Shown here: positions 1-35,439 of the stretch, piece after piece
How the letters are laid out: the number at the start of each line of letters is the position of its first letter
Position numbering within the stretch: the first letter of the stretch is position 1
DNA from: Acidimicrobiales bacterium
GTDB lineage: Bacteria > Actinomycetota > Acidimicrobiia > Acidimicrobiales > VFJN01
Direction of reading: 5' to 3'
DNA length: 35,439 nt
Assembly (NCBI GenBank): GCA_030681555.1
Contig: JAUXRW010000111.1
Location: 1-35,439 of the forward strand
Made by a program: the position numbers and the translations under genes
Notes under the pieces: generated by a model
The model's input: only the letters and a program-made list of their open reading frames with translations
Databases searched by the model: none
Told to the model about the DNA's origin: nothing

Positions 1-2
1 CT

Positions 3-68
3 CGCCGTCGTCGTGACCCTCCAGCGATCGTCGCCATCCTGGCGATGGTCGAGAAGTGGCACCCGTAG
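3..68 (+). CDS. Possible 3' end of a gene entering from the left edge
   Basis: Reading from base 3, an open frame runs from the window edge to a TAG at 66-68 and ends in 'AIVAILAMVEKWHP'. The last dozen codons have the G/C-rich third positions typical of genes here, while the first few do not. Too little is visible to name a family. A perfect inverted repeat follows about 20 bp after the stop. The alternative is that the stretch is non-coding; the sequence to the left would decide. Confidence 0.3.
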   Translation, partial: RRRRDPPAIVAILAMVEKWHP

Positions 69-87
69 ACTCAGGTATCCCCGATTC

Positions 88-105
88 GTTGGAGGGCGCT
101 CCAAC
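88..105. promoter_or_regulatory. Perfect 7-bp inverted repeat (possible operator or weak terminator)
   Basis: The arms GTTGGAG and CTCCAAC flank a GGCG centre. No T-run follows, so a classical terminator is unlikely. The near-palindromic shape fits a dimeric repressor site, for example TetR type, but no gene nearby shows which one would bind. Confidence 0.35.
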
Positions 106-258
106 TGGCCGAGCATCGTTGGTGGGGAGGAGCGGTGACGAAGGGTCGCGACTCTGGTCCACAGATGGCTCTCAGCATCGGTCATGAGCCAGTCAGGCTG
201 CCCTGGTCCATCAAGGTGGGTGGCCGACCCCGCGAGGTGGATCCACGGTACCAGCCGC

Positions 259-987
259 TCATCGCCCTCGGAACTGGGGTCGACGACGTTCGCGGAACGC
301 GGCGATGCCCTCCTCGAGATCGTCGCTCCCCCAGGCTGCGTCTGAGGCGCCCTGCACCTCAGGGTCGTCGCCTCGCCCGACGGGCATCTCGAGCCGGTTG
401 AGGGCCAGCTTGTGCGCAGCGATGGTGAGCGGAGCGAGGGCGGCGATCTCGTCGGCCCAGCCGAGCGCGTCGTCCAGGTTTCCCACCCGCTGCACGAGCC
501 CGAACTGCACCGCCTCCTCACCGCCGTAGGTCTCGGCGGCGAGCAGCATCGCCCTGGCCGGCCCGGCCCCGGCCAGGAGGGCGAGGCGCTCCACGGTCCA
601 GTGGTCGACCGTCAGCCCGAGCTTGGCCGCCGGGATCCCGAACCGTGCCGAGGCCGTCGCGACGCGCACATCGCAGGCCACCGCCAGCTGGGTGCCTGCC
701 CCGAGGGCGGCGCCGTCGCACGCCGCGACCCAGAGCCGCGGGTCGTCGCGGATGCCGGCTAACACCACCCGCAGCAGGTCGGTGAAGGCGACGTCCTCCA
801 CGCCCGACAGGTCGGCCCCCGCACAGAAGTGGCCTCCCGCTCCGGTGAGCACGACCACGCGGGCCGAGGCGCTCCGAGCCTGCGCCTCCAGGAGTTGCTC
901 GAGCGCCTCGTGGTCGAGGGCGTTGCGCCGCTCAGCCCGGTCGATGGTGACGACGGCGACCGGCGCGCGGTCCTCGAGGTGGATCAC
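259..987 (-). CDS. Crotonase-fold (enoyl-CoA hydratase/isomerase family) protein, EchA6-like, probably not a hydratase
   Basis: This is a 242-residue crotonase-fold protein. It has the N-terminal 'RAERRNALDH' motif, the CoA/oxyanion-hole segment 'HFCAGADLSG' and the second oxyanion segment 'GAALGAGTQLAVACDVR'. The two acidic residues that do hydration in true crotonases (normally in 'QPE' and after 'GAGGTQ') are missing; the sequence reads 'IPAAKLGLTVDHWTVERL'. From memory this matches mycobacterial EchA6, a non-catalytic acyl-CoA-binding protein of lipid synthesis. The start was set at GTG 987; the longer ORF upstream runs over the divergent SDR. A -10-like TACAGT lies 8 nt before the GTG, so the mRNA may be leaderless. 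It is divergent from the SDR gene with a 52-bp gap. Confidence is high for the fold and moderate for the EchA6-like role. Confidence 0.88.
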   Translation of the reverse strand: MIHLEDRAPVAVVTIDRAERRNALDHEALEQLLEAQARSASARVVVLTGAGGHFCAGADLSGVEDVAFTDLLRVVLAGIRDDPRLWVAACDGAALGAGTQLAVACDVRVATASARFGIPAAKLGLTVDHWTVERLALLAGAGPARAMLLAAETYGGEEAVQFGLVQRVGNLDDALGWADEIAALAPLTIAAHKLALNRLEMPVGRGDDPEVQGASDAAWGSDDLEEGIAAFRERRRPQFRGR

Positions 988-1039
988 ACGGCCGCACTGT
1001 ACCGACGTCGCTAGCCTCGTTCGGAGAAGGGGAGGTCGA

Positions 1040-1831
1040 ATGGAGCTGCAGGGCAAACGGGTGCTGGTGACGGGCGCGTCGCGAGGGATCGGCCGAGAGC
1101 TGGCGACCCACTTCGCCAGAGCCGGGGCGAAGGTCGCGCTCGTGGCACGGGACGCGGCCTCGCTCGAGGCGCTGGCGAAGGACCTCGGAGGCACGGCGCA
1201 CCCGACCGACCTCGGCCAGGGAGCGCAGCTCGACCGGCTGCTCGACCGGGTGGAGGACGAGGCGGGCCCGGTGGACGTGCTCGTGAACAATGCCGCGAGC
1301 GCCGCCGAGGGTGCACTGTGGAAGCAGACCGGCCAGGAGCTCTCGAGCCGGGTGTGGCTGAACCTGGTCGTCCCCCTCGAGCTGTGCCGACAGGCCGTGC
1401 CCCGCATGCTCGAGCGGGGCGGGGGGCACCTCGTCAACGTAGCGTCGCTCGCTGCGCTCGCCTCGGTGCCGGGGATGACGGCGTACGCCGCCACGAAGGC
1501 GGGACTGGCCCACGGCGCGTCCGCGCTGCGCGACGAGCTGAAGGGCCTGCCGATCGGGGTCACGACCGTGCTGGTCGGCGGGGTACGCACCGAGCTGCTG
1601 GAGGCCGGGGAGTCCTACGAGCCGTTCCACCGGTCGTTCGAGCGCCTCCGGAAGATCCAGCTCGTCCCCGACACCCCCGTCGAGGTGCTCGCGGCGGCGG
1701 TCGTGCTGGGAGTGGAGCAGGGCAAGCGCACCGTCTGGGTGCCGAAGCGGGCGCTGCCGTTGGTCGCCGCCGTCGAAGCACCCCGCAAGATCGTGTCGCT
1801 GGCGCTCACCGGCATCAAGCGCCGCGCCTGA
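1040..1831 (+). CDS. SDR family NAD(P)-dependent oxidoreductase
   Basis: This is a 263-residue classical short-chain dehydrogenase with a Rossmann fold. It shows the dinucleotide motif 'TGASRGIG' (residues about 10-17), 'NNAA' near residue 90, the catalytic Ser in 'VNVASLAAL' and the active-site 'YAATK'. It should oxidise or reduce a hydroxyl/keto group using NAD(P)(H); the substrate cannot be read from sequence. ATG 1040 was chosen because GGGAGG sits 5-6 nt upstream and the domain begins at once. The basic C-terminal tail after the fold is ordinary for SDRs that act on lipid or aromatic substrates. It diverges from the EchA6-like gene, so an acyl-type substrate is possible, which is inference only. 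Confidence 0.92.
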   Translation: MELQGKRVLVTGASRGIGRELATHFARAGAKVALVARDAASLEALAKDLGGTAHPTDLGQGAQLDRLLDRVEDEAGPVDVLVNNAASAAEGALWKQTGQELSSRVWLNLVVPLELCRQAVPRMLERGGGHLVNVASLAALASVPGMTAYAATKAGLAHGASALRDELKGLPIGVTTVLVGGVRTELLEAGESYEPFHRSFERLRKIQLVPDTPVEVLAAAVVLGVEQGKRTVWVPKRALPLVAAVEAPRKIVSLALTGIKRRA

Positions 1832-1904
1832 AGCGGCAGGCGGCGGCGGGTGCCGCACCTATGCTCGGGCGGTCCACCCGGCACTCCACGGCAAGGCTGA
1901 TCAC

Positions 1905-2228
1905 ATGCGCCTCACTCCCCTGCTCGCCACCTCGGTGGTCTTCGCGCTCGCCGCACTCGGCGCGTGCAGCGGCGAGGACGACCCGACGGCGGAGGAGCTG
2001 CAGGAGGACATCGCCGAGGAGCTGCGGGACGTCGACGCCGACCTGACGCAGGAGCAGGCGGACTGCTTCGCCGGTGTGATCGTCGACGAGCTCGGCGCAG
2101 ACGCCGTCAACGACATCGACTTCGCCGCAGCCGAGCCGGAAGCCGACGAGGCCGAGGCGCTGGCCTCAGCCGCCATCGAGGCCCGAGACACCTGTGACCT
2201 GGGCGACGGCGCCACCGGCGCCGGCTGA
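1905..2228 (+). CDS. Small lipoprotein with a single Cys-pair domain
   Basis: This is a 107-residue exported protein. It has a short basic N-terminus, a hydrophobic stretch and a lipobox 'ALGAC' at about residues 18-22, so the Cys should be lipidated and the protein held on the outer face of the membrane. The mature part is very acidic and contains 'LTQEQADCFAGVIVDELG' followed about 45 residues later by 'DTCDL'. The same two-Cys pattern occurs twice in the product of the next gene, which starts 25 bp downstream on the same strand, so the two are probably co-transcribed and paralogous. A TATGCT hexamer at 1860-1865 could be the -10 element. The function is unknown. Confidence 0.82.
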   Translation: MRLTPLLATSVVFALAALGACSGEDDPTAEELQEDIAEELRDVDADLTQEQADCFAGVIVDELGADAVNDIDFAAAEPEADEAEALASAAIEARDTCDLGDGATGAG

Positions 2229-2253
2229 CCCTCCCCCACGAGACGAGGTCCCG

Positions 2254-3525
2254 ATGACGGACATGACCCCGAGCTGGCAGGCCGACCCGACCGGTCGCCA
2301 CGACCACCGCTACTGGGACGGGACGAGCTGGACGGAGCACGTCGCCGACGCCGGCGTGGCCGCCGTCGACCCCTACGACGGCCCGGCGGCCGGCGCCGCC
2401 ACCTCGGCCGATCCGGCCGGACTCTCCACCGGGTGGGGCGCCACGCCGACGGAGGACGCAGGAGCCGGCGCCTCCACCTGGGGCGGCGGCACGGCCACCG
2501 GTTGGGGCGCCCCCGCCCCGTCCGGCGCCGCCGACGCTCCGACGACGGGCACCGGGTGGAACGCGACGGCCGCCGCCACGCCCACCGCATCGACGCCCAC
2601 CACCTGGGGCGCGAGCGCGTCGGAGCCCACCACGCACGAGCCAGAGACCTCCGAGCCCGAGGCCGCCACGCCGGCCGCGGAGGCGGACACCCAGGCGTTC
2701 CCCGCCGCCGGCGAGCCCACCACGGTCTGGGGTGCCTCCGAGACCCCCTTCACGGACACCGGCACCCAGGCGACCGTGGAGCGCGATGTCTATGAGCAGA
2801 CCGTCGCGCCGGCCGTGCGCGCCGAGGGCGAGCCGCCCAAGGGCCAAGGGAAGGCCTTGCTGCTGGTGGGCCTGGCGCTGTTCGCGGTCGTGGCGCTGGT
2901 GGTGGCCATCCTCCTCACCAACGACGACGAGGACGCCGGGGGCGACGGCGACCTCACCTCGCGCGTGTCCGAGGAGCTGCGCGAGGACGATGGGGTGCTC
3001 GCCGGCGTGCCCACAGAGGACGCCGACTGCGTCGCCGACCACATCGTCGACCAGATCGGCCCCGAGCGGCTGGATGGCGTGAACCTCGGCGAAGAGCCAC
3101 CGCCAGACCTCAGCGGCGACCTCGCGGCAGCGCTCACCGGTGGCATCAACGCCTGCGAGATCGACGCCGAGCAGCTCACCGGGGACGGCAGCACGATCGG
3201 CGCCGAAACCGACGACGAGACCGACGGGCGCGCCGAGGACGGCGACGGCTCCGACGCAGCCGCGGACGACACGGTCACGGCCGACGGCGGCAACGACGTC
3301 GACCTCACCGACCCCGACCAGCTGGACCAGGTCCTGGTGGAGTCCTTCACCTCGGCCTACGGCATCGACCGGGAGCGGGCCGAGTGCCTGGCCAGCCGGC
3401 TCACCGACGCCATGCGCGAGGGCACCACCGATCCGAACAACCCCTTCGGAACGCAGGAGGAGTACGTCGAGCACCTGGAGGCCTGCGACATCACCCCCGA
3501 AGAGGTCGGCTTCGTCGGCACCTGA
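2254..3525 (+). CDS. DUF2510 membrane protein with two Cys-pair domains
   Basis: This is a 423-residue protein. Residues about 7-31 carry the DUF2510 signature: 'W-x-x-DPTG', then 'RYWDGTSWTEHV'. Residues about 55-185 are a low-complexity Thr/Ala/Pro/Glu linker with five Trp-Gly motifs (GWGA, TWGG, GWGA, TWGA, VWGA). A single membrane span lies at about 201-222 ('LLLVGLALFAVVALVVAIL'). The C-terminal part, probably outside the cell, holds two copies of the Cys-pair domain found in the upstream lipoprotein: 'TEDADCVADHIVDQIG...ACEI' and 'RERAECLASRLTDAM...ACDI'. They are separated by an Asp/Thr-rich spacer. ATG 2254 was chosen over the longer ORF because DUF2510 sits at the very N-terminus. 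The molecular function is unknown; an envelope sensor or scaffold is possible. Confidence 0.85.
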   Translation: MTDMTPSWQADPTGRHDHRYWDGTSWTEHVADAGVAAVDPYDGPAAGAATSADPAGLSTGWGATPTEDAGAGASTWGGGTATGWGAPAPSGAADAPTTGTGWNATAAATPTASTPTTWGASASEPTTHEPETSEPEAATPAAEADTQAFPAAGEPTTVWGASETPFTDTGTQATVERDVYEQTVAPAVRAEGEPPKGQGKALLLVGLALFAVVALVVAILLTNDDEDAGGDGDLTSRVSEELREDDGVLAGVPTEDADCVADHIVDQIGPERLDGVNLGEEPPPDLSGDLAAALTGGINACEIDAEQLTGDGSTIGAETDDETDGRAEDGDGSDAAADDTVTADGGNDVDLTDPDQLDQVLVESFTSAYGIDRERAECLASRLTDAMREGTTDPNNPFGTQEEYVEHLEACDITPEEVGFVGT

Positions 3526-3587
3526 GCGCAGGTCGCCCTGCCGCCCCCGCCCGCACGGTGATCCGCTCGTAGGCGGGCCCCGCTCGC

Positions 3588-3593
3588 TACCTT
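3588..3593 (+). promoter_or_regulatory. Probable -10 hexamer of a leaderless promoter (TACCTT)
   Basis: TACCTT ends exactly 6 nt before the GTG of the DUF5317 gene, so transcription should begin at or next to the start codon. No clear -35 element is visible. Confidence 0.45.
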
Positions 3594-3599
3594 CAGGGA

Positions 3600-4406
3600 G
3601 TGGTGCTCCTCGTCGTCGCCGTGCTGGGCGGACTCGTCGCCGGGCTGCTGCGCCCGCGCGCGGGCGGGCACGGCGCCCGGCCGCACCTGCACCAACCGGT
3701 CCTCGTCGGGGCGGGCCTCGGCCTGCTGGTCGCCTCGGCGTTGGTCGAGGGCGACATCGCGACCGTCACGGGAGCGCTCGGCCTCGCGGCGCTGCTCACG
3801 TTCGTGGGGGTCAACCGATCGGTGACGGGCCTGCTGGTGCTCGGCCTCGGGCTCCTGGCCAACCTGGCGGCCCTCGTGCTCAACAACGGGATGCCCGTCC
3901 GACCCGACGCCCTGGTCGAGGCCGACGTGGTCGAGCGGTCCGAGCTGGCTGACCACGACCTTCGCGGGCTTCGCCACCTCGAGACCGACGCCGACGCGTT
4001 CGACTGGCTCGGTGCCATCGTGCCGGTGCCCCTGGCCCGCCAGGTCGTGTCGTTCGGCGACCTGCTCGTGCTCGTCGGCCTGACCGACGCCGTGCGCGAC
4101 CTGGCGCGCCGTCGGAGCCGGGTCCATCCGGTCGAGCGGTCGGGCGGCACCGCGGACGATGACGCGGGGGCCGACGGCGTCGAAGACGGCGGGGCCGGCC
4201 GGGCAAGTCCCGGCGACGACGGCTACGACGCGACCACGCAGGCCAAGGTCGACCACGACTGGGGCGCCGCGCCGAGCGACGCCCCCGAGTCGGGTTCCCA
4301 GTACTCCGAGAAGCCCGAGACCACCGCGGCCGACGTCAGCGCGTTCTGGAGCGACAGCTCCGTGACGCCGTCCCCGGCCCACCTCGCAGCACGCCACGAC
4401 AAGTAG
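3600..4406 (+). CDS. DUF5317 family membrane protein with long disordered tail
   Basis: This is a 268-residue protein. The first 100 residues hold four hydrophobic helices, followed by 'NNGMPVRPDAL' and, near residue 150, 'VVSFGDLLVLVGLTDAV'. That 'NGMPV ... GDLL' pattern is typical of DUF5317 membrane proteins, whose role is unknown. From about residue 165 the chain becomes polar and acidic with no predicted fold. The last 60 residues are read antisense to the 3' end of the convergent GH63-like gene, a 184-bp overlap. The tail therefore looks like run-through after loss of the original stop. The GTG at 3600 has no Shine-Dalgarno spacing but has a -10-like hexamer 6 nt upstream. Confidence 0.75.
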   Translation: MVLLVVAVLGGLVAGLLRPRAGGHGARPHLHQPVLVGAGLGLLVASALVEGDIATVTGALGLAALLTFVGVNRSVTGLLVLGLGLLANLAALVLNNGMPVRPDALVEADVVERSELADHDLRGLRHLETDADAFDWLGAIVPVPLARQVVSFGDLLVLVGLTDAVRDLARRRSRVHPVERSGGTADDDAGADGVEDGGAGRASPGDDGYDATTQAKVDHDWGAAPSDAPESGSQYSEKPETTAADVSAFWSDSSVTPSPAHLAARHDK

Positions 4407-5380
4407 CTGAGCTGCGGCCACGCCGCTCCCCGCCAGTAGCTGGCCGGGTCGAAGGAGGGCTCGGCGCGGTGCACGCCGGACGGCCCGAAGCGGGCACCGA
4501 ACGCCGTCGGGTCGGTGAGCTGCGCCATGGCCTCCGGACGGCGGACCACGAGGAGGGGCAGGAGGGCATCGAGCGTGCGCACCCGCCCGGAGGTCGGCGC
4601 CGTCGGACCGTCGTCGATCCACGTGCAGAGGTCGGCATCCCACCGGGCGTCGACGGCCTGGACGAGCTCCCGCGCGGACGCGAGCAGCCGCTCGTCACCG
4701 GTGACGCCTGCCAGCTCGATGGCGTTCCAGGCGACCAGGCTCGAGAACCCGGCCGAGCCGACGGGGAACGCGGGGTTGGCGAGGGCCGCCCCGGTGGAGG
4801 ACCGCTCGATCGTCTCGAGCAGCCGTCCCTTGGTGTCGTGCCACGACGGCGACGTCCAGGCCGCCTCGAGCACGCCATCCCATCGGGGGCTGTCGTCACA
4901 TCCAGACTCCCACGGATGGCACAGCTCGACGAGGCCGCCGGCGGACCGGCGGCGCCGGTCGAGCAGGAACCGGAGGCCGTCGCCGGCCCGCGCGACGACG
5001 CGTTCCGGCACGGGGAGGCCCGCAGCCAGCACGACCGAGACGGCATGACCGAACATCGGCGGCTGGGTGATCGAGGACGTGTGGCGCCGTCGCCAGAAGT
5101 CCGCGTGCGGGTTCGGGGCCCCCGCGTAGCGCATGTGCGGCACGAAGCCGTCGGCGTCCTGGTCGGCCAGCGCGGCGGCCACCTCGAGGGCGGCGCGCTC
5201 GTCGCCGAGATGGGCCCACACCACCGCGTGGAAGCAGCTGTCCCACAGCCACTGCCACGGGTAGGTGCCGGCGTGGGGCACGCAGAACCCGCCGCCCTCG
5301 CCGTCGGAGCGCCAGGCCTCGCCGAGGATCTGGCGGGCCTGGCGCTCGAGCTCGGCGCGCGACGCCGGGTCTAGGGTCAC
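4223..5380 (-). CDS. GH63-like glycoside hydrolase (glucosylglycerate/mannosylglycerate hydrolase type)
   Basis: This is a 385-residue (alpha/alpha)6-barrel-type protein. It has '[13 protein letters not shown]' (residues about 40-51), 'FVPHMRY', '[11 protein letters not shown]', '[14 protein letters not shown]' (about 155-168), '[13 protein letters not shown]' and a C-terminal '[14 protein letters not shown]'. From memory this set matches glucosylglycerate hydrolases of GH63, in which an Asp in the 'SG.D.S' segment and the Glu of 'SEYWEP' are the catalytic pair; both are present. The likely reaction is hydrolysis of glucosylglycerate or a related compatible solute to the sugar and glycerate, in the cytoplasm (no signal peptide). 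GTG 5380 was chosen because upstream codons would overlap the divergent GT4 gene. Only 6 bp separate the two start codons. Confidence 0.75.
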
Positions 5381-5386
5381 CTCGCC

Positions 5387-6418
5387 GTGCCCACCGTCGC
5401 CCTCGTCTCGTTCCGACTCGGCCGTCACGACGGCGTGTCCGTGGTGGCGGCCACGTGGGAGCGGGTGCTCTCCGAGCTCGGGTGGACCGTGATCACCGTT
5501 GCGGGGGACGGCCCGGTGGACCACCTCGTGCCGGGACTGGCCATCGGCGCCACCGATCCACCGACGCAGGACGAGCTGGCCTCAGCGCTGGCGAGCGCCG
5601 ACCTCGTGGTCGTGGAGAACCTGTGCACGATCCCGCTGAACCTACCCGCCGCCCGGCTCGTCGCCGCCGTGCTGGCCGGCCGCCCTGCGGTGCTCCACCA
5701 CCACGACCCGGCCTGGCAGCGCCCGGCGCTCGCCCACATCACCGAGCTCCCGCCGGCCGATCCGGCCTGGCGCCACGTCACCATCAACCGTCTCACCGAG
5801 TCGGAGATGGCGGACCGCGGCATCGAGGCGACCACCATTTACAACGCGTTCGACCTGGACGTGCCGACCGGCGATCGCGCCGGCACCCGGGCCGCGCTCG
5901 ACGTGGCCGAGCGCGAGCGGCTCCTGCTCCACCCGGTCCGGGCCATCCCCCGCAAGGACGTGCCCGCAGCGGTGGCCCTGGCCGAGGATCTGGGCGCCAC
6001 CTACTGGCTCGCCGGCCCGGCCGAGGAGGGCTACGACCACGAGCTGGCCGAGGTGCTCGCGAAGGCGGCCTGCCGCGTCATCCACCGGCCGCCGCCGAGC
6101 GGGATGGCCGACGCCTACGCGGCGTGCGACGCCGTCGCCTTCCCCTCCACCTGGGAGGGCTTCGGCAACCCCCCGGTCGAGGCGGCCCTCCACCGACGCC
6201 CCGTCGCGGTGGGCCCGTACCCCGTGGCCGCCGAGCTCCGGTCGCTGGGCTTGCGATGGTTCGACCCGGCCGACCCCGCCGCCCTCGACGCCTTCCTCGT
6301 CCGCCCCGACGAACGGCTCCACGACGCCAACCACGCCCTCGTGCGCCGCCACTTCGGGATCGACCGGCTGCGCGCCGACCTCGCCGCGCTCCTCACTGGG
6401 GCAGGCTGGTCGGCATGA
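5387..6418 (+). CDS. Family 4 glycosyltransferase (GT-B fold)
   Basis: This is a 343-residue retaining glycosyltransferase. It has an N-terminal '[19 protein letters not shown]' acceptor-side motif, a central '[18 protein letters not shown]' and the donor-binding E-x7-E motif 'EGFGNPPVE' (Glu257 and Glu265). The donor is a nucleotide sugar; the acceptor is unknown. It sits divergent to the GH63-like hydrolase, so the pair may make and degrade the same glycoside (glucosylglycerate or mannosylglucosylglycerate type), which is inference. A TAGGGT hexamer 9 nt before the GTG falls inside the first codons of the GH63 gene and could be its -10. The stop overlaps the next gene by 4 bp (ATGA). Confidence 0.85.
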
Positions 6419-6681
6419 CGACCGGAGGCGCCGTGGATCCCGTGCGCGAACGGCGGGCGAGGATCGCGCGGTGGGTGCTGCTGGGCCAGCGCGGGGGCTA
6501 CGCGCTGTACGCCATCGCTGTGGCCGCCTTCGTCGCCGGCTTCGTGGTCGGGTTCACGGACGGCTTCGTCACCTTGATCGTCACATCCCTGCTCGTGGGG
6601 TCGGCCGTCCTCGCCCCCGCCATCGTCTTCGGCTACGCCGTGAAGGCGGCGGAGCGCGACGACCGAGAGCGGGGGCTCTGA
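6415..6681 (+). CDS. Small two-helix membrane protein
   Basis: This is an 88-residue protein whose ATG overlaps the GT4 stop codon (ATGA), which indicates translational coupling. A basic N-terminus ('[10 protein letters not shown]') leads to two hydrophobic helices at about residues 28-47 and 50-73, and it ends in a charged tail. No conserved domain is recognised. The coupling suggests it helps the glycosyltransferase at the membrane, but this is inference. It was hidden inside a longer shadow ORF (5455-6681), and only the part from 6415 looks coding. Confidence 0.75.
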
Positions 6682-6759
6682 GCAACGCTCACGGGTTTGC
6701 CCCACCGGGAGCGCAGTGGCACGCTCGGGCACATCGATCACAGCAGGGGGATGCACCAG

Positions 6760-7869
6760 ATGATCACCGCAGCGGTTCTGCACGGCATGAGCGAGGACCT
6801 CCAGGTCCACGACGACATCGAACAGGCCCCACCCGGCCCCGGCGAGGTGAAGGTCAAGGTCGTCGCGTCCGGTGTCTGCCACTCCGACCTCTCCGTCCAG
6901 AACGGCACCATCCCGCTCCCCACGCCCATCGTGCTCGGACACGAGGGCGCCGGCATCGTCGAGGAGACCGGCGAAGGCGTCTCCAGCCTGGCCCCCGGCG
7001 ATCACGTCGTCCTCTCCTTCGTCCCTGCCTGCGGCAGCTGCTTCTACTGCGCCCGCGACCAGGGCTTCCTCTGCGAGAAGAGCGCGATGGCGGCGGGCGG
7101 GGGGCTGCTCGACGGCACGACCCGCCTCACCCACGGCGGGCAGGGGCTCGGCCAGATGGCGATGTGCGGCACGTTCGGCAACTACGCCATCGTCCCCGAG
7201 ATCTCGGCGGTGAAGATCGACGATGACGTCGACCTGCGCTACGCCGCCCTCATCGGTTGCGGCGTCCTCACCGGCGTGGGGGCGGCGCTGAACACCGCCA
7301 GCATCCGTCCCGGCGACTCGGTCGCCGTCGTCGGCTGCGGTGGCGTCGGGCTCAACGTCATCCAGGGCGCCAAGATCGCCGGTGCCGAGAAGATCATCGC
7401 CATCGACATGTTCGAGTCGAAGCTCAAGATGGCCGAGCAGTTCGGCGCCACCGACCTCGTGAAGGCCGACGAGGGCGATCCCGTCGGCACCGTCATGACC
7501 CTCACCGGTGGACGGGGCGCGGACGTCGCCTTCGAGGTCATCGGCCTCGGCCCCACGATCGAGCAGACGATCAACATGACGCGCAACGGCGGGGAGGCGA
7601 TCCTCGTCGGTGTGCCCCGCATGGACGTCATGCTCAACCTCAACGCTGCCTTCACGTTCCTCTACCTCGCCAAGACGGTGAAGGGCTGCTGGTACGGCTC
7701 GGCCAACGTCCGCACGGACGTACCGAAGCTGATCGGTCTCTACAAGGAGGGGAAGCTCAAGCTCGAGGAGCTCGTCTCCCGCGAGATCGGTGTCGACGGC
7801 GTCAACGAGGCCTTCACCGCCATGCAAGCCGGCGAGGTCGCCCGCTCGCTGATCACGCATCAGCACTAG
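6760..7869 (+). CDS. Zinc-dependent alcohol dehydrogenase, MDR superfamily (NDMA-dependent-like)
   Basis: This is a 369-residue medium-chain dehydrogenase. Cys40 ('GVCHSD') and His61-Glu62 ('GHEGAG') are catalytic zinc ligands. The structural zinc site is complete with Cys91, 94, 97 and 105 ('CGSCFYCARDQGFLC'). The NAD fold carries 'GCGGVGLNVIQGAKIAGA'. The pattern, including 'GGGLLDGT' and 'LIGCGV', resembles the actinobacterial alcohol dehydrogenases described as NDMA-dependent with tightly bound cofactor; the substrate is probably an alcohol or aldehyde of unknown kind. Of two in-frame ATGs (6751, 6760) the second was chosen because GGGGG ends 9 nt before it and abuts the first. It appears monocistronic, with a hairpin after the stop. 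Confidence 0.9.
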   Translation: MITAAVLHGMSEDLQVHDDIEQAPPGPGEVKVKVVASGVCHSDLSVQNGTIPLPTPIVLGHEGAGIVEETGEGVSSLAPGDHVVLSFVPACGSCFYCARDQGFLCEKSAMAAGGGLLDGTTRLTHGGQGLGQMAMCGTFGNYAIVPEISAVKIDDDVDLRYAALIGCGVLTGVGAALNTASIRPGDSVAVVGCGGVGLNVIQGAKIAGAEKIIAIDMFESKLKMAEQFGATDLVKADEGDPVGTVMTLTGGRGADVAFEVIGLGPTIEQTINMTRNGGEAILVGVPRMDVMLNLNAAFTFLYLAKTVKGCWYGSANVRTDVPKLIGLYKEGKLKLEELVSREIGVDGVNEAFTAMQAGEVARSLITHQH

Positions 7870-7893
7870 CGCGCACACTCACGCTCCACCGGT

Positions 7894-7910
7894 TGCCGGC
7901 TGCGCCGGCA
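7894..7910 (+). terminator. Hairpin after the alcohol dehydrogenase gene
   Basis: TGCCGGC and GCCGGCA form a perfect 7-bp stem with a 3-nt TGC loop, 24 bp after the stop codon. There is no U-tract, as is common for high-GC terminators. A second small hairpin follows about 30 bp later. Confidence 0.4.
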
Positions 7911-8057
7911 GGTCCAGTCACGCTGTGCCTCTGGCCAGGCGGCTTCGCCGCCGGACCGCGGTGCGCGTCAGCAAACGAACGAGCCGCTGTACCGCCTCCC
8001 GGGCGGCGCCGGCAGGTCACGATCACACCGCGCCTCTGGCCAGGCTGCCGCCGCCGG
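7902..8057. repeat. Diverged direct repeat, two copies of about 52 bp
   Basis: The copies are at about 7902-7953 and 8006-8057, offset by 104 bp. Both read GCGCCGGCAGGTC near the start, then GCCTCTGGCCAGGC in the middle, and end in GCCGCCGG, with scattered differences. The shared core GCCT-CTGGCC-AGGC is an imperfect palindrome. The origin is unknown. Confidence 0.55.
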
Positions 8058-8335
8058 CGTCGGCTGGACTTCTCGGTGACGTGTCGGTCTCGGACGGGGC
8101 GCCAGGCCCGATGTCGGCTACCAGCCGCCGGACTCGCCGGCGCGGGGTGGGAGGGAGTCGCTGAAGCGACGCCGTCGGGCCTGCACGGACAGCAGGCTGA
8201 CGCCGGGCTTGCGCGCCGGGAGGGGCCGGAAGGGCTCGGCCGGACGACGCGCCGTCGCCGCCGGAGTCTGCTTGGGAGGCCGCACACGGATGGTATTGGC
8301 CGTCCAGGGGTCGGTCTCCTGCCGGCGTCGGCGCG

Positions 8336-8341
8336 TACGCT
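8336..8341 (+). promoter_or_regulatory. Probable -10 hexamer of a leaderless promoter (TACGCT)
   Basis: TACGCT ends 6 nt before the GTG of the TetR gene. There is no Shine-Dalgarno sequence in between, so the transcript is probably leaderless. Confidence 0.45.
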
Positions 8342-8347
8342 CGCGCT

Positions 8348-8950
8348 GTGCCCCCCCGCCCGCCCGCCGCCCGCCTCCCCGCCGCTCGGCGGCGCGAGCA
8401 GCTCCTCGACGTCGCCCTTGCGGTGTTCGGTGAGCAGGGGTTCCACCCCGCCTCGATGAACGACGTCGCAGAAGCGGCAGGGGTGACCAAACCCGTCCTG
8501 TACCAGCACTTCCGCTCGAAACGGGACCTCTACCGCGAAGTGCTCACAGATGTTGGCGGCAAGCTCCTCGACGCCATCACCAAGGCCACGACCGCCGCCC
8601 GCTCGCCGCACGAGCAGGTCGAGCTGGGCTTCATCGCGTACTTCCGCTTCGTCGCCGAGAACGAGGCCGCGTTCCGGGTGCTCTTCGGCGGGGGCACCCG
8701 CCGGGACGAGGAGTTCGCCGCCCAGGTGGCCCAGGTCGAGGGCGCCGTGGCCGAGGCCATCGCAACCCTCATCGACGTGGAAGGGCTCGGGCCCGACCAG
8801 CGCCGGCACCTGGCCCACGGGCTCGTGGGGCTCGCGGAGGGCACCAGCCGGGTCTGGATGGCGGAGGGGGCCGAGCAGGCCCCCGACGAGCTGGCCCGCC
8901 TCGTCGCGGACCTCGCCTGGCGGGGCCTGCGCGGGGCGCGCGGCGCCTGA
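8348..8950 (+). CDS. TetR/AcrR family transcriptional regulator
   Basis: This is a 200-residue one-component regulator. The N-terminal DNA-binding domain spans about residues 15-62, with the helix-turn-helix 'SMNDVAEAAGVTKPVLYQHF' followed by 'SKRDLYREVL', a textbook TetR signature. The C-terminal all-helical domain would bind a ligand and form the dimer. A proline/arginine-rich stretch precedes the domain, so a later start is conceivable, but the GTG at 8348 has a -10-like hexamer at leaderless spacing. The target is unknown; the upstream 480-bp non-coding stretch and the dehydrogenase before it are candidates. Confidence 0.9.
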   Translation: MPPRPPAARLPAARRREQLLDVALAVFGEQGFHPASMNDVAEAAGVTKPVLYQHFRSKRDLYREVLTDVGGKLLDAITKATTAARSPHEQVELGFIAYFRFVAENEAAFRVLFGGGTRRDEEFAAQVAQVEGAVAEAIATLIDVEGLGPDQRRHLAHGLVGLAEGTSRVWMAEGAEQAPDELARLVADLAWRGLRGARGA

Positions 8951-9081
8951 GGGTCCACCGAGCAGGTACCGGCCGGCTCGTGCTGGCGCGTCACCCTGAC
9001 CGGCATGCAGAGCCGTTGGGGCTCTTCACCCCGACCCGCGTCCTCCGGAATGGTCGACACACGACCAACCGATGGGAGCGT

Positions 9082-9119
9082 GGACATGCGGAGATGGACA
9101 GGACATGCGGAGATGGACA
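9082..9119 (+). repeat. Perfect 19-bp tandem duplication across the translation start
   Basis: GGACATGCGGAGATGGACA occurs twice head to tail (9082-9100 and 9101-9119) without a mismatch. Each copy carries an ATG. Because 19 is not a multiple of three, the first ATG (9086) is out of frame with the gene and the second (9105) is in frame. Confidence 0.95.
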
Positions 9120-9572
9120 GTCGGGATCGCAGCAGCGGCGGTGGCGCTCGGAGGCGGGGTAGTGACTGCGCCACCCACCGTCGCCACCCCCGCCCCAGTG
9201 GAGAAGCACTGCATCGTGCACGTCATCGATCGGGCTGCCAGCGGTCGGCTCCGCACGACCGAGCCCGTGTGCTCGGCGAGCCGTGCCGAGGCGGGGGCGC
9301 GCGCAGCGAGCAGCGAAATGATCGGCGTGCACTTCGAGGGGGCGGGCTACACGGGCAGCTCCTTCACCGTGGTGGGCGACGACTGCACGGGCGGGTGGCT
9401 CGACCTGAACGCCGCATGGATCAACCGGGTCTCGTCAACGCTCCACGGGTGCCCGCGGATCCGGCACTTCAACGGGTACGGCCTCACCGGCACGAACCAG
9501 ACGACGATGGCGCCCGGAGCCAACCTCGGGGCACTGAACAACCTGACCAACTCCATCCAGTACCTGCCCTAG
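9105..9572 (+). CDS. Secreted beta/gamma-crystallin-like (I36-type) protein
   Basis: This is a 155-residue protein with a signal peptide ('MRRWTVGIAAAAVALGGGVV', cleaved near residue 30-33). The mature part has four Cys residues and a C-terminal half with 'FEGAGYTGSSFTVVGD', 'LNAAWINRVSSTLHGC' and 'HFNGYGLTGTNQTTM'. That alternation resembles the Greek-key repeats of crystallin-like and I36 peptidase-inhibitor-like secreted proteins of actinobacteria; function is not assured. The start is ambiguous. The good Shine-Dalgarno GGGAG (about 9074-9078) is 7-8 nt before the out-of-frame ATG 9086, while the in-frame ATG 9105 lies 26 nt away because of the 19-bp duplication. ATG 9072 is also in frame but would break the signal peptide. 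Confidence 0.75.
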   Translation: MRRWTVGIAAAAVALGGGVVTAPPTVATPAPVEKHCIVHVIDRAASGRLRTTEPVCSASRAEAGARAASSEMIGVHFEGAGYTGSSFTVVGDDCTGGWLDLNAAWINRVSSTLHGCPRIRHFNGYGLTGTNQTTMAPGANLGALNNLTNSIQYLP

Positions 9573-9582
9573 CGGGGACGAC

Positions 9583-9600
9583 CGGGCGATGTAACGCCCG
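9583..9600. terminator. Hairpin between crystallin-like gene and sigma factor gene
   Basis: CGGGCG and CGCCCG form a perfect 6-bp stem around ATGTAA, 11 bp after the upstream stop. It could end transcription of the secreted protein gene. The loop contains TGTAAC, which resembles ECF -35 elements, so a role in sigma-gene autoregulation is an alternative. Confidence 0.35.
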
Positions 9601-9624
9601 CCGGGCCGCACGCGAAGTACGGGT

Positions 9625-10242
9625 GTGAAGATCCGGCGGGCCGTGCCCACGGCATCCAGCGGCGCCGTGGATCCCGCCGCCGCGGCGAGCAGCGACCTCG
9701 ATGGGTCGCTGCTCGTCCGCGCGCGCACCGACCCGGACGCGTTCCACGCCCTCTACCGCCGCAACCACGACACGTTGCTGCGGCACTTCATGCGGCTCAC
9801 CGGCTCGGCCCACACGTCGGCCGAGCTGGCCGCAGAGACGTTCGCCCAGGCCCTCGCCTGCGTCGATCGCTACGACCCTGCCAAGGGCAACGGCACCGCC
9901 TGGCTGTTCGGGATCGCCAACCACCAGTTCCACTCGTTCCTACGGCGGGGCGACGTCGCCCGCCGGTACCGATCCAGGCTCGGCATCACCACGCCCACCA
10001 CCACCGAGGACGACATCGAGCACATCGAGGCCCTGGCCGACATCGAGGAGTTGCTCCCCCAGCTCAACGCGGCGCTCGCCCAGCTCAGCACCGGCGTGCG
10101 GGCGGCCGTGGAGCTCCGGGTCGGGCACGACCTCCCCTATGCCGAGGTGGCCGCCCGCCTGGGGTGCACGGTGGGCAGCGCGCGGGTGCGGGTGGCGCGC
10201 GGCCTCCGCAGCCTGAACGTCGCGATGCGGGAGGCCGGATGA
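9625..10242 (+). CDS. ECF-type RNA polymerase sigma factor
   Basis: This is a 205-residue sigma-70 family protein with only regions 2 and 4. Region 2 spans about residues 38-108 ('AFHALYRRNHDTLLRHFMRL', 'TAWLFGIANHQFHSFLRR'). Region 4 spans about 145-200, with the helix-turn-helix 'LPYAEVAARLGCTVGSARVRV'. It should direct RNA polymerase to a stress- or envelope-related regulon. The stop overlaps the start of the next gene (ATGA), a layout typical of a sigma factor and its membrane anti-sigma. The GTG at 9625 is the first start; an internal GTG near 9667 would remove only a non-conserved N-terminus. Confidence 0.92.
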   Translation: MKIRRAVPTASSGAVDPAAAASSDLDGSLLVRARTDPDAFHALYRRNHDTLLRHFMRLTGSAHTSAELAAETFAQALACVDRYDPAKGNGTAWLFGIANHQFHSFLRRGDVARRYRSRLGITTPTTTEDDIEHIEALADIEELLPQLNAALAQLSTGVRAAVELRVGHDLPYAEVAARLGCTVGSARVRVARGLRSLNVAMREAG

Positions 10243-11003
10243 GCGCGCCCTTCGTCGACGCCCTCGGCGACGAGTTGCGGGCCGCAGCCACCCGGCGCGT
10301 CGCGGCAGTGGCGAACGGCCGTCGTCGCCGGGCCGGGCGGGCCGGAGCGCTCCTGGCTTCGGGCGCCTTGGGCGCAATCGTGCTCCTCGGGCTGGTCCAC
10401 CCGCCACCGGCGAAGGCCGACGTGCGCGTCGAGCACCTCGGCGGACGCGTCCACGTCACCCTCGTCGACGTCGAGCAGCGCGCCGAGCGGATCGAGGCGG
10501 AGCTGCGGGAGGCAGGCCTCGATGTGTCCGTGGTCGCCGTGCCCGTCGGGCCCTCGGCGGTCGGACGCTTCGTCGGCCACGTGGCCGACCGGCTGCCGCC
10601 GGAGCTCACCATGGTCGACGGTGGGCGGTCCACCTTCGCAGGCTTCTCGGTGCCCGAGGGGTGGGCCGGCCAGCTCGACCTGCAGGTCGGGCGCGTCGCC
10701 CGCGCCGGCGAGACCTATGCGGCGTTCTCCGATGCCCTCGCCCCGGGGGAGCCCCTGCAGTGCACCCAGGTGCTAGGACGCCCGGCCGTCGAGGTCGGCG
10801 CCGAGATCCAGCGACGGGCGCTGGAGCCGGCCTTCCTCGCTGTGGGTGACGGGCCGGCCCTCCGCGTCGATGCCGCCAACCTGCGGGGCAGCGGGCGAGC
10901 CCGCTGGTTCGTGACCGGGGTGGACGCCATCTCGCCGCAGGACCTGCTCGTGCGCATCGGGCCAGAGCCCCCCGCCCCGGCCAGCGAAGACCGCTCGTGC
11001 TGA
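10239..11003 (+). CDS. Single-span membrane protein, probable anti-sigma factor
   Basis: This is a 254-residue protein translationally coupled to the sigma gene (4-bp ATGA overlap). A short cytoplasmic Arg-rich N-terminus ('ELRAAATRRVAAVANGRRRR', about 12-31) is followed by one membrane span at about residues 33-55. An extracytoplasmic domain of about 200 residues has a single Cys in its middle ('LQCTQV') and one at the end. No zinc-binding HxxxCxxC motif of ZAS-type anti-sigma factors is present, so the assignment rests on position and topology. The 3' end overlaps the next gene by 7 bp, making a three-gene operon. Confidence 0.7.
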   Translation: MSAPFVDALGDELRAAATRRVAAVANGRRRRAGRAGALLASGALGAIVLLGLVHPPPAKADVRVEHLGGRVHVTLVDVEQRAERIEAELREAGLDVSVVAVPVGPSAVGRFVGHVADRLPPELTMVDGGRSTFAGFSVPEGWAGQLDLQVGRVARAGETYAAFSDALAPGEPLQCTQVLGRPAVEVGAEIQRRALEPAFLAVGDGPALRVDAANLRGSGRARWFVTGVDAISPQDLLVRIGPEPPAPASEDRSC

Positions 11004-11569
11004 CCTCACCCACGACAGACGTGCCGGGCGCGGTGGTGCACGTCGACGTGCGCCCGGACGCGCTGCGCCTCGCGCTGCTCCACGTGGTGGAGGAGGCCGG
11101 CTGGACGACGGTCCTCCGGGCCACGGACGACGCAGCACGGGTGAGCGACCGCGTCCCGCGCCCGTCGCCCGGGCCTCCCCTGGACGTGCTTGTGGTGCCG
11201 CCGACGGCGAGAGCGAGCCGGCGGGCCCTCGACGCGTTCGCCGCCGGGGTGGTGCGATCGATCGTGCTCACCACCGTGCCCACCGACCTCACCGTCGCCC
11301 TGGCGCTGGTCCGGCGAGGCGTCCACGCCCTCCCCGCCACCATCATGGCCGACGCCCACCGGTGGCCCGCCCTCCGGCCCCGGCTAGAGCGCACCCTGCA
11401 CCTCGTGCTCCGCGGCCGCAGCAACGCCGACATCGCCCGGAGCACGCACCAGTCCGAAGCCACGGTGAAGCGCGATGTCGCCGATCTGCTCCGGGCCTTC
11501 GACGTGAGGAACCGCGTGGCGCTGGCCGCGACGGTGATTGAGCTCGGCTACGGGCCCGAGGCCGCATGA
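10997..11569 (+). CDS. LuxR-type regulator with degenerate N-terminal receiver-like domain
   Basis: This is a 190-residue protein. The C-terminal 60 residues resemble a LuxR/GerE helix-turn-helix: 'GRSNADIARSTHQSEATVKR' then 'LLRAFDVRNRVALAA'. The N-terminal 125 residues have the length and alternation of a receiver domain but lack the phospho-acceptor Asp at the end of strand 3 ('LDVLVVPPTAR'), so it is unlikely to be phosphorylated in the standard way. The GTG start lies inside the 3' end of the membrane-protein gene (7-bp overlap). The product is probably a partner or output of the sigma/anti-sigma pair. Confidence 0.72.
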   Translation: MLTSPTTDVPGAVVHVDVRPDALRLALLHVVEEAGWTTVLRATDDAARVSDRVPRPSPGPPLDVLVVPPTARASRRALDAFAAGVVRSIVLTTVPTDLTVALALVRRGVHALPATIMADAHRWPALRPRLERTLHLVLRGRSNADIARSTHQSEATVKRDVADLLRAFDVRNRVALAATVIELGYGPEAA

Positions 11570-11601
11570 TCGGCCCGACGGCCGGCCCGAGCACCTCGTG
11601 G

Positions 11602-11634
11602 CTAGCGACCGGAATCGAGGTCGTCGGGGTTCAT
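11602..11634 (-). pseudogene. Start-region remnant of an SRPBCC (AHSA1-like) gene
   Basis: An ATG at 11634 overlaps the end of the ArsR remnant (ATGA), as in intact ArsR-SRPBCC operons, and encodes only 'MNPDDLDSGR' before a TAG. Directly beyond it lies the end of the LuxR-type gene on the other strand. The identification is by position, not by domain. Confidence 0.35.
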
Positions 11635-11843
11635 GGTCCCTCTTGGGAGTCGAGGTGGCGTGTCCACAGCTCCCACTAAGGCATGAGCCAGCTGTCGAGC
11701 GCGTACGGCTCTTTTTCGAGCCGGTGGATCCGCTGCTTGCGGTCGGTCCGTGCGGACACGAAGCCGGCGCCGGGGAGGACGCGGAGGTGAGCGGACTCGG
11801 TCGGCTGGTGCACGCCAAGGTCGTCGACGAGGGATGGAGGTGC
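11631..11843 (-). pseudogene. ArsR family regulator remnant (N-terminus missing, internal stop)
   Basis: In a frame with no start codon, and so absent from the ORF track, the minus strand reads 'LVDDLGVHQPTESAHLRVL', then 'GAGFVSARTDRKQRIHRLE', 'LDSWLMP', a TAG at 11676-11678, and on in the same frame 'WELWTRHLDSQEGP' to a TGA. This is the recognition helix, wing and C-terminal helix of an ArsR winged-helix repressor. The TAG stands where these proteins usually have Tyr, so it is a nonsense change. The N-terminal half is missing; the remnant begins right at the stop of the DUF6328 gene, suggesting a deletion joined them. Confidence 0.75.
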
Positions 11844-12374
11844 CTACCGGTGCGACTCGAGGCGGATCCGGAGCGGTGCGACCACCCACAGGCCGATCAG
11901 CACCAGCGTCACCGGCGCCACCAGCAGGACGGCGACCGGCGTCCCGAACACGAGGCGGAGGACGCAGAGCAGCGCGGCCAGCAGCGACGCCGCGAGCAGG
12001 ACGAGCCCGCCGAGCGTCGTGCGGATGGCCCATCGGAGACGCGCCCGCCGGGCCTGTCGGTCGGAGACGCGGTGGAACACCGCAGGCGTGAGGAGGCAGA
12101 CGACCGCGCACCAAGCGCCGACCAGCGCCACACCGAACAGCGTGCGGCCGGCATCGTCGAGCTCGGGGAAGCGATTGGCGAAGGGAACGGTGAGGAGGAA
12201 GGCCAGGAGCACCTGGACGCCGGGCAGGATGACGCGCAGCTCCTGCAGCAGCCCGTAGTAGCGGGTGCGCAGTTCCTCGCGGTCCTGCTCGTCGTCGAGC
12301 TCCTTCAGGTTCCGATCGTTGCGCTCGTCGGCGTCCTCGTCGTGTTGGGGACCGGGGTCGGCCGGGTCGGTCAC
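11844..12374 (-). CDS. DUF6328 family membrane protein
   Basis: This is a 176-residue integral membrane protein. A charged N-terminus (about 35 residues, Asp/Glu/Arg rich) leads into 'RYYGLLQELRVILPGVQVLL' and four hydrophobic helices at about residues 55-70, 80-100, 115-140 and 145-165. The 'LLQELRV..PGVQVL.AFLL' start of the membrane domain is typical of DUF6328. No catalytic motif is seen and the function is unknown. The GTG start at 12374 follows a short Pro-rich ORF by 15 bp. Downstream is the ArsR remnant, starting at the base after the stop. Confidence 0.8.
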   Translation of the reverse strand: MTDPADPGPQHDEDADERNDRNLKELDDEQDREELRTRYYGLLQELRVILPGVQVLLAFLLTVPFANRFPELDDAGRTLFGVALVGAWCAVVCLLTPAVFHRVSDRQARRARLRWAIRTTLGGLVLLAASLLAALLCVLRLVFGTPVAVLLVAPVTLVLIGLWVVAPLRIRLESHR

Positions 12375-12389
12375 GTCAAGGGGTGCGGG

Positions 12390-12512
12390 TCATGCGGGCG
12401 CAGGATCTGGGATCGGCGGCGGTCCCGGCTCGGGGGTGGGGTCGGGCACAGTGGGTCCGGGCGGGAAGGGATCCCCGCTCGTCGCGCGACGAGGAGCAGG
12501 AGCGTCGTCCAT
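12390..12512 (-). CDS. Possible small proline-rich protein
   Basis: This is a 40-residue ORF whose second half is 'PDPTPEPGPPPIPDPAPA'. It starts at ATG 12512 and ends 15 bp before the DUF6328 start, so it could lead that transcript. Codon third positions are G/C rich. No signal peptide or domain is present, and it may be only GC-driven coding noise. Confidence 0.3.
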   Translation of the reverse strand: MDDAPAPRRATSGDPFPPGPTVPDPTPEPGPPPIPDPAPA

Positions 12513-12590
12513 CACCCGTCTATGCCCCGTCCACCGTCCGGTCATCCACCCGCACCCACGCAAGTACGGCTCGGCCGCCCGCGGCGCGGG

Positions 12591-12596
12591 TAAGCC
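12591..12596 (+). promoter_or_regulatory. Probable -10 hexamer of a leaderless promoter (TAAGCC)
   Basis: TAAGCC ends exactly 6 nt before the ATG of the NuoF-like gene. No Shine-Dalgarno sequence precedes the ATG. Confidence 0.4.
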
Positions 12597-12602
12597 TTCG
12601 GC

Positions 12603-14039
12603 ATGGCCCAGGTCAGTCGCGTTCTCGATCCGGCACCGGTCTCCAGCTTGCAGGACCACCAGCGCTCAGGCGGGGGCAAAGCCCTCGAAGCCGCTCGCGC
12701 CGCCGAGCCCGTGGCCGTGATCGAGGTCGTCGAGGCCTCCGGGCTCCGCGGGCGCGGTGGCGCCGGGTTCCCCACCGGCACGAAGTGGCGGACCGTCGCG
12801 GGGATGGGCGGCGCCGAACCGGCCGTCGTGGTGATCAACGCGGCCGAGGGCGAGCCGGGCACGTTCAAGGACCGCACCCTCCTTCGTCGCAACCCCTACA
12901 AGGTGCTCGAAGGGGCGCTCATCGCCGCCCACGCGATCGCCGCCGACCGCATCGTGGTCGGTATGAAGCGCTCGGCCACCGTCGAGCGCAAGAGCATCGA
13001 GCGGGCGATCGCCGAGTTGGTCGCGGCGGGGTGGGATCAAGGGATCACCATCGAGGTCTCCGCCCAGTCCGACCGCTATTTGCTGGGAGAGGAGACGGCC
13101 CTGCTCGAGGTGATCGCCGGTCGGCCGCCGTTCCCTCGCATCGCACCTCCCTACCGGTCGGGTGCCGAGCAGGTGGGGGATGACGTGACCTCGAGTGCCG
13201 GCACCGAGTTGGCCGACCCCGAGGGCAGCACCGGCGCCCCGGCGACCCTTGTGAACAACGTCGAGACGCTGGCCAACATCCCGGCCGTCGTCTTCGACGG
13301 CCCGGACGCATTCCGCTCCCTGGGAACTGCGGAGTCCCCCGGCACGATCATCTGCACCGTGACCGGCCGCACCGAACGGGCCGGCGTGGGCGAGTTCGAG
13401 CTCGGCACCCCGCTGCGCGTCGTCATCGAGGAGCTGGGAGGTCCCGTGATCGGCCGGGAGATCCTCGGGGTGCTCTCGGGCACTGCCAACCCGATCCTCC
13501 CCGGGAGCGCGCTCGACACGCCACTGTCGTGGGAGGCGCTCGCAGCCGCCGGCGGGGGCCTCGGCTCCGCGGGGTTCATCGTCCTCGACGATGACGTGGA
13601 CATGGTGGCCGTGGCCCATGGCGTGTCCCGCTTCCTGTCCGTGGAGTCCTGCGGTCAGTGCACCCCGTGCAAGCAGGACGGGCTGTCGATCACCTCGATC
13701 CTCGATCGGGCGCGCACCTCGGCACCCGAATCGCAGGACCTCGACGAGCTCAGCTACCTGGCCGCCCGGATCACCACCGGTGCCCGGTGCTTCCTCGCCC
13801 AGCAGCACCAGCTCGTGGCGACGAGCCTGCTGCAGCACTTCCCCGACTCCCTGGCCGCCCACGCCGACCCGAACGGGCGAGGGCCGGCCGACGCCTTCCC
13901 GATCGTTCCCCTCGTGGACATCGTGGATGATCAGGCGGTGCTCGATCTCGGCGCGCTGGAGGTCACCCCGGACTGGAGCCAGGGCAACGACTCGGGAGCG
14001 TCACCCGCCGAGCGCATCGACGTGCGCTCGGGCACTTAG
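12603..14039 (+). CDS. Stand-alone NuoF-like NADH:acceptor oxidoreductase (SLBB, 4Fe-4S)
   Basis: This is a 478-residue flavoprotein of the complex I 51-kDa/NuoF family. It has the FMN/NADH motif 'GLRGRGGAGFPTGTKW' (about 47-62), 'NAAEGEPGTFKDR' (about 79-91), an SLBB-like middle and the 4Fe-4S ligands 'ESCGQCTPCK' (about 347-356), with the fourth Cys in 'GARCFLAQQ' near 396. It should oxidise NADH and pass electrons through the cluster. No other nuo, hydrogenase or formate-dehydrogenase gene is present in the window, and the thioredoxin-like NuoE part is neither fused nor adjacent, so the electron acceptor is unknown. It appears monocistronic. Confidence 0.85.
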   Translation: MAQVSRVLDPAPVSSLQDHQRSGGGKALEAARAAEPVAVIEVVEASGLRGRGGAGFPTGTKWRTVAGMGGAEPAVVVINAAEGEPGTFKDRTLLRRNPYKVLEGALIAAHAIAADRIVVGMKRSATVERKSIERAIAELVAAGWDQGITIEVSAQSDRYLLGEETALLEVIAGRPPFPRIAPPYRSGAEQVGDDVTSSAGTELADPEGSTGAPATLVNNVETLANIPAVVFDGPDAFRSLGTAESPGTIICTVTGRTERAGVGEFELGTPLRVVIEELGGPVIGREILGVLSGTANPILPGSALDTPLSWEALAAAGGGLGSAGFIVLDDDVDMVAVAHGVSRFLSVESCGQCTPCKQDGLSITSILDRARTSAPESQDLDELSYLAARITTGARCFLAQQHQLVATSLLQHFPDSLAAHADPNGRGPADAFPIVPLVDIVDDQAVLDLGALEVTPDWSQGNDSGASPAERIDVRSGT

Positions 14040-14063
14040 GGGCGCCCGATCACCGGCTCGCGA

Positions 14064-14210
14064 TCAAACGGAGCTCGGACCCAGGAAGGGATCGCCTCCG
14101 ACCTCGGCGGACGGCCACGGATCGCCGACCTCGTCACCGTCGAGGAACGGGTCGACCGGCCAGTCCAGGGCTTCGTCGAACCGGGCCATGAGGTCGTGGA
14201 GGAACGTCAT
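14064..14210 (-). CDS. Possible small acidic protein
   Basis: This is a 48-residue ORF rich in Asp, Pro and Trp ('DWPVDPFLDGDEVGDPW', then 'GGDPFLGPSSV'). Nearly all codon third positions are G or C, which supports coding. ATG 14210 is preferred to the longer ORF start at 14258; CGGGG lies just upstream, and a TACTCT hexamer about 30 nt upstream could be a -10. No domain is recognised. It is convergent to the NuoF-like gene. Confidence 0.45.
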   Translation of the reverse strand: MTFLHDLMARFDEALDWPVDPFLDGDEVGDPWPSAEVGGDPFLGPSSV

Positions 14211-14364
14211 GCCCCGGTTTCCCCGGCGCTCGCGGAGAGTAAACGCCTTGCTTGACAAGAACAGCAGCGACTCCCGTCACACCTACCGCCCCCGTCCAAG
14301 TCGTTCCGTCCCGTTGTGGCGGTTCGACCTCGGATTCGCCGGGTTCGAATGTTCTTCGCAGGGG

Positions 14365-14370
14365 TACGTC
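14365..14370 (+). promoter_or_regulatory. Probable -10 hexamer of a leaderless promoter (TACGTC)
   Basis: TACGTC ends 6 nt before the ATG of the small lipoprotein gene, the same spacing as at several other first genes here. Confidence 0.38.
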
Positions 14371-14376
14371 TGGGAC

Positions 14377-14589
14377 ATGGCCAAGACCAACCTCATCACC
14401 GCCCTGACGGCGTCCATCCTCCTGGGGCTCGGTTCCCTGGGCGTCGCCGCCTGCTCCGACGAAGACGGCGACGGTGGCACCACCGACGAGGAGATCGAGG
14501 ACGTCGAGGACACCGTGGACTCCGTGCAGGACGAGGTCGAAGAGGAGATCGACTCCCAGGGCGAGGGCAGCAACGAGGACAACGAGTAG
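14377..14589 (+). CDS. Small acidic lipoprotein
   Basis: This is a 70-residue protein with a lipoprotein signal ('ITALTASILLGLGSLGVAAC', lipidated Cys at about 26). The mature tail of about 45 residues is almost wholly Asp, Glu, Gly, Ser and Val ('EEIEDVEDTVDSVQDEVEEE'), which could form a short amphipathic or coiled helix. The long ORF in this frame begins within the antisense region of the NuoF gene, so the start at 14377 is the sensible one. The function is unknown; an envelope stress or cation-binding role would be speculation. Confidence 0.75.
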   Translation: MAKTNLITALTASILLGLGSLGVAACSDEDGDGGTTDEEIEDVEDTVDSVQDEVEEEIDSQGEGSNEDNE

Positions 14590-14608
14590 CGCCCCCGCCC
14601 GGCGCCCG

Positions 14609-14660
14609 CTCTGGGCCGCCGTCCGTGGGCTCGGCTCTGGGCCGCCGTCAGTGGGCTCGG
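14609..14660. repeat. 26-bp tandem repeat, two copies
   Basis: Two head-to-tail 26-bp copies (14609-14634 and 14635-14660) start CTCTGGGCCGCCGTC and end GTGGGCTCGG. They differ by one base. They lie 20 bp after the lipoprotein stop, in a 271-bp stretch with no other visible gene. Confidence 0.9.
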
Positions 14661-14860
14661 GGGTCCTTCATGACGCACGGTGCCGGCGGCGATGCCGGCG
14701 ATGGCGGAGCGTTTCGGCCACGTCAGCGACCCCGACGATCCTGCGTCCGTGCGCCGCCACGCCCACACCGCCGTCGCGACTCCTTTTCGGCAGCCTCGTC
14801 GAGGGCAGTCCTCGCCCCTGAGCCACGGGCTGAGCGCAGGGTGCGTGCCCCGCGGGGCCG

Positions 14861-15796
14861 TCAGGCGTGGAGGTGGAGGCGGACGATCTGCTCGTCGGGC
14901 AGCACGCGGAGCTGCACGAGGTCGCACAGCTGGTGCATCAGCCAGAGGCCCCGTCCGCCGAACCGTTCGGTGGACGGCCGTCGGCGACCGGCTAGGGGAT
15001 CGCAGATGCGGCCCTTGTCGCGGAACTCGAAGATGAGCGCGCCCGCCTCGATCCACATCGCCATGGAGCCCGAGCCGCCGCCGTGACGGATGCAGTTCGT
15101 AGCCGCCTCGGTGACCGCGAGCACGGCGTCGTCGCAGCGGGCTGCGGTGAGGCCGACCTCATGGCCTGCGGCTGCGGCGCGCTGGCGGAGCATTCGCAGC
15201 TCGTCCACGCCGAAGTGCACCACCTGGGCGTGGGCGGGCGCGGGCGGCAGCGGCGTTCCGATCCAGTCGGGCACGGCGTCCCAGTACGCGCTGCTCGGCT
15301 CGGCGCCGTGGACGCTGCTCACGGTCGGGTGGTTCCGATGGGCCTCGTCGATGACCACCTCGGGCAGCACCCGCGTGTCGTAGGGGCACAGCAGCGTGAA
15401 CCCGAACGCGTCGGCGAAGGCCACGTTGAGCAGCGCCTCGTGCCGCTCGCACTCCACGAGCTGGTCGGGGGTGCGCTCGCTCCAGATCGGCTCGCCGATT
15501 CCTCTGGCGGGGCGGCCCTCCGCGACGAACGGGTCGGCGAAGTCCGCCCAGGCGGGGATGATCCACGCCGGGTTCCGCCCCATCTGGTCCATCCGCACGA
15601 AGTGGAGCTCGTCGGAGGCCACCCGGGCGAAGTTCGGCTCGATCAGCTCGAGGCGCGACGGGGGCACGGCCACGAGCACGGGCTCCCCGGCGTCGAGCCC
15701 CTCGGTGATGAACGCCGTCGTGCGGGTGATGTACTCCTCGTCGCTCCCGTAGAGGAAGGCGTCGTGGACGAACGGGCGGGGCGTCATGAGGCTCAT
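14861..15796 (-). CDS. MEDS-domain anti-sigma regulatory ATPase (HATPase_c_2)
   Basis: This is a 311-residue cytoplasmic protein. The N-terminal half, about residues 8-165, matches the MEDS sensory domain ('HDAFLYGSDEEYITRTTAFI', 'DAGEPVLVAVPP'). The C-terminal half, about 190-311, is an RsbW-like ATPase domain with N-box 'EAATNCIRHG' and G-box 'FGGRGLWLMHQL'. Such proteins phosphorylate STAS anti-anti-sigma factors or hold sigma factors in partner-switching pathways. The ATG overlaps the stop of the FAD oxidoreductase gene (ATGA), so it is the last gene of a four-gene operon; a second Met three codons in is an alternative start. Candidate partners are the STAS proteins at 19370 and 32571. 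Confidence 0.85.
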   Translation of the reverse strand: MSLMTPRPFVHDAFLYGSDEEYITRTTAFITEGLDAGEPVLVAVPPSRLELIEPNFARVASDELHFVRMDQMGRNPAWIIPAWADFADPFVAEGRPARGIGEPIWSERTPDQLVECERHEALLNVAFADAFGFTLLCPYDTRVLPEVVIDEAHRNHPTVSSVHGAEPSSAYWDAVPDWIGTPLPPAPAHAQVVHFGVDELRMLRQRAAAAGHEVGLTAARCDDAVLAVTEAATNCIRHGGGSGSMAMWIEAGALIFEFRDKGRICDPLAGRRRPSTERFGGRGLWLMHQLCDLVQLRVLPDEQIVRLHLHA

Positions 15797-17490
15797 GGCC
15801 GGCCCGTCCCAGGGGACGGTACGGGCGCTCCCGCATCGTGACCATTCCGGGGGACCGCCATGGCGCCAGGGTACGCGAGCGACGGTGGGGAGTTCGAAGC
15901 GCGGCGGGCCAGGGCGCTACGGAGCCGTCGTCCCCGGTCGTGCCAGATCGCAGCCCGAGCGGCGTTCGCGCCGCAGGCGCCGTGCACGGAACCGCCCGGG
16001 TGGGCCGAGGCCGAGCCGAGGAACAGCCCCGCGATGGGGGTCTCTGGGCGGGCGAGGCCCGGTACGGGCCGGAAGATGAGCTGTTGATGGAGCTGGGAAG
16101 AGCCGCCGCCGATGTCGCCACCGACCAGCGAGGGGTTCGCGCTCTGCAGGTCGGCCGGCCCCTGCACGTGACGGGCCATCACCGCCGACCGGAACCCCGG
16201 CGCGTGGGCCTCGAGCCGGTCCTCCATGCGCTCCACGAAGCGGTCGAGGGCGGGCCCGATCAGGAGTCCGGTGGCGTCGATCTGGCCGCCCGCGTCGTTG
16301 ACGATGTGCTGCGGGACGTGGGTGTAGGCCCAGAGCGACTCGGTGCCCGCCGGGGATCGGGTGGGATCGCTCGTCGTCATCTGTCCGACGAGCAGGAACG
16401 GCTTGGCCGGGATCTGCCCCATGGCGAGCTCCGCCGCGGTGAGGGTGAGCTCGTCGAGTGAGTCGGCGATGTGAACGGTGCCAGCTCCCCGCAGCCCGGG
16501 GTCGCTCCACGGCACCCGCTCCCGCAGCGCCCAGTTGACCTTGACCGTGGCGTGCGCACGGTGGAACCGGCGCAGCCCGGCTCGGAACGCGACCGGGAGG
16601 TCGTCGGGATCGACCAAGTGATCGTAGAGCACCTGAGCATCGCACGCGGCGATGACGGCTCGGCGCGCCGCGATCGGCCCGGCCCCCGTGTGCACGACGG
16701 CGGCCCGACCGTTGCTCACCTCGATGCGCTCGACGGGGCGGCGGCACCGGAGCACCCCTCCGGCCTGGCTCAGGCGGTCGACGAGCGCCGCGGTGATCTG
16801 CCCCGCCCCTCCGACGGGCACGGGGAAGCCGACCGTCTGGGCCAGGCCGCAGAGCATCCAGCCCAGCAGGGCGCTCGGGGCCGCTTCCGGGGGAACGTCG
16901 GCGTGCAGAGCGTTGCCTGCCAGCAGCAGCGTGGGGTCCGGCCCGCCGAAGCGCTCCTCGCCCAGGCGCCGAACCGGGAGGATGGCGAGGCGGGCCAGGT
17001 CGAACACCTCGGTGCGGGCTGCGGCGGCGAGGCGGAGCCCGGCCCGCACGGGCGGGAACGGCCCGAGCAGTGCGCTCAGCATCTGGGCGCCGAACCGGTC
17101 CCACGACGCTGCCAGCTCCAGCCACGCCTTGCCGTCGCCACGGTGGGCTCGGTCCAGCCCGTCGGCGGTCAGCGAGGCGTTGCGGTGGAGGAGGACGGCC
17201 GGACCGTGCGCTGCTGCATGCCCGAGCACCACCGGGGCGTGGGCCCACCGCAGGCCGTGCTCCTGGAGGCCGAGCCGCGCCATGACGGGCGACGCCGCGG
17301 TCATCGGGTAGAACGCGGAGAAGAGATCCGTCTGGAACCCGGGGGCGGTGGTCTCCGCGCTGCGCACCGCACCGCCGGGGGCTTCGGCGGCATCGACGAC
17401 CACGACCTCCCAGCCGGCGTCGGCGAGGTCGTTGGCCGCCACCAGGCCGTTGTGGCCTGCGCCGATGACGACCGCGTCGACCGACTGCAT
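15793..17490 (-). CDS. FAD-dependent oxidoreductase, phytoene desaturase/CrtO-like
   Basis: This is a 565-residue flavoprotein of the COG1233 type. It has the FAD-binding N-terminus 'VVIGAGHNGLVAANDLADAG' (about 7-26) with 'EAPGGAVRSAE' after it. The C-terminal signature 'LFLGSASAHPGGSVHGACG' is typical of CrtI/CrtO-like proteins. These use FAD to desaturate, isomerise or oxidise long hydrophobic polyenes or related lipids; the substrate cannot be told. No crtB, crtE or other carotenoid gene is in the window. The start is ATG 17490, which shares its A with the upstream TGA (TGATG), and the stop overlaps the MEDS gene. About 40 non-conserved residues follow the conserved C-terminus. Confidence 0.87.
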   Translation of the reverse strand: MQSVDAVVIGAGHNGLVAANDLADAGWEVVVVDAAEAPGGAVRSAETTAPGFQTDLFSAFYPMTAASPVMARLGLQEHGLRWAHAPVVLGHAAAHGPAVLLHRNASLTADGLDRAHRGDGKAWLELAASWDRFGAQMLSALLGPFPPVRAGLRLAAAARTEVFDLARLAILPVRRLGEERFGGPDPTLLLAGNALHADVPPEAAPSALLGWMLCGLAQTVGFPVPVGGAGQITAALVDRLSQAGGVLRCRRPVERIEVSNGRAAVVHTGAGPIAARRAVIAACDAQVLYDHLVDPDDLPVAFRAGLRRFHRAHATVKVNWALRERVPWSDPGLRGAGTVHIADSLDELTLTAAELAMGQIPAKPFLLVGQMTTSDPTRSPAGTESLWAYTHVPQHIVNDAGGQIDATGLLIGPALDRFVERMEDRLEAHAPGFRSAVMARHVQGPADLQSANPSLVGGDIGGGSSQLHQQLIFRPVPGLARPETPIAGLFLGSASAHPGGSVHGACGANAARAAIWHDRGRRLRSALARRASNSPPSLAYPGAMAVPRNGHDAGAPVPSPGTGRP

Positions 17491-17945
17491 CAGGCCACGG
17501 CCGGCTCTCGCTCCGCGGCGCGCACGATCTGCTCGAGCACCTGCTGGGCCTCCGCCCCGGCTCGAGCGGCCAGGCCGAGCCGACCGGCCAGCCGACCCAC
17601 GGGGCCGAACGGCATCTTGTACCGCATGGTGAGGCACACCTCGGTGCCCCCCGCATGCTCGGCCAGCGTCTCGTCCATCTCGACGGAGACGCCCGGGAGC
17701 AGCTTGCCGGACAGGGCGATCCGCCGTTCGGGCTCGAAGCGCTCGACCCGCCAACGCGACGAGAACGAACGACCGGCGACGACGACGGTCTGGGTGAACT
17801 GGTCGCCTACCCCGCTCAGCTGTGCCGGACCCTCCACCGCCGTCGTGCTCGGCGACCATGCCTCCAGCTGCCCCACGTCGAGGAGCAGCGCCCAGACCCG
17901 GGCCGGCGGCACCCCGGCGATCGAGCAGCGGCGGATCTCGGTCAT
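17490..17945 (-). CDS. SRPBCC family (START-like) protein
   Basis: This is a 151-residue single-domain protein of the SRPBCC/Bet v1 fold. It shows 'PARVWALLLDVGQLEAWSPS' at about 14-33, strands with 'GVGDQFTQTVVVAGRSFSSR', and a C-terminal helix with 'AGAEAQQVLEQIVRAAE'. The fold makes a deep pocket for a hydrophobic ligand. Its gene overlaps the flanking genes on both sides (ATGA upstream, TGATG downstream), so it is tightly coupled to the second SRPBCC protein and the FAD oxidoreductase. It could present or carry the substrate of that enzyme, which is inference from context. Confidence 0.85.
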   Translation of the reverse strand: MTEIRRCSIAGVPPARVWALLLDVGQLEAWSPSTTAVEGPAQLSGVGDQFTQTVVVAGRSFSSRWRVERFEPERRIALSGKLLPGVSVEMDETLAEHAGGTEVCLTMRYKMPFGPVGRLAGRLGLAARAGAEAQQVLEQIVRAAEREPAVA

Positions 17946-18418
17946 GATCCGCCCGTGCCGGTCGTTCCGTTGCCGTCGCGCTCCTCCAGGTAAGCGCTGA
18001 GCCGCCGCAGTGACCCGGCATTTCGGGCGTGCAGCACCGGGCGCAGCACCGGGGTGAGTGCGGCGGCCGGGCCGGTGGGCTTCTCCGAGAAGCGGATCTC
18101 CGAGCCCTTCGGGCTGGGTAGCACCAGGATCTCGACATTCGCGTGGAAGATCCCCGCCCGGACGTGGAGTCCGAGGCGATGGGGCGGATCGGCGTCGATG
18201 GCCTCGGTGGAGTCGTCGACGGTGACCCCGTCGGCCGGGCCGACGGAGTGGTCAAAGCTGCTCCCCGGCTTGGGGAACTCGGGGTCGACCCCGCGGATCC
18301 GCTGGGCGCCGACCAGCCAATCGGGGTAGGTCGTGGGGTCCGAGATCACCCGGTAGACGGCCTCCGGCGAGGCCTCCACCTCCGTGCGGGCCTCGGAGGG
18401 CGCGAACAATCCGGCCAT
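17942..18418 (-). CDS. SRPBCC family protein, first gene of the operon
   Basis: This is a 158-residue SRPBCC/polyketide-cyclase-like protein: 'EVEASPEAVYRVISDPTTYP' (about 13-32), 'PKPGSSFDHSV', 'HVRAGIFHANVEI' and a basic C-terminal helix. It is clearly diverged from the next SRPBCC gene, so this is an old duplication or a heterodimer rather than a recent copy. It begins the overlapping operon SRPBCC-SRPBCC-FAD oxidoreductase-MEDS ATPase. A TACGTG hexamer lies 4 nt before the ATG on this strand. It is divergent from the SDR gene over 87 bp. Confidence 0.85.
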   Translation of the reverse strand: MAGLFAPSEARTEVEASPEAVYRVISDPTTYPDWLVGAQRIRGVDPEFPKPGSSFDHSVGPADGVTVDDSTEAIDADPPHRLGLHVRAGIFHANVEILVLPSPKGSEIRFSEKPTGPAAALTPVLRPVLHARNAGSLRRLSAYLEERDGNGTTGTGGS

Positions 18419-18467
18419 AGGTCACGTACTTGCCCACTCGTGCTGCGAAGTATCCTCGGAGCGGAGG

Positions 18468-18499
18468 GACGGTCGTCCGTCGTCCAGAACGGGTAGGTC
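18468..18499 (+). promoter_or_regulatory. SDR promoter region: inverted repeat plus -10-like TAGGTC
   Basis: TAGGTC (18494-18499) ends 6 nt before the GTG of the SDR gene, fitting leaderless transcription. Just upstream, GACGG and CCGTC (18468-18481) form a 5-bp inverted repeat around TCGT, where a -35 or operator would lie. A second candidate -10, TATCCT, is at 18451-18456. Confidence 0.35.
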
Positions 18500-18505
18500 G
18501 GCCGC

Positions 18506-19306
18506 GTGACCGACTCGGATGTGCACCAGACCGTCCTCATCACCGGGGCCAGTTCGGGCATCGGCTTGGCCTGCGTCGAGGCCGTCGCCGAGCGGTGCGC
18601 CGATGTCGTCGCCACGGTTCGCAAGAACGACGACGCGTCCATGGTCCGCGAACGGCAGCGACGGCTGCGGCACCCGGTCCGCACGGCGTTGCTCGACCTC
18701 GGGAACGACGACCAGATCCGCTCGGTGATCGACGAGCACCAACCGGACGTGGTGGTCAACAACGCCGGGGACGCCCTGCTCGGCCCGGTCACGGACGCCG
18801 ACGTCGACAGGGTCACGGCCCAGTTCCGGCAGCACGTGATCGGGCCGATGCAGGTCACGTCGGCCGCCCTGCCCCACATGCGACGCAAGGGCCGGGGGCG
18901 GATCGTGAACGTCTCGTCCGCGTTGGCGAGGACTGCGGTTCCGATGACCGGGTGGTACGCCGCGGCCAAGGCGGCCCAGGCGATGGTGACGGCCGCCCTC
19001 CGGGCCGAGGTCGCGGAGGAGGGCATCGACGTCGTCTTGGTCGAGCTGGGAGCCGTCGACACGCCGGCGTGGGACGCCGCCACCGACCCTGAGGGTCCGG
19101 CCGGCGAGGAGTGGGCGCGCGCCACCCGCCTGGTGCGGCCGTTCTTCTCCGACGCCGCCACGGCGGCCGCGACCATCGCCGATGCCGTGTGCGATCCGAA
19201 CCCCCGCAACCTCTACAGGGTGGGGTTCGGCACCGAGCTGCTGGCGCTTTCCGGCCGGGTGCCGGCGGCCGTGCGGGATCGGATGCTCCGGCACATGTTC
19301 ACATGA
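18506..19306 (+). CDS. SDR family NAD(P)-dependent oxidoreductase
   Basis: This is a 266-residue classical SDR. It has 'TGASSGIG' (about 12-19), 'NNAG' near 90, the catalytic Ser in 'VNVSSALAR' and the active-site 'YAAAKAAQ' near 151. A 'VELGAVDTPAW' segment follows, as expected after strand 6. It is a cytoplasmic NAD(P)-dependent oxidoreductase of unknown substrate and is distinct from the SDR at 1040. It diverges from the SRPBCC/FAD-oxidoreductase operon, so it may act on the same class of lipid or polyene compound. The GTG start has no Shine-Dalgarno sequence but has a -10-like hexamer 6 nt before. An inverted repeat spans its stop codon. Confidence 0.92.
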   Translation: MTDSDVHQTVLITGASSGIGLACVEAVAERCADVVATVRKNDDASMVRERQRRLRHPVRTALLDLGNDDQIRSVIDEHQPDVVVNNAGDALLGPVTDADVDRVTAQFRQHVIGPMQVTSAALPHMRRKGRGRIVNVSSALARTAVPMTGWYAAAKAAQAMVTAALRAEVAEEGIDVVLVELGAVDTPAWDAATDPEGPAGEEWARATRLVRPFFSDAATAAATIADAVCDPNPRNLYRVGFGTELLALSGRVPAAVRDRMLRHMFT

Positions 19307-19315
19307 CGAACATGT
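19293..19315. promoter_or_regulatory. 8-bp inverted repeat over the SDR stop codon
   Basis: ACATGTTC and GAACATGT are perfect arms around ACATGAC. The repeat includes the SDR stop and lies 55 bp before the STAS gene. It has no T-run and is unusually AT-rich for this DNA, so an operator for the STAS gene is as likely as a terminator. Confidence 0.45.
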
Positions 19316-19369
19316 CTGGCGGGGCCCCGTAGCGGGAAGGCGAGCGGCAACAGACAGACGGAGGCACAC

Positions 19370-19684
19370 ATGGGACAGCCGTTCGAAGTCCACGTCGACG
19401 CCGACGGGTTCCCGTCCCGAGTCACGGTCAGCGGCGACCTCGACCTCGATGGCGGCGACGTGCTGGAGGGGGCTGTCGCCCCGCTGCTGTCGCCCGGGTC
19501 CCGGGTCGAGATCGACCTTCGACAGGTCGACTTCCTCGACTCGAGCGGCCTCGCCGCGCTGGTGTCGCTCTCGCAGCTCGCCGAGGAGGCGCCCGCCTAC
19601 CTCGTGCTGCTCGAGCCGTCGGCGCGTGTGCGTCACGTGATGGAGATCACGAGCACCGAGTCGCTGTTCTCCTTCGCTGCCTGA
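19370..19684 (+). CDS. STAS-domain anti-anti-sigma factor
   Basis: This is a 104-residue single STAS domain. The segment 'VDFLDSSGLAALVSL' holds the Ser that RsbW-type kinases phosphorylate (second Ser of D-S-S-G-L). Unphosphorylated, such proteins bind the anti-sigma ATPase and release the sigma factor. ATG 19370 has GGAGG 8 nt upstream. A possible kinase partner is the MEDS-ATPase at 14861, but no sigma factor of the SigB/SigF type is in the window. It is convergent with glgX, with only 11 bp between stops. Confidence 0.9.
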   Translation: MGQPFEVHVDADGFPSRVTVSGDLDLDGGDVLEGAVAPLLSPGSRVEIDLRQVDFLDSSGLAALVSLSQLAEEAPAYLVLLEPSARVRHVMEITSTESLFSFAA

Positions 19685-19695
19685 CCACCGGTGCC

Positions 19696-21792
<2,097 letters not shown>

Positions 21793-21831
21793 GGTGATGT
21801 TCGCTCCGAGACGTGAGGAGGGAGAGGTCGA

Positions 21832-23559
21832 TCAGTCGGCGGGTCGGTGCCAGAGGACGACCGTATCGACGGGCAGGGCGGTGGAACCAACGCCCACCTG
21901 GGTTTCGGGCGATGCGGCCAGCACCTCGGCGCCCTCGTCGACCTCGACGCAGTGCTCCTGCGGCGAGAGGTTGGCAGCCAGAAAGACGGGCCCGCGGCGC
22001 ACGACGAGGAGCCCGTCCTCCCACGTGACCTCGGTGGGTACTCCGGGGTCGGTGATCGCCGCCACGCGACGGCGGCAGGCCAGCAGCGTGCGGTGCCACT
22101 CGAGGAGGCGGCGGTGGGCGGGTCGGTCGAGCTCCGACCAGTCCAGCCTGGACCGGTCGAAGGTGGCCGGGTCCTGCGGGTCGGGGACGTCTTCCGGCGC
22201 CCAGCCGAAGGACGAGAACTCCGCCCTGCGCCCCTCGCGCACGGCATCGGCCAACTCGGGCTCCCCGTGGTCGGTGAAGTACTGGAACGGCGTCGATGCG
22301 GCCCATTCCTCGCCCGCGAAGAGCATCGGGACGAACGGCGTGGTCAACAGCAGCGCCGCAGCGATCTCGAGGCGGCCGGGGCTGACCAGCGCCGCCGTGC
22401 GCTCACCGGTGGCCCGGTTGCCCACCTGGTCGTGGTTCTGCGTGCACACGACGAACCGCGACGGCGCGAGGCCGGCGGGCGAGCGGCCCTGCGCCCGCCC
22501 ACGCGACGCGGACCAGTCGCCGTGGTGCACCCATGCGTGCCGCAGCGCGGTCGGGAGGCTTTCGCCCACGTCGACGAAGTCCTGGTAGTACCCGTCGCCC
22601 TCGCCCGTCAGCGCTACGTGCACCGCGTGGTGCCACTCGTCGGCCCAGGCAGCGTCGAGGCCGTAGCCCCCCGCCTCACGGGGGCGCACGATGCGGGGAT
22701 CGTTGGTGTCGTTCTCCGCGATCACGAACAAGGGACGGCCCTGCTGCACCGCTAGGGCCTCGACGGCCACGCCGACCTGCTCGAGGACGTGGGTGGGCGT
22801 GGGGTCCACGATGGCGTGGACGGCGTCGAGGCGGAGGCCGTCGCAGTGGTAGTCGCGCAGCCACAGGAGGGCGTTGTCGACGACGAACCGGCGCACCTCG
22901 TCGGCGCCGACGTCGTCGAAGTTCACCGCCTCGCCCCACGGTGTGTGGTGGCGCTCGGTGAAGTACGGGCCGAACGCAGGCAGGTAGTTCCCGCTCGGCC
23001 CCAGGTGGTTGTAGACGACGTCCATCACGCAGCCGAGGCCGTGCCGATGGCAGGCGTCGACCAGGCGCTTCAGGCCCTCCGGTCCGCCGTACCGGTGGTG
23101 GGGCGCGAAGAGGTCGACGCCGTCGTAGCCCCAGCCACGGTCCCCGGGGAACTCGGCCACGGGGAGTAGCTCGATGGCATCGATCCCGAGGTCGACGACG
23201 TGGGACAGGTGCTCGATCACGCCCTCGAACGTGCCGCCGTCGGAGAAGGTGCCGACGTGGAGCTCGTACAGGACGGCGCCGGCGAGCGGCACGCCGCGCC
23301 ACGCGGCGTCGCTCCAGGCGAACGCGTCGTGGTCGACCACTGCGGACAGCCCGTGCACGCCGTCCGGCTGGTGCATGGAGCGGGGATCGGGACGGGGTTC
23401 CCCGCCATCCAGCGAGAACCCGTAGCGGCTCCCGGGCCTGGCCTGGGGGACCTCGGCCCGCCACCAACCACCCGCCCGCTGCTCCATCGGGTAGCGCACG
23501 CCGTCGACGACGACTCCCACCGCCGTGGGCGTCGGGGCCCACACCTCGAACCGGTGCAT
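21832..23559 (-). CDS. treZ: Malto-oligosyltrehalose trehalohydrolase
   Basis: This is a 575-residue GH13 enzyme. The N-terminal beta-domain begins 'HRFEVWAPTPTAVGVVVDG'. The barrel shows 'YELHVGTFSDGGTF', 'GVDLFAPHHRYGGPEGLKRL' and 'VVYNHLGPSGNYL'. Asp245 in 'CDGLRLDAVHAI' is the nucleophile, Glu282 in 'FVIAENDTND' the acid, and 'TQNHDQVGNR' carries the third catalytic Asp. It cuts trehalose from the end of maltooligosyltrehalose made by TreY. The ATG shares one base with the TreY stop (TGATG), so the two are translated in step. 'WGYDGVDLFAP' and 'GPYFTERHHTPWG' separate it from GlgB and GlgX. Confidence 0.96.
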   Translation of the reverse strand: MHRFEVWAPTPTAVGVVVDGVRYPMEQRAGGWWRAEVPQARPGSRYGFSLDGGEPRPDPRSMHQPDGVHGLSAVVDHDAFAWSDAAWRGVPLAGAVLYELHVGTFSDGGTFEGVIEHLSHVVDLGIDAIELLPVAEFPGDRGWGYDGVDLFAPHHRYGGPEGLKRLVDACHRHGLGCVMDVVYNHLGPSGNYLPAFGPYFTERHHTPWGEAVNFDDVGADEVRRFVVDNALLWLRDYHCDGLRLDAVHAIVDPTPTHVLEQVGVAVEALAVQQGRPLFVIAENDTNDPRIVRPREAGGYGLDAAWADEWHHAVHVALTGEGDGYYQDFVDVGESLPTALRHAWVHHGDWSASRGRAQGRSPAGLAPSRFVVCTQNHDQVGNRATGERTAALVSPGRLEIAAALLLTTPFVPMLFAGEEWAASTPFQYFTDHGEPELADAVREGRRAEFSSFGWAPEDVPDPQDPATFDRSRLDWSELDRPAHRRLLEWHRTLLACRRRVAAITDPGVPTEVTWEDGLLVVRRGPVFLAANLSPQEHCVEVDEGAEVLAASPETQVGVGSTALPVDTVVLWHRPAD

Positions 23560-26237
23560 CACTGCGTCGGAGGCAGGTCGCGGGCCAGGACGGCCACGGG
23601 GAAGTCGACGAGCAGCTCGCCGACCGGGTGGGGACCGCCGGAGCGGAGCTCGCCGGTGAGGACGTCCTCCCACGCGCCGTCCGCCAGCGTGACGCTCGTG
23701 TCCCCCCAGTCGTCGCCGAGGCCGGTGAGGAGGCGCGGCACGACGACCGTCAGCGCGCCGCGGGTGGACGCCACGACGTGGCGGGCCTTCGCTCCCGTGG
23801 CCGCGATGGCTGCATGATCACGCCCGCCGTAGCGAGCCGGAACGCGGCGACGGTCTCGAAGGAGGCGGCTGAGCAGCCACAGCTTCGTGCCGCCCGCGTC
23901 GAGGTGGTGCAGCGCCTCCTTCGGCGTCGCCTGCAGCAGCTGCTGGAGGAGCGCGGCGCGGCGCTCGTGATCGACCGGCCGTCGGTTGTCGGGGTCGACC
24001 AGGCTGTGGTCCCACAGCTCGGTGCCCTGGTAGACGTCGGGCATGCCCGGTGCCGTGGCCAGGAGGGTCACCTGCGAGAGGGCCGTGAGCTGCCCCAGCT
24101 CGACGATGCGATGCTCCTCGAGGAAGGCCTCGAGCTGCTCCACGAACCGGTGATCACCCACGATGCCCTCGACGAAGGCGGCTAGCGCCTCGTCGAACCG
24201 CGGGTCGGGGTTCGTCCACGAGGTGTGCTGCTTCGCCTCCTTCGCCGACTTCGCCATCGCTGCGACGAGCCGGTCGGGCTCGATCGGCCACGTCCCCACG
24301 AGCGTCTGGTACACCAGCATCTCGATCGTGCGGTCCGGGGCGGCGTGCCGGCGGTGGCGCTCGTTGTGGTCCGCCCATCGCGCCGTCGCCGCGCCCCAGG
24401 CCTCGGGGAGCTCGGAGAGCAGGTGGATGCGGGCCCGGACGTCGGCGCTGCGCTTCGTGTCGTGGGTCGACAGCGTCAGCATCGTGTCGGGCCAGTGCGC
24501 TGCGAGGTGCGCGCAGTGCTCGTGGTAATCGTCCACCGGTCGCCCGAACGCGGACGGCTCGCCGCCCACCTCGTTGAGCGAGACGAGCCGGTTGTACCGG
24601 TAGAAGGCGGTGTCCTCCACGCCCTTGGCCATCACGGGCGCGCTCAGCTGCTGGAAGCGAGCGGCCAGCTCCACCTCCTGCAGCGCACCCTCCCCCTCCA
24701 GAAGGAGGGTGCGCTGCACGAGGTCGAGCAGCTCGCGGTCGAGGTCGGGCCGGAGGGCGGCGGCCGCGTCGACAGCGGCCTTGACGTGGGCGCGGTCGTC
24801 GTCGCTCGGCGACGCGCCCTCCACCACGTAGGTGCGGTAGACGGCGAACGCAGCGAGCACCTCTCGGAGGACGTCTCGCAGCTCACGGCGCGTGTGGTCC
24901 CGATGGCGGCGGCGGCTCGCGCAGACCTCGGCCAGCAGGCCGGTGAGCCGCTCGGTCTCGGCCGCCAGCTCCTCGCCCATGACGTGGTGCTTCGCGCTGT
25001 GGGCGATCTCGTCGAAGGTCCCGGGGTGCCCCACGAACGCGTCGTAGGCAGCGGTCATCGCCTCCTCGCCGGCGTCGTCGACGAACAGGCGGTCGACCGC
25101 GATCAGGTGGTCGTAGCCCGAGGTGCCCTGCACGGGCCAAGACTGCGGGAGCCGCTCGCCCTCCTGCAGGATCTTCTCCACCACGATGTAGGCGTCGGGG
25201 GCGAGGGCACGGAGCCGACGGAGGTACTCGGCGGGATCGCGGAGCCCGTCGATGTGGTCGATCCGGAGCCCGGTGACCCGACCGGTGTCGACGAGCTCCG
25301 CCAGGAGCCGGTGGCTGTCGCGGAAGACGTCTTCGTCCTCCACCCGGAGCCCGACGAGGGTCGTGATGCTGAAGAACCGGCGGTAGTCGAGCTCCTCGGC
25401 GGCGGTGCGCCAGTGGGCCAAGCGGTAGTTCTGGCGGGCGAGGAGCGTCTCGAAGGCATCGGGGTCGCCGGCGATGGCCGCGAGCTCGTCGTCGATCGCG
25501 TCGGCAACAGCGGGTTCCAGCTGGGTCAGTGCGGCGAGGCGCTGCCGCAGCTCGACCTTGCCGCGGTGGCGGGCCTCGATGGCTTCGCGCCCGTCATCGG
25601 ACGCGTGGGGCAGGGCACCGAACCCGACGGCGATCTCGTCCAGCTCCGGGGAACCAGCCCGCTGGGCCGCGGACGACAGCAGCGCGTCGACGCTGCGGGG
25701 TGAGAGCGGCAGCTCGTGGTCGGCGTAAGTGGCGACGAACGCACCGCCCCGGCGCTGCAAGCCGAGCTCGCCGGCGTCGAGGAGGCGTCCGACGTGGTCA
25801 CCGAGGATGGGGGCGAGCACGGAGGGCCCGGCCGCCCGGTCGGTCCCCCAGTCGATGTCGAAGTACTTCGCGAAGCGGCTGGCCGGCCCGTCCTCCAGGA
25901 CATCCCACCACCACCGGTTGTGGCTGCCGGCGAGGGCCATGTGGTTCGGCACGGTGTCCACCACGATCCCGAGCCCGTGCTCCTCGAGCGCGGTGGCCAT
26001 GCGGGCGAACGCAGGCGCGCCGCCGAGGTCCTCGCTCAGCTGGTTGTGGTCCACCACGTCGTAGCCGTGCGTGCTGCCCGGCGTGGCCTGCAGGACGGGC
26101 GAGCAGTAGAGGTGGCTCACGCCGAGCGAAGCCAAATAGGGCGCCAGCGCCGCTGCGTCGTCGAAGGTGAAGCGGGCGTGCAGCTGGACGCGGTAGGTCG
26201 AGGTGGGCCAGGCGGCCGGACGGACACCGCCGGTCAT
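23559..26237 (-). CDS. treY: Maltooligosyltrehalose synthase
   Basis: This is an 892-residue GH13 intramolecular transglycosylase that turns the reducing-end maltose unit of a linear glucan into trehalose. Motifs are 'STYRVQLHARFTFDDAAALA' at the N-terminus, 'SPVLQATPGSTHGYDV', 'VVDTVPNHMA', the nucleophile Asp327 in 'GLRIDHIDGLRDP', Glu354 in 'VVEKIL' and 'LSTHDTKRSADVRAR' near the C-terminal third. The length is somewhat above the usual 700-850 residues because of a long middle insertion. ATG 26237 was chosen over the long upstream ORF because it overlaps the GlgB stop (ATGA) and the family N-terminus starts there. Confidence 0.96.
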   Translation of the reverse strand: MTGGVRPAAWPTSTYRVQLHARFTFDDAAALAPYLASLGVSHLYCSPVLQATPGSTHGYDVVDHNQLSEDLGGAPAFARMATALEEHGLGIVVDTVPNHMALAGSHNRWWWDVLEDGPASRFAKYFDIDWGTDRAAGPSVLAPILGDHVGRLLDAGELGLQRRGGAFVATYADHELPLSPRSVDALLSSAAQRAGSPELDEIAVGFGALPHASDDGREAIEARHRGKVELRQRLAALTQLEPAVADAIDDELAAIAGDPDAFETLLARQNYRLAHWRTAAEELDYRRFFSITTLVGLRVEDEDVFRDSHRLLAELVDTGRVTGLRIDHIDGLRDPAEYLRRLRALAPDAYIVVEKILQEGERLPQSWPVQGTSGYDHLIAVDRLFVDDAGEEAMTAAYDAFVGHPGTFDEIAHSAKHHVMGEELAAETERLTGLLAEVCASRRRHRDHTRRELRDVLREVLAAFAVYRTYVVEGASPSDDDRAHVKAAVDAAAALRPDLDRELLDLVQRTLLLEGEGALQEVELAARFQQLSAPVMAKGVEDTAFYRYNRLVSLNEVGGEPSAFGRPVDDYHEHCAHLAAHWPDTMLTLSTHDTKRSADVRARIHLLSELPEAWGAATARWADHNERHRRHAAPDRTIEMLVYQTLVGTWPIEPDRLVAAMAKSAKEAKQHTSWTNPDPRFDEALAAFVEGIVGDHRFVEQLEAFLEEHRIVELGQLTALSQVTLLATAPGMPDVYQGTELWDHSLVDPDNRRPVDHERRAALLQQLLQATPKEALHHLDAGGTKLWLLSRLLRDRRRVPARYGGRDHAAIAATGAKARHVVASTRGALTVVVPRLLTGLGDDWGDTSVTLADGAWEDVLTGELRSGGPHPVGELLVDFPVAVLARDLPPTQ

Positions 26238-28405
26238 CGGCGCGGGGCGAGGAACGTGACGGACAGCGGGGGGAGTGCCAGGACCGCGCTGTGCGAGCGT
26301 CCTTGCATGGGGATCTCGTCGGCCTCGAGGTCCTCCTTCCACCCACCGCCCCCGCCGAAGCGGCTGTCGTCCGTGGTCAGGAGCGCGCCCCACCGACCGC
26401 CGCCGTCGAGGCCGATGCGGTAGCCGTGCTCCGCGATGCCGGAGAGGTTTGCGACGCACACGACGAGGTCGTCGGTGCCCGGAGCCCGCCGCTCGAAGGC
26501 CAGCGTGCTCTGCTCCGCCCGGTCGACATCGAGCCAGGCGAAGCCGGCTGGGTCGCCGTCACCGGCGTAGAGCGCAGGGTGCCGGGCCTCGACCTCGTTG
26601 AGGCACCGGACGAGCTCGGTCACCCCGGCGTGCCGCGCATCCTGGAGGAGGTCCCAGTCGAGGCTGCGGTCGTGCGACCACTCGTGCTGCTCGGCGAGCT
26701 CTGCGCCCATGAACAGCAGCTGCTTGCCGGGGTGGGCCCACATCCACGCGTACAGCGCCCGCAGGTTGGCGAAGCGGTCGTCGTCGCTCCCGGGCATCTT
26801 GCCGAGCAGCGGCCGCTTCAGGTGGACGACCTCGTCATGGCTCAGCGGCAGCACGAAGTGCTCCGACCAGGCGTACGTGAGCCCGAACGTCAGCTGGTTG
26901 TGGTGCCACGGCCGGTGGATCGGGTCGTGCGACCAGTACTCCAGCGAGTCGTGCATCCAGCCCATGTTCCACTTGTGCGTGAAACCCAGGCCGCCTGCGT
27001 CGACGGGCCGGCTCACGCCGTTCCAGGCGGTCGACTCCTCCGCGATCGTGAGCACGCCCGGGTGGGCGCGGTGGACGACGGTGTTGAGCTCCTGCAGGAA
27101 GGAGACGGCGTCGAGGTCCTCGTGGCCGCCAAGCGCGTTGGGCGACCACTGCCCGTGGTCCCGTGAGTAGTCGAGGTACAGCATCGATGCGACGGCGTCG
27201 ACGCGCAGCCCGTCGACGTGCAGCTCGCCCAGCCAGAACAGCGCGTTGGCGACGAGGAAGTTGCGCACCTGGCGGCTCGAGTGGTCGAACTCCAGGGTGC
27301 CCCAGTCGGGGTGCTCGGCACGCCGGGGATCGGCGTGCTCGTAGAGGGGGGTGCCGTCGAACCGTGCGAGACCCCACTCGTCCTTCGGGAAGTGCGCCGG
27401 TACCCAGTCGACGATGACGCCGAGGCCGCGCTGGTGGAGGTGGTCGACGAACCACCGGAACTCGTCGGGGTCGCCGAAGCGGGACGTCGGTGCGTAGAAG
27501 CCGGTGACCTGGTAGCCCCAGGACGGCTCGTAAGGGTGCTCCGCCGGGGGCATCAGCTCGACGTGGGTGAACCCGAGGGAGCAGGCGTGGTCGGCCAGCT
27601 GCGAGGCCAGCTCGCGGTAGGTGAGGAAGCGACCGTCCTCGTGCCGACGCCAGGAGCCGAGGTGCACCTCGTAGACGCTCATGCGATCGCGCAGGGGATC
27701 CAGGCCGCGGCGCTGCTCCATCCACGCCTGGTCGCCCCACTCGTGGCGACTGTCGAAGACGATGGAGGCCATGCCGCCGCTGTGCTCGGAGAACTGCGCC
27801 ATCGGGTCCATGTGGCGCACCCGGCGACCGTCGGCGCCCTCGACGTCGAACTTGTAGACCGCGCCGCGCGCGACATGGGGCACGAACCCCCACCACACGC
27901 CGCCGTCGAGGCGCTCCAGCGGATGCGCGCCGGTGTCCCATCCGGTCCACTCGCCGACCACCCACACGGCCCGTGCGTTCGGTGCCCACACCGCGAAGGC
28001 CGTGCCTTCGACGCCCTCCCACGTTCCGGGGTGCGCACCCAGGACGTCCCAGAGGCGCTCGTGGCGGCCCTCGCCGATCAGCCAGAGGTCGTCGGCCGTG
28101 GGCCGCAGCGAACGGCCGAGGGGCGCGACGACAGCGGCGGTGGTGGCTGCTTCGGAGGCGGGCTCCCCCACCGCTGCCTTCTTCACCGCAGCCTTGCGAC
28201 CGGCGGCCGTCTTCCTGCTGCGGGGCTGCTTCGTCGCGGCAACCTTTCGCGGGGCCGGCGCCTTCTTGGAGCCCTTCTTCGCCGCAGCCTTCGCGGGGGC
28301 GGGGGCTTCTGGACCCGAGCTCGCGCCGGGCGAAGCAGCCGCCTCCGCAGCGGCGACGAGCTCCGGATCGGGCGCATCGGGCACCGGATCCCGGCTGGAG
28401 TTCAC
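26234..28405 (-). CDS. glgB: 1,4-alpha-glucan branching enzyme with Lys/Ala-rich N-terminal tail
   Basis: This is a 723-residue branching enzyme. From about residue 115 it follows the family: 'LGAHPGTWEGVEGTAFAVWAP' (CBM48), 'SVYEVHLGSWRR', 'HVELMPPAEHPYEPSWGYQV', the nucleophile Asp403 in 'DGLRVDAVASMLYLDY', Glu456 in 'TIAEEST' and 'LPLSHDEVVHLKRPLLGKMP'. It moves glucan segments to make alpha-1,6 branches on the product of GlgE. Residues about 36-78 are unusual: an Ala/Lys/Arg/Pro tail ('AKAAAKKGSKKAPAPRKVAA', 'GRKAAVKKAA') like histone H1 or Hu-type tails, in place of the usual short N-terminus. The GTG start at 28405 overlaps the Mak stop (GTGA), which supports the long form. The stop overlaps treY. 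Confidence 0.96.
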   Translation of the reverse strand: MNSSRDPVPDAPDPELVAAAEAAASPGASSGPEAPAPAKAAAKKGSKKAPAPRKVAATKQPRSRKTAAGRKAAVKKAAVGEPASEAATTAAVVAPLGRSLRPTADDLWLIGEGRHERLWDVLGAHPGTWEGVEGTAFAVWAPNARAVWVVGEWTGWDTGAHPLERLDGGVWWGFVPHVARGAVYKFDVEGADGRRVRHMDPMAQFSEHSGGMASIVFDSRHEWGDQAWMEQRRGLDPLRDRMSVYEVHLGSWRRHEDGRFLTYRELASQLADHACSLGFTHVELMPPAEHPYEPSWGYQVTGFYAPTSRFGDPDEFRWFVDHLHQRGLGVIVDWVPAHFPKDEWGLARFDGTPLYEHADPRRAEHPDWGTLEFDHSSRQVRNFLVANALFWLGELHVDGLRVDAVASMLYLDYSRDHGQWSPNALGGHEDLDAVSFLQELNTVVHRAHPGVLTIAEESTAWNGVSRPVDAGGLGFTHKWNMGWMHDSLEYWSHDPIHRPWHHNQLTFGLTYAWSEHFVLPLSHDEVVHLKRPLLGKMPGSDDDRFANLRALYAWMWAHPGKQLLFMGAELAEQHEWSHDRSLDWDLLQDARHAGVTELVRCLNEVEARHPALYAGDGDPAGFAWLDVDRAEQSTLAFERRAPGTDDLVVCVANLSGIAEHGYRIGLDGGGRWGALLTTDDSRFGGGGGWKEDLEADEIPMQGRSHSAVLALPPLSVTFLAPRR

Positions 28406-29790
28406 CGCGCCGCTCCGGCGTGCGTGAGCCGGTCGATGCGTTGCAGCGGGATCCAGACCTGGTCCGGTCGGTAGCCGAGCTCGTACCCGACCTCGTAGAC
28501 CGCCTTGTCCAGCTCGAACGCAGCGAGGACCGCTTGCCGGTGCTCGGGCTCGACGGGCAGCAGTGCGTCGATCCCGTCGACGCCGAAGTACCCGTCGAGG
28601 AAGGCCTGGCGGCAGTGCTCGTCCCAGGCCTGCGCCGCCTCTGCGAGGGCGGGATCGAGGGCGGGGTCGGGGTCACCGATGGTCCACTGGGCGAGGCCTG
28701 TTGCTGCGGCGTAGTGGAACGAGCGCAGCATGCCGGCGACGTCCCGGAGGGGCGAGGAGGTTGTGGCTCGTTCCTCGCGTCGGCGCGCCGGCTCGCCCTC
28801 GAAGTCGAGGACGTACCACCCCTCGTCGGCCAGCAGCACCTGCGCGAGGTGGAGGTCGCCGTGGATGCGCTGGTCCACCCCGACGTCGTCGAGTTCGGCC
28901 AGCTCGCGGTAGCGCTCGGCGACGGACGCGACGTCCAGGCGGTGGTCGCCGAGGTCGGCGCCGCTGTCTGCGAGCTGGCGGAGCTGCCCGTCCATCTCAG
29001 CGGCCCATCGGGCGGGATCACCGGGGCGGGTGCCCCACGCGTCGGCGATCGCCAGGTGGAGCCCCGCCAGCACCGCCCCCAGCCGCCTCGCCTCGGGTCC
29101 GAAGTCGCCACCGGCCTCGTCCGGGGCGCAGCCGGCGTCGAGCAGGTCGCGCACCGAGCTGGCGGCGAGCTCCCAACCCTCGATCGATCCGGAGAGGAAC
29201 CGTCGGAGCACCGCGAGGTCCGTGTCGTCCCGCCGGAGTTCGGCGAGGGGCGGGAGCTGGTGCTCGAAGCCCTGCTCGGCCAGCTTGCGCGGGATCTCCA
29301 CGTCGGGGTTGGGGCCCGGCTCGACCCGGCGGAAGACCTTCAGGATCTTCTTGCTGTCGTAGACGATCGAGGTGTTGGAGTGCTCCAGGACGAGGGGATG
29401 GTGCGTGCTCACCTCGGCGCCGGGATCCACGAGGTGCAGCACGTCGATCGCCAGCTCCGGATCGGCGAGGGCGTCGTACATGGCGACCGGCCCGCGGTCG
29501 CCCGGAACCACCGTCAGACGCCGGCGGTCGTCCCTCGGCAGGAACGAGGTGTCGTCAACCGGCCGCACGCCGATGAAGACCTGGTACGCCTGCGTGTCGG
29601 CGTCGTCGGCGAAGGCGACGTCCACGAGCGCCCAGACGAGGCCGGCGGCGGCGTCGTCCCGGACGACCTCGTGCCAGCGCAGGTCGATCGACCGGATGGC
29701 GCGGCCGTGCGCCCCGGACCACCGCTGTCGCGCGAGATGGGCGGGCAGGTGGTCGACGAGCAGCTGGGGGAGGCTGGCAAGAGGAATCAC
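28402..29790 (-). CDS. mak: Maltokinase (Mak/Pep2)
   Basis: This is a 462-residue kinase-like-fold protein that phosphorylates maltose with ATP to maltose 1-phosphate, the donor for GlgE. The N-lobe cap starts 'LPAHLARQRWSGAHGRAI'. 'LEHSNTSIVYDSKKILKVFR' holds the ATP-binding Lys. The catalytic loop is 'IHGDLHLAQVLL' with Asp312, and the Mg site is 'VLDFEGEP' with Asp329. The C-terminal helices ('KAVYEVGYELGYRPDQVWIP') are typical. The GTG at 29790 has GGGAAGGGA 8-9 nt upstream. It lies 48 bp after glgE and overlaps glgB. It is not fused to TreS, unlike in many actinobacteria. Confidence 0.95.
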   Translation of the reverse strand: MIPLASLPQLLVDHLPAHLARQRWSGAHGRAIRSIDLRWHEVVRDDAAAGLVWALVDVAFADDADTQAYQVFIGVRPVDDTSFLPRDDRRRLTVVPGDRGPVAMYDALADPELAIDVLHLVDPGAEVSTHHPLVLEHSNTSIVYDSKKILKVFRRVEPGPNPDVEIPRKLAEQGFEHQLPPLAELRRDDTDLAVLRRFLSGSIEGWELAASSVRDLLDAGCAPDEAGGDFGPEARRLGAVLAGLHLAIADAWGTRPGDPARWAAEMDGQLRQLADSGADLGDHRLDVASVAERYRELAELDDVGVDQRIHGDLHLAQVLLADEGWYVLDFEGEPARRREERATTSSPLRDVAGMLRSFHYAAATGLAQWTIGDPDPALDPALAEAAQAWDEHCRQAFLDGYFGVDGIDALLPVEPEHRQAVLAAFELDKAVYEVGYELGYRPDQVWIPLQRIDRLTHAGAAR

Positions 29791-29838
29791 GTCTTGTGTC
29801 CCTTCCCACGCGGGCGGGCGCTGAACCCGCCGGCGCGG

Positions 29839-31809
29839 TCAGTGGGTGATGTGGAAGATGTGGGCGACCTGGCCGAGACCAGGATCGAGGCGGACGTAGC
29901 CGCTCTGGCCCCACCACTCGTACCTGGCCCCGTCGAGCTCGTCGAGCAGCTGCATCCGCCCGTCCCCGTGCAGGCCCATGGCGCCCCCGTCGAGCTGGAG
30001 GACCCCCTCCTGCGCGTTGTGCGGATCGAGGTTGACGACGCACAGCAGCAGGTCCTCGCCCGCTCGGCCGCGGCTGTACGCCAGCAGCTGCTCGTTGCCG
30101 GTGTCGTGGAAGCACACGTCGCTGAGCGACCACACGTCGCCGTGACGGCGCCGGACGCCGTTGAGCGTTCGCATGAGGGGCGCCAGCGTGGCCGGATCGG
30201 TGTAGTCGCGGTGCTTGAGCTCGTACTTCTCGGAGTGCAGGTACTCCTCGTTGGACTCGCTGGCCGGCTCGTTCTCGCAGAGCTCGTAGCCCGAGTACAC
30301 ACCATACGTGGGCACGAGCGTGGCGGCGAGGACGAGCCGCAGGGCGAAGGCCGACCGGGGTCCGTCGCGGAGCACCCCACCGAGGATGTCGGGTGTGTTG
30401 GGCCAGAAGGCCGGCCGCATGTAGTCGCTGAGCGGTCCGTGGCTCAGCTCGGTGACGTAGGTGCGGAGTTCCTCGGCCTCGTGGCGCCATGTGAAGTACG
30501 TGTAGCTCTGGCTGAACCCCACCTCCGCCAGCTTTGCCATCATGGGCGGCGTGGTGAAGGCCTCGGCCAGGAAGATCAGGTCGGGGTGCTGGCGGCGGAG
30601 GTCGTCCAGGAGCCAGGCCCAGAAGGCAAGCGGCTTGGTGTGGGGGTTGTCGACGCGGAAGATCCTCACGCCCTGACCGATCCAGTGGACGAGGACGTCC
30701 CGACAGGCCTCCCACAAGGCGACGCGATCCTCCTCGCGAGCCGGCCAGAACTCGATCGGGTGGATGTCCTGGTACTTCTTCGGCGGATTCTCTGCGTACC
30801 GGATCGACCCGTCGGGCCGCTGCTTGAACCACTCCGGGTGATCCCGCACCCAGGGGTGGTCGGGGCTGCACTGGAGCGCGTAGTCGAGCGCGATCTCGAG
30901 GCCGAGCTCGTCGGCGCGCCCGAGGAGCGCGGCGAAGTCGGCCTCGGAGCCGAGGTCGGGGTGGATGGCCGTGTGCCCGCCCTCCGGACCGCCGATGGCC
31001 CAAGGGCTCCCGCGATCGTCGGGCGCTGCGTGCAACGTGTTGTTCGGCCCCTTGCGGTGGCTCCGCCCGATCGGGTGGATGGGCGGCAGGTAGACGACGT
31101 CGAACCCGAGGTCGGCGACGTAGTCGAGGTGCTCGGCCGCACCCTTGAGGCCGCCGAACGACCTCGGGAACAGCTCGTACCAGGCGCCCACCGAGGCCGT
31201 GCGCCGATCGACCCACAGGGGGTGCGGCGCCGACTCGGAGCGCCGGGCGTCCGGGAGGGGACAGACCACGGACGCGACCGCGTCATCGAGGGCTGCGTTG
31301 AGGCGGTCGTCCACCGAGCGGTCGGCACGGCGCACGCCAGTGGCGGCGGCGCGGACGAGCTCGGCATCGGCCGTGGCGAGCTGGGCGGCAAGTTCCTCCA
31401 GGAGGAGCGCGCCCTCCTCGAGCTCGAGCTCCACGTCCTGCGCGGCGCCCGCCTTCACCTCGACCTCGTGCCGCCAGGTGGAGTACCGGTCGATCCACGC
31501 CTCCACGACGACCTCGTGCAAACCGAGCTGAACGGGTTCGATCGTGCCGCTCCATCGGCTCCGCTCTCCGGCCACGAGCGAGGCGACCTGCCACTCGTCC
31601 TGACCCACTGGCCGCCAGCGGACACGTGCGCCCAGGCGATCGTGCCCGTCGACGATCAGGACCGCCGACACGGTCAGAGGCGTGCCGGCCACGCCCTTGG
31701 CGGGGAAGCCCGCCGGCGTGCGCGGGCGGGCGTCGTCGATGACGATCGGGGACAGCAGCTGAGCGGCCGACGGAGGAGGCTCAGGGGGAGCCGCGGGGCG
31801 TCGAGGCAT
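29839..31809 (-). CDS. glgE: Alpha-1,4-glucan:maltose-1-phosphate maltosyltransferase
   Basis: This is a 656-residue GH13_3 enzyme that extends alpha-1,4-glucans by maltosyl units from maltose 1-phosphate. An N-terminal beta-domain ('YSTWRHEVEVKAG') and a helical insert (about 125-190) precede the barrel. The barrel carries 'AWYELFPRSFGGLKGAAEHL', 'YAENPPKKYQDIHPIEF', the nucleophile Asp (about 387) in 'FRVDNPHTKP', the acid/base Glu (about 416) in 'FLAEAFT' and 'WPNTPDIL'. ATG 31809 is used; GTG 31815 two codons earlier is possible, and neither has a strong Shine-Dalgarno sequence. It sits 57 bp after the hemerythrin gene on the same strand and heads the glucan part of the cluster. Confidence 0.97.
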   Translation of the reverse strand: MPRRPAAPPEPPPSAAQLLSPIVIDDARPRTPAGFPAKGVAGTPLTVSAVLIVDGHDRLGARVRWRPVGQDEWQVASLVAGERSRWSGTIEPVQLGLHEVVVEAWIDRYSTWRHEVEVKAGAAQDVELELEEGALLLEELAAQLATADAELVRAAATGVRRADRSVDDRLNAALDDAVASVVCPLPDARRSESAPHPLWVDRRTASVGAWYELFPRSFGGLKGAAEHLDYVADLGFDVVYLPPIHPIGRSHRKGPNNTLHAAPDDRGSPWAIGGPEGGHTAIHPDLGSEADFAALLGRADELGLEIALDYALQCSPDHPWVRDHPEWFKQRPDGSIRYAENPPKKYQDIHPIEFWPAREEDRVALWEACRDVLVHWIGQGVRIFRVDNPHTKPLAFWAWLLDDLRRQHPDLIFLAEAFTTPPMMAKLAEVGFSQSYTYFTWRHEAEELRTYVTELSHGPLSDYMRPAFWPNTPDILGGVLRDGPRSAFALRLVLAATLVPTYGVYSGYELCENEPASESNEEYLHSEKYELKHRDYTDPATLAPLMRTLNGVRRRHGDVWSLSDVCFHDTGNEQLLAYSRGRAGEDLLLCVVNLDPHNAQEGVLQLDGGAMGLHGDGRMQLLDELDGARYEWWGQSGYVRLDPGLGQVAHIFHITH

Positions 31810-31866
31810 GCACACAGTCTTGCCCGTCCCGGACCCGTCCGAGACGGTCGCGCCGGGGGATGCGCC

Positions 31867-32421
31867 TCAACGGGCGTGGGCGTGGAGCCGGTCGCGCTCC
31901 TTGTCGACCATCGCCACGAACGGCCCGGTCAGGAGGTTGCCGAGGCCGCTCTCCGGTCCGTGCGGGTGCGGATGGGTGGGCGCCATCGCCTCCGCCACCT
32001 CGACCTGCTCCCCCATCTGGCGCAGGTCCCCCATGCCGAGCTCGCCCTCGAGGAGGGGGAACAGCTCTTGCTCCTCGGCCTCGGCGTGAACCTCGACGGC
32101 TTGCCGCAACTCGACGAACTTCGAACCGAAGCCCTCCTCGTCGGGGCCGAGCCTCTCGAGGTCGGCCAGCAGCTGCTTGGCCGCTCCCTCCTCCCGGAGG
32201 CGGGCGTCCACGACCTGGTCGGCAGCGTCGCCGAGGCGGCGTCCGGCGGGGTGCACCACGATCTCCTCCGCCGTCTCGTGGACGGCGAGCAGGCGACGCA
32301 GGCAGTCGAACAGCTCCGCCCGCTGGTCCGCAGCTGACTGCTCGATCTGGGCGAAGAGGCTGCGCACCTCGGTGTGCTGGACGCGCAACAGGTCGGTGAC
32401 GGTCGGCCGGTGGTCGGTCAT
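31867..32421 (-). CDS. Hemerythrin HHE domain protein
   Basis: This is a 184-residue helical-bundle protein. The spacing of His16 ('VQHTEVR'), His48 and Glu52 ('AVHETAEE'), and His112 with Glu116 and 'FPLL' ('VEVHAEAEEQELFPLLE') matches the di-iron site of HHE hemerythrins, which bind oxygen, nitric oxide or act in redox sensing. A His/Pro-rich segment ('PTHPHPHGPE') comes near the C-terminus. It is the likely first gene of the glgE-mak-glgB-treY-treZ-glgX transcript (57-bp gap). A TACGCA hexamer 6 nt before the ATG suggests a leaderless start. It is divergent from the STAS gene over 149 bp. Confidence 0.9.
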   Translation of the reverse strand: MTDHRPTVTDLLRVQHTEVRSLFAQIEQSAADQRAELFDCLRRLLAVHETAEEIVVHPAGRRLGDAADQVVDARLREEGAAKQLLADLERLGPDEEGFGSKFVELRQAVEVHAEAEEQELFPLLEGELGMGDLRQMGEQVEVAEAMAPTHPHPHGPESGLGNLLTGPFVAMVDKERDRLHAHAR

Positions 32422-32427
32422 GCACGG

Positions 32428-32433
32428 TGCGTA
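32428..32433 (-). promoter_or_regulatory. Possible -10 hexamer before the hemerythrin gene (TACGCA)
   Basis: On the minus strand TACGCA ends exactly 6 nt before the ATG. It would drive the whole hemerythrin-to-glgX transcript if there is no internal promoter. The last base departs from the TANNNT consensus. Confidence 0.3.
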
Positions 32434-32570
32434 CCCAGCGGGTGAGCGCGACAGCCGACGGGCGCATCTCGCAACGGGACCGTCACGAGCGCTTCGTCCG
32501 GTCCGGTAGTAAGGTGCCTCTGTTCTTGAACACACAGGAGCGGTAGGGCACCGACCCACTGGAGATCCGT

Positions 32571-32915
32571 GTGCACCATCATCCCCTGACAATCGAGGTT
32601 CGGCCCGAGCAGAGCTCGGTGACGCTCTTCCTCTCCGGGGAGCTCGACCTCGCTTCCGCTGGCTCGCTGCGTGCCTGCTTCGAAGGTCTCGACGCCCGCT
32701 TCCGCTCTATCGTCGTGGACCTGTCCGACCTCACCTTCCTGGACTCGACCGGGTTGGGCCTGCTCGTCCAGGCGCAGCAGCGCTTCGGGCCCGAGTTCCG
32801 GGAGCTCGCCCTCCGCAACCCGCTCGGGAACGTGCGGCACGTGCTGGCCATCTCGGGCGTCGATCAGGTCGTGCCGATCCTGACCGACCCCCAGCAGGCG
32901 GTCGCCGCAGGATAG
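32571..32915 (+). CDS. STAS-domain anti-anti-sigma factor
   Basis: This is a 114-residue single STAS domain: 'LSGELDLASAGSLRACFEGL', then 'LTFLDSTGLGLLVQAQQRFG', where the Ser of D-S-T-G is the expected phosphorylation site, and 'RNPLGNVRHVLAISGVDQVV'. It closely follows the RsbV/SpoIIAA pattern and should bind an RsbW-like ATPase. The GTG has GGAG 5-6 nt upstream. A TAAGGT hexamer further upstream in the 149-bp intergenic region (near 32510) could be its -10. It is a distant paralogue of the STAS protein at 19370. Confidence 0.92.
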   Translation: MHHHPLTIEVRPEQSSVTLFLSGELDLASAGSLRACFEGLDARFRSIVVDLSDLTFLDSTGLGLLVQAQQRFGPEFRELALRNPLGNVRHVLAISGVDQVVPILTDPQQAVAAG

Positions 32916-32933
32916 CGGCGGGCACCGTTGGGG

Positions 32934-32939
32934 TAGGAC
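32934..32939 (+). promoter_or_regulatory. Possible -10 hexamer before a small acidic protein gene (TAGGAC)
   Basis: TAGGAC ends 6 nt before the GTG at 32946. Same spacing as at other first genes here; the last base is C rather than T. Confidence 0.3.
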
Positions 32940-32945
32940 CCCGTC

Positions 32946-33101
32946 GTGCCCGACGCCGACAACATCCCCGACGAGGACCCGAACAAGTTCCCGGACGACC
33001 CCGGGGTGGCGCCGCTCGACGAGGCGCCCGATGGACAGACGCCCGCTGACGTCACCGACTCGTCCCCGGACTCGTTGCCCCCCGGGGCCAAGCGCTCCTG
33101 A
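32946..33101 (+). CDS. Small acidic proline-rich protein (not in ORF track)
   Basis: This is a 51-residue ORF: 'DNIPDEDPNKFPDDPGVAPL', then 'DVTDSSPDSLPPGAKRS'. It is rich in Asp and Pro with no hydrophobic core, so it is probably disordered. Almost all codons end in G or C, which supports coding, and it fills the gap between the STAS and phosphatase genes with 34 bp to the next start. No family is recognised and there is no signal peptide. Confidence 0.55.
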   Translation: MPDADNIPDEDPNKFPDDPGVAPLDEAPDGQTPADVTDSSPDSLPPGAKRS

Positions 33102-33135
33102 GCACGAACCCCGTGCGGCAACCCGACAGGTGGCG

Positions 33136-33864
33136 ATGAGCGGGCCCTATCCGACATCGCTGACGCTCGTCCGCCACGCGGAAAGCGCCGGCAACGTCGC
33201 CAACGATGCCGCCCTCGAGGCCGGGCTGCCCGAGCTCGACCTGGCTTCGCGCGACATGGACGTCCCGCTCTCCGAGCTCGGGGAGGCACAGGCGACCGCG
33301 CTGGGGGCGTGGTTCGCCGGCCGCCCGTCGCCGCCGGACGTCGTGTGGTGCTCCCCCTACCGACGAGCCGTCGACACCGCCACGCTGGCCCTCGCCGCAG
33401 CCGGGCTGGACGTCCCGATCCGCTTGGACGAGCGGCTCCGGGAGCGGGAGTTCGGAGTGCTCGACCGCCTCACCAAGCTGGGCATCGAGGCCCGCTTTCC
33501 GGAGCAGGCGGCCGCTCGGGCGTTCCTCGGCAAGTTCTTCCACCGACCGCCCGGCGGTGAGTCCTGGGCCGACGTCGCCGCCCGGGTGCGATCGATCGTC
33601 ACCGACCTCCGGCTCGACCATGCGCACGAGGACGTCGTCGTGGTGACGCACCAAGCCGTGATCATGCTGTTCCGCTACGTCCTGGACGGCCTCGACGAGG
33701 CGGCGCTCCTGGGGCTCGACGACACCATCGACATCGCCAATACCTCGGTGGGCACCTACGAGGGTGACGGGTCGTCGCTCCGGCTCACCAAATTCAACAA
33801 CACCGACCACCTGCCCGAGCGGGCGACCACCGACGAGCCAGACCGACCAGTCGCGCCCCGGTGA
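33136..33864 (+). CDS. Histidine phosphatase family protein
   Basis: This is a 242-residue protein of the phosphoglycerate-mutase-like branch. It has the phosphohistidine motif 'LVRHAESAGN' with Arg13 and His14 (LxRHxxxxxN), 'LSELGEAQATALGAWF', 'VWCSPYRRAVDTATLAL' and the second catalytic His in 'VVVVTHQAVIMLFRYVL'. The cytosolic substrate is unknown. The ATG has AGGTGG upstream. The stop overlaps the next gene start (GTGA), so it is coupled to nnrD, the metabolite-repair dehydratase. A role in removing a damaged or excess phosphorylated metabolite is possible but not shown. Confidence 0.9.
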   Translation: MSGPYPTSLTLVRHAESAGNVANDAALEAGLPELDLASRDMDVPLSELGEAQATALGAWFAGRPSPPDVVWCSPYRRAVDTATLALAAAGLDVPIRLDERLREREFGVLDRLTKLGIEARFPEQAAARAFLGKFFHRPPGGESWADVAARVRSIVTDLRLDHAHEDVVVVTHQAVIMLFRYVLDGLDEAALLGLDDTIDIANTSVGTYEGDGSSLRLTKFNNTDHLPERATTDEPDRPVAPR

Positions 33865-34712
33865 GCCCGCTCACCGAGCTCCTCACCCGTCATCCCCTGC
33901 CCGATCCCGAGGGCGGCAAGGACGACCGTGGCACACTGGTGCTGATCGGCGGACCCCCGGAGTGCCCGGGCGGCGTGCTGCTGGCCGCCCAGGGCGCGCT
34001 GCGCACGGGGTCGGGCCGGGTGCAGCTCGTCGTGCACCCCGCCGTGGCCACTGCCGTCGCGGTGGCCGTGCCCGAGGCGCTCGTGCTCCCCTGGGACCAG
34101 GCCGGGGCGCTGCCGGACGCCACCGCGCGGTCGGTCTCGCGAGCCCAGGCCGTCGTCATCGGCTGTGGGCACTCGGCCGACCTGACAGGCGCCGTGGGCC
34201 AGGTGGCGCAGCTCCTGGGCAGCACCCCGCTCGTGCTCGATGCCGGCGCTCTCGAGGGCTCAGCCCTCGACGCGGCCGAGCGGTTCGGCGAGGCCCCGCA
34301 CCTCGTGCTGGCGCCCAACGTCAACGAGGCGCGGTCGCTGCTGGCCGACGAAGGGACCGGCGACGATGCCGCCGATCAGGTCGGGGTGGCTGTGCGCCTC
34401 GCCGAGCGCACCGGCGGCCCCGTGGCCGTCCGCGGCGCCAGCACCGTCGTGGTGGACGGCGACGGGCGGTGGCGCCTCGACGGTGCCCCGCCGGGCCTCG
34501 GCACCCCGGGATCGGGTGACGTGCTCATGGGCGTGCTCGGCGGCCTGCTCGCTCGAGGCCTCCCCGCGGCAGGCGCGCTGGGGTGGGCTGTGGCCCTGCA
34601 CGCCCGCGCCGGTGCGGAGCTGGCGGCACAGACGCCGATCGGCTTCCTGGCGCGCGACATCGCGGTGCGGCTGCCCGCTGCCCTTGCCGGCCTCCGCAGC
34701 GAGGTCGCCTAG
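33861..34712 (+). CDS. nnrD: ADP/ATP-dependent NAD(P)H-hydrate dehydratase
   Basis: This is a 283-residue ribokinase-fold protein that repairs hydrated NAD(P)H. It has 'GTLVLIGGPPECPGGVLLAA', 'LAPNVNEARSLL' and the family signature 'GLGTPGSGDVLMGVLGGLLA' with the catalytic Asp. The NnrE epimerase half (YjeF N-terminal), often fused or adjacent, is not present in the window, so it would be elsewhere. The GTG overlaps the phosphatase stop. At the 3' end both this TAG and the TAG of the convergent small gene are read from one CTAG (34709-34712). Confidence 0.92.
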   Translation: MSPLTELLTRHPLPDPEGGKDDRGTLVLIGGPPECPGGVLLAAQGALRTGSGRVQLVVHPAVATAVAVAVPEALVLPWDQAGALPDATARSVSRAQAVVIGCGHSADLTGAVGQVAQLLGSTPLVLDAGALEGSALDAAERFGEAPHLVLAPNVNEARSLLADEGTGDDAADQVGVAVRLAERTGGPVAVRGASTVVVDGDGRWRLDGAPPGLGTPGSGDVLMGVLGGLLARGLPAAGALGWAVALHARAGAELAAQTPIGFLARDIAVRLPAALAGLRSEVA

Positions 34713-34876
34713 CCCGACGCGGACGGTACGCCGGTGGACGCCGGACCCATCGTCGTCGCCATGGTGAGCGCGACGACCATGCGATGGTGCTGATCGACGA
34801 CGGCCGCCCAGTCGCGCACGGTGCACTGGCTCGAGCGGAGGTCGCGGCGGGTGCGCAAGGGCCTGGGCTGGTTCAC
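34709..34876 (-). CDS. Small protein coupled to the iron-containing redox enzyme gene
   Basis: This is a 55-residue ORF: 'RTRRDLRSSQCTVRDWAAVV', then 'MVVALTMATTMGPASTG'. The GTG at 34876 overlaps the stop of the upstream gene (GTGA), about 90 percent or more of codons end in G or C, and its TAG interleaves with the nnrD TAG. These support a real gene. No family is recognised. It lacks the CDGSH motif of the proteins that often follow this enzyme family. Confidence 0.5.
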   Translation of the reverse strand: MNQPRPLRTRRDLRSSQCTVRDWAAVVDQHHRMVVALTMATTMGPASTGVPSASG

Positions 34877-35439
34877 GAGGTGCTCCGGAGGGACGGGCGG
34901 CCCTGTTCCCAGGCGGCGAGGACGTGGCTGCTGAACAGGGACTCGACGGTGGTGAGGCACTGCGCCCCGTACACGATCTCGCCGCCGAGGAACGGCTCGT
35001 CCTCCACGAGGGTCGCGACCATGTCGTGGAGCGCGACGACCTGGTGGCGCTCGTCGGCCACGACGTGGACCCCGTAGAACCGGGTGGCCTCGTCGCCGAA
35101 CCCGAGCCGCTCGAGGCACGCCTGGTACCGGCCCATCGGGCTCACCGAGCACATCTCGAAGAGCGCGAGGTGCCCTACCAAGGCGCCCCGCCACCGGCGG
35201 TGCAGCCCGAACAGGGACATCAGGTTGCAGGTGCTGAGGGTGACGCCGGGGATGTCGTCGAGGTACGCACCGTACCGATCGTCGAGCTCGAGCGCGCACA
35301 TCGTTTTGGCGAAGAGGGTGGCGTGCAGCCCCTCGGCCCGCCCGTCGCCGTACTCCCCCGTCTGGATGTCGACCAGCGCAGCCTTCGGTCGTCCGACGAG
35401 GCGCGGAATGGCCCACGTGTGGGGGTCGGCCTCCTTCAG
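34873..35439 (-). CDS. Iron-containing redox enzyme family protein (heme-oxygenase-like), partial
   Basis: The C-terminal 188 residues of an all-helical heme-oxygenase-like protein are visible, and the frame is open to the right edge, so the start lies outside. The part begins 'LKEADPHTWAIPRLVGRPKA' and contains 'DIQTGEYGDGRAEGLHATLF' and 'HVVADERHQ', acidic and His residues in the positions expected for a non-heme diiron site. Relatives do oxygen-dependent chemistry on varied substrates, and the substrate here is unknown. The ORF track starts at an internal Met (35301), but the 46 codons before it continue the family. It is followed by a 4-bp-overlapping small gene. Confidence 0.87.
   Translation of the reverse strand: MKEADPHTWAIPRLVGRPKAALVDIQTGEYGDGRAEGLHATLFAKTMCALELDDRYGAYLDDIPGVTLSTCNLMSLFGLHRRWRGALVGHLALFEMCSVSPMGRYQACLERLGFGDEATRFYGVHVVADERHQVVALHDMVATLVEDEPFLGGEIVYGAQCLTTVESLFSSHVLAAWEQGRPSLRSTS

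Follow-up and report, generated by a model that had tools for sequence, protein, structure and literature searches.

A probably recent 19-bp tandem duplication over the start region of a crystallin-like secreted protein gene in an Acidimicrobiales genome, with likely reduced output

Introduction

Reversible tandem duplications have been described in the pneumococcal capsule genes cap3A, cap8E and tts (Waite et al. 2001, 2003, as reported via PMC4243769). In the penA beta-lactamase gene of Burkholderia thailandensis, two-unit duplications revert at 9.3e-7 to 3.6e-5, as given for two alleles (PMC4169377), and the icaC tetranucleotide represents slipped-strand phase variation at a short-repeat contingency locus (PMC4117637). 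Here we analyse a duplication in a window of 35,439 nucleotides, the whole stretch of DNA under study, from an Acidimicrobiales bacterium (GCA_030681555.1, contig JAUXRW010000111.1). The original prediction proposed that a perfect 19-bp duplication had separated a Shine-Dalgarno (SD) site from the start codon of a secreted protein, either as a recent mutation or as an on/off switch. Our results favor an ordinary and recent tandem duplication over the start region of a crystallin-like gene, with an output that is likely reduced rather than zero.

Results

Geometry and rarity of the duplication

The start region contains the following features:

9072..9074, + strand, upstream ATG, in frame with the protein through the duplication, with no SD
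9074..9078, + strand, GGGAG, strong SD-like site, 7 nt before ATG1
9082..9100, + strand, copy 1 of GGACATGCGGAGATGGACA, the 19-bp unit
9086..9088, + strand, ATG1, well spaced from GGGAG (7 nt) and in the wrong frame
9090..9093, + strand, GGAG within copy 1, at 11 nt from ATG2, which could serve as a replacement ribosome-binding site
9101..9119, + strand, copy 2 of GGACATGCGGAGATGGACA, identical to copy 1
9105..9107, + strand, ATG2, in frame with the secreted protein, 26 nt from GGGAG
9105..9572, + strand, 155-aa secreted protein read from ATG2, best read as beta/gamma-crystallin-like (Protein S / inhibitor I36 type)

The two copies lie head to tail with 0 mismatches (period 19, 100% match), and the repeat tract of 9082-9120 consists of two full units plus one extra matching base. 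Both the duplication and its placement, with GGGAG well spaced only to the out-of-frame first ATG, are thus as originally proposed. No other perfect tandem repeat with a unit of at least 8 bp occurs in the 35.4-kb window. In 60 simulated windows generated by a third-order Markov model, perfect tandem duplications with a unit of 13-100 were absent, and offset matches extended to 16 bases at most, versus 20 in the real repeat. Two adjacent copies are therefore present beyond chance. Across a 262-kb sample of the same genome, which covers the window and parts of other contigs, no other perfect tandem duplication with a unit above 12 bp is non-triplet; the remaining ones have units of 15, 18 or 30. 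There is neither a homopolymer nor a longer repeat array at the start region. Slippage between two TGGACA words in the single-copy sequence was considered as the origin and rejected, since the distance between these words is 14 bp, which would produce a unit of that length rather than one of 19.

A second non-triplet tandem duplication occurs on the same contig at 14608-14659, with a 26-bp unit and one mismatch, and is intergenic. It lies just 3′ of a short Asp/Glu-rich reading frame resembling a lipoprotein, which ends at 14589.

Ribosome-binding sites and reading frames

Within the 20 nt before each start, the predicted anti-SD duplex reaches -10.9 kcal/mol for ATG1 and -7.3 kcal/mol for ATG2, while the pairing predicted for the ATG at 9072 is -2.7 kcal/mol. 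The GGAG at 9090-9093, which was overlooked in the original prediction, as was the ATG at 9072, was placed before ATG2 by the duplication itself, and its combination with ATG2 is weaker and more widely spaced than that of GGGAG with ATG1. In the sampled genome of this organism, the spacers between SD-like words and first ATGs peak at 6-9, and the excess at spacers of 11-12 is slight at most and comes from few genes.

The frame opened by ATG1 runs for 180 codons, beyond the end of the protein, to a stop at 9626-9628. The ATG2 frame has a G+C by codon position of 0.62/0.58/0.88, as a coding frame in high-G+C DNA should, and the pattern is wrong in the ATG1 frame. The crystallin-like reading frame is otherwise intact. 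The surroundings of the gene showed neither a sigma-70 promoter-like nor a terminator-like site, and the window gave no Rfam match to an RNA element.

The stop of the ATG1 frame (TGA, 9626-9628) overlaps GTG 9625, a possible start of the downstream sigma factor gene. The overlap is probably a coincidence, and it could also allow translational coupling between the ATG1 frame and the sigma gene in the two-copy allele.

The encoded protein

The N-terminus of the 155-aa protein, judged by eye, resembles a signal peptide, and its homologues have the same layout, which supports the proposal of a secreted product. The protein gave no Pfam family match and no I36 match above the curated cut-off, and single-sequence searches of Pfam, NCBIfam and PDB gave nothing useful. 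A profile built from nine family members matched Myxococcus Protein S (1prr) with an E of 6.5e-6 over profile positions 122-170, and a match to 3hzb (E 0.089) is suggestive at most. Peptidase inhibitor family I36 (PF03995) was matched weakly, by two homologues only (best E 0.014). On the basis of the Protein S profile match and these two weak I36 matches, the product is best read as a beta/gamma-crystallin-like secreted protein. A structure model from the single sequence had a pLDDT of 41, too poor for a fold search.

Relatives and ancestral state

Matches to the protein were found in 12 of the 298 genomes of the order, including its own genome, some of the weak ones being spurious. Two loci (L012 and L013) are weak matches to a different gene and were excluded from the homologues, and four others (L003, L010, L011 and L015) are too incomplete to be informative about the start. 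The best homologue, L004, shares 47% identity over residues 1-142, N-terminus included. The alignments of the homologues to the protein run from ATG2 on, and that of L004 starts at the ATG2 methionine itself, which points to ATG2 as the ancestral start. In the relatives whose start could be read, one purine-rich SD stands 5-7 nt before one start codon: the leader is AAGGAG-acctcc-ATG in L004 and GGGAG-cttgcc-ATG in L009, both with a 6-nt spacer, and L017 and L018 have a similar layout. Perfect tandem repeats with units of 10 or more are absent from all nine homologue loci. The relatives thus appear to carry the single-copy state, in a comparison that spans the order rather than one species.

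The gene is absent from all three same-genus genomes searched, and no second strain or member of the species carrying the locus was found. A scan of IMG/VR for the single-copy pattern and a scan of GTDB contigs for the start and downstream sequence gave no other allele, both in collections that may omit the source genome. Since the relatives have a single SD and start and no repeat, the two-copy state is probably derived, and since the copies are identical, the duplication is probably recent, its age being read from copy identity. We infer both points from the homologues because no close relative carries the gene. The suggestion of a recent mutation is supported by these observations.

Neighboring genes

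Two further genes follow on the same strand:

9625..10242, + strand, ECF sigma factor gene (Pfam sigma-70 regions 2 and 4), with an uncertain start codon (GTG 9625, 9643 or 9667)
10239..11003, + strand, third gene, for a protein that apparently spans the membrane once, possibly an anti-sigma-type partner

Together they form a trio (9105-11003) of crystallin-like gene, ECF sigma factor gene and membrane protein gene, whose order is conserved. A related sigma gene adjoins the crystallin-like gene in seven loci (L004, L006, L007, L009, L014, L017 and L018), in five of which the third gene was also detected. The arrangement is more informative about the biology of the locus than the duplication is. 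One genome of the order holds at least four crystallin-like paralogues (L006, L014, L017 and L018), each adjoining an ECF sigma gene, and L006 and L014 of that genome are nearly identical.

The element ATGTAACG lies between the crystallin-like and sigma genes both in the window (9589-9628) and in L004 (1999-2050, reverse strand), and in each the sigma gene starts about 35 nt further downstream. An exact word search did not find it in the other homologue loci. It is a possible candidate for an autoregulated ECF promoter, which would give a leaderless sigma mRNA.

Discussion

With good, though not full, confidence we regard the locus as an ordinary recent 19-bp tandem duplication over the start region of a crystallin-like gene, whose output is likely reduced and not zero. 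In the single-copy ancestor, as judged from the sequence and the layout of the relatives, the spacer between GGGAG and the correct ATG would have been 7 nt. In the two-copy allele the strong SD would send ribosomes mainly to the out-of-frame ATG1, resulting in wasted starts, and a minority of starts would occur at ATG2 with the aid of the copied GGAG, so that the net effect is a predicted lower synthesis of the crystallin-like protein. By analogy with published cases, slippage could remove one unit and so return the locus to its ancestral form, spontaneously and at a low rate, as with short tandem duplications in general. If initiation at ATG2 is leaderless or independent of an SD, the duplication could be nearly silent.

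The duplication might also have silenced the gene altogether, with ATG1 capturing the ribosomes and the gene being effectively a pseudogene in the source strain. ATG1 now has the best SD and a long open frame that runs past the protein end, and the absence of the gene from the same-genus genomes suggests that it may be dispensable; on the other hand, the remaining gene is intact with a normal codon-position bias, ATG2 has a GGAG 11 nt upstream, and the in-frame ATG at 9072 is available too, so that we regard a null allele as unlikely. The same GGAG makes weakened expression likelier than a full loss, and it bears on the proposal that gain or loss of a unit would abolish or restore expression: reversal is possible in principle, but "abolish" is probably too strong, and "probably reduce" would be closer. 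It is quite unlikely that the true genome has one copy and that the second was introduced by sequencing or assembly. The source is a draft assembly in 162 contigs, with 98.23% completeness and 2.35% contamination, which leaves room for such an error, but a 39-bp tract without a homopolymer is shorter than an ordinary read and would be spanned, making an assembly error unlikely, and the region matches one genome locus only, which gives no indication that a repeat was collapsed or chimeric.

Two perfect copies of a non-triplet unit, placed over the start codon of a secreted protein, are what a phase-variation (contingency) switch could look like, with one copy being ON, two copies OFF or LOW, and gain and loss of the unit frequent enough for a mixture, kept by selection. 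Capsule phase variation by reversible duplications in pneumococcus, as related via PMC4243769, and the measured reversion of penA duplications (PMC4169377) lend it plausibility; such reversions show that reversal is possible, which does not make the present site a switch. Against the idea of an on/off switch stand the presence of just two units with neither a homopolymer nor a longer array, the lack of a maintained array at this site in the nine homologue loci, the single known allele, and the decayed second duplication, which, being intergenic, indicates that such events happen here with no gene to switch and suggests untargeted mutation. A switch of this kind is accordingly very improbable, and a more specific version, in which a reversible translation start (high with one copy, low with two) yields a mixture relevant to an ECF-sigma-linked envelope response, is remote.

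Taken as an ordinary duplication with lowered output, the locus is mainly an annotation issue, with the ATG at 9105 as the probable ancestral start and gene callers that could pick 9072 or the out-of-frame 9086 instead. Provided that the duplication is real and can revert, it would offer a clean natural test of expression loss caused by a displaced SD with a weak substitute.

Comparison with known systems

The protein resembles the bacterial beta/gamma-crystallins, such as Myxococcus Protein S, and I36 (PF03995) in the profile similarity of its family; it differs from them in having no Pfam match of its own, its likeness being one of sequence profile. With the pneumococcal capsule genes, as far as the account in PMC4243769 goes, the locus shares a short direct tandem duplication that breaks the frame or expression and can be lost again, whereas duplication and reversion were observed there and the present case is a single allele at a translation start. 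The penA alleles likewise have a small two-unit duplication, with spontaneous origin and reversion (PMC4169377), but there enzyme specificity was changed under antibiotic selection, while here the unit separates the SD from the start codon. GGACA occurs at both ends of the 19-bp unit, but it does not border the template as in penA TRs 1-3 (PMC4169377). Although icaC-type loci consist of multiple short units and differ between isolates, unlike the two 19-bp units without known variation described here, in both cases the frame is set by the copy number of a repeat whose length is not a multiple of three.
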